Of a DNA stretch of 64,000 nucleotides, positions 1 through 64,000 are shown one piece after another. The notes under the pieces are model-generated. The model saw only the letters and a program-made list of their open reading frames with translations. It was not told the origin of the DNA and did not search any database. The DNA comes from Thalassotalea psychrophila. Its GTDB lineage: Bacteria > Pseudomonadota > Gammaproteobacteria > Enterobacterales > Alteromonadaceae. Within the stretch, counting starts at the first letter, position 1. The number at the start of each line of letters is the position of its first letter. The position numbers and the translations under genes are program-made. The stretch is taken from positions 3,224,001 through 3,288,000 of the forward strand of contig NZ_CP134145.1 in the NCBI RefSeq assembly GCF_031583595.1. The letters run 5' to 3'.

Positions 1-1
1 A

Positions 2-1630
2 CTCGCAGGAAGGTTTATCAAGATAAATAGCAATAATACAGGTTGGTTGCATAATGGATTAGCTTTGCCATCTGTAGAGAATTTATTTAAAAAATCTCTA
101 ACGTTCACTCTAGCAAAACCAAAACTTACTATCGCTTTAGTGTTCATCTTGCCAATTATGGGTTTTGGTATGGCTAAGCATCTCGATGAGCAGTTTTTTC
201 CAGCTTCAGACAGGGACATGTTTCAAATTGAACTATTTCTCCCTTCTCAAGCGAGTATAGAAGCAACGAAACGAATTACCGAGCAAGTGTCAACCGAGCT
301 TGAAAAGTATCATGAGATAGAGAAGTTGCATTGGTTTATTGGTAAAAGTGCGCCATCGTTTTACTATAATTTGATCAGCTCAAAAGACGGCATGCAAAAT
401 TATGCGCAAGCAATGATCACCGCTACCGACTTTAAAGCTGCAAACAGATTAATTCCTGAGCTGCAGGTAATACTCGATGAAACGTTTCCTCAAGCACAAA
501 TATTAGTTCGAAAACTTGAGCAAGGCCCTCCGTTTAACGCACCAATAGAAATAAGAATTTTTGGCCCAAATTTAGATACCTTGCAAGAACTAGGTTCACA
601 ACTTCGCCTCATATTTTCACAAACTGAGGATATTATGCATTCACGCGCAACACTGCTTCCCGGCACACCCAAGGTATGGTTACAAGCTGATGAGGATACA
701 TTAAATGGGTTAAATTTAAGCCTTGTAGATATTGCCAAGCAACTTGAAGCAGGCCTAGACGGTGTGGTGCAAGGCAGTATCATTGAAGCAACTGAATCGA
801 TAAATGTTCGCGTAAAAATAAGTGATAGTGAGCGTGAAGACATTAATGCATTAAATAACTTTCCCATTGTAAATTCCAGAGATGGCACCTACTTCCCACT
901 TTCGGCTATTAGCAAGGCGAAAATAAACCCATCTAGAGGAGCAATTCCACACAGAGACGGCATGCGGGTAAATGTGATTGAAGGCTATGTGCGTTCAGGG
1001 ATCCTACCATCTGTAGCTTTGACTGAAATTCAGCAAAAAATTACAGAACAAAACTTTGTCATGCCTAGTGGCTATAGTTTAGAAATTGGCGGTGAATCAG
1101 ACGCTAGAGACAGTGCTGTAGGTAAACTGTTAAGTAGTGTTGGAGTAATATTAATTTTGCTTATTACTGTTGTAGTGCTGTCTTTTAACTCATTTAGAGT
1201 TTCAAGTATTATCTTTGTTTCGGCATTCATGTCGACAGGGCTTGGTTTGTTTAGTGTATATGTATTTAACCATCCTTTTGGTTTCACTGTAATAATCGGT
1301 TTATTAGGCTTAATGGGCTTGGCTATTAACTCTGCCATTGTCATATTAGCTGAGTTAAAAGCGGATCCAGAGGCAATTAATGGCAACCAAGACAATATTA
1401 TTGCAGGAGTGCTTAGTTGTACCAGACATATTAGTTCTACAACCATAACTACTGTAGGTGGCTTTTTACCGCTTATATTAGCAGGTGGTGGCTTCTGGCC
1501 ACCATTTGCCATTGCAATCGCTGGTGGTACAGTTTTAACCACCCTACTGTCTTTTTATTTTGTACCAGCTGCTTTTTACTTAATGAGTAAAAGAAAATCA
1601 TTCGAGCAAACAAGTGCTGTAATAAGTTAA
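2..1630 (+). CDS. RND efflux transporter permease, C-terminal part (5' end outside window)
   Basis: The reading frame is open back to base 2, so this is the 3' part of a larger gene and the TTG at 47 is not a real start. The 540 or so visible residues look like the second half of an inner-membrane RND drug/metal pump. A helix (FILPIMGFGMA region) is followed by a large periplasmic porter domain beginning with the FFPASDRD segment. A cluster of four or five hydrophobic helices then covers the last 190 residues and ends in a short polar tail. These proteins export substrates using the proton gradient, with a periplasmic adaptor and an outer-membrane channel. The substrate cannot be read here, and neither partner gene lies in the window downstream. 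Confidence 0.85.
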   Translation, partial: LAGRFIKINSNNTGWLHNGLALPSVENLFKKSLTFTLAKPKLTIALVFILPIMGFGMAKHLDEQFFPASDRDMFQIELFLPSQASIEATKRITEQVSTELEKYHEIEKLHWFIGKSAPSFYYNLISSKDGMQNYAQAMITATDFKAANRLIPELQVILDETFPQAQILVRKLEQGPPFNAPIEIRIFGPNLDTLQELGSQLRLIFSQTEDIMHSRATLLPGTPKVWLQADEDTLNGLNLSLVDIAKQLEAGLDGVVQGSIIEATESINVRVKISDSEREDINALNNFPIVNSRDGTYFPLSAISKAKINPSRGAIPHRDGMRVNVIEGYVRSGILPSVALTEIQQKITEQNFVMPSGYSLEIGGESDARDSAVGKLLSSVGVILILLITVVVLSFNSFRVSSIIFVSAFMSTGLGLFSVYVFNHPFGFTVIIGLLGLMGLAINSAIVILAELKADPEAINGNQDNIIAGVLSCTRHISSTTITTVGGFLPLILAGGGFWPPFAIAIAGGTVLTTLLSFYFVPAAFYLMSKRKSFEQTSAVIS

Positions 1631-1738
1631 AAATACATTTTAGTTACGAAAAGATCGTGAATTAATGTCGATTAATAACTCAAAATGACGACTCTTTGAA
1701 CAATCATGAAAAAAGTAGCATTTATTTTGAAAAAAGAG

Positions 1739-1767
1739 TTGACGACACCAAGGCAGATTTGCATAAT
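1739..1767 (+). promoter_or_regulatory. Sigma-70 promoter of the first tRNA operon
   Basis: TTGACG (1739-1744) and CATAAT (1762-1767) are separated by 17 bp. The predicted start lies around 1774, about 35 bp before the first tRNA. The sequence after the -10 (ACGCCGC) is GC-rich, as in stringently controlled stable-RNA promoters. Confidence 0.7.
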
Positions 1768-1808
1768 ACGCCGCACTTGCTTGAGGCAACTCAAAAAAGT
1801 AATGTTAT

Positions 1809-1885
1809 GGCTACATAGCTCAGTTGGTTAGAGCACATCACTCATAATGATGGGGTCCCAGGTTCGAGTCCCGGTGTAGCCACCA
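1809..1885 (+). tRNA. tRNA-Met (CAT), elongator
   Basis: 77 nt with encoded CCA. The acceptor stem is GGCTACA/TGTAGCC. The anticodon loop CTCATAA gives anticodon CAT, and the T-loop TTCGAGT is intact. The acceptor begins with a G-C pair, which fits elongator rather than initiator tRNA. An identical copy lies at 2437-2513. Confidence 0.95.
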
Positions 1886-1893
1886 TAACATTT

Positions 1894-1978
<85 letters not shown>

Positions 1979-2151
1979 TTTACTATTTAGCGGTATAGTA
2001 AATCCATGGGATTTAGGTTCTCCTAATACCTTTGGCAATGTGAGTGTTAAAGCTCTCAATCGCACCATTTACTATTTAGCGGTATAGTAAATCCATGGGA
2101 TTTAGGTTCTCCTAATACCTTTGGCAATGTGAGTGTTAAAGCTCTCAATCG
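1979..2151 (+). pseudogene. Two tandem degenerate tRNA-Leu-like units
   Basis: Two copies, 89 bp apart and nearly identical, sit directly behind tRNA-Leu. Each keeps the GATTTAGGTTC anticodon-loop stretch and a rough variable-arm/T-arm/CCA tail. The acceptor and D arm are replaced by a hairpin (ATTTACTAT/ATAGTAAAT). The T-loop GTTCAAG has become GTTAAAG. The first copy ends in CGCACCA; the second loses its end at 2151. They cannot form a normal cloverleaf, so I read them as decayed tandem duplications inside the operon. Confidence 0.7.
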
Positions 2152-2164
2152 TGATTTACATTGT

Positions 2165-2239
2165 TGGGATATAGCCAAGCGGTAAGGCAGCGGGTTTTGA
2201 TCCCGTCATTCCGAGGTTCAAATCCTCGTATCCCAGCCA
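2165..2239 (+). tRNA. tRNA-Gln (TTG)
   Basis: 75 nt with encoded CCA. The acceptor is TGGGATA/TATCCCA. The anticodon stem GCGGG/CCCGT encloses TTTTGAT, giving anticodon TTG. The U1-A72 acceptor start is typical of tRNA-Gln. Confidence 0.95.
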
Positions 2240-2288
2240 ATTTTTTAATTGGTTCCGATAATGTAAATACAAATAAAAGAAATTTAGT

Positions 2289-2363
2289 TGGGATATAGCC
2301 AAGCGGTAAGGCAGCGGGTTTTGATCCCGTCATTCCGAGGTTCAAATCCTCGTATCCCAGCCA
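2289..2363 (+). tRNA. tRNA-Gln (TTG), second copy
   Basis: Identical in sequence to the copy at 2165-2239, 49 nt further on in the same operon. Confidence 0.95.
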
Positions 2364-2390
2364 CTTTCTTTTAAACTGTATCTATCAAAT

Positions 2391-2412
2391 AAAGCCTTAT
2401 GGCTTTTTTTTG
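2391..2412 (+). terminator. Intrinsic terminator after the first tRNA group
   Basis: AAAGCC-TTAT-GGCTTT stem followed by a run of T. It lies 28 nt after the second tRNA-Gln and 25 nt before the next tRNA-Met. The short stem suggests partial read-through into the second Met-Leu pair, for which I see no separate strong promoter. Confidence 0.6.
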
Positions 2413-2436
2413 TTTCTACAGGGTAAAAAATTAGAT

Positions 2437-2513
2437 GGCTACATAGCTCAGTTGGTTAGAGCACATCACTCATAATGATGGGGTCCCAGGTTCGAGTCCC
2501 GGTGTAGCCACCA
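2437..2513 (+). tRNA. tRNA-Met (CAT), second copy
   Basis: Sequence identical to 1809-1885, including the encoded CCA. It begins a second Met-Leu pair that repeats the head of the operon. Confidence 0.95.
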
Positions 2514-2554
2514 TTTACTACCTTATATCAAGTTATCTAACTCGATATCAAAAT

Positions 2555-2639
<85 letters not shown>

Positions 2640-2650
2640 TTTGAAATTAG

Positions 2651-2698
2651 AAAAACTCCAAAAATGACTTTTAATAAAGTTAGTTTTGGAGTTTTTTT
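2651..2698 (+). terminator. Intrinsic terminator of the tRNA operon
   Basis: AAACTCCAAAA pairs with TTTTGGAGTTT across an AT-rich loop of about 19 nt and runs into seven T residues. Confidence 0.8.
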
Positions 2699-2701
2699 GC
2701 G

Positions 2702-2750
2702 TTCAGGGATGAAGTAAATCCGAACCACCATGGATGGTGTAGGTTCGGTA
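2702..2750. repeat. Dispersed CAGGGATGAAG/CATGGATG hairpin repeat
   Basis: TTCAGGGATGAAG, then a hairpin CCGAACC...GGTTCGG with an inner ACCAT-GG-ATGGT core. It has the same architecture as the repeats at 3390, 20131 and (other strand) 56887. It begins 4 nt after the tRNA operon terminator. Confidence 0.65.
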
Positions 2751-2936
2751 ATGTCTGAAATTTAATCTTCTTTTAGTTGTACATATTATACTTTTATTAA
2801 TTTTCACATTAATAAATTAAGTATCTTAATTTTTGTTATCAGCAACATTTAAGGACATTAAAGTTGATTTTTCTCGTAAAACAACAAAAATTAACGAATA
2901 TTTAACAAAAAGCATCTAGATTTATAAACTCACTAG

Positions 2937-3098
2937 TATATAATTCCCGCAGCTTGAAAGTTCGACCTATATTTATGTACACCAAGTTGATGTTTTTTCT
3001 AAGACTTCATCCTGTTTGATATTTGATAGTTTGCTTCCAACGACTTGGTCTTTCACGAGAAAGGCTTAAATTAAATTTATATTAAATAGGATATTATT
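2937..3098 (+). promoter_or_regulatory. Promoter and long 5' UTR of the cold-shock gene
   Basis: A perfect TATAAT (2939-2944) lies in a very AT-rich upstream region with no clear -35. Transcription would start near 2951, giving a leader of about 148 nt with no ORF. Long untranslated leaders that fold differently in the cold are typical of cspA-type genes. The leader length is inferred from the -10 only. Confidence 0.55.
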
Positions 3099-3308
3099 AT
3101 GTCTAACACTACTACTGGTACAGTTAAATGGTTCAACGAAGCTAAAGGTTTTGGTTTTATCGAACAAGAAAATGGTCCTGACGTTTTTGCTCACTTCCGT
3201 GCAATCGTTGCTGACGGTTTTAAGACTCTTTCTGAAGGTCAAAAAGTTGAATTCACTGTAACTGAAGGTCAAAAAGGCCCTCAAGCAGAGAACATCAAAC
3301 CTTTATAA
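3099..3308 (+). CDS. Cold-shock protein, CspA family
   Basis: 69 residues, the usual length for a single cold-shock domain. It has the RNA-binding motifs [15 protein letters not shown] (RNP1-like, residues 7-21) and DVFAHF (RNP2-like, about 28-33). The protein binds single-stranded RNA and DNA and acts as an RNA chaperone. The start is preceded by AGGA at 3088-3091. It is monocistronic, with a long leader and a strong terminator. Whether it is induced by cold or constitutive cannot be told from the coding sequence. Confidence 0.95.
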
Positions 3309-3360
3309 TTAATCGCTAGGTTGGATTACCAACCAAAAGCATTAAGAATTTAGAATAAAA

Positions 3361-3389
3361 AGCAAGGCTATCAGCCTTGCTTTTTTTTT
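3361..3389 (+). terminator. Intrinsic terminator of the cold-shock gene
   Basis: AGCAAGGCT-ATC-AGCCTTGCT followed by eight or nine T. A second hairpin, GGTTGG-ATTA-CCAACC, lies just after the stop codon at 3319-3334. Confidence 0.9.
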
Positions 3390-3455
3390 GCTCAGGGAAG
3401 AGCTATATGCAGAAATGCCATGGACCGCTCTTTAACATCCATGTTATCGCGGCAT
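3390..3455. repeat. Dispersed hairpin repeat, inverted copy
   Basis: CTCAGGGAAGAGC followed by a hairpin CCGC...GCGG (3425-3452) whose core AACAT-CC-ATGTT is the complement of the AACAT-GG-ATGTT core at 20131. It directly follows the csp terminator. Between it and the tRNA promoter (3456-3641) I see only AT-rich sequence; the short open frames there have no ribosome site or recognisable product. Confidence 0.5.
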
Positions 3456-3641
3456 ATACAATATCCCTATTGAAAACGGCGTACTTTCTGTTTTGCATTT
3501 TACAATCACCCAAGTTGGATTTAAGAAACTTAAACTGTAAATTAAGAACGAGCTTAAAGCTGTGATGCCCGTCAGTAATATTTTGCATGCAATTATTTTA
3601 ATACTGTATGTTAAGTTTTATTGTTATTTTCAAAAAAAGGC

Positions 3642-3669
3642 TTGCGCTTTAGCAAACGATCTCTATAAT
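3642..3669 (+). promoter_or_regulatory. Sigma-70 promoter of the single tRNA-Leu gene
   Basis: TTGCGC (3642-3647), 16 bp spacer, perfect TATAAT (3664-3669), then a GC-containing discriminator. The tRNA starts 12 nt after the -10. Confidence 0.8.
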
Positions 3670-3681
3670 TCGACTCGGATT

Positions 3682-3766
<85 letters not shown>

Positions 3767-3768
3767 TT

Positions 3769-3812
3769 TAAACTCGATAGATAATTATTAAAGTTATTTA
3801 TCGAGTTTTTTT
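3769..3812 (+). terminator. Intrinsic terminator after tRNA-Leu
   Basis: AAACTCGATA pairs with TATCGAGTTT (3799-3808) and is followed by a T run. Confidence 0.85.
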
Positions 3813-3837
3813 ATGCCTGAAATAAAGTATAAAAGCT

Positions 3838-3905
3838 GACGTGGCACTAATATGAACAACGGGCAGACGATTTAGGTTCCAGTATCTTGCGATGTGAGAG
3901 TTCAA
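3838..3905 (+). pseudogene. tRNA-Leu fragment
   Basis: GACGTGGC (3838-3845) and an uninterrupted 37-nt identity with the body of tRNA-Leu (3869-3905, anticodon loop through T-arm) remain. The D-arm region is disrupted and both acceptor strands are missing. It lies between the tRNA-Leu terminator and the ubiF stop codon. It looks like a recombination remnant. Confidence 0.75.
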
Positions 3906-3925
3906 AAATAAAATATCTCTATAGC

Positions 3926-5092
3926 TTAAATACCGCAAGCATAAGCTAATGCCTTTTTCTTTAACATTGGCGCTCTGTGAGCAGCGAATATGCCAATATT
4001 TCTCAGCAATTTTATAGGCGTAGAAGGATTAGAAAACGTTGTATAAATGGCGTCCATTCCTGTCATCATTAACAAGTTATCTGTACGTCTGCTACGCTCA
4101 TATCTTTTTAGGACCGATACGTCATGATAGTTCTCACCCGAACCAATAGCTTTGGCAATAATGGTTTGTAACGCGGTAACGTCTTTAAAACCAAGATTAA
4201 CGCCCTGCCCAGCTAACGGATTAATAGTATGTGCAGAATCACCTAATAATACTACTCGCCCTTTTACGTAATTATTGGCATGACGTCTTGTCAATGGAAA
4301 CGCTCCCTTGGCTAGTACTTCAACATTGCCTAAGCGTTTAGGGAAGTTCTTTAGTACTTCTGTTTGTAGTTGTTCATTTGATAGAGCAGACAATCGTTTT
4401 ATCTCAGCTTTATCTTGATACCAAACTAATGACGCATTATTTCCAGGCATAGGTAAATAAGCCAAAGGACCGCCTGCTACAAATTTCTGCCAAGTAATGT
4501 TTTGTTGCTCTAACTCGGTTTTAACATTGATAAGCATTGCACTTTGTTGATAATCCCAACCGGTGATGCCTATTCCAGAAATTTGTCTTACTTTCGAATT
4601 AGCGCCATCAGCACCAATAATGAAATTAGCTTCAACTTGCGTGTTAGTTAATTGCGCAATGACTTTATCTTTACGTTGGCAGAATGTATCAAGCTGCTCA
4701 GGACACAATAAAGTGACATTAGATTTTTGTTCGAGCTGTTGCCATAACGACAATTGAATAAGCCTATTTTCAATTATATGGCCTAAATGAGATTGTTGAA
4801 TTTCGTCAGCGTTAAATTCGGCATAGGCAATATCGTCTTCCCATACTCCTAAGCGTTTATATACACAACTGCGCCAGTCTTGCACTTGCTGCCATGCATT
4901 TAATTGTTGTAATAGCTGCTCAGATGCTAATGAAATGGCTGACACACGCAAATCGAAATCTTGCTCTGGTAAGTATGCTTGCGGGGCATGTACTTCTACT
5001 ACAGCTACCTTAAGCCCTAAATCAGCTAATGACAAAGCTGCTGCAGCACCAACCATGCCACCACCAATTACTAAACAATCTACTTTTAACAC
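3926..5092 (-). CDS. ubiF: FAD-dependent ubiquinone biosynthesis hydroxylase, UbiF-like
   Basis: 388 residues of the UbiH/UbiF/Coq6 flavoprotein monooxygenase family. An N-terminal dinucleotide fold GGGMVGAA lies at residues 9-16, ADGANSKVR at about 160-168, and the FAD-ribityl motif GDSAHTINPLAGQGVN at about 285-300. The enzyme hydroxylates a benzoquinol ring intermediate of ubiquinone at the inner membrane. UbiF is chosen over UbiH/UbiI because in E. coli ubiF sits between the same Met-Leu-Gln tRNA operon and miaB, as here. Sequence alone does not exclude another member of the family. The ATG start at 5092 agrees with the family N-terminus. Confidence 0.8.
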   Translation of the reverse strand: MLKVDCLVIGGGMVGAAAALSLADLGLKVAVVEVHAPQAYLPEQDFDLRVSAISLASEQLLQQLNAWQQVQDWRSCVYKRLGVWEDDIAYAEFNADEIQQSHLGHIIENRLIQLSLWQQLEQKSNVTLLCPEQLDTFCQRKDKVIAQLTNTQVEANFIIGADGANSKVRQISGIGITGWDYQQSAMLINVKTELEQQNITWQKFVAGGPLAYLPMPGNNASLVWYQDKAEIKRLSALSNEQLQTEVLKNFPKRLGNVEVLAKGAFPLTRRHANNYVKGRVVLLGDSAHTINPLAGQGVNLGFKDVTALQTIIAKAIGSGENYHDVSVLKRYERSRRTDNLLMMTGMDAIYTTFSNPSTPIKLLRNIGIFAAHRAPMLKKKALAYACGI

Positions 5093-5468
5093 ATGCAGTC
5101 CAAATTCAAAGACACCTTAATTGTTAATGATTTTAACCAAGCTAACTAACAATACCAAGAAAATTAAAATATTACTTTCAACTTAAATAGCAATTAAAAA
5201 TCATCATAAAACCTATAAAACATTAGATAACACATTGTATTAAATCAATTTGTCAGGGAAAAACCAGCCAGTTCGATGAATGACATATTTTCAGCGATAA
5301 GATGCTATTTCCATTTTGAATGTAACAAAAACATTCAATTCCCCCATTTTGAAACACTTACTTACAAGGGTTTTGCAACGTTTTTTTAACATCGTGTATC
5401 TTATAAGTATGAACAATAAAACAGCAACTAATTTTAAATACATTATTACAAAATTTTAGGAAAGCATT
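5093..5468. promoter_or_regulatory. Divergent intergenic region between ubiF and the small secreted protein gene
   Basis: 376 bp of AT-rich DNA between divergent genes. A possible rightward promoter is TTGCAA (5373-5378), 18 bp, TATCTT (5397-5402). No ORF with a ribosome site and no structured RNA is evident in the rest. Confidence 0.35.
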
Positions 5469-5780
5469 ATGAAAACTTTAACTACTACTTTATTAGCTTT
5501 AACAATTCTATCAGCTCCAGCAACTTGTTTAGCAAACTCAGTTTACGCGTCAACAAATACTGAAACTATGCCCGTTTATGAAGTTCTTTATGTAGAAAAT
5601 GTTGATGTTATTGCAAAACAAACAGCCAGTACATTACAGCAATTAAATTATCAGCAAACTCTTGATATTCGTAATCAGGCAAAAAATAATATTGAATACA
5701 TTGGCGCTCGTTTACATTTAATCAATGAGCAAGTAGCTATTCAAAAGTCAGCTAAACTAGATATTGCTACAGCAGAATAA
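5469..5780 (+). CDS. Small secreted protein of unknown function
   Basis: 103 residues. A typical signal peptide (MKTL, hydrophobic core, cleavage near ATCLA-NS at about 22-23) means the protein is exported. The mature part of about 80 residues is mostly helical and glutamine-rich, with no cysteine and no motif I recognise. A good ribosome site (AGGAAAG) precedes the ATG. It stands alone between ubiF and miaB, with its own terminator. No function can be assigned; small periplasmic helical proteins like this are common in marine Alteromonadales. Confidence 0.7.
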   Translation: MKTLTTTLLALTILSAPATCLANSVYASTNTETMPVYEVLYVENVDVIAKQTASTLQQLNYQQTLDIRNQAKNNIEYIGARLHLINEQVAIQKSAKLDIATAE

Positions 5781-5814
5781 TCTTATACAAATAGCTTAAT
5801 TATTTAGAAATTTC

Positions 5815-5842
5815 AAAAACCGACACTTTTTTGTCGGTTTTT
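5815..5842 (+). terminator. Intrinsic terminator of the small secreted protein gene
   Basis: AAAAACCGACA, 6-nt loop, TGTCGGTTTTT. Confidence 0.85.
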
Positions 5843-6015
5843 GCGTTAAATCCCCCAATATCCTTTGATTAAGAGCAATTAATTACAAATTAATACCCAC
5901 TGCATGCTAGCGTCGAATGTGAAGAAAGAGTAAAATACGTCCCCTTTTGGTTAATAACCGTCAATGGTTATTGCTAATCACGTTAAACAAACATTATTTA
6001 TTGGGCAAACTAGTA

Positions 6016-7458
6016 ATGAGTAAAAAGCTTTATATTAAAACTTGGGGCTGTCAGATGAACGAGTACGACTCGCAGAAGATGGCAGATTTATTAGATTCTA
6101 CGCACGGCTTCGTTGAAGTTCATGAGCCGGAAGAAGCAGATGTGCTGTTATTAAACACCTGCTCTATTCGTGAGAAAGCCCAAGAGAAAGTTTTTCATCA
6201 GCTAGGTCGTTGGAAAAATTTTAAGCATGATAAGCCTGACTTAGTTATTGGGGTTGGTGGTTGTGTAGCTTCACAAGAAGGTGACGCTATTCGTCAACGT
6301 GCCCCATTTGTAGATATTGTGTTCGGCCCTCAAACATTACATCGTTTACCTGAGATGATTAATCAAGTAAATGGCGATCATACTTCTGTTGTAGATGTAA
6401 GTTTCCCTGAAATTGAAAAGTTTGACCGTTTACCAGAGCCAAAAGCTGATGGCCCATCAGCATTTGTATCTATTATGGAAGGTTGTTCAAAGTACTGTAC
6501 ATTCTGTGTTGTACCATACACTCGCGGTGAAGAAGTAAGTCGTCCTCTTGATGACGTACTTTATGAAATAGCCCAACTTGCCGAGCAAGGCGTGCGTGAA
6601 GTAAACCTTTTAGGACAAAACGTTAATGCTTACCGTGGTGATATGCACGATGGTAGTATTTGTCGCTTCTCTGAACTTTTAACATTAGTTGCTACCATTG
6701 ATGGTATTGACCGAATTCGTTACACCACCTCTCATCCTGTAGAATTTACCGATGATTTAATTGAGGTGTACAAAGAAATTCCTGAACTGGTTAGCCATTT
6801 ACATTTGCCTGTACAAAGTGGCTCTGACAGAATTTTGAATATGATGAAGCGTGGTCATACCGCCATTGAATACAAATCAAAAGTTCGAGCATTGAAAAAG
6901 GCTCGTCCTGATATTTGCATGTCTTCTGACTTTATCATTGGTTACCCTGGTGAAACCGATGCTGATTTCGAAGCAACAATGAATTTAATTCAAGCGGTAG
7001 ATTTTGATTTAAGCTTTAGCTTTATTTATAGTGCCCGCCCAGGTACCCCTGCTGCTGACGCAGTTGATGACGTTAGTGAAGACACTAAAAAGCAGCGTTT
7101 ATATATTTTACAAGAACGTATTAATAACCAAGCATTATCTATTGCTCGTAAAATGCTTGGCACCGAACAACGTATTTTAGTTGAAGGGCCGTCGAAGAAA
7201 AACCCTATGGAACTTCGTGGTCGCACTGAAAATAACCGTATCGTTAATTTTGAAGCACCGCACACCGTCATTGGTAAATTTGTTGATATCGAAGTTACCG
7301 ATGTATACAGTAACTCTTTACGTGGTAAATTAATTCGCACAGAAGAGGAAATGGGCTTACGTATAGCTAACTCTCCTGCTGATATTTTAGCAAATCAACA
7401 TCATCAAAAAACGACTGAACAAACAGATGATTTAGGTGTTGCTACTTTTACGCCATAA
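6016..7458 (+). CDS. miaB: tRNA-2-methylthio-N6-dimethylallyladenosine synthase MiaB
   Basis: Radical-SAM methylthiotransferase that adds the 2-methylthio group to i6A37 of tRNAs reading UNN codons. From the ATG at 6016 (480 aa; E. coli 474), the auxiliary cluster cysteines fall at C12, C49 and C83, and the radical-SAM CxxxCxxC at C157/C161/C164, the same numbering as E. coli MiaB. A C-terminal TRAM domain covers roughly residues 380-445. An upstream in-frame TTG at 5947 would add 23 residues with no family match, so it is rejected. First gene of a run with phoH, ybeY, corC and lnt; the tail after the TRAM domain is poorly conserved. Confidence 0.96.
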
Positions 7459-7501
7459 GCAATATTCATTACAACCTTAACTTGAATAGATAGAGAGCCA
7501 A

Positions 7502-8506
7502 TTGACTACAGACAAAATTAGCCACGATGTAAGCTTAGAGCCACTTGATAATAATCGCTTAGCTAACTTATGCGGACCATTAGATGACAATTTACGCCGC
7601 ATTGAACGCCGTTTAGGTGTTGAGCTAAGTTACCGTGGCAATGTATTTAAAGTTCATGGTAAAAATATAGTCTGTAAAGCCGTCATTGAGTTATTGAAAA
7701 ATTTATACATTGAAACTGCTCCTGTTAAAGGTAAAGCTGGCACTATTAGCCAAGAAAATTTACATTTAGCGCTCACAGAATTAAATGTACTAGAACAACC
7801 AACTGATAACGCTGCTGAATTTGAGCAAATGGTTACCATAAAAACCAAACGCGGGTTAATTAAACCTCGCAACGAAAATCAAAGTTTGTATGTACAAAAC
7901 ATTTTAACGAATGATATTAGCTTTGGTGTCGGCGTTGCAGGAACAGGTAAAACATACTTAGCCGTTGCTTGTGCAGTAGATGCACTTGAACGCCAAGAAG
8001 TTCGCCGCATTTTATTAACTCGCCCAGCAGTTGAAGCAGGTGAAAAATTAGGCTTTTTACCTGGCGATTTATCGCAAAAAGTTGACCCTTACTTACGCCC
8101 TCTTTATGACGCTTTATTTGAAATGTTAGGTTTTGAAAAAGTTGAAAAATTAATTGAACGTAACGTTATTGAAGTTGCGCCACTAGCTTACATGCGCGGC
8201 CGCACATTAAATGATGCTTATGTTATTTTAGATGAGAGCCAAAATACCACGGTTGAACAAATGAAAATGTTCTTAACTCGTATTGGCTTTAATTCAAAAG
8301 CTGTGATCACCGGTGATATTACCCAGGTTGATTTACCCCGTGGACAACGCTCTGGTTTACGTCATGCTATTGAAGTATTAGATGACATTAAAGGCGTTAG
8401 TTTTAATTACTTTCAAGCTAAAGATGTGGTTCGTCACCCTGTCGTAGGACGCATTATTGAAGCCTACGAAAAACATGACAGTAATAATCAAACTCCGACT
8501 CGTTAA
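7502..8506 (+). CDS. ybeZ: PhoH-family ATPase YbeZ
   Basis: 334 residues. Walker A GVAGTGKT lies near residue 142, Walker B VILDESQN near 243. The N-terminal region starts ...[19 protein letters not shown], as in E. coli YbeZ, which supports the unusual TTG start at 7502 (preceded by GAGAG). YbeZ is a cytoplasmic nucleotide-binding protein that works with the neighbouring rRNA-processing endonuclease YbeY. It starts 43 nt after miaB, and its stop overlaps the ybeY start. Confidence 0.93.
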
Positions 8507-8985
8507 TGACCAATAACACACCTACTACTCCAGTTATTATCGTCGATATGCAAGTTGCTTGTAACAATGAGCAATTGCCAACGCTAGAACAACTGAAACT
8601 TTGGTGCGATACGGCATTAAAACCATACAGCAAAAACTTTGAACTAACGATTCGTTTAGTTGAAAGCCTTGAGTCACAACAATTAAACCATCAATACCGC
8701 GATAAAGATAAACCAACTAATGTGCTATCTTTTCCATTTGAGGTACCACTAGGTATCGAATTAGACTTATTAGGTGATTTAATTGTTTGTGCTGATGTTG
8801 TTGAATTTGAAGCAAAAGATCAAAATAAAGAACTTTTTGCTCATTGGGCCCATATGATCATTCACGGATGCTTGCATTTGTTAGGTTATGATCATATAAC
8901 ACAAGATGAAGCGATAGAAATGGAAGCAATTGAAATAAGATTAATGGCCCAATTAGGCTATAACGATCCTTATATTGCCTCTTAA
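8506..8985 (+). CDS. ybeY: Endoribonuclease YbeY (rRNA maturation factor)
   Basis: 159 residues. The zinc site [11 protein letters not shown] (around residues 125-135) is the family signature H-x3-H-x5-H. YbeY is a single-strand endoribonuclease needed for 16S rRNA 3' end maturation and ribosome quality control. The ATG at 8506 overlaps the phoH stop (TAATGA), so the two are translationally coupled. Length matches the family. Confidence 0.95.
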
Positions 8986-9016
8986 CATTAATTAATAAAG
9001 GTATACAAAAAGCTCT

Positions 9017-9898
9017 ATGAGCGACGACAAACCCCACTCTGGAAACGGCTCTTCAAAAACACTAATGGAAAAATTAGTACAAGTGTTTACTGGTGAGCCG
9101 AAAAATAAAGAAGAATTGGTTGAAGTGTTGAATGATGCACAAGACCGTGACCTTATTAAACCATCGACAAAGCAAATGCTTGAAGGTGTCCTAGAAGTTA
9201 GTGATATGCGCGTACGCGATATCATGATCCCTCGCTCACATATGGTTACCATAGACATAGAACAAACCGTGGAAGAATTTATCCCTATTGTTCTTGAGTC
9301 TGCTCATTCAAGATTCCCAGTTGTAAATGATGATATCGATCATATTGAAGGCGTATTGTTAGCTAAAGATCTGTTAGCTCATGCATTTAGTGAAAACGCT
9401 AATCAAATATCAATTAAAGATCTGATTCGCCCAGCGATTATTATTCCAGAAAGTAAACGTGTTGAACCTTTATTAAAAGAATTTCGCCAAGAACGCTATC
9501 ATATGGCCGTTGTAGTTGATGAATATGGTGGAGTATCTGGCCTAGTAACTATTGAAGATATACTTGAACTTATTGTTGGTGAAATCGAAGATGAGCATGA
9601 TGATATGCTTGAACGAGAAATTCGCCATTTAAGTGGCAATGTTTATCAAGTAAAAGCATTAACTGACCTTGATGACTTTAATGAGTACTTCACTTCTGCA
9701 TTTGATGAAGAAGCAGCAGATACGATTGGCGGTATTGTTATACACAAATTTGGTCACATGCCAAAGCGTGGTGAAAATACCAAAATTGATGGTTTTGAGT
9801 TTAAAATCGTTAATGCAGATAAGCGTCGTATTCAACAATTACAAGTTACGATACCTAATGGCCATGAAATTCTCGGTAAGCTTGCTGATGAACGATAA
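9017..9898 (+). CDS. ybeX: CorC/YbeX family protein, two CBS domains
   Basis: 293 residues with no membrane segment. A CBS pair covers about residues 60-190 (VRDIMIPRSHMVTID; AVVVDEYGGVSGLVTIEDILE). A CorC_HlyC domain follows (about 205-290, with DTIGGIVIHKFGHMPKRGE). Historically linked to magnesium/cobalt efflux (CorC), and more recently to ribosome physiology. It lies between ybeY and lnt, as in most gammaproteobacteria. It starts 31 nt after ybeY. Confidence 0.92.
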   Translation: MSDDKPHSGNGSSKTLMEKLVQVFTGEPKNKEELVEVLNDAQDRDLIKPSTKQMLEGVLEVSDMRVRDIMIPRSHMVTIDIEQTVEEFIPIVLESAHSRFPVVNDDIDHIEGVLLAKDLLAHAFSENANQISIKDLIRPAIIIPESKRVEPLLKEFRQERYHMAVVVDEYGGVSGLVTIEDILELIVGEIEDEHDDMLEREIRHLSGNVYQVKALTDLDDFNEYFTSAFDEEAADTIGGIVIHKFGHMPKRGENTKIDGFEFKIVNADKRRIQQLQVTIPNGHEILGKLADER

Positions 9899-9931
9899 TT
9901 ACACTAAATATAACTAATAAAAAAGATATTT

Positions 9932-11485
9932 ATGACAGAGTTAAACGGACGTACTTTTAATATATTAACTATTAAGAACCCTACTTTAGCTCTGTTATTC
10001 AGTTTTATTTCAGGTTGCAGTTTAGTATTTGCTTTCGCTCCTTTCTCGTTTTGGCCAATCACTTTTGCTGCTATTGTTTTTTGGCTTGCACAATTATCAA
10101 ACAAATCATCTAAACAAGCATTCAAACAAGGCTTAAGCTTTGGCTTTGGTTATTTTGCAGCAGGTATTAGCTGGGTGCATGTATCCATTGAGAAGTTTGG
10201 TGGAATGCCACTAATTGCATCACTCCTGTTAATGTTATTGCTTTGTGCTTACCTTGCCCTATACCCGGCGCTTGCCGCTTGGTTATCAGCAAAGCTGAGT
10301 AAAGATAAACAAGTTAATTTATATTACCTGCCATTTGTTTGGTTATTTAGTGAATACCTGCGCAGTGTTATGCTCACTGGATTTCCATGGCTTTCATTAG
10401 GGTATAGCCAAATAGATAGCCCGTTCTCCTCCCTTGCGCCAGTAGTTGGTGAAGTTGGTATCACTTTTTTTATAATATTGTTTTGTGTCGCAATTGCACA
10501 AATTATTAACCAACATCATCAACGAATGAACAGCGCTATTATTGTAGTCACAATGATGTTAATAACATCTATCTCGTTGCTTAATTTTGTTGAAAAAACA
10601 GGAAAAACTACTAACGTAGCTTTAGTGCAAGGTAACATAAAACAAGAATTGCGTTGGGATAAAAAAGCTGAAGAAAACATTATTCATAGCTATATTGAAA
10701 GCTCCAAACCCTTATACAAAAATAACGATTTAGTCATTTGGCCAGAAGCTGCCATTCCTAGAATTGAACCGCTAGCACAAGATTACTTAACCGAAATTAA
10801 CATTCAAGTTGCAGAGCAACAATCTAGCTTGATCACTGGCTTGATCAATTATGACATTGACTCTCGCATATTTTTTAATCGGTTAGTGGTCTTAGGTAAA
10901 AAACAACAAGACAACCTCAATGGCACTTATTATTACGGTAATAGTAACCACTATAATAAACATCACTTACTGCCGATTGGTGAGTTTGTCCCATTTGCCG
11001 ATTTTTTAAGACCTATTGCACCATTTTTTAATTTACCAATGTCATCATTTTCGCGAGGCGATTATGTACAACCAAACCTTGTGGCTAATGGCATTAATTT
11101 AGCACCTTTGATTTGTTTTGAGATTGCCTTTCCACAACAGTTAGCAGCAAACATTCGCTCACATACGGATATGATTTTAACCGTAAGTAACGATGCTTGG
11201 TTTGGCGCATCACATGGCCCGGATCAACATTTAGAAATAGCGCGAATGCGTGCATTAGAGTTTGGTAAACCCATGCTTAGGGCAACAAATAATGGTTTAA
11301 CGGCAGTGATTGATCATAAAGGTAAGATCATCGCCGAGATCCCACAATTTACCGAATCGGTATTGCAAACAACAGTAGAATTAGTCAATGGTGATACACC
11401 TTATAGTATCTGGGGCCGTTACTTTGATAAATTTTTAATGTTGTTATTTATTATGTACTTAATGAGAGAAAAACTAATCCGTTAA
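9932..11485 (+). CDS. lnt: Apolipoprotein N-acyltransferase Lnt
   Basis: 517 residues (E. coli 512). About seven hydrophobic helices in the first 215 residues are followed by a periplasmic nitrilase-type domain. The catalytic triad is visible: Glu in WPEAAIPR (about 270), Lys in NKHHLLPIGEFVPF (about 340) and Cys in LICFEIAFP (about 393). The enzyme adds the third acyl chain to the N-terminal cysteine of lipoproteins, which the lipoproteins encoded here (mlaA, the SGNH esterase) would need. Last gene of the miaB run. No clear terminator follows. Confidence 0.95.
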   Translation: MTELNGRTFNILTIKNPTLALLFSFISGCSLVFAFAPFSFWPITFAAIVFWLAQLSNKSSKQAFKQGLSFGFGYFAAGISWVHVSIEKFGGMPLIASLLLMLLLCAYLALYPALAAWLSAKLSKDKQVNLYYLPFVWLFSEYLRSVMLTGFPWLSLGYSQIDSPFSSLAPVVGEVGITFFIILFCVAIAQIINQHHQRMNSAIIVVTMMLITSISLLNFVEKTGKTTNVALVQGNIKQELRWDKKAEENIIHSYIESSKPLYKNNDLVIWPEAAIPRIEPLAQDYLTEINIQVAEQQSSLITGLINYDIDSRIFFNRLVVLGKKQQDNLNGTYYYGNSNHYNKHHLLPIGEFVPFADFLRPIAPFFNLPMSSFSRGDYVQPNLVANGINLAPLICFEIAFPQQLAANIRSHTDMILTVSNDAWFGASHGPDQHLEIARMRALEFGKPMLRATNNGLTAVIDHKGKIIAEIPQFTESVLQTTVELVNGDTPYSIWGRYFDKFLMLLFIMYLMREKLIR

Positions 11486-11609
11486 AAGCTCTTGGCCAAT
11501 ATCCCCTCCTTTCATGTTAATTTTTTGTTATTTTTTTTAAACCTTTTTCACACTTACCTCGACTAACTTAGTTATACAAAAACTAAAGTTCAAGAATTCG
11601 GGGGAATTT

Positions 11610-12887
11610 ATGAAAATTTCAGACACTAGCTCACAAGATGTATTGGTCGTAGAAAACAAACCAAAACAAAAACTAATTATTTGGAGTGTGGCGATTGTTG
11701 CCATGCTAAGCCTAGCATTTTGGCAATTTGCACCAGCAGCAACTCGTTGGAGTCAGGCAGAGTTATCAATTCCATTAAAACGCGTTCGTTTAGCCACAAT
11801 TAATCGCTCAGATTTTATCCGCGACATCTCTGTACAAGGTCGGGTGGTAGCAGCAGTAAGTCCAACAGTTTATAGCCCTGCAGAAGGCACGATTAGTTTC
11901 AATATTGATGCTGGCAGTGAAGTAAAAGCTGGTGCAACCATAGCTATTATTGACAGCCCAGAATTAACCAGCCGTTTTGACCAAGAAAAATCAAGCTTAG
12001 AAAACTTACAAACAGGCTTTAAACGTCAAATCATTCAAGCTAAAAAACAAGAGCTCATCGATAAAAAGGCAGTAGATCTGGCGCAAGTAGCTTTAACTAC
12101 GGCGAGCAGAGAAAAGCGCAGAGCAGATCAAGGTTATGAAAAAAATGCCATTAGCCAAATTGATTTTGAAAAAGCGCAAGACGATTTAGCCAATGCCAAA
12201 TTACAGTATGATCATGCAGTTGCTGATGCCAGCCTTGATAAAGAATCATTAGACTTTGATTTACAATCATTACAATTACAAATAAAACGTCAAACGTTAT
12301 TAGTAAAAGACTTACAACGCCAAGTAAGTGCACTCACAGTTTTATCTCCTGTAAATGGCATTGTTGGTAACTTAAACGTAGAAAATAAAACTTATTTAGC
12401 TAAAAACCAAGCCATTTTGATGGTGGTAGATCTAAGTAAATTTGAAGTTGAAGTCGATATTCCAGAAAGCTATGCCGACGATTTAGCTATAGGTATGGAT
12501 GTAGATATTAACTTTGACCAACAAAGCTTTAGTGCTCGTCTGGTGACAATTTCCCCCGAAATACTGAACAATCAGGTGACTGGACGAGTACGCTTCGAAC
12601 AAAATACACCGCCAGGCCTACGCCAAAACCAGCGGTTAAACACCCGCATATTACTTGAATCTAGAAGCGACGTACTGCAAGTGCGCCGGGGTCAATTTTT
12701 AGATAGTTCCAATGGTAAATTTGCTTATGTAGTAAACGATGGCATTGCCAAAAAGACCCCAATTAATACCGGTGCAAGAAGCTTAAGCAGTGTAGAAATT
12801 ATTAAAGGCTTAGCACCCGGTCAACAAATTGTAATTTCAGGTACCGACATTTTTCAAAATGCAGAGCAAGTAATGCTCACTCAATAA
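11610..12887 (+). CDS. Periplasmic adaptor (membrane fusion) protein of an ABC exporter, MacA-like
   Basis: 425 residues. One N-terminal membrane helix (about 24-42) and a split biotinyl-lipoyl domain (around 85-115 and 245-270, with SPVNGIVGNL) frame a long coiled-coil hairpin (about 120-235, rich in Gln/Lys/Ala). A beta-barrel and a membrane-proximal domain follow. The protein links an inner-membrane transporter to an outer-membrane channel. A strong GGGGGA ribosome site precedes the ATG. It is the first gene of a four-gene export operon. The imperfect inverted repeat around 11566-11590 could be an operator, but this is speculative. Confidence 0.85.
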   Translation: MKISDTSSQDVLVVENKPKQKLIIWSVAIVAMLSLAFWQFAPAATRWSQAELSIPLKRVRLATINRSDFIRDISVQGRVVAAVSPTVYSPAEGTISFNIDAGSEVKAGATIAIIDSPELTSRFDQEKSSLENLQTGFKRQIIQAKKQELIDKKAVDLAQVALTTASREKRRADQGYEKNAISQIDFEKAQDDLANAKLQYDHAVADASLDKESLDFDLQSLQLQIKRQTLLVKDLQRQVSALTVLSPVNGIVGNLNVENKTYLAKNQAILMVVDLSKFEVEVDIPESYADDLAIGMDVDINFDQQSFSARLVTISPEILNNQVTGRVRFEQNTPPGLRQNQRLNTRILLESRSDVLQVRRGQFLDSSNGKFAYVVNDGIAKKTPINTGARSLSSVEIIKGLAPGQQIVISGTDIFQNAEQVMLTQ

Positions 12888-12932
12888 ATTATTATTTAAA
12901 TAACTAGAATATATTCAGCAAAAGGGATCACT

Positions 12933-13631
12933 ATGTTAACCATGAGCAACATCAGTAAAGTATTTCAAACCGATGAAGTACAAACACACGCCTTACGAGA
13001 TTTTAATTTAACTGTTAATGAAGGTGATTTTGTCAGTGTAACCGGCCCTTCCGGCTCGGGTAAAACTACATTCTTAAACATTGCCGGTTTACTAGAAAGC
13101 TTTACCAGCGGTTCATTTATGCTTGATGAAACTGATATAAGCAACCTTAATGACAGCGGTCGTTCTAAAACTCGAAATGAGAAAATAGGCTTTATATTTC
13201 AAAGTTTTAATTTAATCCCTGATTTAAATTTATATGACAATGTTGATGTACCATTACGCTATCGTGGTTTAGATAAAAAAGAGCGAAATAAACGGATTAA
13301 ACATTACCTTGATATGGTGGGATTAGGTTCAAGAATGAAGCATTTTCCGAGCCAATTGTCTGGTGGTCAACAACAACGAGTAGCTATTGCTCGAGCTCTG
13401 GCAACACACCCAAGGTTTTTATTAGCCGATGAGCCAACGGGTAATTTAGATACACAAATGGCGCAAAGCGTAATGAGCTTATTGGAAGAGATCAATAAGC
13501 AAGGAACCACCATTATTATGGTAACTCATGATGCCGAACTTGCTAATCGGGCAACTCGTAAAATCCAAATTAAAGATGGTCGAGTTAGCGAGCTAGATGT
13601 TGTTCCAACTACTTCGCAAGCGATTGCATAG
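12933..13631 (+). CDS. ABC transporter ATPase, MacB/LolD type
   Basis: 232 residues. Walker A GPSGSGKTT (about 39-47), Q-loop FQSFNL (about 88), signature LSGGQQQR (about 140), Walker B FLLADEPTGNLD and the H-loop THD are all present. The sequence is of the MacB/LolD subgroup, which powers FtsX-type permeases and works by mechanotransmission rather than transport through the membrane. It lies 45 nt after the adaptor gene and 9 nt before the first permease. Confidence 0.93.
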   Translation: MLTMSNISKVFQTDEVQTHALRDFNLTVNEGDFVSVTGPSGSGKTTFLNIAGLLESFTSGSFMLDETDISNLNDSGRSKTRNEKIGFIFQSFNLIPDLNLYDNVDVPLRYRGLDKKERNKRIKHYLDMVGLGSRMKHFPSQLSGGQQQRVAIARALATHPRFLLADEPTGNLDTQMAQSVMSLLEEINKQGTTIIMVTHDAELANRATRKIQIKDGRVSELDVVPTTSQAIA

Positions 13632-13640
13632 GAGATAAAC

Positions 13641-14951
13641 ATGTTTAGTTATTATCTTCGTCTTGCTTGGATAAGCATTATAAAACATTGGGGCTTAAGT
13701 TTGGTTATGGTTACCGCCATTGGACTAGGGATCGGCGCATCAATGACCACGGTAACCGTAAACTATTTGATGTCGGCCAATCCAATTCCGCATAAAAGTA
13801 AGGTACTTTACAATGTGCAGCTTGATAGTTGGGATGTGAATGAGCCTTTCAATGATGATGGTTCATCACCAGAGCAACTCACTTACCGAGATGCAACTTA
13901 CTTAATGAGTGCTAAAAAAGCATTCCGTCAAAATATACAAGCACAAGCTAACTCGGTTATCGAGCCAGATGGTGATGGCGCTTTACCCTTTATGGTTTCA
14001 GCCCGTGCCAACTCAGCCGATTTTTTTACTATGTTCGATTTACCATTTATTTATGGCAGTGGCTGGGATGAAAGTGCCGATGCGAATAAAGAACAAGTCG
14101 TGGTATTAAGTAATGAGATTAATCAACATGTGTTTGGTGGTGAAAACTCCGTTGGTAAATCGATAAAAATCGGTGGCAATTATTTTAAAGTAGTTGGTGT
14201 TATTGATTATTGGAACCCTACCCCAAGATTTTACGATATATCAACCGGTGCTTTTGAAGACTCAGAAGAAATATTTGTGCCCTTCTCGTTGATTGCTGAA
14301 GAAAAAGTGAATCGTAGTGGTAATACAAACTGCTGGAAACCACCCGGAGATGGTTTTCAAGCATTTTTAAATTCAGAATGTGTTTGGCTTCAGTTTTGGG
14401 TAGAGCTGCCTAATGAGCAAGCCAAAGAAGAATATTTTAGTTTTTTAAGTGCCTATGTAGAAGAGCAAAAAGCCCTTGGTCGCTTTGAACGTCCACTGAA
14501 CAACCGCTTAAACAATGTTATGGAATGGCTAGAGCAACAGCAGATAGTTTCTGACGATGCAGTAATGATGATGACAATGTCATTTATGTTCTTAGTGGTT
14601 TGTTTACTTAATACCGTTGGCTTACTGTTGGCTAAGTTTTTAGGTAAAGCACCTGAAATTGGTCTTAGACAGGCCCTTGGCGCAAGTCGCCGTACGCTGT
14701 TTGCTCAGTATATTATTGAATCTGGTTGCATCGGCATCGCCGGTGGGTTGCTCGGTTTAGGTTTTGCATGGTTAGGTTTACAAGGCATTGAAGTTTTGTA
14801 TGGCGATATGCTTAAGGGGTTAACAGGCTTAGATACTACAATGATCGTTAGCGCAATAGCCTTAGCAATTATCACCAGCATTTTAGCCGGTCTTTATCCA
14901 ACTTGGCGAGCATGTAATGTACAGCCGTCACAACAATTAAAAAGCCAATAA
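13641..14951 (+). CDS. FtsX-type ABC permease, MacB-like (first of two)
   Basis: 436 residues. A membrane helix at about 18-40, a large periplasmic MacB_PCD-type domain (about 45-300), then three helices near the C-terminus. The segment GLRQALGASRRTLFAQYIIES is the usual FtsX-domain coupling region. Unlike MacB itself, there is no fused ATPase; the ATPase is the preceding gene. The periplasmic domain carries WxxP and cysteine-containing segments (NCWKPPGDG...SECVW), a possible disulfide. Confidence 0.88.
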   Translation: MFSYYLRLAWISIIKHWGLSLVMVTAIGLGIGASMTTVTVNYLMSANPIPHKSKVLYNVQLDSWDVNEPFNDDGSSPEQLTYRDATYLMSAKKAFRQNIQAQANSVIEPDGDGALPFMVSARANSADFFTMFDLPFIYGSGWDESADANKEQVVVLSNEINQHVFGGENSVGKSIKIGGNYFKVVGVIDYWNPTPRFYDISTGAFEDSEEIFVPFSLIAEEKVNRSGNTNCWKPPGDGFQAFLNSECVWLQFWVELPNEQAKEEYFSFLSAYVEEQKALGRFERPLNNRLNNVMEWLEQQQIVSDDAVMMMTMSFMFLVVCLLNTVGLLLAKFLGKAPEIGLRQALGASRRTLFAQYIIESGCIGIAGGLLGLGFAWLGLQGIEVLYGDMLKGLTGLDTTMIVSAIALAIITSILAGLYPTWRACNVQPSQQLKSQ

Positions 14952-14962
14952 AGGATAATATT

Positions 14963-16177
14963 ATGCAAGAATTAGGATTGATTTTTCGTGCTCTATTGCG
15001 CAATAAAGTTGGCGCATTATTAATAAGCTTACAAATAGCATTAACCCTAACCATCATGGTAAATGCAATATTTATGATGCAAGAACGCAGCACACAAATG
15101 CAACGTCCAAGCGGTTTAGATGAAGCAAACCTGTTTCATCTGCGCAACACGATATTTGCTCAAGAATATAACCAGCAAGTGAACCTTGAAGATGATTTAG
15201 CTCTTTTAAGACAAACCGATGGCGTGGTTGATGCCATTCAAATAAATGCAATACCTATTAGTGGTGGCGGTTGGTCTATGGGATTAAAAACAGAGCCTGG
15301 TGTTGATACCAGCAGTACGGGTGTTGCCGTTTACATGGTTGATGACCATGCAATCAACACCCTTGGTTTAGAATTGATTGCTGGTGAAAACTTTTCACCT
15401 ACCGACATCGAATGGCGACCAAGTGGTAAAACTAGCTGGCCGGCAAAAACTATAATCAGCCAAGCTATGGCACAAGCATTATTTCCAGATGATTGGCAGT
15501 CAGCAATTGGCAAAACAGCCTATATTAATAACAATGAACCAATGCAAATTACAGGCATTATAAAGTCATTGCAAGCGCCGTGGAATGGCTGGGATGGAGT
15601 TGAGCGTAGTATGTTAGTGCCTTATAAAATGGAATCTAGTGGTAGTCGTTTTATGATCCGCACTGAGCCAGGTAGAAGAGATGAACTAATGCCTATTATT
15701 GAAAAGGCATTAAGTGAAAGTAATAAAGGGCGGATTATTCGCCGAATAACAACCATGGATGAAACCCGTGAACGAAGCTATCGCGGCCATAATGCGGTAA
15801 ATAAGATACTGTCATCAGTAATTATTGTATTAACACTGATCACTGGCTTTGGCATTGTCGGGCTTGCTATGTTTAGCATTAACCGTAGAACCAAGCAAAT
15901 AGGCACGCGCAGAGCTTTAGGAGCAACTCAATGGCAGATCATGAGCTTCTTTATGATTGAAAACTTAATGATCTCTAGCTTTGGTATTATTTTAGGTGTT
16001 GCCGGTGCTATTGGTTTAAATATTTGGTTAGTGAGTACCTTTTCTTTATCACCAATCAATATAAATTTAATTCTATTTGGTGTAGTAGCACTTTATATTG
16101 TTGGTCAAATAGCTGTGCTTTATCCGGCAAGAAAAGCTGCAATGATATCACCTGCTACAGCAACGCGAACTGCATAG
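14963..16177 (+). CDS. FtsX-type ABC permease, MacB-like (second of two)
   Basis: 404 residues with the same architecture as the previous protein: an N-terminal helix, a periplasmic domain (about 45-275), then three helices with IGTRRALGATQWQIMSFFMIE. Two different permeases probably form a heterodimer driven by two copies of the ATPase, and reach the outer membrane through the MacA-like adaptor. Likely substrates are peptides, lipopeptides or lipids; the sequence does not decide. It starts 11 nt after the previous gene. No outer-membrane channel gene is adjacent. Confidence 0.88.
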   Translation: MQELGLIFRALLRNKVGALLISLQIALTLTIMVNAIFMMQERSTQMQRPSGLDEANLFHLRNTIFAQEYNQQVNLEDDLALLRQTDGVVDAIQINAIPISGGGWSMGLKTEPGVDTSSTGVAVYMVDDHAINTLGLELIAGENFSPTDIEWRPSGKTSWPAKTIISQAMAQALFPDDWQSAIGKTAYINNNEPMQITGIIKSLQAPWNGWDGVERSMLVPYKMESSGSRFMIRTEPGRRDELMPIIEKALSESNKGRIIRRITTMDETRERSYRGHNAVNKILSSVIIVLTLITGFGIVGLAMFSINRRTKQIGTRRALGATQWQIMSFFMIENLMISSFGIILGVAGAIGLNIWLVSTFSLSPININLILFGVVALYIVGQIAVLYPARKAAMISPATATRTA

Positions 16178-16220
16178 AAAAGTATAAAGAAATAAATAAG
16201 GATATTAATTACCCTTTTAT

Positions 16221-16253
16221 ATTGTGCCAATACTGATAAGATATTGGCACAAT
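16221..16253. repeat. 12-bp perfect inverted repeat between the exporter operon and the amidohydrolase
   Basis: ATTGTGCCAATA and TATTGGCACAAT with a 9-nt loop. It ends 18 bp before the amidohydrolase start codon. The stem is long, but no T run follows, so it may be a weak terminator for the exporter operon or an operator/mRNA hairpin for the next gene. Confidence 0.6.
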
Positions 16254-16271
16254 AAATAAAAAAGAACAGTT

Positions 16272-17933
16272 ATGAAAAATATCTTTAAAACATCAATTAT
16301 CACTAGTACCTTATTCACCTGCGCTTTATCTACAACTACTTTTGCAGCTACGACCATCATCGAGAATGTACAAGGCTACAGCCATAATGGCCAGCAGTTA
16401 CAGAAATTTAAAGCGGTACAGTTTACTGATGATAAAATTGATAAAGTATTTTTTAATAGCGATACTATTCCTACTTCGAAAAATATTGAACGCATAGACG
16501 GTAAAGGCAAAACACTCTTACCCGGCTTAATTGATGCCCACGGTCATGTATTAAGTTACGGTATGAGCCTGCAAAGTGCAGAACTTTATGATACTTCATC
16601 TGAACAAGATGCTGCGAAACAAGTTGCAAACTTTGTAAAAAACAACCCACAAAAAGGTTGGATCAAAGGCCGTGGTTGGAACCAAGTTCAATGGAAAAAT
16701 AACAGTTTCCCAAATACCGCAAGTTTAGATGCTCATTTTAAAGACGTTCCAGTGGCCCTCAATAGAATTGATGGTCATGCAGTGTGGGTAAATAGTAAAG
16801 CCTTAGAGATCGCAGGAATTACTAAAGACACTAAAGAAGTCGATGGCGGTCAAATCATTCGTGATGCTAGCGGCAACCCTACCGGAGTATTGGTCGATAA
16901 TGCGATGAATTTGATCTTTGCTAAAATTCCTGCCCTGACCTCTGAGCAAACTCAGGCATCATTAAAGTTAGCAATGAAGTCATTAGCACAAGTAGGCTTA
17001 ACCAGTGTGCATGATGCTGGCATCGACTCTGACAACATTGACGCATTTAAGCAACTAAGTAAAAACGATGAAATGACCATCCGCATAAATGCAATGATTT
17101 ATGCTGACGATAAAAATATAACTCAACACTTTGCAAACGGTCCTTTCGCCAGTGAAGATCAAAAGCTAACCATAAATTCAGTAAAAATTTCTGCTGACGG
17201 AGCACTAGGAAGTCGCGGTGCAGCTTTGATTAATGATTATTCAGATATGCCTCATCACCGTGGTTTGCTGTTACATAGCGAAAGCGATCTGACAAAGTTG
17301 ATGAAACAATCAATGCAGGCAGGTTTTCAAGTAAATACTCATGCCATTGGGGATAATGCCAATAAGTTAGTGATTGATAATTATGAGCAATTAATTAAAC
17401 AAACAAATACTAAACATTTACGGCACCGAGTTGAGCATGCGCAAGTATTACAGCTAACAGATATTCCAAGATTTGCCGAAATAGGCATTATTGCATCTAT
17501 GCAAGCAACCCATGCTACCAGCGATAAAAACATGGCTGAAGATAGACTAGGTAGTGAGCGAATCAAAGGGGCTTATGCGTGGCGTTCATTAATTAAAGCA
17601 AAAGCCATTATCGCAGCTGGCTCTGATTTTCCAGTTGAGTACCCGAACCCATTTTACGGTTTACATGCCTCTGTTACTCGACAAGACAGAAATAATCAAC
17701 CAAGCGACGGGTGGTACGGCAATGAAGGGATGACGGTAAGTGAAGCATTTAAATCGTTTACTATCGATGCAGCCTATTCTGGCCACCAAGAAAATGTCAT
17801 AGGTTCAATTGAAGCTAATAAAAAAGCTGACTTTATTTTGATTGATCAAAATATTTTTAACATTGATGCGAAAGACATCTGGAAAACCAAGGTCCTTAAT
17901 ACTTGGGTTAATGGCAAAGAAGTTAAGTTTTAA
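16272..17933 (+). CDS. Secreted amidohydrolase, YtcJ-like (amidohydrolase family 3)
   Basis: 553 residues. A signal peptide (cleavage near TTFAA-TT, about 24) points to the periplasm. Metal-ligand motif DAHGHV (about 88-93), a carboxylated-lysine/helix region in the middle, HRVEHAQV (about 385) and GSDFPVEYPNP (about 452) match the metal-dependent YtcJ-type hydrolases. These act on exocyclic amide bonds such as N-acyl or formyl groups; the substrate is unknown. The gene appears monocistronic, and the ribosome site (AAGAAC) is modest. Confidence 0.85.
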   Translation: MKNIFKTSIITSTLFTCALSTTTFAATTIIENVQGYSHNGQQLQKFKAVQFTDDKIDKVFFNSDTIPTSKNIERIDGKGKTLLPGLIDAHGHVLSYGMSLQSAELYDTSSEQDAAKQVANFVKNNPQKGWIKGRGWNQVQWKNNSFPNTASLDAHFKDVPVALNRIDGHAVWVNSKALEIAGITKDTKEVDGGQIIRDASGNPTGVLVDNAMNLIFAKIPALTSEQTQASLKLAMKSLAQVGLTSVHDAGIDSDNIDAFKQLSKNDEMTIRINAMIYADDKNITQHFANGPFASEDQKLTINSVKISADGALGSRGAALINDYSDMPHHRGLLLHSESDLTKLMKQSMQAGFQVNTHAIGDNANKLVIDNYEQLIKQTNTKHLRHRVEHAQVLQLTDIPRFAEIGIIASMQATHATSDKNMAEDRLGSERIKGAYAWRSLIKAKAIIAAGSDFPVEYPNPFYGLHASVTRQDRNNQPSDGWYGNEGMTVSEAFKSFTIDAAYSGHQENVIGSIEANKKADFILIDQNIFNIDAKDIWKTKVLNTWVNGKEVKF

Positions 17934-17980
17934 CTTCTACCTATGACAAATAAGCGTTAAAATTAACCTTTAATTTAAGA

Positions 17981-18598
17981 ATGAATAAAAGAATGACTAT
18001 GAAAAAAATAATGACTCTATGTTTGGCTACCGCTTTTTCTTGCTCGGTACTAGCTGCTGAGCCAGTAGTAAACGAAACGGTTGGTTTAGTGGTTGCCGGC
18101 GGAAAACCTATTACTTTAATAGGCAAACAAGTATACGTTGGTGAACAAGCGCCAAACTTTAAGGTAGTTAACGATCGTTTCTCTCCTATAACATTGAATG
18201 ACTTTGCCAATAAAACAGTGCTAATTTCAGTTGTACCAAGCCTTGATACTGGCGTTTGTTCATTACAAACAAAACGCTTTAATGAAGAAGTCGCAAACTT
18301 ACCTGAAGATGTTGCTATTTTAACAATCAGTAATGATTTACCATTCGCGCAAAAGCGCTTTTGTTCAACTGAAGGCGTAGAAAGCTTAAAGGTATTATCA
18401 GACTCGGTGTGGCGTGATTTTGGCGCTAAATATGGCCTAATGATCAAAGATATGGGTTTACTAAGCAGGGCTATTTTTGTAATAGATAATAAAGGAAAGA
18501 TTGCTTACAAAGAGTTGGTTGCAGATATTTCTACTCACCCAGATTATGATGCAGCATTAAATGCAGTTAAAGAAGCAAATAGCTTATTAACTAAATAA
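17981..18598 (+). CDS. tpx: Thiol peroxidase, Tpx type, with signal peptide
   Basis: 205 residues, longer than cytoplasmic Tpx (about 168) because of an N-terminal signal peptide (cleavage near VLAA-EP). The peroxiredoxin domain has the peroxidatic Cys in VPSLDTGVCSLQTKRF and the resolving Cys in KRFCST, so the catalytic pair is intact. It reduces hydroperoxides, here probably in the periplasm, which would need a periplasmic thiol donor. Three in-frame ATGs (17981, 17993, 17999) are possible starts, and none has a strong ribosome site. Confidence 0.9.
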   Translation: MNKRMTMKKIMTLCLATAFSCSVLAAEPVVNETVGLVVAGGKPITLIGKQVYVGEQAPNFKVVNDRFSPITLNDFANKTVLISVVPSLDTGVCSLQTKRFNEEVANLPEDVAILTISNDLPFAQKRFCSTEGVESLKVLSDSVWRDFGAKYGLMIKDMGLLSRAIFVIDNKGKIAYKELVADISTHPDYDAALNAVKEANSLLTK

Positions 18599-18617
18599 GC
18601 TGATTTTACAGTCATTT

Positions 18618-18650
18618 TAATACGCGCCTATGATGTTAGGCGCGTTATTA
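18618..18650. terminator. Hairpin between convergent tpx and DUF924 genes
   Basis: TAATACGCGCCTA and TAGGCGCGTTATTA enclose a 6-nt loop. The stem is strong and nearly symmetric, placed to stop transcription from both sides. Confidence 0.75.
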
Positions 18651-19256
18651 CTTCTGGCCAAAATTGATCCCCTGCTTTAAAAACTCTAGCTCTTCAGGAG
18701 TAGACTCTCGTCCTAAAATTTTATTCCTATACGGAAAACGACCAAATTCCTCAATAATTTCAAGATGCTGCTTAGCATAGTTTAATGAACCGCGAATAAA
18801 CTCTTGCTGTGCTGTGCCTTGATACACTTGCTGTAAACGCTGAAATTCAACAACACAGACTTGCTGCATTTTTAAATTTTCAGCATGCTCTAATGGATGA
18901 TAAAAGAACGCTCTTTCAACTAACTGTAATTGCTTATCATAACCTTTCGATAACCCTTTCAAACAGTAATCTAAGGCTAAATGATCACTTAGAAATGCTC
19001 TATCAGTACCTCGATACATATTTCTGGGCATTTGGTCGAGTAAAATAATTAATGCCATTGTGCCTTTTGCCGACTCGAGCCAATTAGCTAACAAGCCATG
19101 AAAAGCTTGCTCATATAAATGCTCAAATTGTTTTTTTATATTTTCATCGTCTTCGGGCGTTGACTGATACCAAAGTTTATTTTTTTCAGTAGGTGAAAGT
19201 TGGTCATTAATTTTTCCAAACCAAAAGTCGATAACTTTATTAATATTACCACTCAT
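18648..19256 (-). CDS. DUF924 family protein
   Basis: 202 residues. The pattern VIDFWFGK (about 7-14), LILLDQMPRNMYRGTDRAFLSD (about 70-90) and FYHPLEHAEN (about 113-122) is the DUF924 signature. The fold is predicted all-helical and TPR-like, and the protein is cytoplasmic. No biochemical role is established. It starts opposite the heat-shock gene promoter and converges on tpx. A GGAAA ribosome site precedes the ATG. Confidence 0.85.
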   Translation of the reverse strand: MSGNINKVIDFWFGKINDQLSPTEKNKLWYQSTPEDDENIKKQFEHLYEQAFHGLLANWLESAKGTMALIILLDQMPRNMYRGTDRAFLSDHLALDYCLKGLSKGYDKQLQLVERAFFYHPLEHAENLKMQQVCVVEFQRLQQVYQGTAQQEFIRGSLNYAKQHLEIIEEFGRFPYRNKILGRESTPEELEFLKQGINFGQK

Positions 19257-19325
19257 TTTATTTCCTTATTTTTCATAACCTTAATGAAACATTGTAAATT
19301 AATTGCAAATTTATTTTGATTTTTC

Positions 19326-19353
19326 CTTGAAAATAAAACATCTGTCCGCATCT
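19326..19353 (+). promoter_or_regulatory. Sigma-32 (heat-shock) promoter
   Basis: CTTGAAA (19326-19332), a 13-bp spacer and CCGCATCT (19346-19353). Against the consensus CTTGAAA/CCCCATNT there is a single mismatch. It lies about 165 bp upstream of the small heat-shock gene, leaving a leader of about 160 nt. Confidence 0.85.
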
Positions 19354-19498
19354 CTTTATTGTAGTCGCCATAAAGGAACTACAACAGCCAAGTTGATAAT
19401 TATTCAATTGGTAAAATTAACCGCCTGTTCTTAATGAAAGGCACTTTATATTTATTAAATCACTATTTTATATAGATCGCAGAGATTTAATAATCAAC

Positions 19499-19520
19499 AT
19501 ATTGCTAAATAATAGGATAT
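19499..19520 (+). promoter_or_regulatory. ROSE-type RNA thermometer hairpin over the ribosome site
   Basis: ATATTGCTA (19499-19507) pairs with TAGGATAT (19513-19520) around a 5-nt loop. The pairing contains one bulged G (19504) and a U-G pair opposite the AGGA Shine-Dalgarno (19514-19517). The UUGCU/AGGA pairing with an unpaired G is the hallmark of the last hairpin of ROSE elements, which melt on heat shock to expose the ribosome site. Confidence 0.75.
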
Positions 19521-19524
19521 GACT

Positions 19525-19983
19525 ATGCGTACAATTACAAAAGATTTCAGCCCACTTTACCGTTCACTTATTGGTGCCGAGCACTTAGCGTCAATGATGG
19601 ACAAAGCCACTAAAGCAGAAAAACAACCTGCTTACCCTCCTTACAACATTGAATCTATTGCCGACGATAAATATCGAATTACCATGGCAGTGGCTGGTTT
19701 TGTTGAAAGCGAACTCGATATTGAATCGAAAGCCAATGCATTAATTGTTACCGGAACCAAAGTTCCTAATGAAGAAGATGCGACCAAAAAATTCCTCTAT
19801 CAAGGTATTGCCGAACGCAACTTTGAAAGAAAGTTCCAAATAGCTGATCATGTAAAAGTTATTTCAGCTCATATGGAAAATGGTTTATTACACATAGACT
19901 TAGTAAGAGAAATTCCTGAAGCATTAAAGCCTCGTAAAATTGCTATTAATGGTAAAAGCGTACTAGAAGGAAATGCTAACTAA
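19525..19983 (+). CDS. ibpA: Small heat-shock protein, Hsp20/IbpA family
   Basis: 152 residues from the ATG at 19525. The ATG at 19519 is only one base from the AGGA ribosome site, so it is rejected, while 19525 is 7 nt away and gives MRTI...FSPLYRS, as in IbpA. The alpha-crystallin domain spans about residues 35-130 (YRITMAVAGFVESELDIE; ...GIAERNFERKFQIADHVKV). IbpA-type chaperones hold unfolding proteins in aggregates until DnaK/ClpB act. Control appears double: a sigma-32 promoter and a ROSE thermometer. Confidence 0.93.
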   Translation: MRTITKDFSPLYRSLIGAEHLASMMDKATKAEKQPAYPPYNIESIADDKYRITMAVAGFVESELDIESKANALIVTGTKVPNEEDATKKFLYQGIAERNFERKFQIADHVKVISAHMENGLLHIDLVREIPEALKPRKIAINGKSVLEGNAN

Positions 19984-20051
19984 GGTCTGATTTGCTCGCG
20001 CAATAAAGCCCAACATACTACATGTTGGCATTTTATCTCCCTATACCTTTT

Positions 20052-20076
20052 GCCCAGCTAATGCTGGGCTTTTTTG
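20052..20076 (+). terminator. Intrinsic terminator of the small heat-shock gene
   Basis: GCCCAGC-TAAT-GCTGGGC followed by six T. Confidence 0.9.
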
Positions 20077-20130
20077 TATATGGATATACTTATCCACGGC
20101 AGGCATGGATAGCATTTTGAGTGGGTTTAC

Positions 20131-20286
20131 TTCAGGGATGAAGGAATGCCAACCTAACATGGATGTTAAAAGGTTGGCTCAATTCAGGGATGAAGGAATG
20201 CCAACCTAACATGGATGTTAAAAGATTGGCTCAATTCAGGGATGGCGAGAAAGGAATGACAATCTAACAGTGACACCAAAATTTGA
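20131..20286. repeat. 52-bp tandem repeat, three copies, dispersed hairpin family
   Basis: TTCAGGGATGAAGGAATGCC starts at 20131, 20183 and 20235 (period 52). Each unit carries a hairpin CCAACC...GGTTGG with core AACAT-GG-ATGTT. The third copy is diverged and loses the core. Copy 2 has GATTGG instead of GGTTGG. The remaining 222 bp to the next gene show no ORF or clear promoter. Confidence 0.75.
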
Positions 20287-20508
20287 CGCCTTAATTTCTT
20301 AACCCACCATAGGTGTACTTAATATATAACCCCACACACTTAATTGTACTTATCTCCAACAAACTCAGTAACAACGCGACTTGTCGGTACTCTTACCAGT
20401 TAAATTAGTTATTTACTTACTGTAAAAAACTGGCATACTGCCGCAACGTAACGGCAATTTAACATTTTTTTAACGGTTGCAGTCCTGGTTGAGTATTACA
20501 GAGAATTT

Positions 20509-21849
20509 ATGAATAATTGTCATACACAGAGCAAACACCATGTGCTCCTGCTAAGTTTTTTTTACGCTATTACTATCGCTGCTTTTTATTTAGCTGCAAC
20601 AAGTACTAGCACTGAGAATGAAAATTTAGCTCTTGCCCGAACGTTTGTTTGTATCTTGTTATTACCAGTATTAAGTAAATACATTATCCAGTTAATAGCA
20701 TTGCCGTTTTATAGCGTAAAAGAAAAATTCCCGCAGACAAACAAACAACTTAAAAGCACTTCTACACTGTCAGTTTCAGTAATAATTCCAGCATATAATG
20801 AAGAAGTGGGAATTATTAAAACGTTAAAATCTGTACTTAATACTCACTATGAATACTTAGAAATAGTAATAGTTAATGACGGCTCTACAGATAATACTCA
20901 TGATCTTGTTAATGAGTTTATAGAAAATGAAAAGAGTGATTATAATGCCGAAATCAAATACCTTAAATTAAACAATGGCGGCAAAGCTAAAGCATTAAAC
21001 AAAGCGTTAAAGTTAGCAAGTAATGACATCGTAATGACTATTGATGGTGACTGTTTGATGGATAAAAACGCTATAACGAATACTGTTAAACGCTTTAATT
21101 GCGAAACAATTGGTGCTGTTGCCGGAAATGTTATTGTTGGTAATAAATCTAAAACTATCGAAGTGATTCAACAGCTAGAATACTTATGTGGATTTTTCTT
21201 AAGGCGTGCTGATTCAGTATTTAACTCTGTATTTATTATTGGCGGAGCCGCAGCGGCCTATCGCCGAAATGTATTAATAGAAGTGGGTGATTTTTGTACT
21301 GATATCGTCACCGAAGATATTGAAATGTCTACTCGTATTTTGGCGGCGGGTTATAAAACTAGGTATGCGGCTGACGCGGTTACCTTTACCGAAGGGCCAT
21401 CTAATTGGCGCTGTTTGTTTGATCAAAGACTGCGTTGGAAGTTTGGCCGCTTTCAAACGTTCATCAAATTTCAAAACATTTTCTTCAGCAAGAACAAACA
21501 ACACAATAAATACTTAACTTGGCTGCTTTTACCTATTGCTGTTTATGCTGAGTTTATACTCCTCATTGAAGTGCTCGTACTTGCTGTATTTTTCACTTAT
21601 ACCTTTGTTTGTAACGATTACCTGCCTTTAGTGGTTCTGATAACAGTAATGGCAACAATTATAATGATACAAATCTGTTTTGATTCAAAAAGACACTTTC
21701 ATAAAAACTTATTTGTCATTGCTCCTGTTGCTTGGCTAATGTTTTTAACTGTAGATATAGTTGAGTTTCAAGCGCTGTATAGAAGCTTGAAGCGCTTGTA
21801 CAAAAAAGAGAACCTACAGTGGCAAAAATGGGTAAGAATAGGCTTATAG
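20509..21849 (+). CDS. Membrane glycosyltransferase, family 2 (processive type)
   Basis: 446 residues. Two N-terminal membrane helices (about 12-33 and 43-66) and a GT2 catalytic domain starting SVIIPAYNEE (about 90) are followed by further helices from about 335. Catalytic motifs are NDGST, DGDC (DxD), TEDIE and QRLRW, the Q/RxxRW motif of processive synthases such as PgaC/IcaA, NodC and cellulose synthase. It probably makes and extrudes a beta-linked polysaccharide. No PgaB/PgaD-like partners are adjacent, so the product is unknown. Its codon use is AT-rich, but not clearly foreign. Confidence 0.85.
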   Translation: MNNCHTQSKHHVLLLSFFYAITIAAFYLAATSTSTENENLALARTFVCILLLPVLSKYIIQLIALPFYSVKEKFPQTNKQLKSTSTLSVSVIIPAYNEEVGIIKTLKSVLNTHYEYLEIVIVNDGSTDNTHDLVNEFIENEKSDYNAEIKYLKLNNGGKAKALNKALKLASNDIVMTIDGDCLMDKNAITNTVKRFNCETIGAVAGNVIVGNKSKTIEVIQQLEYLCGFFLRRADSVFNSVFIIGGAAAAYRRNVLIEVGDFCTDIVTEDIEMSTRILAAGYKTRYAADAVTFTEGPSNWRCLFDQRLRWKFGRFQTFIKFQNIFFSKNKQHNKYLTWLLLPIAVYAEFILLIEVLVLAVFFTYTFVCNDYLPLVVLITVMATIIMIQICFDSKRHFHKNLFVIAPVAWLMFLTVDIVEFQALYRSLKRLYKKENLQWQKWVRIGL

Positions 21850-21857
21850 TTAATACC

Positions 21858-22664
21858 TTATTTAATAGTTAAGGTATTAAATATAATATCAGCGACTTCC
21901 TCAGCATGGCTTATAGGAGCCATATGCCCTGCTAGTATTTCACATTCGGTAACATTAGGTAATACGCTTAATAAGCGCTTGATCACTTCGCCACTAATTT
22001 GTGGGCTATGAGAGCCATGCATTAACAGCACAGGACATGAGATCTTAGCACATACATCTAAAGTGTATTTTTCAGAGATTAAGCCAATAAAGTCTAAATT
22101 AACTTTATTGATATCACTCATCATAAGTTGTCGAATTTTTACAGGTAAATTATCAAAAAAACCTTTTCGATTCCATGTGTCGGTGAAATATCTAGCAGCC
22201 TGTTCATCTGATGAGGAAGCTACAACTTTTGCAAAATCATCAACCTCCTCTCGAGCTATAGTACCCTGTTCAAGTAAATGAAACGCCACCGGCTCATACA
22301 TGTTTAAACTTAATAATCTATTAGGATTTTGCACTGCTATCTTTAGTGCATTGGCGCCACCTAACGAATGACCAACCAAATGAAACGGCCTGTCAGCTAT
22401 AACATTAGCAATCACATTCATAATTCGCTTATATTCAGTGTTTAACGAATAGCTTTCAGGGTTTTCAACTTGTGGCGCACTACCATAACCTAGGAGGTCG
22501 ATATTGATAGTTAAAAATTCATCGGCAAGCTTCGTTTCAAGTGTACGCCATTGACTACTGCTACTTAATGAGCTGTGCAGCATAACGACCGCGCCACCAT
22601 TTGGATTGCCTTTAACAAATACACCTGAATTTTGCTTTTCTACATTCACCACAACAATTACCAA
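21858..22664 (-). CDS. Alpha/beta hydrolase
   Basis: About 268 residues. The oxyanion-side motif VMLHSSLSSSSQW (about 27-39), nucleophile elbow GHSLGG (about 96-101, Ser), acid region LLMHGSHSP and late histidine in GHMAPIS complete a plausible Ser-Asp-His set. The sequence resembles general esterase/epoxide-hydrolase-like proteins, and the substrate cannot be read. The start is uncertain: a TTG at 22664 lies very close to AAGGTG, and GTG codons at residues 5 and 6 are alternatives. No signal peptide. Confidence 0.8.
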   Translation of the reverse strand: MVIVVVNVEKQNSGVFVKGNPNGGAVVMLHSSLSSSSQWRTLETKLADEFLTINIDLLGYGSAPQVENPESYSLNTEYKRIMNVIANVIADRPFHLVGHSLGGANALKIAVQNPNRLLSLNMYEPVAFHLLEQGTIAREEVDDFAKVVASSSDEQAARYFTDTWNRKGFFDNLPVKIRQLMMSDINKVNLDFIGLISEKYTLDVCAKISCPVLLMHGSHSPQISGEVIKRLLSVLPNVTECEILAGHMAPISHAEEVADIIFNTLTIK

Positions 22665-22719
22665 TTCACCTTAATAGCGTTTATTATAAGTGAAATTTTT
22701 TTATTTCTATATTGAATTA

Positions 22720-22971
22720 ATGGCAAAACCGAACAAAAAGCTACCGACTAAAAGTGTCTATATTTACTGTAATAATTGTAAATATAAACTCTTCAAATAT
22801 AAAAAAGGAGGCAAAGGATCATTGCTTAAGTGTTTTAAAGAGAGGATTGTTGAGGATTTTACCATTACTCCTTGTATGTGCCCTAATTGCGAAACAATAT
22901 TTGCTAGAGATACCTTAGTTAATGGCACGCCAGCCTTTAAAATAATTGGAAATAAAGCTTATTGTAAGTAA
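22720..22971 (+). CDS. Small cysteine-rich (zinc-ribbon-like) protein
   Basis: 83 residues from the ATG at 22720; a GTG at 22690 would add ten hydrophobic residues. It is strongly basic, with CNNC near residue 17, a single Cys in LLKCFKE and CMCPNC near residue 54, then a terminal YCK. The paired CxxC motifs suggest a zinc ribbon, perhaps nucleic-acid-binding. I do not recognise the family. The ribosome site is weak, which lowers confidence in both the start and expression. Confidence 0.55.
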   Translation: MAKPNKKLPTKSVYIYCNNCKYKLFKYKKGGKGSLLKCFKERIVEDFTITPCMCPNCETIFARDTLVNGTPAFKIIGNKAYCK

Positions 22972-22988
22972 GACAGTTCTAAATTAAC

Positions 22989-23018
22989 GAATTCGCAGTA
23001 ATCTCACACTGCGAATTC
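22989..23018. terminator. Bidirectional terminator hairpin
   Basis: GAATTCGCAGT and ACTGCGAATTC, a perfect 11-bp stem with 8-nt loop, between the convergent zinc-ribbon gene and the next minus-strand gene. Confidence 0.7.
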
Positions 23019-23030
23019 ATTTCAAAGTTG

Positions 23031-23465
23031 TTACCTAACTAAAGCAATATTATTCTCTGCATTGTCAATATAGTTAACATATTGGTCGAGAATTTCTTGG
23101 GCTTTTTCTTCGCCGCCCGCTATTTCATTTAACGCTGCACGCCATTTTTTACCATTAGGTCCTTTCTCCCAAGTTAAGTCATTTACTCCGCCTTCCATAT
23201 GCCATACAACGAGAAGGTCATAATCACCTGTTTGTAATTCCATAATCACTTCCGGTGCTGGAGTTTTGGCTTTTACTGTTGCTGGACGATAATAATCACT
23301 AATAATTTTTAATGCTTCATCGCGCTTTCCAGGCTTAAAATTAATTTTTACCACGTTTTTCCAAGTAACGCTTTTATCATAGCGTTTACCGTCTTCAGCA
23401 ATGCTAATATTGCTTGCCATTAAAAATGATGCTGTTAATACGCTCATTACTATTTTTTTATACAT
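23031..23465 (-). CDS. Secreted small protein, possible dimeric alpha-beta barrel fold
   Basis: 144 residues from the ATG at 23465. GGAAC lies 7 nt upstream, and the signal peptide (MYKKIVMSVLTASFLMASNISIA) starts there, whereas the longer frame back to 23552 has no such logic. The mature part (VVKINFKPGKRDEALKIISDYYRPA...EVIMELQTGDYDLLVVWHMEGG) has the beta-alpha-beta rhythm of the ABM/ferredoxin-like dimeric barrel domains. The function is unknown; it is probably periplasmic. Confidence 0.65.
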   Translation of the reverse strand: MYKKIVMSVLTASFLMASNISIAEDGKRYDKSVTWKNVVKINFKPGKRDEALKIISDYYRPATVKAKTPAPEVIMELQTGDYDLLVVWHMEGGVNDLTWEKGPNGKKWRAALNEIAGGEEKAQEILDQYVNYIDNAENNIALVR

Positions 23466-23655
23466 TTTGTTTGTTCCATTGCTCGAAAACACAAGAACAT
23501 TCCCTACTACCTTGTTACCACCTTGTGCATGATTACTATTCGAAAATAACAATCTGAACCTTAAACACTAGTACAAATTCTTTAGTAAACAAGTAATTGT
23601 CTTTGCGGGCTTTTATTAGTAGATTAATTATCTAGAGAATTTATTGAGGAATATA

Positions 23656-24255
23656 ATGAATATTTATGGCGACAGTAAATCGGGAAATTGTTACAAACTA
23701 CAATTAGCCTGTGCCAATTTAGGCATCGAATATACTTGGATAGAACTAAACATTTTAAATAAAGAAACACAAAGTGAAGAGTTTTTATCAAAAAATCCTA
23801 ACGGCAAAATCCCCATTATTGAATTATCATCAGCAGAGGTTTTAACTGAGTCTAATGCCATTTTGAATTACCTTGCTGATAACTCCACACTATTGCCAAC
23901 AGATCCTTTAAATAGAGCGAAAGTACTGCAATGGCAATTCTTTGAACAGTACTCGCATGAGCCTTATGTAGCCGTAGCTCGATTTATTGAAAAATATTTA
24001 GGCTTACCAGAAGAAAGGCTATTGGAATATAAACAAAAGCAGGTTGGTGGCTACAAAGCATTAGATATTATGGAACAGCATTTATCGACAAATTTATTTT
24101 TCGTTAATGATACCTATTCGATTGCTGACATTTCGTTATACGCATATACCCATGTTGCAAATGAAGGTGGGTTTGATTTGTCTTCATACCCAAATATTAA
24201 GCATTGGCTAACAAGGATTGGACAACAACCCGGTTACCGTCCAATGCATAATTAA
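23656..24255 (+). CDS. Glutathione S-transferase family protein
   Basis: 199 residues from the ATG at 23656, 5 nt after GAGGA; the TTG at 23644 lies before the ribosome site and is rejected. The thioredoxin-like N-domain (MNIYGDSKSGNCYKLQLA) has Ser/Cys near the active site, cis-Pro motif GKIPIIEL and ES in LTESNAI. The C-terminal helical domain contains the N-capping SIADISLYAY motif. The protein conjugates or reduces small electrophiles with glutathione. The exact class and substrate are unknown. Confidence 0.88.
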   Translation: MNIYGDSKSGNCYKLQLACANLGIEYTWIELNILNKETQSEEFLSKNPNGKIPIIELSSAEVLTESNAILNYLADNSTLLPTDPLNRAKVLQWQFFEQYSHEPYVAVARFIEKYLGLPEERLLEYKQKQVGGYKALDIMEQHLSTNLFFVNDTYSIADISLYAYTHVANEGGFDLSSYPNIKHWLTRIGQQPGYRPMHN

Positions 24256-24262
24256 GTTAGGC

Positions 24263-24625
24263 TTAGTATTGCAGAGTAAACAGCAGCTCGGTTAAATCGG
24301 GCTGCCATTGGAATTCTTTAAGCTTTATTCGACCATTTAATACAACTATTTCTTCAGATTGCAGTAAACCTTTTTGTTTATCGAAATATTCACTGCCGAT
24401 AGGGAATGAAATTTTACCTTGAGAATTGATCACCCGCTGCCAAGGTACATTTAATTTTTTTGGCGCAAAGCCTAATGCTCTCCCTACTAACCTAGCTTTA
24501 CCAGGCAAGCCAGCTAAGTCAGCAATTTGACCATAACTGGCAACCCTACCTTTAGGAATACAAAGCACTGTTTGCCAGATTTTTTGATAGTTAATATTAA
24601 CTGGTTTTGTTGACTCTAAAGACAC
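24263..24625 (-). CDS. Alkyltransferase-like protein (ATL), catalytically inert MGMT relative
   Basis: 120 residues. It has the MGMT DNA-binding fold (IPKGRVASYGQIADLAG; ARLVGRALG), but the active-site PCHRV is PWQRV here, so the methyl-accepting cysteine is replaced by Trp. This is the signature of the Atl/YbaZ family, which binds O6-alkylguanine and hands it to nucleotide excision repair. The true methyltransferase is the separate ogt gene at 38696. It lies immediately downstream of the FG-GAP protein gene on the same strand (5 nt). Confidence 0.9.
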   Translation of the reverse strand: MSLESTKPVNINYQKIWQTVLCIPKGRVASYGQIADLAGLPGKARLVGRALGFAPKKLNVPWQRVINSQGKISFPIGSEYFDKQKGLLQSEEIVVLNGRIKLKEFQWQPDLTELLFTLQY

Positions 24626-24630
24626 GAATC

Positions 24631-26157
24631 CTACTTTACTTCTAATATTAATAAACGGTTTTGCTTATCTGCACCATCTTCACTAGCGTAGCGTACTATT
24701 AACTCAGCCTTACCATCTAAATTTAAGTCATCACTGGTTATTAATGCACCGTTGTTAGGTAAGCGAATATCTAGTATTTGTGAGTGTTTATTTAAGATAT
24801 TGCCTTTTTTCAAGCCAGGGAATATTTTCAGCTGATTTTCATCTTCAGATAAAATCAGCTCTTTCGCGCCATCACCATCAAGGTCGGCTAATTTAATAAC
24901 CGGAGCACCGCTTTTCCCTGAAGACAGACTAAATTTCATCTGAACTTGTTCACTAATGCGTTGCTGATAACGTTGTTTAGAATCAAGTGCAAAAATAAGA
25001 ACATCTTGATCAACACTGCCGGTAAGCAAAGCACCGATAATTTGTGAAACAGATATATCAAATGATGATGCCATCACTTCATGACGATCATCGTTATTCA
25101 AATCGACAAAATCTAACTGCGCTAACGTACCTTCAGATTTAATCGAAGTATCAGCCTTACTTAAATAAGTTAATTTTCCAGAATCATCTCTCCCGAGATA
25201 TACTTCATAATCATTGCTCTTATCTAATACTCCAGAGCTTTGGGTAAAGCGGACAATAAGATCCGGGATTGCATCATTATTAATGTCTTTAAGCGTATCA
25301 ACCGAGCGGTGAGCGAAGTCACTTTGATCTAAATTTTTACCATCAGCGCCTCTTGAATCCCACCAATTAGTCGAGGTGATATTTTCGTTAACCGAAATTG
25401 ATGTCGGCTCAGTTACAAACTGACCCAAGTTATTTTGAGTAAACGTTAACAACTCGCCATTGCCAGCAATGACAATGTCTTTATGTTGATCAAAATTAGT
25501 ATCAATTAAATAATATGGTTTTTCGGTATAGCTTACGCTGCCATCAAATATTTCAACGGTTGGATTAATAGGTAAATTTTGTTTAATAAAGCTATCATTA
25601 CCTTGGTTTAAATAAATATTTAAGTTGCGAAAATCAGATAAGATCACATCACTTAAGCCATCATTATTTAAATCAGTTACAAAGTTAGCTTGTTTTAAAT
25701 AATCAGCATTTTGATTAACGTAAATAGAGCTGACATTAACTAAATCAATAAAAGGTTGTTTAAGACTAGGATCAAATAGAACAACTTTATCACTGGCAAG
25801 GAAATATAGAGATTGCTCTCCTACAGTGTTTTCATCACTGACATCAAAACTAAAATAAGAATTTGATAACTCAACATTTAACGCGAGTTTATATTGCTGT
25901 TCCTTATCATCAAACGCAAACAACGCTAGCTGCGGGGTACTATCCTTTTCACCAATTAAAATAATCTCTTTACCAGCGTTTGCTAACAAATTGGCACGAA
26001 TAGGCTCTTGGCTTATGTTAAATGGCGCAGTTAATTGAAAATGCGAAAAATCATAAAAATCTCTAGCAGATGCCGTTGATGCAAATGCCATACTAGTTAA
26101 AGCTAGAATACTTAATATATAGCTGTGAAAACTTTTGTTTGTCATTGTAATTACCAT
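24631..26157 (-). CDS. Secreted FG-GAP/VCBS-repeat beta-propeller protein
   Basis: 508 residues. A signal peptide ends near STASA-RD. The rest consists of repeats with Asp-rich calcium-loop patterns (TDLNNDGLSDVIL, KDINNDAIPDLIV, VDLNNDDRHEVMA, ADLDGDGAKELIL, DDLNLDGKAELIV), typical of an integrin-alpha-like propeller. It is probably a periplasmic or surface protein; the ligand is unknown. The ATG at 26157 overlaps the end of the upstream SDR gene (CCATGGTAA), so translation may be coupled; an ATG at 26145 gives a cleaner signal peptide. Confidence 0.8.
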   Translation of the reverse strand: MVITMTNKSFHSYILSILALTSMAFASTASARDFYDFSHFQLTAPFNISQEPIRANLLANAGKEIILIGEKDSTPQLALFAFDDKEQQYKLALNVELSNSYFSFDVSDENTVGEQSLYFLASDKVVLFDPSLKQPFIDLVNVSSIYVNQNADYLKQANFVTDLNNDGLSDVILSDFRNLNIYLNQGNDSFIKQNLPINPTVEIFDGSVSYTEKPYYLIDTNFDQHKDIVIAGNGELLTFTQNNLGQFVTEPTSISVNENITSTNWWDSRGADGKNLDQSDFAHRSVDTLKDINNDAIPDLIVRFTQSSGVLDKSNDYEVYLGRDDSGKLTYLSKADTSIKSEGTLAQLDFVDLNNDDRHEVMASSFDISVSQIIGALLTGSVDQDVLIFALDSKQRYQQRISEQVQMKFSLSSGKSGAPVIKLADLDGDGAKELILSEDENQLKIFPGLKKGNILNKHSQILDIRLPNNGALITSDDLNLDGKAELIVRYASEDGADKQNRLLILEVK

Positions 26158-26816
26158 GGTAAAACGTCACCATTTGAATGATAAAACACACCTGAATTTT
26201 CCATCGATAAATTATCAATCAAACCGACTAATCGTTGTGCAGCTTCACTTGCTGAGATATCACCACCGTGATTAACCATATCAGTTTGAACGTAGCCAGG
26301 ATGGTAAATTCCAACCGCTATATCTTTGTCTTCTAGGTCTTTAGCCAGTGATACTGCAGCAATATTAAGTGCTGCTTTACTCATTCTATAGCCATAGCGA
26401 CCACCGGATGTATTGTCGGCTATTGATCCCATTCTCGATGTGACTAAACCAATCTTGCTTGCAGCATGCAAATTACCTTGCAGCTTTTGGCACACTTGAA
26501 TAGGAGCTAAAGCATTTACTAAAAACTGCTCAGTTATAGTTTGAGTATTAAAATCAGATAAAGTTTCATCACGTAAAATACCCGCATTATTAATTAGAAT
26601 GTCGATGCTTAAATTAGCTAATGCTTGAACCATGTTATCTAAACCTTGCTCTGTAGCAACATCAACGTCTTCTATTACTCTGACACCTAAATTATTAAGC
26701 TGAGGGGAACTCTGTCTGCAAAGTGCAATAACATGTTCACCACGAGATTTATAAAGATTTGCAAAAGCAAAACCTATGCCGCGGTTTGCACCGGTAATTA
26801 CCACTGTTTTAGACAT
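26151..26816 (-). CDS. Short-chain dehydrogenase/reductase
   Basis: 221 residues from the ATG at 26816, 6 nt after AAGGG; a TTG at 26822 is less likely. The NAD(P) motif TGANRGIG (residues 7-14), NNAG (about 77-80), a catalytic Ser in VTSRMGS and YxxxK in YGYRMSKAA are all present. After the active site comes HPGYVQTDM, as in the CsgA/YciK-like subgroup. The substrate is unknown. It heads a small minus-strand run with the FG-GAP protein and ATL genes. Confidence 0.88.
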   Translation of the reverse strand: MSKTVVITGANRGIGFAFANLYKSRGEHVIALCRQSSPQLNNLGVRVIEDVDVATEQGLDNMVQALANLSIDILINNAGILRDETLSDFNTQTITEQFLVNALAPIQVCQKLQGNLHAASKIGLVTSRMGSIADNTSGGRYGYRMSKAALNIAAVSLAKDLEDKDIAVGIYHPGYVQTDMVNHGGDISASEAAQRLVGLIDNLSMENSGVFYHSNGDVLPW

Positions 26817-26937
26817 GTTCAACCCTTAAATGAAATTGTGTGTACTGATATAAACAACAGTATGTCTAAACTTTAACTTAAAATCACAGCTAATTTGTAA
26901 TAAGTTATTAACATATCCACTTTAGGTAAAAACAAAC

Positions 26938-27516
26938 ATGAGCAATTTACCAACGTTAAAATCAGACTATTCAGTCAAAACACTATTCACTCAAAGATTA
27001 GAACTTAGGCCTGCGATAGCTGAAGATAGACAATTTATTATTACTCTGGAAAAAGATCCAGATCTTATGTTACATGTAAAGGAGGTACTTAGTGATGAAG
27101 AAGCTGAGCAGTTTTTTAAATCTATTTTACTACCTTGGCAAGCTAAAGATATGGAATGGACCATGCTTATTGCTGTCGATAAATCCACAAAACAAAAAAT
27201 TGGATGTTTTTCTTTAAGGTTTGTTCATGAGCATAGCTTAAACGCTGAAATCGGTTTTTTAATATCCCCTAACAATCAAAATAAAGGCTACGCCAGTGAA
27301 GGTGCAATGGCTGTTAAAGAGTTTTTGTTTAATGATATTGGAATGCGCAGAGTTTGTGCATTTTGTAATACTGGCAATATTGGTAGTTGGAAGGTTATGG
27401 AAACCATAGGATTGCAACGTGAAGGATTAATGCGCCAAGAATACCGAATAAATGATGTATGGCATGATACTTATGTGTATGGGGAAATACGTGATGCAGC
27501 AATTTCCAAACTATAA
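26938..27516 (+). CDS. GNAT-family N-acetyltransferase, RimJ/RimL-like
   Basis: 192 residues. The opening FTQRLELRPAIAEDRQFI is the usual start of the RimJ/RimL/PhnO-like group. The acetyl-CoA loop region is NKGYASEGAMAVKEF, and the closing motif CNTGNIGSWKVMETIGLQREG. It probably acetylates an N-terminal or small-molecule amine; the target is not identifiable. It is divergent from the SDR gene, with about 120 bp between them. Confidence 0.85.
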   Translation: MSNLPTLKSDYSVKTLFTQRLELRPAIAEDRQFIITLEKDPDLMLHVKEVLSDEEAEQFFKSILLPWQAKDMEWTMLIAVDKSTKQKIGCFSLRFVHEHSLNAEIGFLISPNNQNKGYASEGAMAVKEFLFNDIGMRRVCAFCNTGNIGSWKVMETIGLQREGLMRQEYRINDVWHDTYVYGEIRDAAISKL

Positions 27517-27525
27517 AAAGTATAC

Positions 27526-27679
27526 CGTCATTGCGGCGAAGGCCGCAACCTCCTGAAGCATGATGTTGATATAAAAAATAGCTAATTGCTCTAATGCCAG
27601 TAGATATCTCATTGTTGGCAGAGATTCGTTATAGACTCGTTATATACGAAAGGGGGTTGCGGCCTTCGCCGCAATGACG
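27526..27679. repeat. 154-bp element bounded by 25-bp perfect inverted repeats
   Basis: Bases 27526-27550 and 27655-27679 are exact reverse complements. Each arm begins CGTCATTGCGG and is itself a hairpin (TTGCGGC-GAAG-GCCGCAA). The GC-rich arms contrast with the AT-rich context. It resembles paired REP/MITE-type elements. It lies between convergent genes, and no transposase is present. Confidence 0.85.
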
Positions 27680-27715
27680 TGGTTAATTGTTTCTTAGTGT
27701 AGCCTGACGCTATAC

Positions 27716-29224
27716 CTAATTCTTACGCGACAACATATATTTAGCAACCGCTAAACGAGTTTCTTCATCTAAGTAATCTTGTGGTGGCATTTCAGGATAG
27801 TCATCACGTTTCTTAGTTGGGTTAGCGATATATTCAGCAATACCTTCTGGGTTATCCATATACAATGCTTGGATAATATTAATTGGAGGACCAATCATTC
27901 TGTCCGTATAGGTATGACAACCAGTACAAACACCTAAATATGCAATTTTACCACGTTCTGATTTGTCGATAACACGCGCAGGAACTGGCGTGTCTAGCAA
28001 GTAAGTTTTAATGTCTTTGGTGTTGGTAAAATCACACTCTTTCCAGCTATTAATACCAGCGGTAACATAACGATGGCGATTGATAATACAACTATCAACT
28101 CCTGAACCTGCATTAATAATATCGGCATTACCAGTTTTAAATTCAGTAAGTAGTAACGCTTTAACTTCATCAATGGTGTCATGACCATTGTTCATCATAA
28201 AATTATCTAAAATCATAGTACGATCTGAGTTAGGCTCAGATTCAGGATCATTTGAACCTTTACCAAAGTCATTATGACCAGCAATAAGGATACCTGCTGT
28301 TTTATTGTTAGTTATAATATTACCTTCAACAATTACTTCATCCCCAGCCCAAATAACGATGCCCGACCCTGCAGGGATCATTCCAACTGTAGAACCTGGA
28401 ATGGCAAAGTTTTTATGGTTATTATCAACAACAAAGTTATTACGAATAATTACATCGTACGTTGTTTTGATTGGTAGACCAGGAGTTACGAACGCTAAAA
28501 TACCGCCAGTGTTGTTATGCACATAGTTGTTTTCAACAATGGCATGACGAGAGTTCTCAATTTCAATACCAGCAACACTTTCAAATACGTCGTTATATGA
28601 CACTTGAATATTATCACTCATGCCAACATATATTGCTGCATCTTCAATACCGGAAATAATGTTGTGATGAACAATACCATTTTTGCCTAATTGCGGGAAA
28701 ATACCATATACGCCAGTATCAACAATCAAGTTATTGCGAATAATAAAATTATTACCCGCCTGCCCCATAATACCGTTGCCTTTGTAACCAATAATTTTCA
28801 TATTATCTATTAAAAAATTATTGCCCGAATAAAGTACCGCATCGTTTAATATGCCTTTACCATCTAATGTCGCACGGGCACCTTCTTTTATAACACCAAC
28901 AATAGAGATGTTTTCTTTATCAACATATACAGTTTCATGGTAAGTACCAGGCATAACCTGAATAGTATCACCTGGGTTAGCCGCTTTAACCGCTGCCATG
29001 ATAGATTCACCATCATTAACAACTATAACTTCGCCTTTCATTTCTTCAATTACTACAGGATCAGAGTTTAATTCTGCATCTTTAGAAGCATCATAACCAC
29101 CACTAAAACTTGCTCCACCACTGCTTGACGTTATAACGGCAGCACTGTTTAAACCTCCCCAATAATTGCCAACAGCAAATGCCCCCGCGATTAACACGAC
29201 ACCTAAAATCTTACCTTTACTCAT
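27716..29224 (-). CDS. Parallel beta-helix protein fused to a C-terminal cytochrome c domain
   Basis: 502 residues from the ATG at 29224 (GGAG seven bases upstream), overlapping the end of the previous gene by 8 nt. An N-terminal membrane anchor or signal (about 5-28) is followed by a right-handed parallel beta-helix (about 65-340: IQVMPGTYHETVYVDKENISIVGV, then repeated NNF/NxxI/IxxNxI turns). Last comes a mono-haem cytochrome c domain with CTGCH (about 440) and Met in PEMPP (about 482). The beta-helix fold usually binds or cleaves polysaccharide, and the haem would link it to electron flow. Known in marine proteobacteria; I know of no assigned function. Confidence 0.85.
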   Translation of the reverse strand: MSKGKILGVVLIAGAFAVGNYWGGLNSAAVITSSSGGASFSGGYDASKDAELNSDPVVIEEMKGEVIVVNDGESIMAAVKAANPGDTIQVMPGTYHETVYVDKENISIVGVIKEGARATLDGKGILNDAVLYSGNNFLIDNMKIIGYKGNGIMGQAGNNFIIRNNLIVDTGVYGIFPQLGKNGIVHHNIISGIEDAAIYVGMSDNIQVSYNDVFESVAGIEIENSRHAIVENNYVHNNTGGILAFVTPGLPIKTTYDVIIRNNFVVDNNHKNFAIPGSTVGMIPAGSGIVIWAGDEVIVEGNIITNNKTAGILIAGHNDFGKGSNDPESEPNSDRTMILDNFMMNNGHDTIDEVKALLLTEFKTGNADIINAGSGVDSCIINRHRYVTAGINSWKECDFTNTKDIKTYLLDTPVPARVIDKSERGKIAYLGVCTGCHTYTDRMIGPPINIIQALYMDNPEGIAEYIANPTKKRDDYPEMPPQDYLDEETRLAVAKYMLSRKN

Positions 29225-30485
29225 CTTCGTCTCCACTTACTGTAATGTTATTTTGTTGTTTTTGTTTTTGTTGTGCATATTTCCTGTCAATTACCGGTAA
29301 ACCAGAAGGCAGTTTTGTTGGTAATTTCGGTGTTAAACTTTCATCAGTTAATGTTTGTAAGAACTCAACAATTAGATCAAGTTCTTTATCTTGCAAATCT
29401 GGCTCCCAGATATGCCAATGGATAAGAAGGTCTTCACCTTCAGGAATAGCGTGGCCTCGGCCTTTATTATAAAACTCGGTTGCTTCACGCAAATCTTTCA
29501 TTCCTCCAGAATGCATGTAAGGAGCTGTTTTTGCAATATTGCGCAGAGTTGGTACTTTAAAGCCACCACGATTCTTTTTATTGTTAAAGGTTTTTTCAGC
29601 GCCAATATCAAATGGCATACCTTCTGGGTCTGGGGTACCAATTACAGCAATTTGATTGTTGGTAAATAATGGTGGTTGGTGACATTCGGCACATCGTGCG
29701 ACAAAAGATCGAAATATATTTAAGCCTTTGATCTCGTTTTCATTTAGCGCATCATGATGACCATGGGCATATTGATCATAACGTGAGTTTAAAGATATTA
29801 GTGTACTTTGAAATGCTGCTAATGAGGCACTGATATCAGCAATCGATATTTTATCACTATTTGGAAAAGCGACTTTAAACATGTCTAGGTACACCGGAAT
29901 TGCATTAAGTGTTTTTAGCAGATGCTCTGGTGAATTACCCATTTCTTTGGCATCGAACAATGGCCCTACGGCTTGTTCTTCCAATGTATCGGCACGACCA
30001 TCCCAGAAAAATTTATCTAAAAACGCAACATTCCAAAGTGTTGGTGCACTTCGACCAACTTTTTCACCAGTAATACCAATGCTTCTGTCTAAGTCATCGC
30101 TAAAGCCTTTTTCTGGCTGATGGCAGCTTGCACAAGATATGCTGTTATCTTTAGACAGAGCAGGGTCAAAAAATAAATAACGACCTAAATCAATCTGTGC
30201 AGGAGTAAAACCATCTCTATGTTTTGGCAAAGATGTTTGTGTACCGCCTAAACCTCGGCCTTGTACCGAATTATAAAATTGGTACATATTTCTTAGTTCA
30301 CAAGTACCATCTTCCATCAATTCAAAACTTGGTGGACAGGTTTTCTTTAGAGTAAATTCTGCACGATATTTTGAATTAGGCTCTGTATTCAATTTTGTAT
30401 TAGCGGCTGCATTAACACTAAATAAAAATGAAAAAATAACGGATAATAACAGTGCAACAATACTGTTTGAGTTAAAATTTATCAT
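29217..30485 (-). CDS. Di-haem cytochrome c peroxidase family protein (CCP/MauG)
   Basis: 422 residues. A signal peptide (cleavage near VNAAA-NT) and two haem sites, CASCHQ (about 118) and CAECHQ (about 265), are present. The distal-ligand region APYMHSGGM (about 340) keeps a Met, as in bacterial CcpA. The family reduces hydrogen peroxide with electrons from small cytochromes, or oxidises protein side chains (MauG). An added N-terminal segment with two cysteines (TCPPSFELMEDGTCE) is unusual. It is coupled to the beta-helix gene by overlap, and lies 3 nt after the cytochrome c gene. Confidence 0.9.
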   Translation of the reverse strand: MINFNSNSIVALLLSVIFSFLFSVNAAANTKLNTEPNSKYRAEFTLKKTCPPSFELMEDGTCELRNMYQFYNSVQGRGLGGTQTSLPKHRDGFTPAQIDLGRYLFFDPALSKDNSISCASCHQPEKGFSDDLDRSIGITGEKVGRSAPTLWNVAFLDKFFWDGRADTLEEQAVGPLFDAKEMGNSPEHLLKTLNAIPVYLDMFKVAFPNSDKISIADISASLAAFQSTLISLNSRYDQYAHGHHDALNENEIKGLNIFRSFVARCAECHQPPLFTNNQIAVIGTPDPEGMPFDIGAEKTFNNKKNRGGFKVPTLRNIAKTAPYMHSGGMKDLREATEFYNKGRGHAIPEGEDLLIHWHIWEPDLQDKELDLIVEFLQTLTDESLTPKLPTKLPSGLPVIDRKYAQQKQKQQNNITVSGDEDE

Positions 30486-30488
30486 GAC

Positions 30489-31136
30489 TTAGTTAACTGG
30501 CAATGTATTTATGAAAGCGACAATATCAGCAAGATCAGAGTCTTTTTGTACTGTACCTGCCATCATCTTCATTTGACGGCCATATTTGTCATCAACGTGG
30601 TAGCCGCGATTAGAACTTTGATAGTTTTTAATTTGAGTGGTTAAATAGCCAGTTGATAAAAGGCTTAAATTTGGTGCTTTTAAATTTTTATTACCTTGAG
30701 CATCTTTACCATGACAACCGCCGCAAACCGCATTGTATTTATTATCGCCATTGCGCAAATCAGCAGACAATGTTTCGGTAACTTTAACTTTTTCTAAAGA
30801 TGCCAAATAACTACTTACATCTTCAATCGCCGCCTCATCAGTTAACAAGTTCGCCATGGCAACCATTTGTTGACCAAGCTTATCATTTGCTTGAGCGCCG
30901 CGTTTACCATCTTTAAAATTTTGTATTTGAGCAGATAAATACCACTGATATTGACCTGCTAACGTTGGTGCATTTAATTTGTCATTACCCTGTGCTTTAT
31001 CACCATGACAACTTATACAAGATTGATATAGTTGTTCACCTTTTTTTATATCGCCCTGCGCAACAGAGTGGGCTGAGATAACAAATGCAATAAAAATGAA
31101 CATTGATTTGCTTAAAGTTTGAAAATAAGTTGTCAT
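30489..31136 (-). CDS. Two-haem cytochrome c, c4-like
   Basis: 215 residues. A signal peptide is followed by two similar cytochrome c domains with CISCH (about 39) and CGGCH (about 137), each with Met-containing ligand segments (GQQMVAMA; GRQMKMMAG). The duplicated arrangement and KRGAQANDKLG loop match cytochrome c4-type periplasmic electron carriers. It is probably the electron donor or acceptor for the di-haem peroxidase encoded 3 nt downstream. The 135 bp upstream separate it from the AraC regulator gene on the same strand. Confidence 0.88.
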   Translation of the reverse strand: MTTYFQTLSKSMFIFIAFVISAHSVAQGDIKKGEQLYQSCISCHGDKAQGNDKLNAPTLAGQYQWYLSAQIQNFKDGKRGAQANDKLGQQMVAMANLLTDEAAIEDVSSYLASLEKVKVTETLSADLRNGDNKYNAVCGGCHGKDAQGNKNLKAPNLSLLSTGYLTTQIKNYQSSNRGYHVDDKYGRQMKMMAGTVQKDSDLADIVAFINTLPVN

Positions 31137-31271
31137 CGGCAGCGCTCTTTTAATAATTAAATAGATACATCAGTATCAGTTCACTTACCATAGTATAAAT
31201 GTGGCCATTGATGCTTATTTATTTCTAAAAAAAGCTGACGGATTATTAAAAAAAGCTAATTAATTACTTAT

Positions 31272-32324
31272 TTAAGCTGACTGATTCTTACGAAACTCAG
31301 TAGGTGTAGCGTTATGTGTCATTTTAAAGGCTTTATTGAATGAGCTAAGTGAGCGAAAGCCACTATCCAATGCCAGAGTTAAAATAGGCGTAGATTTATA
31401 GGTTTCACTGATCAATTTTTCACTGACTTCTGTGATTCGATAATGATTTAAAAAGTCATTAAAGTTTCGATAGCCTAAAGCACCGTTAATAATAGTTCTT
31501 AATTTATATTCTTGAATTGCAACATGACTTGCCAATTTCGAAATGGTAATGCCTTCTTGTCGATATAAGCATTCTTCTGTCATTACGCTTTTAAGTTTAA
31601 CGAGTTCATTTTTAAACTCAACAGGGGTTTCTTCAATTTGATTCGATTTAGGAGGCTCAAACAGACTGGTTAGCTTTGGCGTAAATAAATAGAAATTTAA
31701 GCCGCTAATTAACGCCGCCAACATTAACATTTCAAATGTATTTAACCATGGCCAATTTATTTGCAGCACTTGCCCTAATATGATCACTAAAATAATGTAA
31801 GTTGCAGTCACGCTTATCACTGCCCCTCGAATGATACGACGCTCTTTCACTAAGTCATTACGCCAGCATTTAATCGCAAACAATAAAGCAAAGCACACTA
31901 GTCCGATATCAACTAGCAATGCAATGTTTATTAAAACTATGATAAATAAATCAGCTTGGTTAATGCCGAATATCTGCAGTAACTTCGCTATAAACAAAAT
32001 AACAGCAGGAGTTACAGCAAAGCCATAATGCTTGGCTTTAATAATATGATGATCACTAAATACACTCAGTCCGACCAAAAAGAATATGCCTGGTAATAAA
32101 TTACTGGCAAAGAAAGTCACCCACCAAATAACGTTATAAGGCTCAATTGAAAAGAAAATACTAGGTAACAAGTAGAAACCAGCAACTAGCATAAGAGCAC
32201 AATACAATTTCACCTGTTCATTGTCTTTCGCCTTTGGTAGCAAAAGCATAAATGCCATTACAATTTGTGCGAAAGCAAATAAAGCAAAAAATAGAGTAAA
32301 GCTAGAAAAAGAAAGATTTATCAT
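31272..32324 (-). CDS. Membrane-bound AraC-family transcriptional regulator
   Basis: 350 residues. Seven or so hydrophobic helices occupy residues 1-205, and a C-terminal AraC DNA-binding domain occupies about 250-345 (ISKLASHVAIQEYKLRTIIN; ALDSGFRSLSSFNKAFKMTHNATPTEFRK). Membrane AraC regulators of this form probably sense a signal at the membrane and bind DNA directly. It lies upstream of the three haem genes on the same strand and may control them or the TonB-dependent receptor gene; this is inferred from position only. Confidence 0.85.
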   Translation of the reverse strand: MINLSFSSFTLFFALFAFAQIVMAFMLLLPKAKDNEQVKLYCALMLVAGFYLLPSIFFSIEPYNVIWWVTFFASNLLPGIFFLVGLSVFSDHHIIKAKHYGFAVTPAVILFIAKLLQIFGINQADLFIIVLINIALLVDIGLVCFALLFAIKCWRNDLVKERRIIRGAVISVTATYIILVIILGQVLQINWPWLNTFEMLMLAALISGLNFYLFTPKLTSLFEPPKSNQIEETPVEFKNELVKLKSVMTEECLYRQEGITISKLASHVAIQEYKLRTIINGALGYRNFNDFLNHYRITEVSEKLISETYKSTPILTLALDSGFRSLSSFNKAFKMTHNATPTEFRKNQSA

Positions 32325-32476
32325 CAGTTTTTATAATTTATTATATTGTCGCTAAGGTTATCACCGCCATCAGAGACACGCTAGTATTTATTAGCTTGCA
32401 CTTGTTAACAACAAGTAAATTCAGACTGTTTTATGACCACTTTTCAAACAACCATTTGAAATAATCGTTTAATAGG

Positions 32477-32646
32477 TTGACAACCGATTGTTAATTTGAA
32501 AGATTATAAAGGTCCTACCACTTGAATCAATTTTTTAGTGGAACAGAATTTACAGTTCTGAAGACTTTTAAAACAGTGAAAACCACGGACGGTAACCTTA
32601 TGTAAAAAGCCCTAATATTGAAAAATATTAGGGCTTTTTCTTTTTT
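32477..32646 (+). ncRNA. Candidate small RNA with its own intrinsic terminator
   Basis: A 402-bp gap between two minus-strand genes contains a plus-strand terminator: a 16-bp perfect stem 32604-32619/32624-32639 with a GAAA loop, then T5CT7. Upstream are helices CCACT/AGTGG (32518/32537), CAGAA/TTCTG (32544/32556) and a closing AAGGTCC/GGA...CCTT (32509-32515 with 32587-32599). A TTGACA lies at 32477-32482, with only a weak -10 at 19 bp (GATTAT). No ORF fits, and no plus-strand gene follows for 3 kb. Confidence 0.45.
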
Positions 32647-32670
32647 TAAATCTAGGTAGGATTAAAACAT

Positions 32671-32700
32671 AAATAAAAATAAACCACCCTAAGGTGGTTT
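32671..32700 (-). terminator. Intrinsic terminator of the TonB-dependent receptor gene
   Basis: Read on the minus strand: AAACCACC-TTAG-GGTGGTTT followed by ATTTTTATTT. It lies 27 bp after the receptor stop codon. Confidence 0.8.
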
Positions 32701-32726
32701 ATCGTATATCTAGGTATCGCTAGGAG

Positions 32727-35375
32727 TTAAAATGAGTATTTAACATCAACACCAGCTTCCATACCTCTATTTACACTCGTATAGCCTGTGCCTAAAATAT
32801 CTTTAGTACGACCGCCTGGGCCACCACTATAACGGTTATCCATTAAGTTTTTACCCCAAAGGCCAATTTCTATACTGTCACTATCACTTATCCAAGAAAT
32901 ACGGGCATTCAACAGTTCAGTGTCATCAAAGTAGTGTGGAATATCATTAACCCACTCATCTTCACCAATAATTGCGCCGCGAGCATTTTCTCTAAATACG
33001 TAATCAACATGAATAATGGTAGTACCAAAGCCTAAATCAGGGATCCAGTCAGCTTTAAGGGTATACGATGTATTGGTATCGCTGCTGCTGCTCCCTGCAG
33101 GAATTAACGTGCCACTATCATTATAAAATTCATCTGACTCAGTATCAGTACTACGAACTTCAGTAACAAAGCCAGTGGCAAATGTTTCTGTAACCTGCCA
33201 ATCCATGCCAAGCTCAAAACCGTCAATTTCTACATCTTGGTTAACAATAGTTGGTAACGCTTGTGCTTGATCGGGTTGTTTAGAAGAACGACTGGTTTGT
33301 TGATCATCCAAAATATTGTGAAACATTGAGAACGTTGTTCTTAAGCTGTCTGACAAAATACCTTTATAACCAAGTTCAATGTTAACCGACTCTTCAGGCT
33401 CAAATGATACATCAACAACATCACCCGTTTCAGGATCAATAATAATTGAACCATCGCTTTCACTATGTGGCGATGCTAAAGAATCAAAACCACCGGCTTT
33501 ATATCCTGTTGCAACTGAGGCAAATACCATATGGTCATCATTTATCTGATAACCCGTACCAACACGGCCAGTGGTTTTACTCCAAGAATTTGATTGCCAC
33601 AACTCATCTCGAGCAGGGAATAAAACATTGCTCACTCCAGGACGTACTTCGGCAAACTGAGTTTCTGTCACTTCCCATGAAAAGTCTTTATCATCTTCAG
33701 AGTAACGAACACCGAAGAACACGTTCCATTGGTCGGTTAACTGAAAATCAAAATCTGAATAAATACCGTAACTGGTAAATTCGCCGTTATTGATAAAGTT
33801 CTCAGACCACATCTGGCCTGTATAACTAGGGCCAAATATTTCTGCTACACCTAAACCTATAGAAGCCACATCATAAGTAACATCGCCAGTTGCACGAACA
33901 AAATCAGCGGTCATCGGAGTTCCTGCTGGAACCATACCTAAACTGGCTAGGTAAGCCATAATGTTGTCAGCCTCCCCCATTACCTCTAAAGCACTCACCC
34001 ATTGTTCCGCATTCCAAGTATGCTCTAACGGTAGGCCTAAACTTTGCATTGTTTGGTCAACAAAAGAATCAGGTATATCTTCTGGCGCTATACCAATAGC
34101 TCCCGATATTTCTTCTCTTACGCCGGCCTCTATTTGACCGTTAAATTCAGTTGAAAGTAAACGGGTTACTGTGTCAGTGGTAGTATTGATAAACGTAGTT
34201 TGATGCACATTTTCTTTTGAATAAGTTAATCCGCCAACATAGTTAAATGAGTCAGTGTTATAGTTAATTTGTAACTCGTTATAGAAAATGTCTGAATCTT
34301 CATGGTTATCGGTATCTAAATAACGAGTGATATCTTGTGTGCCATCTTCATCAATACGGTTATTTGTTTCCCATTCTCGAAAACTTGAGATAAGTTTCAT
34401 TGACCATTGATCATTAAATTCATGCTCAACTTTCAACGTTGTTGCGGTCATGTCTCGGCTTTCACCACCATTTACAACATCATTGGCAAACGTATCAGCA
34501 AACGGGTCTTGTGGGTTCTCTGCGTATTCGCTTAAGCCAATTGCACCACCTGGGCCTTGATCTAATTTATCCCAATCATATGAAACCTGAACATTAGTTC
34601 TGCTACTCACATCCCATTTAACTGCGATACGAGCTGCTTGATGATCTTTTTCACCATCATCCCAAACTTTTTCACCGGTATTTAGTGGTGAATCAGCAAC
34701 GTTATCGGCAAAACCCTCTTGCGTATTGGTTAAGGCGTTAATACGAACATAAACATTATCAGTAATACCGAAGTTAACCATACCTTCAATACGTTGAAGA
34801 TTATCGGTACCAGCAGTACCTTTGATAAAGCCTTCAAACTCTTCTTGAGGTGCATTAGGGATCATATTAACAACCCCCATTGCCGCATTTTTACCAAACA
34901 GCGTACCTTGTGGGCCTTTTAATACTTCAACGCGCTGCATATCAGAAAACAAAACGTTTTGCGCGGCACGTGGCATGTATACGCCGTCAAAGAATGTGGC
35001 CGTAGAGGGATCGCCACCAACACTAATGTTAGGGCTAGAAACACCACGCATGGTAACACCAGCTTGAGTCACGTCACCATCACCAAACTCAAAGCCAGGA
35101 ATAAACTTATCAATATCGCTCAACATTATTGAGCCACTTTGTTTGATAGTTTCTGCGGATATACTATCTACTGTTACCGGCACTTTCATTACGTTTTGCG
35201 TACGTTTTTGCGCGGTTACGACAATTACGTCGTCGAGATCTTCTTTCTCTACGGAGGCTTCTTCAGCTGAAAAACTGGCGAATGAAGTTACAGCTAGTGC
35301 AGCGGCAACAGTCTGAGCGATTAGGTGTTTTCGAAAATTAGCGCTCGAATTTTCCTGGATAATTTGTAATGACAC
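32727..35375 (-). CDS. TonB-dependent outer-membrane receptor
   Basis: 882 residues. A signal peptide (cleavage near SFSA-EE) precedes a TonB-box-like DDVIVVTAQKR (about 48-58). The plug domain spans about 60-180 (FIPGFEFGDGDVTQAGVTMRGVSSPN; RVEVLKGPQGTLFGKNAAMGVVNMI). A 22-strand-type barrel ends in aromatic VDVKYSF, the usual outer-membrane signal. The sequence is of the broad CirA-like group common in marine Alteromonadales and Sphingomonadales, which import siderophores, oligosaccharides or other large nutrients. It has no SusD partner. The substrate is unknown; the haem cluster and AraC regulator are neighbours on the same strand. Confidence 0.93.
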   Translation of the reverse strand: MSLQIIQENSSANFRKHLIAQTVAAALAVTSFASFSAEEASVEKEDLDDVIVVTAQKRTQNVMKVPVTVDSISAETIKQSGSIMLSDIDKFIPGFEFGDGDVTQAGVTMRGVSSPNISVGGDPSTATFFDGVYMPRAAQNVLFSDMQRVEVLKGPQGTLFGKNAAMGVVNMIPNAPQEEFEGFIKGTAGTDNLQRIEGMVNFGITDNVYVRINALTNTQEGFADNVADSPLNTGEKVWDDGEKDHQAARIAVKWDVSSRTNVQVSYDWDKLDQGPGGAIGLSEYAENPQDPFADTFANDVVNGGESRDMTATTLKVEHEFNDQWSMKLISSFREWETNNRIDEDGTQDITRYLDTDNHEDSDIFYNELQINYNTDSFNYVGGLTYSKENVHQTTFINTTTDTVTRLLSTEFNGQIEAGVREEISGAIGIAPEDIPDSFVDQTMQSLGLPLEHTWNAEQWVSALEVMGEADNIMAYLASLGMVPAGTPMTADFVRATGDVTYDVASIGLGVAEIFGPSYTGQMWSENFINNGEFTSYGIYSDFDFQLTDQWNVFFGVRYSEDDKDFSWEVTETQFAEVRPGVSNVLFPARDELWQSNSWSKTTGRVGTGYQINDDHMVFASVATGYKAGGFDSLASPHSESDGSIIIDPETGDVVDVSFEPEESVNIELGYKGILSDSLRTTFSMFHNILDDQQTSRSSKQPDQAQALPTIVNQDVEIDGFELGMDWQVTETFATGFVTEVRSTDTESDEFYNDSGTLIPAGSSSSDTNTSYTLKADWIPDLGFGTTIIHVDYVFRENARGAIIGEDEWVNDIPHYFDDTELLNARISWISDSDSIEIGLWGKNLMDNRYSGGPGGRTKDILGTGYTSVNRGMEAGVDVKYSF

Positions 35376-35440
35376 GTTTTCTTCCCCAATGTATATTTTT
35401 TATTTTTATCATCGGTTCTGAAGCTTTTATTATTAGTGAT

Positions 35441-35455
35441 AGACAATCATTGTCT
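35441..35455. promoter_or_regulatory. 15-bp palindrome upstream of the receptor gene, possible operator
   Basis: AGACAAT-C-ATTGTCT, a perfect inverted repeat about 66 bp before the receptor start codon. A direct repeat GATGTAAA (two copies 10 bp apart, about 35473-35490) lies further upstream. It does not match a Fur box. Confidence 0.45.
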
Positions 35456-35507
35456 TGATCATATAATTACTTGATGTAAACGTGATGTAAAGCTTTTTTT
35501 GGACTGA

Positions 35508-35666
35508 ATACCAATTTCATTAAGTTTATGATCTTGTTGTGCGCAGGAAAAATATATCAAGGCAAGGCGCTCGATTGACCAATAGCTGGCTATTGGGAAT
35601 GAGAGCAACGCCGCCTTGGGGTATTTTAACCAGCACAAGTGGGCAATAACTTAGTGAGATTGGTAT
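35508..35666. repeat. 159-bp MITE-like element with terminal inverted repeats
   Basis: The ends ATACCAATTTCATTAAG and CTTAGTGAGATTGGTAT match as inverted repeats at 15 of 17 positions. The interior is a nested palindrome: CAAGGC.AGGCG against CGCCGCCTTG, and centrally CCAATAGC-TG-GCTATTGG. There is no coding capacity. Repeats of this design are, to my knowledge, scattered through Alteromonadales genomes. Confidence 0.75.
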
Positions 35667-35698
35667 AAACCAATTAGCCCCATAGGGAATAAAATTAA

Positions 35699-36310
35699 AT
35701 GAATAACACCATCGTTAAAATGTTAATACCCAGCGCACTATTGTTGTTATTAATCAGCTGTTCAGAAGCTAAATTATCTAGACTCTCCTATGATGCTAAA
35801 ATATTGGCGTTTGGCGACAGCCTTACTGCAGGTAAAGGTGTACAACAGCAATTTAGTTACCCTAACATTTTGTCTAACCTCTCTAATTTAGACGTTATTA
35901 ATGCCGGTGTATCTGGTGAATTAACCAGTGCTGGATTACAACGTTTACCAAAAATATTAGCCGAAAACTCTGTTGATATAATGATCTTATTAGAAGGAGG
36001 TAATGACATCATCCAAAACAAAAACTTGGCAACAACTAAAGCAAATTTAGCCCAAATGATCGAGTTAGCCCAAAAAGATGAAATAGAGGTTGTACTAATA
36101 GGCGTTCCCAAAAAATCATTATTTTCTTCTAGTGCTGATATTTATCATGAACTTGCTGAGCAATATAATTTAGTATTGGAAGATGAAATTATCGCGGACT
36201 TACTGAGAAGCCCGTCATTAAAGTCCGACTCTGTACACTTTAATAAGCAAGGATATACAGAATTAGCGATTAGAATACATGAACTTTTGCAAGATACGGG
36301 TGCTTTATAG
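35699..36310 (+). CDS. SGNH-family esterase lipoprotein
   Basis: 203 residues. The lipobox LLISC puts the acylated Cys at about residue 21, so the mature protein is a membrane-anchored lipoprotein. SGNH blocks are all present: GDSLTAG (about 39-45, Ser), the Gly block [12 protein letters not shown] (about 99-102) and the late DSVHFN (Asp/His). The sequence resembles TesA-type lysophospholipase/arylesterases, which act on short acyl esters. It follows the MITE-like element and has no operon partner. Confidence 0.9.
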
Positions 36311-36525
36311 GCTTAAAGGTCCATTTGTACAAATTTAAACAATTTAATTTGAGCGTTTCTATCCAATAAAATTTCTTTTAGCGATAACCACTTAGCTATA
36401 TTGTTGGTCTACAGAGTAGTACTGTTCAAAAATCATACTATTGTAATCTTTATAACAAACTATTAACCTATCGCCATATTTTGTAAACCATGTAATTTAT
36501 TACCATAATTCATCTGAGAGGTCGT

Positions 36526-37089
36526 ATGGGCTTAGTTTGTCGTAATCGTAGGCAGTTTTTTCGTAAAGTAACTGGCGTTGTTGCCATTGGCGCAACTGCA
36601 CCTATGTTTAGTAAAACAGCTCATGCATCATTAAATAATGATCAATCAATAAGACGATTAGCATTATACAATCGTCATACTGGTGAACGTACTCAAGGTG
36701 TATTTTACGCCAACGGTGTATTTCAAAATGATGTTCTAAAAGCGTTTGATCAAAACTTACGCGATCACCGCCAAAATGAGGCGGCTCCTATGGACAGAAG
36801 GTTATTTAACTTTCTTCACCAAATTCAGCAGCGCCTTGGTACAGATAACGAAATTCATATTATTTCTGGTTACCGTTCACCAAAAACCAACGCTATGTTA
36901 GCTGGACAAAGTACTAAAGTAGCGAAGAAAAGTTTCCACATGAAAGGCATGGCGATAGATTTCGCTATTCCAGGTATTGACTTAAAACTAGTCCGTGACA
37001 CGGCAAAATCTTTAAAGCTTGGCGGTGTTGGTTATTATCCAAACTCTGGTTTTGTTCATATTGATACAGCTTGGGTTCGAAGCTGGTAG
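36526..37089 (+). CDS. mepK: MepK/YcbK-type murein endopeptidase (M15, DUF882)
   Basis: 187 residues. An N-terminal twin-arginine signal (RNRRQFFRKV) means export by Tat, as for E. coli YcbK (MepK). The M15 domain has ISGYRSPKTNAML (about 115), the zinc-ligand region SFHMKGMAIDFA (His and Asp, about 144-155) and GFVHIDT (final His). MepK cleaves D-Ala-mDAP and mDAP-mDAP crosslinks in peptidoglycan to allow wall growth. A good GAGAGG ribosome site is 5 nt from the ATG. The usual neighbour ldtD is not present. Confidence 0.9.
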   Translation: MGLVCRNRRQFFRKVTGVVAIGATAPMFSKTAHASLNNDQSIRRLALYNRHTGERTQGVFYANGVFQNDVLKAFDQNLRDHRQNEAAPMDRRLFNFLHQIQQRLGTDNEIHIISGYRSPKTNAMLAGQSTKVAKKSFHMKGMAIDFAIPGIDLKLVRDTAKSLKLGGVGYYPNSGFVHIDTAWVRSW

Positions 37090-37199
37090 TTCAGAATTAC
37101 TAACAACTAAACTATTTTCTATAATAATGTCGGATTTTCGCGAGAAGGTTCGACATTTTTGTTTTATCATAACTCTAATATTAATTATCTGGCTCAATA

Positions 37200-38681
37200 A
37201 TGAAATTAGATCCCCAAGTTTGCATGCAAGCAAGACTGTCTCGTGATTCTCGCTTTGATGGCAAATTTTATACGGCTGTTATCACCACAGGCATTTATTG
37301 CCGTCCTACTTGCCCAGCAGGCCCTGCCCATGAAAAAAATGTCAGCTATTACCAAAGTGCGGCCCAAGCTGAATTTAACGGCTACCAGCCTTGTAAACGT
37401 TGTAAGCCAGAGCTGTCTCCAAACCAGCCATTACCGAAAACGATAGACCAAGCATTAACATTAATAACTATAGAACCACAAATTCATGTAGCCGATTTAG
37501 CCATAAGAATAGGCTTAAGTGAACGCCAGTTGCAACGCCTATTTAACGATAATTTAGGCGTATCACCAAATACGTTTATAAACCAAAAGCGTCAAATTAA
37601 TGCTCGTAATTTATTAATTAGCTCAACAATACCGTTTGCTGATGTTGCGTTAATCAGTGGGTTTGGCAGTGTGCGCAGTTTTAATGATCATATCAAACAG
37701 CAATATAAATTAACGCCAAGTGAGCTTAGGGAAAGTAGCAAACAAGAAAAGGTAAATCATTTAAAACTACAGTTAGCATATAGTGGCGATTTAAATTGGC
37801 CATTAATGCTGAGTTTTTTCAAAGCTCGACAAATACCAGGCGTAGAAGCGGTAACTGATAAATATCGTCGTACCATAAACATCGATAACTGTACCGGCTG
37901 GATTGCAGTCAGTAAACCCGATAATGGCAATTATTTATCAGTCGACATTTGGGTTAATGATTTTTCTAAATTAGCTGAAATCATTAGCCGAGTAAGAAAA
38001 ATGTTTGATCTAGATTGCAATCTAAACTTGATTAGAACAAACCTTGCGAAACACCAAATTTTAAAACCTATTATTGATGACTACCCAGGATTACGACTTC
38101 CTGGGTGTTGGGATATTTTTGAATTTTCAATTAGAGCTATTTTAGGGCAACAAATATCGGTCAAAGCTGCGACGACCTTGGCTGGACGTATTGCCGAGAA
38201 ATTCTCAACACCAATAACAAATTTGAATACTGAGTCACATTATCCACAAGGCTTGTCGATATTATTTCCAAGTGCAGAAACACTTGCTACGGTTAGTTTC
38301 GATGACATTGGCATAACCAACACTAGGCAACAAACATTACATACCTGGATAGAGTTCTTTATTGCTAATAAGTCATTATTTAATAATCCCAAAGATACTG
38401 AAAGTTTTGAAAAAACGCTATGCGAACTTAAAGGTATTGGTCCTTGGACAGCGAACTACATGGCGATGCGTGGTCTAAGTTTACCTGATGCATTTCCAGC
38501 AGCAGACCTTGGTTTGATCAAGGCACTCTCAAATAAGCCCCAATTGAGACATGAATTAAAACTTGCCGATGACAAACAACTAACCGGTAAACAAATATTA
38601 ACGATTGCTGAATCATGGCGACCTTGGCGTGCCTATGCAGCCATTTATTTATGGCAGTCATTATCGACCAACCAAGAATAA
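37200..38681 (+). CDS. Ada N-domain/AraC/AlkA fusion: alkylation sensor-regulator and 3-methyladenine glycosylase
   Basis: 493 residues in three parts. Residues 1-80 form the Ada metal-binding domain with four zinc cysteines (IYCRPTCPAG; QPCKRCKPE), one of which accepts methyl from phosphotriesters. Residues 85-180 are an AraC-type helix-turn-helix (LAIRIGLSERQLQRLF). Residues 190-490 are an AlkA glycosylase with its helix-hairpin-helix LKGIGPWTANYMAMRG and catalytic Asp in FPAADLG. One protein could thus sense methylation, activate genes and excise alkylated bases. The ogt gene follows by 14 nt. Such fusions occur in several bacterial groups. Confidence 0.93.
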   Translation: MKLDPQVCMQARLSRDSRFDGKFYTAVITTGIYCRPTCPAGPAHEKNVSYYQSAAQAEFNGYQPCKRCKPELSPNQPLPKTIDQALTLITIEPQIHVADLAIRIGLSERQLQRLFNDNLGVSPNTFINQKRQINARNLLISSTIPFADVALISGFGSVRSFNDHIKQQYKLTPSELRESSKQEKVNHLKLQLAYSGDLNWPLMLSFFKARQIPGVEAVTDKYRRTINIDNCTGWIAVSKPDNGNYLSVDIWVNDFSKLAEIISRVRKMFDLDCNLNLIRTNLAKHQILKPIIDDYPGLRLPGCWDIFEFSIRAILGQQISVKAATTLAGRIAEKFSTPITNLNTESHYPQGLSILFPSAETLATVSFDDIGITNTRQQTLHTWIEFFIANKSLFNNPKDTESFEKTLCELKGIGPWTANYMAMRGLSLPDAFPAADLGLIKALSNKPQLRHELKLADDKQLTGKQILTIAESWRPWRAYAAIYLWQSLSTNQE

Positions 38682-38695
38682 AAGAAGATAAATAT

Positions 38696-39193
38696 ATGAA
38701 AAATTACTACGATATTCTCTCTACTAATTGCGGCGATGTAGCCATAGTGGCTAACGAAGTTGGTATTGTTGAGGTTGCATTTCAACAAGGTAAGGTAGCA
38801 GTAGGTATTAATAACGAATACCAATTATTTGATGAAAATGCCCCACTACATTTAGCTCAAGCGAAACAGCAATTAGCTGAATATTTTGCAGGTTCTAGAA
38901 AATATTTTGATGTACCTTTAGCTCAAAATGGCACTGTATTTCAAAGTAAAGTATGGCAAGAGTTAACCAACATTCCTTTTGGCAAAACCATCAATTATGG
39001 TCAACTAGCCAAGAACATAAATAACCCAAAAGCGGTTCGTGCCGTAGGCACAGCTAATGGTGCGAATAAAATCGCCATTATTGTGCCCTGCCATCGAGTT
39101 ATTGGCAGTGACAAAAAACTAACGGGATATGCCGGTGGCATGGGAATTAAAGCCAAATTATTGATGCTTGAAGGTGCGCACTTTAAAGTGTAA
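38696..39193 (+). CDS. ogt: Methylated-DNA--protein-cysteine methyltransferase
   Basis: 165 residues from the ATG at 38696 with AGAAG upstream; the longer frame from 38615 runs inside the previous gene and is rejected. The active-site motif is PCHRVIGSDKKLTGYAGG, with the acceptor Cys intact, and the DNA-binding helix is IPFGKTINYGQLAKN. It repairs O6-methylguanine by irreversible transfer to its own cysteine. It is in an operon with the Ada/AlkA fusion, which lacks this domain, so together the two rebuild the activities of Ada plus AlkA. Confidence 0.95.
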   Translation: MKNYYDILSTNCGDVAIVANEVGIVEVAFQQGKVAVGINNEYQLFDENAPLHLAQAKQQLAEYFAGSRKYFDVPLAQNGTVFQSKVWQELTNIPFGKTINYGQLAKNINNPKAVRAVGTANGANKIAIIVPCHRVIGSDKKLTGYAGGMGIKAKLLMLEGAHFKV

Positions 39194-39240
39194 TCTGCTT
39201 CTTCTTTTATATTTAAGTTTAGTAATTAATAAAGTATTTT

Positions 39241-39591
39241 ATGACCGACGTTATCGTAGTTTTGGCCTTTGCACTATTAATTTGGATGATGTGGCGCTTA
39301 TACCAAGCAAAACAATACAACAAATTTATTGACTGGCTTAATGTTGAAGTTAAGCCACAGCTGTTAGTAAAAATTGCCGAAGAACTAGAAGAAAACCGTA
39401 GTGCTGATTTACCTAATAATGAATGCCATCAACAGGCGGCAATATATTTTTATCAGCAATACCCTGTGAGAATTTTTGAAGCTGCAGTTGCGCGAGAAAT
39501 TATTGATAAGAGTTGGTTTTCAAATAAGAAAAACAAACGGCACGCTTCACATTTACTTTTTATTCAAAGCCCATATAGAATAAAAGCTTAA
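39241..39591 (+). CDS. Small membrane-anchored protein of unknown function
   Basis: 116 residues. One N-terminal membrane helix (about 3-20, VIVVLAFALLIWMMWRLY) is followed by a basic, soluble tail of about 95 residues with no motif I recognise. It lies 47 nt after ogt on the same strand and may be cotranscribed, but nothing links it to DNA repair. The stop codon lies inside the hairpin that follows. Confidence 0.6.
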   Translation: MTDVIVVLAFALLIWMMWRLYQAKQYNKFIDWLNVEVKPQLLVKIAEELEENRSADLPNNECHQQAAIYFYQQYPVRIFEAAVAREIIDKSWFSNKKNKRHASHLLFIQSPYRIKA

Positions 39592-39615
39592 AAATAAGAG
39601 TTATTTTTAAGCTTT
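39583..39615. terminator. 15-bp perfect hairpin after the small membrane protein
   Basis: AAAGCTTAAAAATAA-GAG-TTATTTTTAAGCTTT. It overlaps the stop codon at 39589-39591. The stem ends in TTT but lacks a long T run. It may serve both this gene and the convergent rluB operon. Confidence 0.55.
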
Positions 39616-39667
39616 AAATTTATGCCACGAAGTGGTTTTATAGAAATGCCCAGCAGATCTATTTATA

Positions 39668-40540
39668 TTAGCGTTTCTTACGACGTGTCTGCTGTGCACC
39701 TTGAGTAATTCGTTGTTGATGTTTTTTCACATTTTTACGAATTTTACGACTCTTGTTATTATCGATTTTCTTCTCATCTACTTTTACTTTCGATTGAGTT
39801 TCTACCTCTAAGCCTACTAATTTACGATAATAGTTTACGTCTTTTAAACCGAGTTCAACCCAGCCACCAAGTGGCAAACGTCGCTCCATAGCAAGATCGC
39901 CATAACGAACTCGAATTAAGCGTGACACTTGCACTTCTTGGCTTTCCCATAAACGACGAACTTCACGATTTCGCCCTTCACTTAACACTACATGAAACCA
40001 ATGATTTCGGCCTTCACCGCCTTTGTAAGTGATTTTATCAAATTTGGCCATGCCATCTTCAAGTTTTACTCCGTGGCGCAAGGTTTGCAGCATAGCTTCA
40101 TTAATTTCACCAAACACCCGCACAGCATATTCGCGTTCAACTTCGTGCGATGGGTGCATTAAGCGGTTAGCTAGCTCACCATCATTAGTAAAAATAAGCA
40201 TACCTGAGGTATTAATATCTAAACGACCAACAGCGACCCAGCGACTACCATCAATACGAGGTAAACGATCAAATACCGTTGGACGACCTTCAGGATCTTT
40301 GCGAGTACACATTTCACCTTCAGGTTTGTTGTATACCAAAACACGGCAAGCTTGCTCTTCAATAGTAGCAATTTTTACTAAATGACCATCCAGGCGAATT
40401 TGTTCATTACCCTCAACGCGATCACCAAGATAGGCAACTGTACCGTTTACACTTACACGACCACTACTGATTACGGTTTCCATTTCACGGCGAGATCCTT
40501 GACCTGCGCGTGCTAGTACTTTCTGTAATTTTTCAGACAT
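39668..40540 (-). CDS. rluB: 23S rRNA pseudouridine(2605) synthase RluB
   Basis: 290 residues. An S4 domain at the N-terminus ([17 protein letters not shown], with [11 protein letters not shown]) is followed by the RsuA-type catalytic domain. Its active-site Asp is in [17 protein letters not shown] (about 103-119), and NREVRRLWE lies at about 185. A basic, low-complexity tail (residues 250-290, KK/RK-rich) is usual for RluB. It modifies U2605 in the peptidyl-transferase region of 23S rRNA. Last gene of the rnm-yciO-scpA-scpB-rluB operon. Confidence 0.93.
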
Positions 40541-40556
40541 TAATTAACTCATTATA

Positions 40557-41156
40557 TTAAGTTGCTTGTTCAGCAACGTTTGCTCTTTCGCCATCGGCGG
40601 CGATTTTGAGCTCAGTAACTTCCATCAATTCAGGCAATTCGGCCAATGATTTTAATGAGAAGTAATCGAGAAACTCTTTTGTTGTGCCATACAGTCCCGG
40701 CTTACCCGGTACTTCTTTATGACCAACAACGTGGATCCAATCACGTTCTTGCAATGTTCTAATTATATAACTACTTACCGCTACTCCGCGAATATCTTCT
40801 ATTTCGCCACGGGTTATTGGTTGCCGGTAAGCAATTAATGATAATGTTTCTAGCAACGCGCGAGAATATCGCGGTGCTTTTTCTTTAAATAATAAAGCAA
40901 TATAGTCGCTATATTGATCTTTTGCTTGAAAACGAAAACCAGAAGCCACTTCAATTAAACTTATTCCGCGCGCATCATAATCGTTTTGCAGCTCATGTAA
41001 AATAGCTAATAGACGTTTTTTTGATAACTTTTTCTGATCACTTAATGTTTCTTGAATAGTTTTAACCGATAAAGGCACTTGTGAAACAAATATCATCGCT
41101 TCTATCAGTAACTTGATGTCTTGATCGTTATTGTCTTGCATTGTATTTTTTTGCAT
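40557..41156 (-). CDS. scpB: Segregation and condensation protein ScpB
   Basis: 199 residues. Two winged-helix domains carry the family segments LLIEAMIFVSQVPLS (about 14-28), LLETLSLIAYRQPITRGEIEDIRGV (about 100-124) and GHKEVPGKPGLYGTTKEFLDYF. ScpB dimerises and binds ScpA and SMC for chromosome compaction. The presence of ScpAB together in an organism of this order suggests either an SMC or a MukB-independent system. A second ATG at 41141 is a possible start. It lies 31 nt after scpA. Confidence 0.93.
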   Translation of the reverse strand: MQKNTMQDNNDQDIKLLIEAMIFVSQVPLSVKTIQETLSDQKKLSKKRLLAILHELQNDYDARGISLIEVASGFRFQAKDQYSDYIALLFKEKAPRYSRALLETLSLIAYRQPITRGEIEDIRGVAVSSYIIRTLQERDWIHVVGHKEVPGKPGLYGTTKEFLDYFSLKSLAELPELMEVTELKIAADGERANVAEQAT

Positions 41157-41187
41157 GATGATTTCTTTTTATTATTCTAAAATTAAG

Positions 41188-42003
41188 TCAACACAACTTA
41201 ACCTGAATTTGGCCATAAACCTGTGCTTGTATACATTCAATTAATGACTCTTTTAGCAATTCAAGTATCGCCAAGAACGTAACAACAACACCTTGTTTGC
41301 CTTCACTTACGTCAAATAATTGGCTAAATTCAGTATATTCTGTTGAACTTAACATCGCTAAGATTTGACTCATTCGTTCTCGGGTAGATAAAGTTTCACG
41401 CTCTATATGATGATGTTCAAATGCAGCAACCCGTTTCATCACTCCCTTTAGCGCCATCACCAACTCTTGTAAATCAACATCAGCCTGCACTAAGCGAGGT
41501 TTAAAATTATCAGGCAATTTAGCGGATACTTCAAAGGTGTCGCGTTCCATTCGTGGTAATTGGTCTAATTGCTCGGCGGCCTTTTTAATAACTTCATATT
41601 CTTGCAAGCGTCTGATTAATTCAGCACGAGGATCATGTTCATCATCTTCAACATCTGTTTTAGGTAATAATAACCGTGATTTAATTTCAGCTAGTATGGC
41701 AGCCATGACTAAGTATTCAGCTGCAAGTTCAAGCTTCACATCTTTCATCAACTCAACATACTCCATATACTGTCGGGTGATTTCGGCTATGGGCAAATCA
41801 ACAATATCGAACTTTTGTTTGCGTATTAAATATAAAAGTAAATCTAATGGTCCTTCAAATGCTTCAAGGATAATCTCTAAAGCATCTGGGGGAATGAACA
41901 AGTCTTGCGGTTTTTCGACAACAGCTTCACCATGGACAACTGCAAGCGGCAAGACCTGCTGAACCATTTCACCAATAGTATTTGCTGTTGCTTTATTATT
42001 CAT
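41188..42003 (-). CDS. scpA: Segregation and condensation protein ScpA (kleisin)
   Basis: 271 residues. The N-terminal SMC-binding part FEGPLDLLLYLIRKQKFDIVDLPIAEITRQY (about 49-79) is the family hallmark. A helical linker (about 110-170) and a C-terminal winged helix (FLAILELLKESLIECIQ) follow. ScpA bridges the SMC heads. The protein has a 30-residue N-terminal extension before the conserved core. It lies 14 nt after yciO. Confidence 0.93.
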   Translation of the reverse strand: MNNKATANTIGEMVQQVLPLAVVHGEAVVEKPQDLFIPPDALEIILEAFEGPLDLLLYLIRKQKFDIVDLPIAEITRQYMEYVELMKDVKLELAAEYLVMAAILAEIKSRLLLPKTDVEDDEHDPRAELIRRLQEYEVIKKAAEQLDQLPRMERDTFEVSAKLPDNFKPRLVQADVDLQELVMALKGVMKRVAAFEHHHIERETLSTRERMSQILAMLSSTEYTEFSQLFDVSEGKQGVVVTFLAILELLKESLIECIQAQVYGQIQVKLC

Positions 42004-42017
42004 TTATCAATGTTCTT

Positions 42018-42638
42018 TTAAGTGAATGGCTCAGGATCACCCTCACCAACTCTAGTCACTTGAGGAAAATCTTCAGTAAAATCGACTACAGTGGTTGGTT
42101 TTTCACCTAAATAACCACCATTCATGATTAAATCTACCTGTTTTTCTAAATTATCACGAATAATTTCTGGATCAAATTCTGCGGTGTCATTACCAGGCAA
42201 AATCAACGTGGTAGACATTAATGGCTCGCCAAGTTCAGCGAGTAAGTCCATGATAATTTTATTATCAGGAATACGAATACCAATGGTCTTTTTCTTCGGG
42301 TTTAATAACCGTTTCGGTACTTCTTTGGTACCTTTAAAAATAAAGGTATAAGCACCTGGAGTATTGTTTTTTAGTAGTCGGAAGTTCGAGTTGTCTACTC
42401 TTGAATAGGTGGCAAGTTCAGATAAATCGCGACAAATAAGGGTAAAGTTATGCTCTCGATCAATATCTCGAATTCGACAAATTCTATCTAGTGCTTTTTT
42501 ATCGCCAATATGACAACCAAGCGCATAGCCTGAATCAGTTGGATATACAATGACACCACCTTGTTGAATAATAGCCACGGCCTGTTTTAACAACCTAGGC
42601 TGTGGATTATCTGGATGCATGTAAAAAAACTGACTCAT
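42018..42638 (-). CDS. yciO: YciO, Sua5/TsaC-like family protein
   Basis: 206 residues. The YrdC-fold features are VYPTDSGYALGCHIGDKKALDRI (about 31-53) and PGAYTFIFKGT, with TLILPGND later. TsaC/Sua5 make threonylcarbamoyl-AMP for t6A tRNA modification. YciO is the paralogue lacking full KxR/SxN function and has no agreed role. The position next to rnm and the trp operon matches E. coli yciO. It starts 13 nt after the rnm stop. Confidence 0.9.
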   Translation of the reverse strand: MSQFFYMHPDNPQPRLLKQAVAIIQQGGVIVYPTDSGYALGCHIGDKKALDRICRIRDIDREHNFTLICRDLSELATYSRVDNSNFRLLKNNTPGAYTFIFKGTKEVPKRLLNPKKKTIGIRIPDNKIIMDLLAELGEPLMSTTLILPGNDTAEFDPEIIRDNLEKQVDLIMNGGYLGEKPTTVVDFTEDFPQVTRVGEGDPEPFT

Positions 42639-42651
42639 AATATTTCCCTAT

Positions 42652-43530
42652 TTAATTCCAATGTTGCCAAACAACATCTAGGTCATCTGGCACAGATAAA
42701 TTTCGTCCTAGTTCAGTCCAGCGACTAGGAAAGTGAAAATCAGAGCCAACCGAAGCTTTTAATCCATATTGTTTGCACAGCTCAACCGACAATTGCTTTT
42801 GTTGGCTGTTCATTTGTGGTGATGCAACTTCCATAGCATCTCCCTTTGCTTCAACAAAATCAATGATTAACCGGCGAATCCACTTTGTTGATAAATCATA
42901 TTTCATCGGGTGAGCTATTACGCTTTGTCCGCCTGCTTGTTTGATAACATCTATCGCCTGTTCAATACTGCACCATAATGGCTTTACATAAGCACGATTG
43001 CCTTTACCAATATATTTATCAAACGCTTTTTGCATGGTACTGACAATGCCGCGGTTATATAATACCCGAGCAAAATGCGCGCGAGTAATGGTACCGCCTT
43101 GTGCTAATTCTTTTGCATCAGCGTAGCAATTTTCGACACCAGCTTTAGCAAGCTTTTCAGCCATTAATAATGCTCTGGTTTCTCGTGCTTGCTGCTGCTC
43201 GTCAATGAGCTTAAGTAATGCGGGGTTATTTTCATCAACATTTAAACCAACCACATGAATCTCATGATTTTGCCACATGGTTGAAATTTCAATACCGCAA
43301 ATCAACCGAATGTTAAGATTTTTATCTGCAATATGTTGTTTAGCAATATCGAAAGCTGCAATGGTATCGTGATCGGTTATGGCAAATTGGTCAATTTGAT
43401 GGTTGCTCGCACGATCTAATAATTCGGCAGGTGTAAGGCGACCGTCGGAGCAATTAGTGTGACTATGAAAGTCTACTCGTATTGATTTGTAACTATTGTC
43501 GGTTATTTCACCGCTAACTATTGACTTCAT
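42652..43530 (-). CDS. rnm: RNase AM (Rnm/YciV), PHP-domain 5'-3' exoribonuclease
   Basis: 292 residues from the ATG at 43530; a longer frame from a TTG at 43587 adds nonconserved residues and would cross the trp promoter region. The PHP metal motifs are FHSHTNCSDG (about 20-29), DHDT, GIEIS and late SDFHFP. Rnm removes 5' nucleotides from 3'-phosphorylated mono/oligonucleotides and trims rRNA 5' ends. It is divergent from the trp leader, as yciV is in E. coli (hence the old name trpH). Confidence 0.9.
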   Translation of the reverse strand: MKSIVSGEITDNSYKSIRVDFHSHTNCSDGRLTPAELLDRASNHQIDQFAITDHDTIAAFDIAKQHIADKNLNIRLICGIEISTMWQNHEIHVVGLNVDENNPALLKLIDEQQQARETRALLMAEKLAKAGVENCYADAKELAQGGTITRAHFARVLYNRGIVSTMQKAFDKYIGKGNRAYVKPLWCSIEQAIDVIKQAGGQSVIAHPMKYDLSTKWIRRLIIDFVEAKGDAMEVASPQMNSQQKQLSVELCKQYGLKASVGSDFHFPSRWTELGRNLSVPDDLDVVWQHWN

Positions 43531-43560
43531 TGACGTTTTGGGTTCTTCTAGGCATATACG
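43530..43560 (+). promoter_or_regulatory. Possible trp operon promoter
   Basis: TTGACG (43530-43535), a 19-bp spacer and TATACG (43555-43560) would start transcription near 43567, about 45 nt before the trpL start. An inverted repeat ACCAA-CTAAA-TTGGT (43588-43602) lies in the leader. No good TrpR operator consensus is visible. Confidence 0.4.
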
Positions 43561-43611
43561 TGCTCGTAATGATGATTTTACGTGCAAACCAACTAAATTG
43601 GTACTTATAAA

Positions 43612-43677
43612 ATGATATTACAACAAGCAGAGCAATTAACCGGTTTAAATATTTGGTGGTGGCATAACCTTACATAG
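43612..43677 (+). CDS. trpL: trp leader peptide (first leader)
   Basis: 21 codons with three consecutive Trp codons at positions 15-17 (43654-43662), followed by four codons and TAG. The peptide reads MILQQAEQLTGLNIWWWHNLT. The Shine-Dalgarno is poor. The Trp triplet sits directly before the 1:2 hairpin of the attenuator, so ribosome stalling here would favour the antiterminator. Confidence 0.9.
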   Translation: MILQQAEQLTGLNIWWWHNLT

Positions 43678-43739
43678 TGGGTTGTGAGCTTTGCTGTAGG
43701 CAAAATTTTAAAAACCCGCTTTCAAAGGCGGGTTTTTTC
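43663..43739 (+). promoter_or_regulatory. trp transcription attenuator
   Basis: The pause hairpin 1:2 is CATAACC (43663-43669) with GGTTGTG (43680-43686). The antiterminator 2:3 is GTGGGTT (43677-43683) with AACCCGC (43713-43719). The terminator 3:4 is AACCCGC with GCGGGTT (43728-43734), followed by six T. The three are mutually exclusive in the classical way. Confidence 0.9.
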
Positions 43740-43806
43740 GTTTTATTCGTTTAGAATATTTCATATTACTAAGAATCACTTAAACTAAAGAGAGAATAGG
43801 CATAAA

Positions 43807-43869
43807 ATGTTAATTAATAACGTTAAAACATGGTTTATCTGGTGGCTTCAGCCCCTTTACGCCGGATGA
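43807..43869 (+). CDS. Second Trp-rich leader ORF between attenuator and trpE
   Basis: 20 codons: MLINNVKTWFIWWLQPLYAG, then TGA. Trp codons are at positions 9, 12 and 13. An AGAGAGAATAGG purine-rich stretch lies before the ATG, a better ribosome site than that of trpL. It is 68 nt after the attenuator T run and 45 nt before trpE. Trp is 15% of its codons. No intrinsic terminator follows, so it is not a duplicated transcription attenuator. Confidence 0.7.
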   Translation: MLINNVKTWFIWWLQPLYAG

Positions 43870-43916
43870 CAAAAATAATCCCATTGGGAAAACAAATTAC
43901 ACAAAGGTAAACCATG
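43829..43916 (+). promoter_or_regulatory. Predicted mRNA hairpin sequestering the trpE ribosome site
   Basis: CATGGTTTATCT (43829-43840, within the second leader ORF and covering its first Trp codon) pairs with AGGTAAACCATG (43905-43916) over 12 positions, one of them G-U. The 3' arm contains the trpE Shine-Dalgarno AAAGG (43903-43907) and the ATG at 43914. A competing small stem is TCTGG (43838-43842) with CCGGA (43862-43866). Confidence 0.6.
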
Positions 43917-45548
43917 AATAACACAGTTCAAAATCAATCACAGCTAGGCTTAGTGAACAGCACGATAGTTAATGCTCAGTATCAAGCTGATCCACTAATG
44001 CTATATCGCAGCTTAACCGCAGATAAAAGTAATACATTATTATTAGAATCTGCTGAAATATCAGATAAACGAGCTCTCAAAAGTTTATTACTTATTGATT
44101 CAGCGGTGAAAATCGTCTGCAATGGCAGTAATGTCTCCATCAACGCAACATCTCTTAATGGCCAAGCCATTATTGCTTATTTAAAGCAGCAATTTACGCA
44201 AGCTAGTTACCAAAATAGTGTGACTATTAATAACGCTTCAATTGATTGTTTAGATATTAATTTTTCGACAAGCATTACCGAGCAAGATGAGCTGTCACGC
44301 TTATTAGTTGATAATCCAATGCAAGTGCTTAGAGAATTGCAAGCAATTGATTGTCAGCAACAGCATCCATTTTCAGTATTTGTTGGCGGCGCTTTCGCCT
44401 TTGATTTAATTTGTATCAGCGAACAGTTGCCCAAGGTGAAAGACAGTAAAAATACTTGCCCTGATTATGTATATTATTTGGCTGAAACCTTAATTATTAT
44501 TGATCATCAGCAGCAAACCACAGAGTTACTTGGCAACGTTTTTAGCGGTTCTCAGCAAAGTGCTTGTCAGCAGAAAATTGAACAACGCCTAGAACAATTA
44601 AAACATATTTGTAAAACACCTATGACTAGCCAAGCCATAGATCTTAAACAAGCAACGCCAACTCAAGTAGAAGTTAATATTTCAGATCAACAATTTTGCC
44701 AACAAGTTGAAGATTTGAAAGAGCACATCAGAGCCGGTGATATTTTCCAGGTTGTACCTTCTCGTACATTCTCATTAAGCTGTAGTGATTCATTAAATGC
44801 ATATCAAGCACTGAAACAAACAAACCCTAGTCCTTACATGTTTTTCTTAAAAGATGATGATTTTGCCCTATTTGGAGCATCGCCAGAGTCTGCATTAAAG
44901 TTTACTGCAGAGAATAGACAGGTAGAGATTTACCCAATAGCAGGAACCCGTCCAAGAGGGTTTACCCCTGAAGGTAAATATTCTGCCGATTTAGATGGCC
45001 GCATTGAACTTGAACTTAGAAATGATGAAAAAGAAAAAGCCGAACATTTGATGCTGGTTGATCTCGCTCGTAATGACGTTGCCAGGGTTTCAAAAGGCGG
45101 TACTCGTCATGTTGCTGAATTACTTAAAGTAGACCGATACTCCCACGTAATGCATTTAGTATCACGAGTAATAGGCACTTTATCTGAAAAATTAGATGCG
45201 CTGCATGCGTATCAAGCGTGTATGAATATGGGCACCCTGTCAGGTGCGCCTAAAGTAAAAGCAACCGAATTAATTCGCACGGTAGAAGGCGAACGCCGTG
45301 GTAGTTATGGTGGCGCTGTTGGTTATATTAACGGTGGCGGTGATATGGATTCTTGTATTGTTATTCGCTCTGCTTTTGTAAAAAACAACATAGCTTACGT
45401 ACAAGCCGGTGCGGGGGTTGTTTATGACTCAGACCCACAAGCTGAAGCCGATGAGACCAGACAAAAAGCACAAGCGGTAATTAAAGCTGTACAAATTGCC
45501 AATGCTCACTCAAAAGTTATTACAAACACGACTGAGGGAGCAAAATAA
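43914..45548 (+). CDS. trpE: Anthranilate synthase component I
   Basis: 544 residues. It has the chorismate-utilising domain with the catalytic region GDIFQVVPSRTFSL (about 275), PSPYMFFLKDDDFALFGASPES, IAGTRPRG (about 342), DLARNDVARV and CMNMGTLSGAPKVKATE. The N-terminal feedback site is LLLESAEI (Trp-binding Ser region, about 40-48), so Trp inhibition is expected. It converts chorismate and glutamine-derived ammonia to anthranilate with TrpG. The stop overlaps the trpG start (TAATG). AAGG precedes the ATG, but lies in the predicted hairpin. Confidence 0.97.
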   Translation: MNNTVQNQSQLGLVNSTIVNAQYQADPLMLYRSLTADKSNTLLLESAEISDKRALKSLLLIDSAVKIVCNGSNVSINATSLNGQAIIAYLKQQFTQASYQNSVTINNASIDCLDINFSTSITEQDELSRLLVDNPMQVLRELQAIDCQQQHPFSVFVGGAFAFDLICISEQLPKVKDSKNTCPDYVYYLAETLIIIDHQQQTTELLGNVFSGSQQSACQQKIEQRLEQLKHICKTPMTSQAIDLKQATPTQVEVNISDQQFCQQVEDLKEHIRAGDIFQVVPSRTFSLSCSDSLNAYQALKQTNPSPYMFFLKDDDFALFGASPESALKFTAENRQVEIYPIAGTRPRGFTPEGKYSADLDGRIELELRNDEKEKAEHLMLVDLARNDVARVSKGGTRHVAELLKVDRYSHVMHLVSRVIGTLSEKLDALHAYQACMNMGTLSGAPKVKATELIRTVEGERRGSYGGAVGYINGGGDMDSCIVIRSAFVKNNIAYVQAGAGVVYDSDPQAEADETRQKAQAVIKAVQIANAHSKVITNTTEGAK

Positions 45549-46141
45549 TGAAAACTAAACTTTATATGCTCGATAACCTAGATTCGTTTACTTACAACTT
45601 AGTAGATGAGTTTAAAGCCTTAGGCTTCGAACCTGTCATTTATCGTAATACGGTGTCGGCTGAGTTTATTCACCAAAAAATGCAGCAAGAGCAAGAACCA
45701 GTTATTTTAGTCTTGTCACCAGGGCCTGGCGAACCTGCTAATGCAGGCTGTTTAATGGATTTAATCAAACTTTGTTTGGGAACTTACCCTATCTTTGGTA
45801 TTTGTTTAGGTCATCAAGCGTTAGTTGAGCATTACGGCGGCAAAGTAGATAGAGCAGGTGAAATTGTACACGGTAAAGCATCAAACATAATACACGATGG
45901 TAAAGGCCCTTTCACAGGTTTGCCTTCACCATTACCTGTGGCAAGGTATCACTCATTGGTTGCTACCATTATGCCAAACGATTTACAGATGATTGCACAT
46001 TATCAGCAATTACCTATGGCAATTGCTAATCAACAAGATAAGGTTTTGGGTTTCCAATTTCATCCTGAGTCATTGTTAACCTCAAAAGGCAGTATTTTGA
46101 TCAAGCAAAGCTTTGAATATTTATTAGGGAAGGACAGTTAA
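45548..46141 (+). CDS. trpG: Anthranilate synthase component II (glutamine amidotransferase)
   Basis: 197 residues, a stand-alone class I amidotransferase not fused to TrpD, unlike E. coli. The catalytic triad is GICLGHQ (Cys at about 82), then FQFHPES (His and Glu near 172-174). The oxyanion motif is SPGPGEP. It supplies ammonia to TrpE. The ATG overlaps the trpE stop by one base, and trpD starts 1 nt after its stop. Confidence 0.96.
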   Translation: MKTKLYMLDNLDSFTYNLVDEFKALGFEPVIYRNTVSAEFIHQKMQQEQEPVILVLSPGPGEPANAGCLMDLIKLCLGTYPIFGICLGHQALVEHYGGKVDRAGEIVHGKASNIIHDGKGPFTGLPSPLPVARYHSLVATIMPNDLQMIAHYQQLPMAIANQQDKVLGFQFHPESLLTSKGSILIKQSFEYLLGKDS

Positions 46142-46142
46142 A

Positions 46143-47150
46143 ATGAGTCTTTTGTTAGAACAACTTATTAACGGTGAAGATTTACGCCAAGAGCAAGCTG
46201 AAGAGTTTTTTAGCAAAGTAGTACAAGGTGAGATTGAACCGGCATTAATGGCCAGTGTATTAACCGCGCTAAAGATTAAAGGTGAAACACCCAACGAAAT
46301 AGCCGGCGCAGCCGTGGCAATTAGAGCGGCTGCAAAACCGTTTCCTAAACTACCTTACCCATTAGTGGATTGTGTTGGCACAGGTGGGGATGGCCATAGC
46401 ACGATTAACATTTCAACCACGGCGGCTATAGTTGCTGCGGCATGTGGATTAAAAGTTGCCAAACACGGTAACCGCAGTGTGTCGAGTATGTCTGGCTCAG
46501 CCGATTTGCTCGAAGCGTTTGGGATCAATTTAATGATGTCGCCTGAAACAGCCAAGCAATCTATAGAACAATGCGGGGTTTGTTTTCTCTTCGCCCCTAA
46601 TTATCACAGTGGTTTTAAACATGCGGGGCCAGTAAGGGCTGCAATGGGAGTGCGCACCTTATTCAATATACTCGGCCCCTTAGTTAACCCTGCTTCGCCA
46701 AAAGTAATGTTACTTGGGGTATACACACCAGAGCTTCTTATGCCAATGGCTAAAGCGTTACAATTAACCGGCGTAGAGCGTGCTTGGGTGGTACATGGTA
46801 GTGGTTTAGATGAAGTCGCAATTCATGGCTCAACACAAGTTATTGAAATTAACGGCGACACTCTTACTGAAAAAGAAGTACAGCCGAGTGATTTCGGTTT
46901 AACTACACACAGCTTAGAAAGTATTAAAGGCGGGTTACCTGAAGAAAATGCGGCTTACACTATGGCTATATTAGAAGGCAAAGGCGAGCAAGCCCATATT
47001 GATGCAGTTACGATAAATACCGCAGCATTGCTATACTTAACGGGTCAAGCACGTAACTTAAGCAGCGCGACCAATATCGTACAACAAGTATTAAAATCTG
47101 GAAAAGCAGCCAGTACTTTAAACACTATGGCAGAGGTAAGTAATGGCTAG
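46143..47150 (+). CDS. trpD: Anthranilate phosphoribosyltransferase
   Basis: 335 residues. The PRPP-binding motif is DCVGTGGDGHSTINIST (about 77-93), followed by KHGNRSVSSMSGSADLLEA (about 107-125) and HHAGPVR-like HAGPVRAAMGVRTLFNILGPL (about 160-181). It joins anthranilate to PRPP. The gene end overlaps the trpCF start by 8 nt (ATGGCTAG). Confidence 0.96.
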   Translation: MSLLLEQLINGEDLRQEQAEEFFSKVVQGEIEPALMASVLTALKIKGETPNEIAGAAVAIRAAAKPFPKLPYPLVDCVGTGGDGHSTINISTTAAIVAAACGLKVAKHGNRSVSSMSGSADLLEAFGINLMMSPETAKQSIEQCGVCFLFAPNYHSGFKHAGPVRAAMGVRTLFNILGPLVNPASPKVMLLGVYTPELLMPMAKALQLTGVERAWVVHGSGLDEVAIHGSTQVIEINGDTLTEKEVQPSDFGLTTHSLESIKGGLPEENAAYTMAILEGKGEQAHIDAVTINTAALLYLTGQARNLSSATNIVQQVLKSGKAASTLNTMAEVSNG

Positions 47151-48564
47151 TGCTCCTGAAACTAATGTTCGTAAGAGCAATATATTAGAAAAAATTGTTA
47201 TTGATAAGCGTATTGAAGTTGCAAAATTAAAGCAAGATCGCCCGCTAGCAAGTTTCATTGATAAGTTAGTACCTACTACTAAAGATATGTACAAAGCTTT
47301 AAGCGCTGAAAACGCCGGCTTTATATTAGAGTGTAAAAAAGCTTCACCTTCAAAAGGCTTAATTCGACCAGATTTTGATGTTGAAGAAATTGCCGGCATT
47401 TATAATAACTATGCAGCGGCAATATCAGTATTAACCGACATGAAGTACTTTCAAGGTAAACATGACTATTTAAAACTGGTTAGTGACAGTGTTGATTGCC
47501 CGGTATTAAATAAAGACTTTTTCATTGATGAATACCAAATACATTTAGGGCGTTTATATGGCGCTGATGCAATTTTATTAATGCTAAGCGTATTAAATGA
47601 TGAAGAGTATGAAGCACTGAGCAAGGTTGCCAACAGATACAATATGGCAATTTTAACCGAAGTGTCAAATATTGAAGAAACTGAGCGTGCTATTGCCTTA
47701 GGTGCAAAACTGATAGGTATTAACAATCGTAATTTACGCGATCTGTCTACCGACTTAACGCGTACTTTTGAACTTGCGCCAATGATCCCAGATGACAGAT
47801 TAATTATTTCTGAGTCGGGTATTTATTCCAATAAACAAGTACGAGAATTAGCTCCGGCAGTAAATGGCTTTTTAGTGGGCAGTTCGGTTATGGCTCAAGA
47901 CGATATTGACCTAGCCTGTAGAGAGTTAATATATGGCAATAACAAAGTCTGTGGCTTAACCTCGGTCGCTGATATTAGTGCAGTAACGGCTGCCGGTGCA
48001 GCATACGCAGGATTAATATTTACCGAACAATCTCCTCGCTTTGTTAGCTTTGAGCAAGCAAGACGTATTCAAGATGAATTACTTGAATCATCAGGGCCTA
48101 GCATAAAGTTTGTTGGCGTATTTAAAGATCAAAGCATTGATGATGTTAGCGAATTTGCCAATCATTTGAATTTATCTGCCGTGCAATTGCATGGTAAAGA
48201 AAGTGCGGCTTACATTGAGCAATTAAAGCTGCGTTTGCCTAACGGCTGCGACGTGGTAAAAGCTATATCTGTGGTTGATGGTTTGCCAGAGTTTACTCAA
48301 AGTGCCGACAGGTATTTACTTGATGCCAAACAAGGCGGCAGCGGTGAGGTTTTTGATTGGCAATTGTTAGAGGAAAGCGCGCAAGATTTTAGCAATACCA
48401 TGCTTGCTGGCGGCCTAACACTTAACAACATTGCTAGTGCACAACGTGTGTGTAACGAATTAGATTTATCAGGTCTTGATATAAATTCTGGCGTAGAATC
48501 TGCTCCAGGTATTAAAGATCATAACAAAATTAAACAAGCCTTTGCGCTTATCAGAGATTACTAA
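47143..48564 (+). CDS. trpCF: Bifunctional indole-3-glycerol phosphate synthase / phosphoribosylanthranilate isomerase
   Basis: 473 residues, two fused TIM barrels. TrpC covers about 10-265 ([12 protein letters not shown] near 55, [35 protein letters not shown]). TrpF covers about 270-470 ([10 protein letters not shown] near 268, [46 protein letters not shown]). The two catalyse consecutive steps from phosphoribosylanthranilate to indole-glycerol phosphate. The fusion order C-F is the enteric/Alteromonadales form. Confidence 0.96.
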
Positions 48565-48565
48565 T

Positions 48566-49777
48566 ATGACTGATCCAATATTAAAAAACATAAGCCCTTA
48601 TTTTGGTGAATTTGGTGGCATGTATGTCAGCGAATTACTAGTACCAGCCTTAGAACAATTAGAAACTGCTTTTGTTGATTCACAAACTGATGCCGAATTT
48701 CAAGCCGAATTCAATAAGCTATTAACCTCATTTGCCGGTCGCCCTACTCCACTCACACTGTGCAGAAACATAGTGAAAAACCCATTAGCAAAAATTTATC
48801 TAAAACGTGAAGACCTTCTCCATGGCGGCGCCCATAAAACTAACCAAGTATTAGGCCAAGCCTTACTTGCTAAAAAAATGGGTAAAACTGAAATTATCGC
48901 TGAAACCGGTGCTGGCCAACATGGCGTAGCAACGGCGATTGCCTGTTCTTTATTAGGCTTAAAGTGCCGCGTTTATATGGGTAAAGTTGACTGTGATAGA
49001 CAACAACCTAATGTATTTAGAATGGAACTGATGGGCGCAGAGGTTATTCCAGTTACCGCTGGCTCTGGCACATTAAAAGATGCAGTAAATGAAGCCTTGC
49101 GTGATTGGTCTGCTAATTACGATAATGCCCATTACTTATTGGGTACTGCCGCAGGACCTCACCCATTCCCAACTATGGTGCGTGAATTTCAAAAAATGAT
49201 CGGCATAGAAGCCAAAGCACAGATATTAGAAGAGCAAGGTAGCTTACCCGATTATGTAGTTGCTTGTGTTGGTGGTGGTTCAAATGCCATTGGTATGTTC
49301 CATGACTTTATTGATGAAGAAAGCGTGAAGTTAGTTGGCGTTGAAGCTGGTGGTAAAGGCATAGATACACCGCAACATGGTGCTACGTTAGTTGCTGGTT
49401 CTAAAGGCATGCTACACGGTGCCTATACCTACATAATGCAAGATGAATATGGCCAAATTGAAGAGTCATATTCAGTATCAGCTGGCTTAGACTATCCTGG
49501 AGTAGGCCCACAACATTCTTTGTTAAAAGAAATTGGCCGTGCGACTTACGTACCGATTAATGACGATGAAGCCTTGGATGCATTTCAACTGTTGTCGCGT
49601 ACTGAAGGCATAATTCCAGCGCTTGAGTCATCACATGCACTAGCACATGCACTAAAAATTGCCGATGCGGCAACTACAGAAACAGTTATTTTGGTGAATT
49701 TATCTGGTCGCGGAGACAAAGACTTAACCCATGTGAACAGTATTTTAAACGGTGAAAATTACCGGGAGAACAAATAA
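48566..49777 (+). CDS. trpB: Tryptophan synthase beta chain
   Basis: 403 residues from the ATG at 48566, one base after the trpCF stop; the earlier in-frame start at 48542 lies inside trpCF and is rejected. The PLP lysine is in [12 protein letters not shown] (about 88-99), the glutamate/GAGQHG region is [13 protein letters not shown], and the phosphate loop is VGGGSNAIG (about 238). It condenses indole with serine. It is coupled to trpA by a TAATG overlap. Confidence 0.97.
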
Positions 49778-50616
49778 TGAGCCAAGTAAGCAGTACAACA
49801 GTAACAACACAAGCAGGTGCTCGTTATCAGCAAAGTTTTGATGGATTAGCAAAAAAACAACAAGGTGCTTTCATCCCATTTGTAATGATAGGTGACCCCC
49901 ATGCTGAGCAATCATTTGAAATAATTAAAACCCTTATAGATAATGGCGCCGATGCCCTTGAGTTAGGTATTCCTTTCTCTGATCCTAGTGCCGATGGTTT
50001 AACCATTCAATTTGCGGCAAAGCGTGCTTTAGATGCGAACATTAATACTGATACCTGTATTGAAATATTGAAAAAAGTACGAGCCTATAATGCCGATATT
50101 CCAATTGGATTATTGCTTTACGCTAATTTGGTGTTTGCTCGTGGCGTAGATAAGTTTTACCGCGATATGAGCGCCGCCGGCGTAGACTCAGTATTAATTG
50201 CCGACGTGCCGATCAGAGAAAGTGAGCAATTTAGAAATGCTGCATTAGCAAATAACGTAGCCCCTATTTTTATCGCTCCACCAAACGCAAGCGCAGCTAC
50301 ATTGCAAAAAGTTTCATCATTAGGTGAAGGTTACACGTATGTATTAAGCCGTGCTGGTGTTACCGGTACTGAGGTAGTAGCAAATATGCCAGGTAAAGAA
50401 TTAATCGATACCTTAACCCAATACAATGCGCCTGCACCAGTATTAGGCTTTGGAATATCAACACCGGAGCATGTAAAAGAAGCGTTAGCAAATGGTGCTA
50501 AAGGGGCCATTAGCGGCAGTGCCGTAGTTAAAATTATTGAAAACAATTTAACTGACGAAAAACAAATGTTGGTAGATTTAGCAACATTTGTTCGAGATAT
50601 GAAGGCTGCTACTTAG
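49777..50616 (+). CDS. trpA: Tryptophan synthase alpha chain
   Basis: 279 residues. A TIM barrel has its catalytic Glu in [19 protein letters not shown] (about 57-75) and Asp in the same loop. [12 protein letters not shown] (about 187) and [10 protein letters not shown] with GAISGSAVV bind phosphate. It splits indole-glycerol phosphate and channels indole to TrpB. There is a short N-terminal extension of about ten Ser/Thr-rich residues before the conserved core. Last gene of the operon. Confidence 0.96.
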
Positions 50617-50628
50617 CAAAACCACTAA

Positions 50629-50663
50629 AAAAAGGAGCGCACTTATAATTAGCGCTCCTTTTT
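50629..50663 (+). terminator. Intrinsic terminator of the trp operon
   Basis: AAAGGAGCGC pairs with GCGCTCCTTT across an 11-nt loop, with A and T tracts on both sides. It starts 12 nt after the trpA stop. Confidence 0.9.
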
Positions 50664-50700
50664 AATTTTAATCACTTACTTTTTATAGGACGATGTTTGA

Positions 50701-50862
50701 ATGACATTTTGGTTGATCACCTTTGCTGTATTAATGTTCATTATCAGCGGTATATATTTTATTTATAAAAGCGCTAAAAAATTTAACTTAACCAAGGAAC
50801 AGCTCGACAAGATTAAACAACGCAATAGCCAACTTGATGAGGAAGATGAAAACAAAGATTAG
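50701..50862 (+). CDS. Small single-helix membrane protein, DUF2897-like
   Basis: 53 residues. The membrane helix [19 protein letters not shown] (residues 4-22) is followed by a highly charged, basic-then-acidic tail ending in DEEDENKD. The size, layout and place next to trpA and ppiC fit the DUF2897 family of gammaproteobacterial small membrane proteins, which has no known function. TAGGA lies 12 nt before the ATG. Its stop codon overlaps the convergent ppiC stop by 4 nt. Confidence 0.6.
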
Positions 50863-51137
50863 GTACGATAAAGCGTTTTTATAATATGATAACCAAAGCG
50901 AGTTTTAACTATTGTTGGTGTTAAAATTTCTCCACTAAACACAAACTTATCAAACTGCGCTACCATTTGACCTTTTTTGAACTCCCCTAAATCACCACCT
51001 TTTTTACCTGACGGACAACTTGAATGCTTTTTAGCAAGGGTTTGAAATTTTGCGCCTTTTTTTAACTGCTTCAATATATCTTCGGCTTGTTCTTTATGTT
51101 TCACCAATATATGAAGGGCATGTGCTGCTCTGGCCAT
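50859..51137 (-). CDS. ppiC: Parvulin-type peptidyl-prolyl isomerase PpiC
   Basis: 92 residues from the ATG at 51137, matching E. coli PpiC (93 aa); the 18 extra upstream residues of the open frame are not conserved. The single parvulin domain shows [10 protein letters not shown] (catalytic His), [29 protein letters not shown] and [13 protein letters not shown], nearly the entire E. coli protein pattern. It is cytoplasmic, with no signal peptide. It overlaps the end of the convergent small membrane protein gene. Confidence 0.93.
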
Positions 51138-51270
51138 GAATAATTCTCGATTAAATAAAACCGATTTTAGCATAGTGGATGAAATTGGCATATCTAATGA
51201 AAGAAAACAGCTTTACAAGATCCAAGGATTTTCAGACAATATGATCAATAATAATTAATTTAGAGAAATT

Positions 51271-51870
51271 ATGGCATCTTTATCACATTTATTTAAAAAT
51301 AATAAAGATTGGGCTGAAAAAATTCGTAAAGAACAGCCTGATTTTTTCGACAAGCTATCAAAGCAACAGTCTCCAGAGTATTTATGGATCGGCTGCTCTG
51401 ACTCAAGGGTACCGGCCAATGATCTCTTAGGTATGTTACCTGGTGAAGTCTTTGTTCACCGTAATATTGCCAATCAAGTGATCCATACCGACTTAAACTG
51501 TTTGTCGGTTATTCAATTTGCGGTAGAAGTATTAAAAATAAAGCATATTATTGTTTGTGGTCACTACGGTTGTGGCGGTGTTGCCGCGTCATTAGATAAT
51601 CATCAACATGGCTTAATTGATAACTGGTTACGTCACATCAGCGATGTTTACCGTTTCCATAAAGAAGAGTTAGAGCAATTAACCGGCGAAGCGTTAACCA
51701 ACCGTTTATGTGAATTAAACGTGGTTGAACAAGTAGGAAACGTTTCGAAAACTACAACTTTGATTGATGCTTGGAATAATGAACAGGACATTACCGTGCA
51801 TGGATTTGTTTATAATTTGAAAGATGGAATTTTGAAAGATTTAAACGTTAGCGTTGATTCAAATATCTAA
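51271..51870 (+). CDS. can: Beta-class carbonic anhydrase
   Basis: 199 residues. The zinc ligands and catalytic pair are in CSDSRVPAND (Cys and Asp/Arg, about 42-51) and CGHYGCGGV (His and Cys, about 99-107). HRNIANQV lies between them. It interconverts carbon dioxide and bicarbonate in the cytoplasm, supplying bicarbonate for carboxylases. The ORF is divergent from ppiC, with about 130 bp between. It is followed immediately by the 16-bp and 22-bp repeat arrays. Confidence 0.94.
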   Translation: MASLSHLFKNNKDWAEKIRKEQPDFFDKLSKQQSPEYLWIGCSDSRVPANDLLGMLPGEVFVHRNIANQVIHTDLNCLSVIQFAVEVLKIKHIIVCGHYGCGGVAASLDNHQHGLIDNWLRHISDVYRFHKEELEQLTGEALTNRLCELNVVEQVGNVSKTTTLIDAWNNEQDITVHGFVYNLKDGILKDLNVSVDSNI

Positions 51871-51872
51871 TA

Positions 51873-52037
51873 AATACGTTTCACTTCGAATACGTTTCAC
51901 TCCGAATACATTTCATTCCGAATACGTTTCACTTTGAATAACGAAGCAGTTATCGAAGCGTAGTGTATTCGGAGTACCGTAGGTACTTATTCGAAGTTAC
52001 GAAGTAACGTATTCGAAGGCACGAAGTGCCGTATCCA
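51873..52037. repeat. Composite repeat: four 16-bp units, then three 22-bp hairpin modules
   Basis: Four units of 16 nt (type AATACGTTTCACTCCG) run from 51873 to 51936 without spacers. They are followed by a hairpin ATAAC/GTTAT. Then come three 5-bp stems at an exact 22-nt period: GTACC-GTA-GGTAC (51974), GTTAC-GAA-GTAAC (51996) and GGCAC-GAA-GTGCC (52018), separated by (T/G)TATTCGAA. The stems differ in sequence but all pair. It lies between convergent can and mlaA. Confidence 0.85.
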
Positions 52038-52040
52038 TAG

Positions 52041-52802
52041 TTAAAATTCTTCGAGTAAGTCGTCGAGTTCATCTTCTTCATCTTGATCAATCACAATAGG
52101 TGGATTGCCATCATGTAAACGATAATTGATATTTTGGAAGTAAGCGTTTTTAACAAATTCATATGCATCTAACGAGTCGTTTAATAATGCCTCTTGCTCG
52201 GCAAGTTGTCCTCGAGTTTCTAAGGCTATTACCAATTTACGTGCCACATTTGGCCAAAAATCAATAATTGCTAATGGCCAATAATAGCCATCAACCAAAT
52301 CGCCTACTTCATCCCTTACTGAGCTTGGACCTAGCACGGGTAACATTAAATAAGGTCCATCACCTACACCATATGTGCCTAATACTTCACCAAATTCTTC
52401 TTCTTCACGTAATAAGCCAGCATGCTTGGCAATATCAAACCAACCTAATAAACCAACTGTAGAGTTTAAAACAAAACGACCAGTCGCTTTACCTGCTCGC
52501 TGAAACTTAAGTTGTAGCAGGTTGTTTATTACCGTGAAGGGTTCATTGAGGTTAAGAGCTGCATTGTACACGCCAGAACGAATTGGCGATGGCACCCAAT
52601 CTACATAAGCAGTAGATACCGGTTTAAAAACATATTTATCAGCATAGTCCCAATTGAAGGTCCATATTGGTCGGTTAATAGATTCGAGGGGATCGCGAGG
52701 ATCAGAATAACTATCGCCCTGTTCGTTCGTTGTTGAACAAGCAGGTAATATTAATAAAGATAAAATGATGAAAATATTAGCAAACCAAGGTTTGAAATGC
52801 AT
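52041..52802 (-). CDS. mlaA: Phospholipid-binding lipoprotein MlaA (VacJ)
   Basis: 253 residues. The lipobox LPAC puts the acylated Cys at about 22, so this is an outer-membrane lipoprotein. The family core DPLESINRPIWTFNWDYADKYVFKPVSTAY (about 37-66) is followed by FVLNSTVGLLGWFDIAKHAGL and EEFGEVLGTYGVGDGPYLMLPVLGPSSVRD (about 135-164). MlaA removes phospholipids from the outer leaflet and passes them to MlaC. The other mla genes are not in the window. The C-terminal 20 residues are highly acidic (EDELDDLLEEF). Confidence 0.95.
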   Translation of the reverse strand: MHFKPWFANIFIILSLLILPACSTTNEQGDSYSDPRDPLESINRPIWTFNWDYADKYVFKPVSTAYVDWVPSPIRSGVYNAALNLNEPFTVINNLLQLKFQRAGKATGRFVLNSTVGLLGWFDIAKHAGLLREEEEFGEVLGTYGVGDGPYLMLPVLGPSSVRDEVGDLVDGYYWPLAIIDFWPNVARKLVIALETRGQLAEQEALLNDSLDAYEFVKNAYFQNINYRLHDGNPPIVIDQDEEDELDDLLEEF

Positions 52803-52957
52803 AAATCGAACGTTCCCTTGTTAAAGCACTTTATTAGGAGTGCTAATAATGCCAGTGGTTAAAGTTAATTATTTTTGTGTTAGTAATATGTAGCATTATA
52901 AACTGAGAAATAGTATCTGCCACCCATTAATTACACGTTTCAATGTAACTTTTTATT

Positions 52958-54289
52958 TCAAACAGGTAATTCAATGCCACTTTCTCGCATTTTAGCCAAC
53001 TTATAACGTAATGTTCTTGCACTTATACCTAAGCGCTCTGCAACTTCTTTGCGAGATCCATTACATGCTCGAAGTGCATCTAAAATAATTTGAAATTCTT
53101 GCTGCTTTAACTCACTCTCAAGATTCTCTTCTTCTACTGTAGATTCGAAAATAGCTTCACTTTTTTGCTCAACAAAGTCTTCAATAAGTAAATCTTCGCT
53201 ATCAATTTCAGCCCCTGTTTTCATGATCAGAGCACGTTGGATCACGTTTTCTAATTCTCTAACGTTACCAGGCCATTGATGGGTAGCCAGTTTAATTTCA
53301 GCCGCTGCAGTTAAACTTACATTTTCATTATTACTGAACTGGTCGATAATATGATCAGCTAACGGTAAAATATCATCTGCTCTTTTCGCTAAAGGCAGCC
53401 AAGTTAAAGGAAAAACATTTAAGCGATAAAACAAATCTTCACGAAAAACACCTTCGCTTACCGCTTTTTTTAAATCTCGGTTGCTGGTTGCCAGTACCCG
53501 TACATCTAAGTTAATTACTTTTCTTGAGCCTAAACGCTCTACTTCACGTTCTTGAATAACACGCAAAATTTTGGCTTGTAAGCCTAAATCCATTTCAGTA
53601 ATTTCATCCAGTAAAATGGTTCCACCTTGGGCTTGCTCGAACTTACCTGGACAAGCATTAACAGCACCGGTAAAAGCGCCCTTTTCATAGCCAAATAAAG
53701 TTGCTTCAAGCATGTTTTCAGGAATGGCAGCACAATTAATCGCGACAAAACTATTATCAGCTCGTTTCGAGTGGTTATGAATAAATTTAGAGAGTACCTC
53801 TTTACCTGAGCCGCTCGGGCCCAAGATCATTACTGAAGCGTCTGTACTTGCAACTTTTTCAGCTAAGTTTAGTAATTGGAGGCTTTGTTTATCAACGGCA
53901 ATTGGACGAGAGCTGACTACTTTTTCAATCGGCAAGTATTGGCTGATCATATTAATCAACACTTCTGGCGCAAATGGTTTGGCAATGTAATTACAAGCGC
54001 CATCTTTCATAGCTTGCACAGCATCATCAATAGTTGCGTACGCAGTCATGATCAACACCGGCATATTTGGCCAGCCGGTTTTAATATTTTTCAATAGGGT
54101 TAGACCACTCATGCCCCCCATTTGTACATCTGAAACAACAATATCTACTTTATGTTGTTTCAATTGAACCAATGCGGCCTCGCCAGAGTCTGCTTCAATG
54201 CAGTCAAACTCTGAAAGGTGTAAGGTATCAACTACGGCTTCGCGTAAACCGGGATCATCTTCAACGACTAGGACCACTTTACTGGTCAT
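52958..54289 (-). CDS. flrC: Sigma-54-dependent response regulator, FlrC-like
   Basis: 443 residues. The receiver domain occupies 1-120 (VVEDDPGLREAV; phospho-Asp in VVSDVQM; Lys in YIAKPFAPE). The AAA+ domain occupies about 135-370 with Walker A GPSGSGKE, sigma-54 contact loop GAFTGA and ILLDEITEM. A Fis-type helix-turn-helix closes it (EVAERLGISARTLRYKLAKMRE). In Vibrio and Shewanella, FlrC activates class III flagellar genes after phosphorylation by FlrB. The kinase gene is 40 nt upstream. The fli operon that usually follows is absent; mlaA is next. Confidence 0.88.
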   Translation of the reverse strand: MTSKVVLVVEDDPGLREAVVDTLHLSEFDCIEADSGEAALVQLKQHKVDIVVSDVQMGGMSGLTLLKNIKTGWPNMPVLIMTAYATIDDAVQAMKDGACNYIAKPFAPEVLINMISQYLPIEKVVSSRPIAVDKQSLQLLNLAEKVASTDASVMILGPSGSGKEVLSKFIHNHSKRADNSFVAINCAAIPENMLEATLFGYEKGAFTGAVNACPGKFEQAQGGTILLDEITEMDLGLQAKILRVIQEREVERLGSRKVINLDVRVLATSNRDLKKAVSEGVFREDLFYRLNVFPLTWLPLAKRADDILPLADHIIDQFSNNENVSLTAAAEIKLATHQWPGNVRELENVIQRALIMKTGAEIDSEDLLIEDFVEQKSEAIFESTVEEENLESELKQQEFQIILDALRACNGSRKEVAERLGISARTLRYKLAKMRESGIELPV

Positions 54290-54329
54290 TACTGCCTCTT
54301 TATTTTTTGTTATTATCTATGTTTAGTAG

Positions 54330-55442
54330 CTATTCAGTTTCATCTTTTTCGGTATTGAACAGCGGCAGTTTAATACAAAAATCTGCGCCTTCACCTGTTT
54401 TACTCACTAATGATGCATCACCATGGTGGGCTTTAGCAACAGATTTCACTACCGCCAACCCTAAACCGGTGCCTTGCACTTTAGAAGTATAAAACGGTTC
54501 AAATATTTTTTCAGCTTCGGATTCATCAATACCACTACCATTATCTTGCACATGAATATGCAGAAAGCTATCTTGTTGGTAAGCACGAACTTTTATAATG
54601 GCATTGCTTTGTATAACTTGTAATGAGTTATGGATTAAATTTTGTATTGCGCCTTCAAGCGCATTTTTATTAGCAATAATTTGCAGACTTTCATCTTCAA
54701 TGGTTAAAATTAAATCTGCATGCACTTCATCAATTTGAGCTTCTACGCCAGCAATAGCATCATCTAACAATGATTTAATGGTAATAACTGCAACCACTTG
54801 TTTACCGCCACTTTTGGCAAATAACAGCATATCATTTACTTGCTGCTCCAAGTCTTGCAATCTTGATGTTAATTTATCTTGAAAAGTTTGACGTTTTTCG
54901 CTGGACAGTGCTTTTGAACTTAAGTTAGAGCAATAAAGCATTGCTGCCGACAGAGGTGTGCGAATTTGATGTGCGAGAGTAGAAACCATACGACCTAATG
55001 CAGACAAACGTTGCATTTGGCTTAACTTATCTTGCAGTAAGCGAGTTTCGGTTAAATCGGTAATTAATATAAGTTGGCCAGCTTGCGAGCCAAAAGAAGA
55101 AATATCGAGTTTTACCCGACGGCCATCATTTAATGACACTTCATGACCATCATCGGCTCTTGGTTTAAAAGCGACTTTTATTATTTCAATCCAGGACTTT
55201 TTAAGTAAATCGACGCCTAATAAACTGCCGGCAACATTGTTAGCTTTAACCACAATCCCGTCACCATCAATAATAACCACGCCAGCCGGCATTACATCAA
55301 ATAACTGATTTAATTGGTTAGATTGCAAACGCAATAAATCAAGTTCTCCCGAAAATGCTTCCGTGAGTAACCTCTTCTCTGTTTGCTCTGAGACTGTCGA
55401 CAATGTGGATTCGTTGTTATTATCCCCACGAGTCAAGCTCAT
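54330..55442 (-). CDS. flrB: Sensor histidine kinase, FlrB-like
   Basis: 370 residues with no membrane segment, as in cytoplasmic FlrB. A PAS domain (about 45-135, LFDVMPAGVVIIDGDGIVVKANN) is followed by a HisKA domain with phospho-His in LAHQIRTPLSAAML (about 157-170) and a HATPase domain (NLIHNSLQ; DNGSGIDESEAEKIFEPFYTSKVQGTGLGLAVV). It phosphorylates FlrC. GGAGAGGT lies just before the ATG. The signal is presumably hook/basal-body assembly state, by analogy with the Vibrio system. Confidence 0.88.
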   Translation of the reverse strand: MSLTRGDNNNESTLSTVSEQTEKRLLTEAFSGELDLLRLQSNQLNQLFDVMPAGVVIIDGDGIVVKANNVAGSLLGVDLLKKSWIEIIKVAFKPRADDGHEVSLNDGRRVKLDISSFGSQAGQLILITDLTETRLLQDKLSQMQRLSALGRMVSTLAHQIRTPLSAAMLYCSNLSSKALSSEKRQTFQDKLTSRLQDLEQQVNDMLLFAKSGGKQVVAVITIKSLLDDAIAGVEAQIDEVHADLILTIEDESLQIIANKNALEGAIQNLIHNSLQVIQSNAIIKVRAYQQDSFLHIHVQDNGSGIDESEAEKIFEPFYTSKVQGTGLGLAVVKSVAKAHHGDASLVSKTGEGADFCIKLPLFNTEKDETE

Positions 55443-55636
55443 ATTCTACCTCTCCAACTTAACTAAGTATTTAAACTTTTGAAAAAAGCATTCCTTATGA
55501 TTTTAAGTTTTTTCACTCAATCTTTGTATGCTTTATAAACCCTGCGCTAACTTAGCTAATCCCATCATAGGGTAATTTTCTAACTAGCAACAGCTTTAAT
55601 TTTTACATCTGGGCTAACAATAAATTAACCCGCATT

Positions 55637-56326
55637 TTAGTCTTTTAATATTTCCACCACATCAGCAAGATTCATCGTTTGATCATTCTCAAAATACAGC
55701 CAAACATCATCATTAGTGTGGTCAAAGGTAACACGGATAATTTTGTTGTATGTCATAGCTTTAAGCTCTACAACCTTACCTTTACTTATACAAGAGACAA
55801 TAAAACGATATTCCCCTTCAGGGGCAACAGAGCCTGTACGAGTAATGCCGTTCCATGTAAAACTCACGTCACCAACTAGCCCATCACCTAATGGAATAAT
55901 ACGCACTATGTCGTCATTTTCGTTTTCAACATAAACAAAAACATGATGAGCTTTCGAATTTATTAGTAAACGTCCAGTGGCGAATTCACCATGTTCAATA
56001 TAGAAATGACCGTCTTCAACGAGAACGCTGCGCCCAATAAGAGAGCTAGCTTGTAAGGCTTTACTTGAAGAGTTGATTTGTGGGTTGCTATGAAGTTTAT
56101 CGTTATACTCATCAATGCTTTGACTGATTGATGAAGCCAGCAATTGAGAAAATACTTCATCAGTATCCATGTCATGTTTGACTGACGTATCGATAGGCTC
56201 GGGGATAATATTGGCGAAGAAGTCCTGCAACTCTATAGTAGCCTGTTTAGCTACGGAGTCACTCTGCTGACTTTTATTCAACAAATGCTGGCTTCCTGCC
56301 ATATGATCACTTTGTTTATCTTCCAC
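55637..56326 (-). CDS. FlgD-like hook-cap protein with a degenerate N-terminus
   Basis: About 229 residues. The middle and C-terminal parts read like FlgD: ALQASSLIGRSVLV (about 91-104), then DDIVRIIPLGDGLVGDVSFTWNGITRTGSVAPEGEYRF (about 137-174). The N-terminal DMDTDEVFSQLLASSISQSID recalls the FlgD rod/hook signal, but the usual FLxLLxxQLxxQDP segment is degraded (LQDFFANIIPEP). It lies 194 bp upstream of flrB on the same strand. It starts with GTG at 56326; an ATG at 56302 is an alternative. It may be a specialised FlgD paralogue. Confidence 0.6.
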   Translation of the reverse strand: MEDKQSDHMAGSQHLLNKSQQSDSVAKQATIELQDFFANIIPEPIDTSVKHDMDTDEVFSQLLASSISQSIDEYNDKLHSNPQINSSSKALQASSLIGRSVLVEDGHFYIEHGEFATGRLLINSKAHHVFVYVENENDDIVRIIPLGDGLVGDVSFTWNGITRTGSVAPEGEYRFIVSCISKGKVVELKAMTYNKIIRVTFDHTNDDVWLYFENDQTMNLADVVEILKD

Positions 56327-56789
56327 TAAAAAGTCCCAAGCTCGTCATTTGAGTATGACAATTATTATTTGTCTCAATACTGAGTTTAAGAAACATAACC
56401 TGCTAACTATTCTCCGACAATGGCACAAAGCTAAATAGTTAGCAAACGTATAGTAAATACCATACAAGAATTATGCCATTAAACAGCATTTTCTTTAAAT
56501 ATAAAATAAAACAAAATCAACTGCATAGTTTTTGATCAAAAATGTTTACATAATGGTTTTCAACCAACTTTTTTGCATATTTATTAAATATAAATTTTGC
56601 CAGTAAGCAATATGAAAATGGTACCAGAAAACTCACTGCTCATTTTTTTGTACTAAAAACATGTGAGCGGCATAGCATTGCCGCTTAAATTTGTGAATTT
56701 GTTACAAAAATTGCCGATTATTGTCACTTAGCTATTTACAGGCATTTAATAGATGATGTATTTTGAAAGGGTATATTATTACAAAAAGT
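56327..56789. other. Intergenic region before tRNA-Arg
   Basis: 463 bp of AT-rich DNA. Weak promoter-like pairs for the tRNA exist (for example TTTACA at 56735 with TATTTT at 56759), but none is convincing. I see no ORF with a ribosome site and no sigma-54 element for the FlgD-like gene. Confidence 0.4.
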
Positions 56790-56866
56790 GTCTCTGTAGC
56801 TCAGCTGGATAGAGCAAGCGCCTCCTAAGCGCTAGGTCGGACGTTCGAATCGTCTCAGGGACGCCA
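56790..56866 (+). tRNA. tRNA-Arg (CCT)
   Basis: 77 nt with encoded CCA. The acceptor GTCTCTG/CAGGGAC has one T-G pair. The anticodon stem AGCGC/GCGCT encloses CTCCTAA, giving anticodon CCT, which reads the rare codon AGG. Confidence 0.94.
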
Positions 56867-56886
56867 CTTTCAAAAATCTGTTGTCC

Positions 56887-57046
56887 CCTTGAAGTACAAA
56901 TTTAAAAGCCTTTTTCAACATGGAAGTTGCGTATGCCACGATCACAGGATGTGATGGAGTGGTCCAAAGCAATTTGCATTCCATCATCCTTGAAGTACAA
57001 ATTTAAAGCCATCCATGGCAATTTGCATTCCATCATCCTTGAAGTA
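56887..57046. repeat. Dispersed hairpin repeat family, minus-oriented tandem copies
   Basis: CCTTGAAGTACAAATTTAAA occurs at 56887, and GCAATTTGCATTCCATCATC at 56969 and 57018 (period 49). Read on the minus strand, the unit is CTTCAAGGATGATGGAATGC followed by GCCATGGATGGC, a variant of the 20131 family (TTCAGGGATGAAGGAATGC ... CATGGATG). Confidence 0.65.
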
Positions 57047-57049
57047 AAA

Positions 57050-57074
57050 AAAAACCTCGCATGGCGAGGTTTTT
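57050..57074 (-). terminator. Intrinsic terminator of the small secreted peptide gene
   Basis: Read on the minus strand: AAAAACCTCGC-CAT-GCGAGGTT followed by about nine T. It begins 22 bp after the stop codon at 57097. Confidence 0.85.
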
Positions 57075-57096
57075 AAAGAAGCTAGCAATAATTATT

Positions 57097-57240
57097 TTAT
57101 TGTTTTTCTTCGATTATAATTTCACTAACTTCCGTGTCTTGAGCGGCATTTGAACTGGAAAAACCAGCTGAAATACCTAAAACTAACACCGCAATAAATA
57201 CAGTACTAAGTTTTACCTCCCTCAAAGACGATTTGTTCAT
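57097..57240 (-). CDS. Very small secreted protein of unknown function
   Basis: 47 residues. A basic start (MNKSSLREVK) and a hydrophobic core (STVFIAVLVLGISAGF) with a likely cleavage near SNAA-QD leave an acidic mature peptide of about 17 residues ending EIIIEEKQ. The frame is complete, has its own terminator, and is separated from neighbours by repeats. The ribosome site before the ATG is modest (GAAG), while a strong AGGGAGGT lies within the first codons without a suitable start after it. No family recognised. Confidence 0.5.
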   Translation of the reverse strand: MNKSSLREVKLSTVFIAVLVLGISAGFSSSNAAQDTEVSEIIIEEKQ

Positions 57241-57758
57241 GACTTCAGCCCTGAATGTTATTTGTTATTATTATTGTTTAACGAAAAATAATGTATATGT
57301 TTTAATCAGCTCATACAAGAAATTTTTACATAAATATTTACATAACTTTTCAATAATTTTACTAAAAACTTACAACTACAAAATAAATACCTTTAAAAAC
57401 AGAGCCATACACTTAACCTGCCAATCAATTCATTTTAGGAATATTTTTTGATATGAATTTTTATTGTACTTTAATTCAATAAACAGTTAATCAATCAAAG
57501 ATTATAAATAAAAGTAACAGTGTAAGTTTTCATAAGGAATACAAACTCATTTCTCACTATTTAAAAATGGCTTAACCAACTGATTTATCACTTTTTTTTA
57601 ACTAAAAATAAATAACTTAATAAAACGATTTTTTTTGTTCTATAGCTTCAATAGTAAACTTTATCGAAAAAAGCCCTATTTTTGATTGCACCAAAGCGCT
57701 GTGTAAGCGAAAATACGCGTGTTTTTTTAACCTAAAATTTTATTTAAGTGGAGCACTT
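57241..57758. other. Long AT-rich intergenic region upstream of tkt
   Basis: 518 bp with very low GC. A good ribosome site (GTGGAG) precedes the tkt ATG. TTGTTC and several TA-rich hexamers lie around 57630-57665, but no promoter stands out. The open frame at 57233-57451 has no ribosome site and a composition expected by chance. No structured RNA is obvious. Confidence 0.4.
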
Positions 57759-59747
57759 ATGCCATCGCGTCAAGATCAGGCCAATGCAATTCGAGTTTTA
57801 AGTATGGATGCTGTCCAAAAAGCAAAATCTGGACACCCTGGTGCCCCTATGGGTATGGCAGATATAGCACAAGCTTTATGGTGTGATCACCTTAAGCACA
57901 ACCCTAACAATCCTAACTGGGTTGATCGTGACCGTTTCATTTTGTCTAACGGCCATGGCTCGATGCTTATTTACTCATTACTTCACTTAACTGGTTATGA
58001 TGTTTCAATTGATGATTTGAAAGACTTCCGTCAATTACATTCTAAAACGCCTGGTCACCCAGAGTACGGTTACACACCTGGTGTTGAAACAACTACTGGC
58101 CCATTAGGCCAAGGTATTACCAACGCTGTAGGTTTTGCAATTGCAGAAAAAACCTTAGCTGCACAATTCAACCAAGATAATTTTGAAATTGTTGACCATC
58201 ACACTTATACCTTTATGGGTGACGGTTGTTTAATGGAAGGTATCTCGCATGAAGCGTGTTCATTAGCGGGTACTTTAGGTTTAGGCAAACTTATTGCTTT
58301 TTGGGATGACAACGGCATTTCAATTGATGGTGAAGTTGAAGGTTGGTTCTCAGACGATACCCCTGCACGATTTAATGCATACGGCTGGCAAGTACTGTCT
58401 GTAGATGGTCATAACCCGGAAGAAATTTTGGCTGCAATTGTTCAAGCAAAAGCTGAATCAAACAAACCAACGCTAATTTGCTGTAAAACTATTATTGGTT
58501 ATGGCTCTCCTAATAAGAGCGGTAGTCACGATTGTCACGGTGCCCCATTAGGCGATGACGAAATTAAAGCGTCACGTGAATTCTTAAACTGGGAGCACGC
58601 TCCATTTGTTATTCCGCAAGACATTAATGATGCATGGAATGGTCAAGAAAAAGGGGCAAACGCGGAAGCTGCCTGGCATGAATTATTTGCCGGTTATAAA
58701 GCTGCCCACCCTGAACTAGCTGCTGAGTTTGACCGCAGGTCATCAGGCCAATTGCCAGAAAATTGGCAAGAATATACCAACAACTATATTCAAGACTTAC
58801 AAAATAACCCGGCAAATGTGGCAACCCGTAAAGCGAGCCAAAACTGTTTAAATAGCTATGGTCCAATTTTACCTGAATTTATTGGTGGCTCTGCTGATTT
58901 AGCTGGTTCAAACCTTACGTTATGGTCTGGTTCAAAAGGCATTGAAGCAGATGATGCAAGTGGTAATTACTTGTTTTACGGTGTACGTGAATTTGGTATG
59001 TCTGCCATTATGAACGGCATTGCTTTACATGGTAGCTTTATTCCTTACGGCGCTACATTCTTAATGTTTGTTGAATATGCACGTAACGCTGTTCGTATGG
59101 CCGCTTTAATGAAACAACGCAGTATCTTTGTTTATACTCATGACTCTATTGGCTTAGGTGAAGACGGCCCTACCCATCAGCCGGTTGAGCAAATTGCCAG
59201 CTTACGTATGACGCCAAACCTATACAACTGGCGTCCATGTGATGCGGTTGAATCTGCAGTTGCTTGGAAGATGGCAATTGAACGTGTAGATGGCCCAACA
59301 ACATTGACTTTTACTCGTCAAAATTTGCAGCAACAAGAGCGTTCGGCTGAACAATTATCGAATATTGCCCGTGGTGGTTACATTTTAAAAGATTGTGTCG
59401 GTACACCAGATTTAATATTAATTGCCACAGGCTCTGAAGTTGAACTAGCTATGGCTGCAAGTAGAGAGTTATCGGATAAGAAAATTCGCGTGGTATCTAT
59501 ACCTTGTACTGATGCGTTTGAAGCTCAAGATGAAGCATATCGTCAATCGGTATTACCGAATGATGTTAGAGCACGTATTGCAATAGAAGCTGGCATTGAA
59601 GATTTTTGGCATAAATATGTTGGTTTTGATGGCCGTATTATTGGTATGAAGACTTTCGGTGAGTCAGCGCCAGCAAACGAATTATTTGAATTATTTGGTT
59701 TCACCGTAGAAAACGTAATTAACACTGCAAAAGAGTTATTAGGATAA
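57759..59747 (+). CDS. tkt: Transketolase
   Basis: 662 residues, full length. The N-terminal [28 protein letters not shown] (about 12-39), thiamine-diphosphate motif [13 protein letters not shown] (about 153-165), [13 protein letters not shown] and Pyr-domain [19 protein letters not shown] are all typical, as is [19 protein letters not shown] (about 461). It moves two-carbon units between pentose-phosphate and glycolytic sugars and yields erythrose-4-phosphate. The neighbouring epd-pgk-fba genes form the usual gammaproteobacterial set. Confidence 0.97.
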
Positions 59748-59754
59748 TTATTAG

Positions 59755-59783
59755 AAGGCCGTTAATATGATCGGCCTTTTTAA
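59755..59783 (+). terminator. Terminator between tkt and epd
   Basis: AAGGCCG (59755-59761) pairs with CGGCCTT (59772-59778), followed by TTTAAT. The short T run suggests partial read-through into epd. Confidence 0.7.
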
Positions 59784-59801
59784 TATTTACATTTAATTAT
59801 C

Positions 59802-60815
59802 ATGACAATAAAAATAGCAATAAATGGTTTTGGCCGCATCGGTCGGAGTATTTTAAGAGCGCTTTATGAAACCGGTCGTAATGATCAGTTTCAAATAGTT
59901 GCGATTAATGAATTGGCAAAACCCGAAGGGATTGCCCATTTATTAAAATATGATACCAATCATGGTCGCTTTGCTTATTCTGTAAGTTATGAGAATAACC
60001 AATTAAACGTGGCTGGTGATGAAATTTCATTATTTCATCAAAAAGATATTGAAGATTTACCTTGGCAAGAGCTAGGCGTAGACATTGTTTTAGATTGCAC
60101 CGGTATTTATCACAGTAAAGAGCATGCCCTAAAGCATATCAAACAAGGTGCTAAACAAGTTCTGTATTCACAACCCGCATTAACTGACGTGGATAAAACA
60201 ATTATTTATGGGATTAACCATGAGCAATTAACGTCTGCAGATGTGGTTGTTTCTAATGGCTCTTGTACAACAAACTGCATTGTACCGGTTATTCAAGTAC
60301 TAGATCAGGCTTTCGGCGTAGAAAGTGGCACCATAACAACTATTCACTCTTCTATGCATGATCAACAAGTAATAGATGCCTATCATGATGATTTACGGTT
60401 GTCACGAGCTGCGAGTCAGTCGATAATTCCTGTAGATACTAAACTATCTGCTGGCATTGAACGAATATTGCCAAAATTTTCAGGTCGATTTGAAGCGATC
60501 GCCGTACGTGTACCAACAATAAATGTTACTGCTATGGATTTAAGCGTAACCTTAGATAGTGACGTTGATATTAGCGCAGTAAACGACGCTATTATAAATG
60601 GTCAGCAAGGCAATTTGGCCGGAATATTAGGCTTTACCACAGAGCCTTTGGTTTCAAGTGATTTTAATCACGACCCGCATTCGTCAATTGTTGATGGTAA
60701 TTCAACACGGGTAAGCCATAAGCGCTTAGTAAAACTATTAGTTTGGTGTGACAACGAGTGGGGATTTTCTAATCGTATGTTAGACACAGCGTTAAGCATG
60801 CATCAGGCGCCGTAA
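59802..60815 (+). CDS. epd: D-erythrose-4-phosphate dehydrogenase
   Basis: 337 residues of the GAPDH fold. It has NAD motif [10 protein letters not shown] (residues 7-16), catalytic Cys in NGSCTTNC (about 152-159) and a downstream [15 protein letters not shown]. The HSSMHDQQ loop and the position before pgk and fba favour Epd over glycolytic GapA. Epd oxidises erythrose-4-phosphate to 4-phosphoerythronate for pyridoxal phosphate synthesis, linking it to the transketolase gene upstream. Confidence 0.9.
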
Positions 60816-60889
60816 CATGTATCAAGTACAGCAGATGAACATTATTTTAAAAAATTTAACGATTACACATTATTCAACGGAGACTTACT

Positions 60890-62068
60890 ATGTCTGTCAT
60901 TAAAATGACTGATCTTGAACTTGCTAATAAACGAGTATTAATTCGCGAAGATTTAAACGTACCGGTAAAAGACGGTAAAATCACTTCTGATGCTCGTTTA
61001 AGAGCTGCCCTTCCTACGTTAAAACTAGCACTCCAAGCTGGTGCAAAAGTGATGGTAATGTCACATTTAGGTCGACCAACAGAAGGTGAGTTTAACAGTG
61101 AGTTTTCAATGCAAGTTGTTGCTGATTATTTAACAAAAGCGCTTGCTCAACCAGTAAAGTTAGTTAGTGAATACCTCGACGGTGTAGAAGTTGCGGCTGG
61201 TGAATTAGTAATTTTTGAAAATATTCGTTTTAATAAAGGCGAAAAGAAAAACTGTGATGAGTTATCACAGAAACTTGCTGCCCTTTGTGATGTTTATGTA
61301 ATGGACGCGTTTGGTACAGCTCACCGTGCCCAAGCAAGTACGCACGGAGTTGCCAAGTTTGCTCCTGTTGCATGCGCAGGTCCTTTACTTGCTGGTGAAT
61401 TAGAAGCATTAGGTAAAGCATTAGATAACCCTGCTCGCCCATTAGTGGCAATTGTTGGTGGTTCAAAAGTTTCGACTAAACTTACAGTGTTAGAGTCGCT
61501 TGCAACCGTAGTAGACCAATTAGTAGTTGGTGGCGGCATTGCCAATACGTTCATTGCAGCACATGGCCATCAAGTTGGTAAATCATTATATGAAGCCGAC
61601 TTAATTGATCAAGCAAATAGCTTAACAGCCAATGCAAAAGCAAATAATGGCGACATTCCTGTACCAACAGACGTTGTTGTTGCTAAAGAATTTGCTGAAA
61701 GCGCAGTAGCTACATTAAAAGCAGTTAGCGACGTTGCTGATGATGAAATGATTTTTGATATTGGCCCAGACTCGGCAAAAGCGTTAGCAAAAATCATTGA
61801 AAATGCCGGCACTATTGTTTGGAATGGTCCAGTAGGTGTTTTTGAGTTTGATCAGTTTGGCGAAGGTACTAAAGCAATCGCTCAAGCAATTGCTAATTCA
61901 AGTGCCTTCTCTATTGCCGGTGGTGGTGACACATTAGCCGCAGTAGATAAATACGATATTGCCGATAAAGTATCTTACATCTCTACAGGTGGCGGTGCTT
62001 TCTTAGAATTTTTAGAAGGTAAGAAATTACCTGCAGTTGCCATTTTAGAAGAACGCGCAGCTCAATAG
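60890..62068 (+). CDS. pgk: Phosphoglycerate kinase
   Basis: 392 residues, standard length. It has the substrate-binding [17 protein letters not shown] (about 14-30), [22 protein letters not shown] (about 145), [10 protein letters not shown] and the nucleotide-binding [12 protein letters not shown] (about 343). It transfers phosphate from 1,3-bisphosphoglycerate to ADP. It lies 74 bp after epd. A GGAG ribosome site precedes the ATG. Confidence 0.97.
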
Positions 62069-62168
62069 GCTTAATTAAATAAGCTAATTAAAATATATTT
62101 TTTATAACTTTAATCTATACTAAAAGTGGTTTTAACCGCTTATATCACACACAAAAGGAGTGTTGGTA

Positions 62169-63233
62169 ATGGCTTTAATTTCTATGCGTCAAATGCTGGA
62201 CCATGCAGCAGAGTTTGACTATGGTATTCCTGCGTTTAACGTAAATAATCTTGAGCAAGTACGTGCAATTATGCTTGCCGCTCGCGATACTGACAGCCCG
62301 GTAATTTTACAAGCGTCAGCTGGTGCTCGCAAATATGCTGGTGCGCCTTTCTTACGTCATTTAATTTTAGCCGCGACTGAAGAGTTTCCAGAAATTCCTG
62401 TAGTTATGCACCAAGATCATGGTACATCTCCGGCAGTATGTCAGCGTTCAATTCAACTTGGTTTTTCATCAGTAATGATGGATGGCTCGTTAGGCGAAGA
62501 CGGTAAAACCCCTTCATCTTATGAATATAACGTAGACGTAACTCGCAGAACTGTTGAAATGGCTCATGCGTGTGGCGTTAGTGTTGAAGGTGAACTTGGT
62601 TGTTTGGGTTCATTAGAAACAGGTATGGCGGGTGAAGAAGACGGTATTGGTGCTGAAGGCATTCTAACTGCCGATCAAATGCTTACCGATCCAGAAGAAG
62701 CTGCTGATTTTGTGAACAAAACACAAGTTGATGCATTAGCTATTGCTTGTGGTACTTCACACGGCGCATACAAGTTTACGCGTCCACCAACAAGTGACAT
62801 ATTATCCATTGATCGCATTAAAGCTATCCACGCTCGTATTCCTAACACTCACTTAGTAATGCATGGCTCTTCATCAGTGCCACAAGAATGGTTAGCAGTA
62901 ATTAACGAATATGGTGGCAACATTCCTGAAACTTACGGTGTGCCAGTTGAGCAAATTCAAGAAGGCATTAAAAACGGCGTTCGCAAAGTAAACATCGATA
63001 CTGATTTACGTCTTGCTTCTACAGGTGCAGTTCGTCGCTTCTTAGCGCACAACCCATCTGAATTTGACCCTCGTAAATTTTTACAAACAACTACAGATGC
63101 TATGTACGATATTGTTAAAGCCCGTTATGAAGCTTTTAACACTGCTGGCCATGCAAGTAAAATTAAATGTATCTCTTTAGACGCTATGTACGACAGATAC
63201 ATTAGCGGCGAGTTAAACGCATTAATTAAATAA
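62169..63233 (+). CDS. fba: Fructose-bisphosphate aldolase, class II (Calvin-cycle-type subgroup)
   Basis: 354 residues from the ATG at 62169, 8 nt after AGGAG; the GTG at 62160 overlaps the ribosome site and is rejected. Metal ligands are in VMHQDHGTS (about 80-88), [13 protein letters not shown] (about 140) and [10 protein letters not shown] (about 231). [21 protein letters not shown] matches the longer class IIB aldolases often called cbbA or Calvin-cycle subtype, which many heterotrophs use for glycolysis. It completes the epd-pgk-fba set, 100 bp after pgk. Confidence 0.95.
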
Positions 63234-63260
63234 ATCAGATAGTTAACTGTTTATTTTATT

Positions 63261-63287
63261 AAAAAGGACCTGAAGGTCCTTTTTTTA
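63261..63287 (+). terminator. Intrinsic terminator of the epd-pgk-fba operon
   Basis: AAAAAGGACC-TGAA-GGTCCTTTTT followed by further T. Confidence 0.93.
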
Positions 63288-63309
63288 TTGCCATTTCTAT
63301 TGAAAATCA

Positions 63310-63338
63310 CTGGTCTGATTTGTTAACTTCGTTATAAT
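63310..63338 (+). promoter_or_regulatory. Promoter of the DUF481 gene
   Basis: A perfect TATAAT (63333-63338) with only a weak -35 (CTGGTC/TGGTCT, 63310-63316). Transcription would start near 63345, about 58 nt before the ATG. Confidence 0.5.
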
Positions 63339-63402
63339 GCCCTGGCTAATAAAAATTAACCTTAAGAAAAAATAGAGTTAAAAAGCTCTGTTTATTATAA
63401 AA

Positions 63403-64000
63403 ATGAAAAAACTGCTACTCCTTCCATTAATAACTGGCGCTACCTTTTCGGTTTTAGCTCAAGATGAACTATCAACTCAGTCTAGTAACGCTGAAGCAAT
63501 TGATGCCATTGTTGCTTCTTTATATGAAGAAGATAAGCCTGATTGTTATCATTTCACCGATGAAGTTCCCCCTGAAGAATTTATCGGTTTTCCTGAATGT
63601 GATATTACTCCTTCTACTATTAGCGGCGCTGTTGAAGTAGGTGCTTTTTTCAATACAGGTGATAACGACTATGCTATTGGAATTGTAAAATCTGATTTAA
63701 TCCATGAAGTGGGCAAAATGCGCTCTAATTGGAAAATGGGTTTTTTTGGTCGTAAATCAGAAGAAGAAAATGATGAGGGTAAAGACGAATATGTAACAAC
63801 TGACCAAAAATGGGGAACCTCATTACAAAGTAATTACACCCTTGAAGAAGGTGGTAAAAATTACCTTTTTGGTTATGGCTCATACGAAGCTGACCGATTT
63901 AATGGTTTTGATTACCAAAGCTCAATAGCTGCCGGTTGGGGTCGTCGTTGGTACGAAACAGAAGTTGCTTTTTTCGATGCTGAAATGGGGCCAGGTTTTA
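63403..64000 (+). CDS. DUF481-family outer-membrane protein, YdiY-like (3' end outside window)
   Basis: About 199 residues are visible and the frame is still open at the window end. A signal peptide (cleavage near VLAQ-DE) precedes an acidic segment of about 45 residues with two cysteines (KPDCYHF; PECDIT). From about residue 68 the alternating GAVEVGAFFNTGDNDY...NWKMGFFGRK...YLFGYGSYEADRFNGFDYQSSIAAGWGRRWYETE is the DUF481 beta-barrel pattern. These are small porin-like outer-membrane proteins, in some species salt-induced. The acidic pre-barrel segment is unusual. Confidence 0.75.
   Translation, partial: MKKLLLLPLITGATFSVLAQDELSTQSSNAEAIDAIVASLYEEDKPDCYHFTDEVPPEEFIGFPECDITPSTISGAVEVGAFFNTGDNDYAIGIVKSDLIHEVGKMRSNWKMGFFGRKSEEENDEGKDEYVTTDQKWGTSLQSNYTLEEGGKNYLFGYGSYEADRFNGFDYQSSIAAGWGRRWYETEVAFFDAEMGPGF

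Follow-up and report, generated by a model that had tools for sequence, protein, structure and literature searches.

The analysed window, a stretch of 64,000 nucleotides of Thalassotalea psychrophila counted here from its first letter, contains a trp operon in which two short ORFs with Trp codons precede trpE. The features of this leader region are listed in order:

43612..43677, plus strand: trpL1, the first leader peptide (MILQQAEQLTGLNIWWWHNLT-stop) of what looks like an ordinary transcription attenuator; an ORF with three consecutive Trp codons
43710..43737, plus strand: intrinsic terminator of the first attenuator, a 12-pair stem and T run
43798..43800, plus strand: AGG, probable Shine-Dalgarno (SD) sequence of uORF2, read from the sequence
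43807..43869, plus strand: uORF2, the conserved second leader peptide (MLINNVKTWFIWWLQPLYAG-stop), from the ORF and family comparison
43829..43840, plus strand: predicted 5' arm of the trpE lock helix, including Trp codon 9, from RNA folding (pair probability 0.74-0.99)
43867..43870, plus strand: UGAC stop tetranucleotide of uORF2, as in 73 of 78 distinct loci
43903..43907, plus strand: AAAGG, SD sequence of trpE, read from the sequence
43905..43916, plus strand: predicted 3' arm of the lock helix, from the end of the trpE SD through AUG, from RNA folding and a cross-gene pairing test
43914..45548, plus strand: trpE, anthranilate synthase component I (NCBIfam NF010079, TIGR00565)

The trpE product scores 771 bits against NF010079 (cut-off 471) and 690 bits against TIGR00565 (cut-off 494.65); the divergent neighbour of the operon, on the minus strand at 42652-43587, encodes an RNase RNM/PHP-domain protein (NF047791). 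The operon's first leader looks like an ordinary ribosome-mediated trp attenuator, and the Rfam model Trp_leader (RF00513) matches at trpL1 (43651-43741) with 27.1 bits, below its gathering score of 41. Behind it lies uORF2, which has 20 codons, with Trp at codons 9, 12 and 13 (43831-43833, 43840-43842 and 43843-43845) and UGA at 43867-43869, just as a sequence-only reading of this DNA had described it. That reading had also stated that no terminator follows uORF2, and up to 43960 this is borne out: the sole terminator-like site in a scan of 43500-43960 is that of the first attenuator (43710-43737), with none between 43869 and 43960. Among the 16 Rfam matches listed, none on the plus strand lies over uORF2, and three weak minus-strand matches overlap its first bases. 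A promoter scan of 43500-43960 returned no sites and says little, since the operon's own expected promoter was missed too. Purine-rich stretches precede uORF2 in the listed relatives, as judged by eye.

RNA folding of the window reproduces the complementarity that had been noticed between uORF2 and the trpE SD and ATG. The uORF2 sequence CAUGGUUUAUCU (43829-43840) pairs with AGGUAAACCAUG (43905-43916) over 12 positions, one of them U-G (43838/43907), and this lock helix dominates the predicted fold, with pair probabilities of 0.74-0.99 and a duplex energy of -14.3 kcal/mol. The fold of 43800-43930 has a z of -3.05, and 2 of 200 shuffled sequences fold equally well. The pairing is above chance: none of 103 other SD-bearing initiation regions (a control list of 104 from which the trpE start itself was excluded) pairs as well with the Trp-codon zone of uORF2 as the trpE start does. 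Synonymous recodings of the uORF2 peptide pair equally well in 223 of 5000 cases (4.5%), because Trp-Phe-Ile itself encodes a stretch resembling an anti-(SD/ACCAUG) sequence. In the model the cost of opening the trpE start is 7.6 kcal/mol in the free RNA and falls to 5.0-5.2 kcal/mol with a ribosome on W9, W12 or W13, each of which has a modelled footprint covering the 5' arm (43829-43840); a ribosome at the uORF2 stop codon raises it to 10.4 kcal/mol. None of 40 spacer shuffles matched this accessibility change. The trpE SD and start are thus predicted to be sequestered by uORF2 sequence in the off state, as in translational attenuators of the erm/cat type, in which a stalled leader ribosome frees the next SD, and the modelled anatomy of the window fits translational attenuation.

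A TrpE match at E <= 1e-120 was obtained in all 15 genomes of the window's genus and in 290 of the 295 genomes of the family sample. Within the genus uORF2 is intact in 7 of 15 genomes, altered in one (L015), a relic in one (L012) and not seen in six, calls that were made partly by eye; the sequence-only reading expected the ORF in close relatives, and it is there in about half of them. With no intact copy in 8 of 15 genus genomes, uORF2 is dispensable. The altered copy in L015 (G004) retains VKTWFIWW, but its conserved C-terminus is gone and its frame continues beyond the trpE start region. In L007, L008 and L009 (G012, G010 and G013), which lack uORF2, an unrelated Trp-free short ORF occupies its place with a stop adjoining the trpE start, by eye; the TrpE match of L008 (G010) is reported with two internal stop codons.

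Across the family sample, the N-side pattern VKxWFIWW has a match in 44 of 295 genomes and the C-side pattern WWxxPxYAG-stop in 82, or in 81 genomes from 18 of 52 genera once a chance match (G210) is removed. The C-side set provides the 78 distinct uORF2 loci used below; its pattern fixes WW, P, Y, A and G, and the loci are related, so that counts over them are not independent. Three rows were left out: L002 (a second chorismate-binding paralogue), L104 (an unused 100-base placeholder) and L119 (the chance match in G210). The names on records with uORF2 include Thalassotalea, Colwellia, Thalassomonas and Pseudocolwellia, and one is titled Endozoicomonas; the 38 pattern stretches from named genomes comprise 25 copies of uORF2 and 13 unrelated sequences. 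In the window's genus, matching loci identify two members as records named Thalassotalea, and other records of that name (e.g. L075, L078) sit in other genera of the sample and have a DAHP synthase arrangement described below. Outside the family the exact C-terminal pattern was not found in a class sample of 274 genomes, where both matches belong to family members. A looser pattern matched 12 of 394 genomes of an order sample, ten of them in the family; the two in another family both fall inside a 423-aa ORF. Diverged forms of uORF2 elsewhere could escape exact patterns applied to samples.

The modelled fall in opening cost recurs in five further genomes of the genus (L003, L004, L005, L006 and L013; n=15), and in L016 the cost falls weakly, from 4.0 to about 3 kcal/mol. 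Five of these seven genus loci go beyond their spacer shuffles at z > 2, with L005 and L016 below that level, and in all except L016 the modelled lock is looser with a ribosome on the Trp codons and tighter with one at the stop. The helix arms are kept while the spacer between them diverges: in an alignment of the seven sequences 96.4% of 84 cells are paired, against 28.6-44.0% when the partners are slid by 1-3 columns. The helix occurs on both sides of the deepest split in the genus (L013 and L016, the latter weakly, against L001, L003, L004, L005 and L006), for which retention from the ancestor is the simplest reading, short of proof. Covariation, which had been suggested as a check on the helix, did not appear, with no compensatory double change at any of the 12 pairs in the seven genus sequences and one pair broken in three of the seven. 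In L005 and L006 (G007 and G008) the target of the lock is not trpE but a short ORF (MRNITNFTLQSL...) extending into the trpE start, and the start of that ORF was taken as the downstream start at these two loci; a similar short ORF follows the uORF2 region of L012, by eye.

Beyond the genus the lock does not generalize. Over the 78 loci the mean opening costs are 4.2 kcal/mol in free RNA, 3.2-3.4 with a ribosome on the Trp codons and 3.7 with one at the stop, and the accessibility change exceeds that of spacer shuffles (z > 2) at 11 loci, five of them in the window's genus. When the pairing of each Trp-codon zone with its own start was ranked among control starts, the mean rank was 0.50, which is chance, and the rank was 0.05 or less at 8 of 78 loci. 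A CC precedes the AUG at 30 of 78 target starts, against 5 of 104 control starts. In L154 and L155, of another genus, the 3' partner of the Trp-codon zone is a different arm that runs through the AUG, and in the g8 lineage the zone pairs with CCCAUGAG; the spacer-shuffle test held the AUG and the bases after it fixed and is therefore conservative for that lineage. Opening energies, spacer shuffles and cross-gene ranking agree in placing the RNA lock in some lineages only, and it was rejected as a family-wide mechanism. The model in which a stalled ribosome frees trpE, put forward from the window's sequence, is thus plausible for the window's genus without being the conserved core, and a conserved leader-peptide device seems to use the hairpin as its output in particular lineages only.

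Judged from the sequences compared, the conserved core is not the RNA lock but a leader peptide that much of Colwelliaceae possesses, together with its C-terminus and UGAC stop. The conserved motif is WFxWWL[QL]P[IL]YAG-stop. Each of the two search patterns fixes part of the peptide and so provides a test of the remainder. Among the 44 genomes with the N-side pattern, 43 also have L[QL]P[IL]YAG-stop, which is absent from that pattern, the exception being G004; at the 78 C-side loci Trp is found at -12 in 78, Phe at -11 in 77 and Ile, Leu or Met at -10 in 78. The uORF2 Trp codons, whose conservation had been named as a check, are invariant at 78 of 78 loci, two of the three being fixed by the search pattern. 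Selection acts on the peptide: in the seven codons after WFIWW, pS is 0.59 and pN 0.09 over 36 distinct loci from the N-side pattern, an estimate that keeps the exception (L033) and leaves out the 13 unrelated matches in named genomes, and without the exception the values are 0.58 and 0.07 (35 loci). Across the estimates from both patterns, pN/pS is about 0.06-0.16 at C-terminal codons against 0.44-0.52 N-terminally; among loci preselected by the C-side pattern, the last five codons alone have a pN of 0.035 (40 loci). The N-terminal codons, with a pN of 0.24-0.32, encode a basic, variable segment that precedes the hydrophobic, Trp-rich C-terminus. In contrast, the first leader is held at the third bases of its His and Asn codons, which hardly vary (CAT at 71 and AAC at 68 of 74 loci), as expected for a constraint from RNA pairing; trpL1 was found for 74 of the 78 loci with a search that fixed CAY AAY, so that these counts test third bases only.

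The stop tetranucleotide of uORF2 is conserved, being UGAC at 73 of 78 loci, with UAAA at two, UAAC at two and UAGC at one, so that every UGA precedes C. Against this, UGAC ends 5 and UGA in any context 30 of 153 long ORFs on 25 family contigs, and UGAC ends 1 of 44 ORFs in the window, these backgrounds being counted over frames from stop to stop, 200 codons or longer, rather than over annotated genes. UGAC is among the weakest stop signals in E. coli, where it is the stop of the RF2 frameshift site, and its strength there was reportedly the subject of work by Poole, Brown and Tate in 1995. UGA followed by C is also given as a weaker terminator in mammalian assays in an excerpt of PMC9841425. 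Read-through or frameshifting at UGA into the next gene is not supported as a conserved output, the zero frame being open at 25 and the shifted frames at 29 and 11 of 75 loci (a set that excludes three loci spaced by more than 60 nt).

At 70 of 78 loci the next start comes 28-39 nt past the uORF2 stop; the window, at 44 nt, and its two nearest relatives, at 45 nt, are outside this common range. Downstream starts were picked by rule, which for 11 short stretches means the first ATG 18-60 nt past the stop, unverified. By tblastn the first gene after uORF2 is trpE at 42 of 78 loci and DAHP synthase (identified by NF006421, 463.8 bits, cut-off 335) at 25; the remaining 11 stretches are too short for this and were assigned from their TrpE coordinates. 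At the 25 loci (e.g. L041, L028 and L078) DAHP synthase stands between uORF2 and trpE, so that the operon opens with the first step of the aromatic pathway, and a TrpE-like ORF follows it in all eight such loci read. From footprint sizes, a ribosome at the stop codon would, at a spacing near 33 nt, abut rather than overlap the initiating 30S subunit, and simple blocking is therefore not obvious.

Of the explanations considered for these observations, a chance ORF with chance complementarity is a negligible prospect: the 4.5% of recodings that pair as well (223/5000) would suit it, but conservation in 18 genera, peptide-level selection and the UGAC bias stand against it, and for the ORF the comparison has already refuted it. 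Translational attenuation like that of erm and cat and nothing else, in which only stalling at Trp codons matters, the peptide is incidental and Trp-Phe-Ile is kept as the code for an anti-SD arm, draws on the lock, which six of the 15 genus genomes show clearly and a seventh weakly, on the finding that 0 of 103 control regions pair as well with uORF2 and on the Trp codons invariant at 78 of 78 loci, two of three of them pattern-fixed. We nevertheless consider it unlikely, since pairing is at chance over the 78 loci (mean rank 0.50), the helix has no compensatory pairs, and a C-terminal LxPxYAG with UGAC is kept while synonymous change is free; as a whole account, Trp-codon stalling leaves the peptide-level conservation, the UGAC stop and the spacing unexplained.

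The same peptide-level conservation could be read as that of a trans-acting functional microprotein, with a Trp enzyme or the membrane as possible sites of action, that rides as the operon's first cistron. A purine-rich stretch upstream would agree with this, as would the basic, variable N-terminus and the hydrophobic, Trp-rich C-terminus that follows it, but a trans-acting product needs neither UGAC (73/78) nor a start 28-39 nt further on (70/78), and uORF2 stays the first cistron whether trpE or DAHP synthase comes next, which makes such a product quite improbable. Less probable again, to the point of being very unlikely, is a leader that loads ribosomes or promotes reinitiation and so raises trpE translation without sensing Trp. 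Three genus members without uORF2 do have another short ORF ending beside the trpE start (by eye), and reinitiation at the leader peptides of many bacteria is proposed in an excerpt of PMC4833913; the peak given in that excerpt, however, is at 10-16 bp and not at 28-39, and loading needs neither three invariant Trp codons nor a conserved peptide.

We propose, with somewhat better than even confidence, that uORF2 encodes a conserved leader peptide and acts in cis to set how readily ribosomes initiate on the first trp structural gene, adding, behind the transcription attenuator, a second Trp control at the level of translation. Comparison of the loci shows what is kept in Colwelliaceae, namely the last 12 residues, the UGAC and, mostly, the 28-39 nt spacing, and the best reading is that the termination step of uORF2 matters to regulation. 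In the mechanism that we infer, the position of the ribosome on uORF2 would convey the Trp signal, release at UGAC would be slow, and translation of trpE would depend on that position. Under Trp starvation the ribosome would wait on codons 9-13, and with ample Trp it would reach UGAC, where termination would be delayed by the conserved nascent peptide together with a weak context for release factor 2. For the window's genus, a ribosome stationed on the Trp codons would cover the 5' arm and open the trpE SD and AUG, while one at or past the stop would leave that arm free and trpE locked, so that the starvation stall (on) and the stop pause (off) would act on the lock in the same direction. In other genera, steric hindrance and loss of reinitiation are the candidate reading steps.

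A bolder proposal, possible but rather doubtful, is that uORF2 is a new nascent-chain sensor unrelated to TnaC, in which the WFxWWL[QL]P[IL]YAG segment, while inside the exit tunnel, would sense free Trp or an aromatic relative, hold the ribosome at the weak UGAC and lower translation of the first trp gene. A single 20-codon ORF would then read both charged tRNA-Trp, through a stall at the Trp codons (on), and free Trp, through arrest at UGAC (off). The repressor TrpR (PF01371) was not detected above the cut-off in any of the 295 family genomes, with 17 weak matches below it and the E. coli and B. subtilis controls detected. If the translational reading of uORF2 is correct, many members of a family in which TrpR goes undetected would regulate Trp synthesis through a stack of two leader peptides, of which the second works at the level of translation, and a conserved 12-residue Trp-rich peptide with a near-fixed UGAC would be a small, easily tested candidate for another arrest peptide related to Trp, alongside TnaC. 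The conserved peptide, set against the changing RNA lock, suggests how one leader peptide may be rewired to different outputs.

The sequence-only reading knew of no description of this arrangement. Among the open-licence papers listed by a literature search, none appears from its title or abstract start to describe a second leader ORF before trpE in these bacteria, but the logic has precedents in B. subtilis anti-TRAP and TRAP/trpE and in TnaC, which are precedents for that logic and not relatives. Like the trp attenuator of RF00513, uORF2 is a leader with Trp codons in which ribosome position would be the signal, but no terminator follows it; it differs from the erm/cat attenuators in its proposed trigger, which is a shortage of aminoacyl-tRNA or the nascent peptide and not an antibiotic. 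In B. subtilis, excerpts of PMC11255114 and PMC12288461 describe a TRAP-dependent hairpin that locks the trpE SD on read-through transcripts. This resembles the uORF2 lock as a second, translational layer on the trpE SD, with the difference that the signal is read by the TRAP protein and not by a ribosome on a leader ORF. E. coli TnaC is a Trp-responsive arrest peptide with critical residues W12, D16, I19 and P24 and a UGA stop (excerpts of PMC8429421 and PMC10941005). Both TnaC and uORF2 are short Trp-containing leaders ending at UGA, read by RF2, and the conserved Trp stands 12 residues before the last in TnaC and 11 in uORF2; counted from that Trp, uORF2 has no counterparts of D16, I19 and P24, with Trp rather than Asp four residues on and Gly rather than Pro at the end. 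TnaC controls Rho termination of a catabolic operon, whereas for uORF2 we propose translation control of a biosynthetic one, by a putative Trp sensor. The leader of B. subtilis rtpA (anti-TRAP) has Trp codons, and its peptide was reportedly described by Chen and Yanofsky in 2003/2004. In this system, as an excerpt of PMC11255114 describes it, ribosomes stall on the leader ORF in a tRNA-dependent manner and so set translation of the next gene, and this layer is stacked behind a tRNA-Trp sensor that acts on transcription. The likeness to uORF2 lies in control of the next gene's translation by a leader ORF, stacked behind a transcription-level layer; the first layer of rtpA is a T box and its target a regulator gene, whereas that of uORF2 is a ribosome-mediated attenuator, its target is trpE or DAHP synthase, and its peptide and UGAC are conserved.
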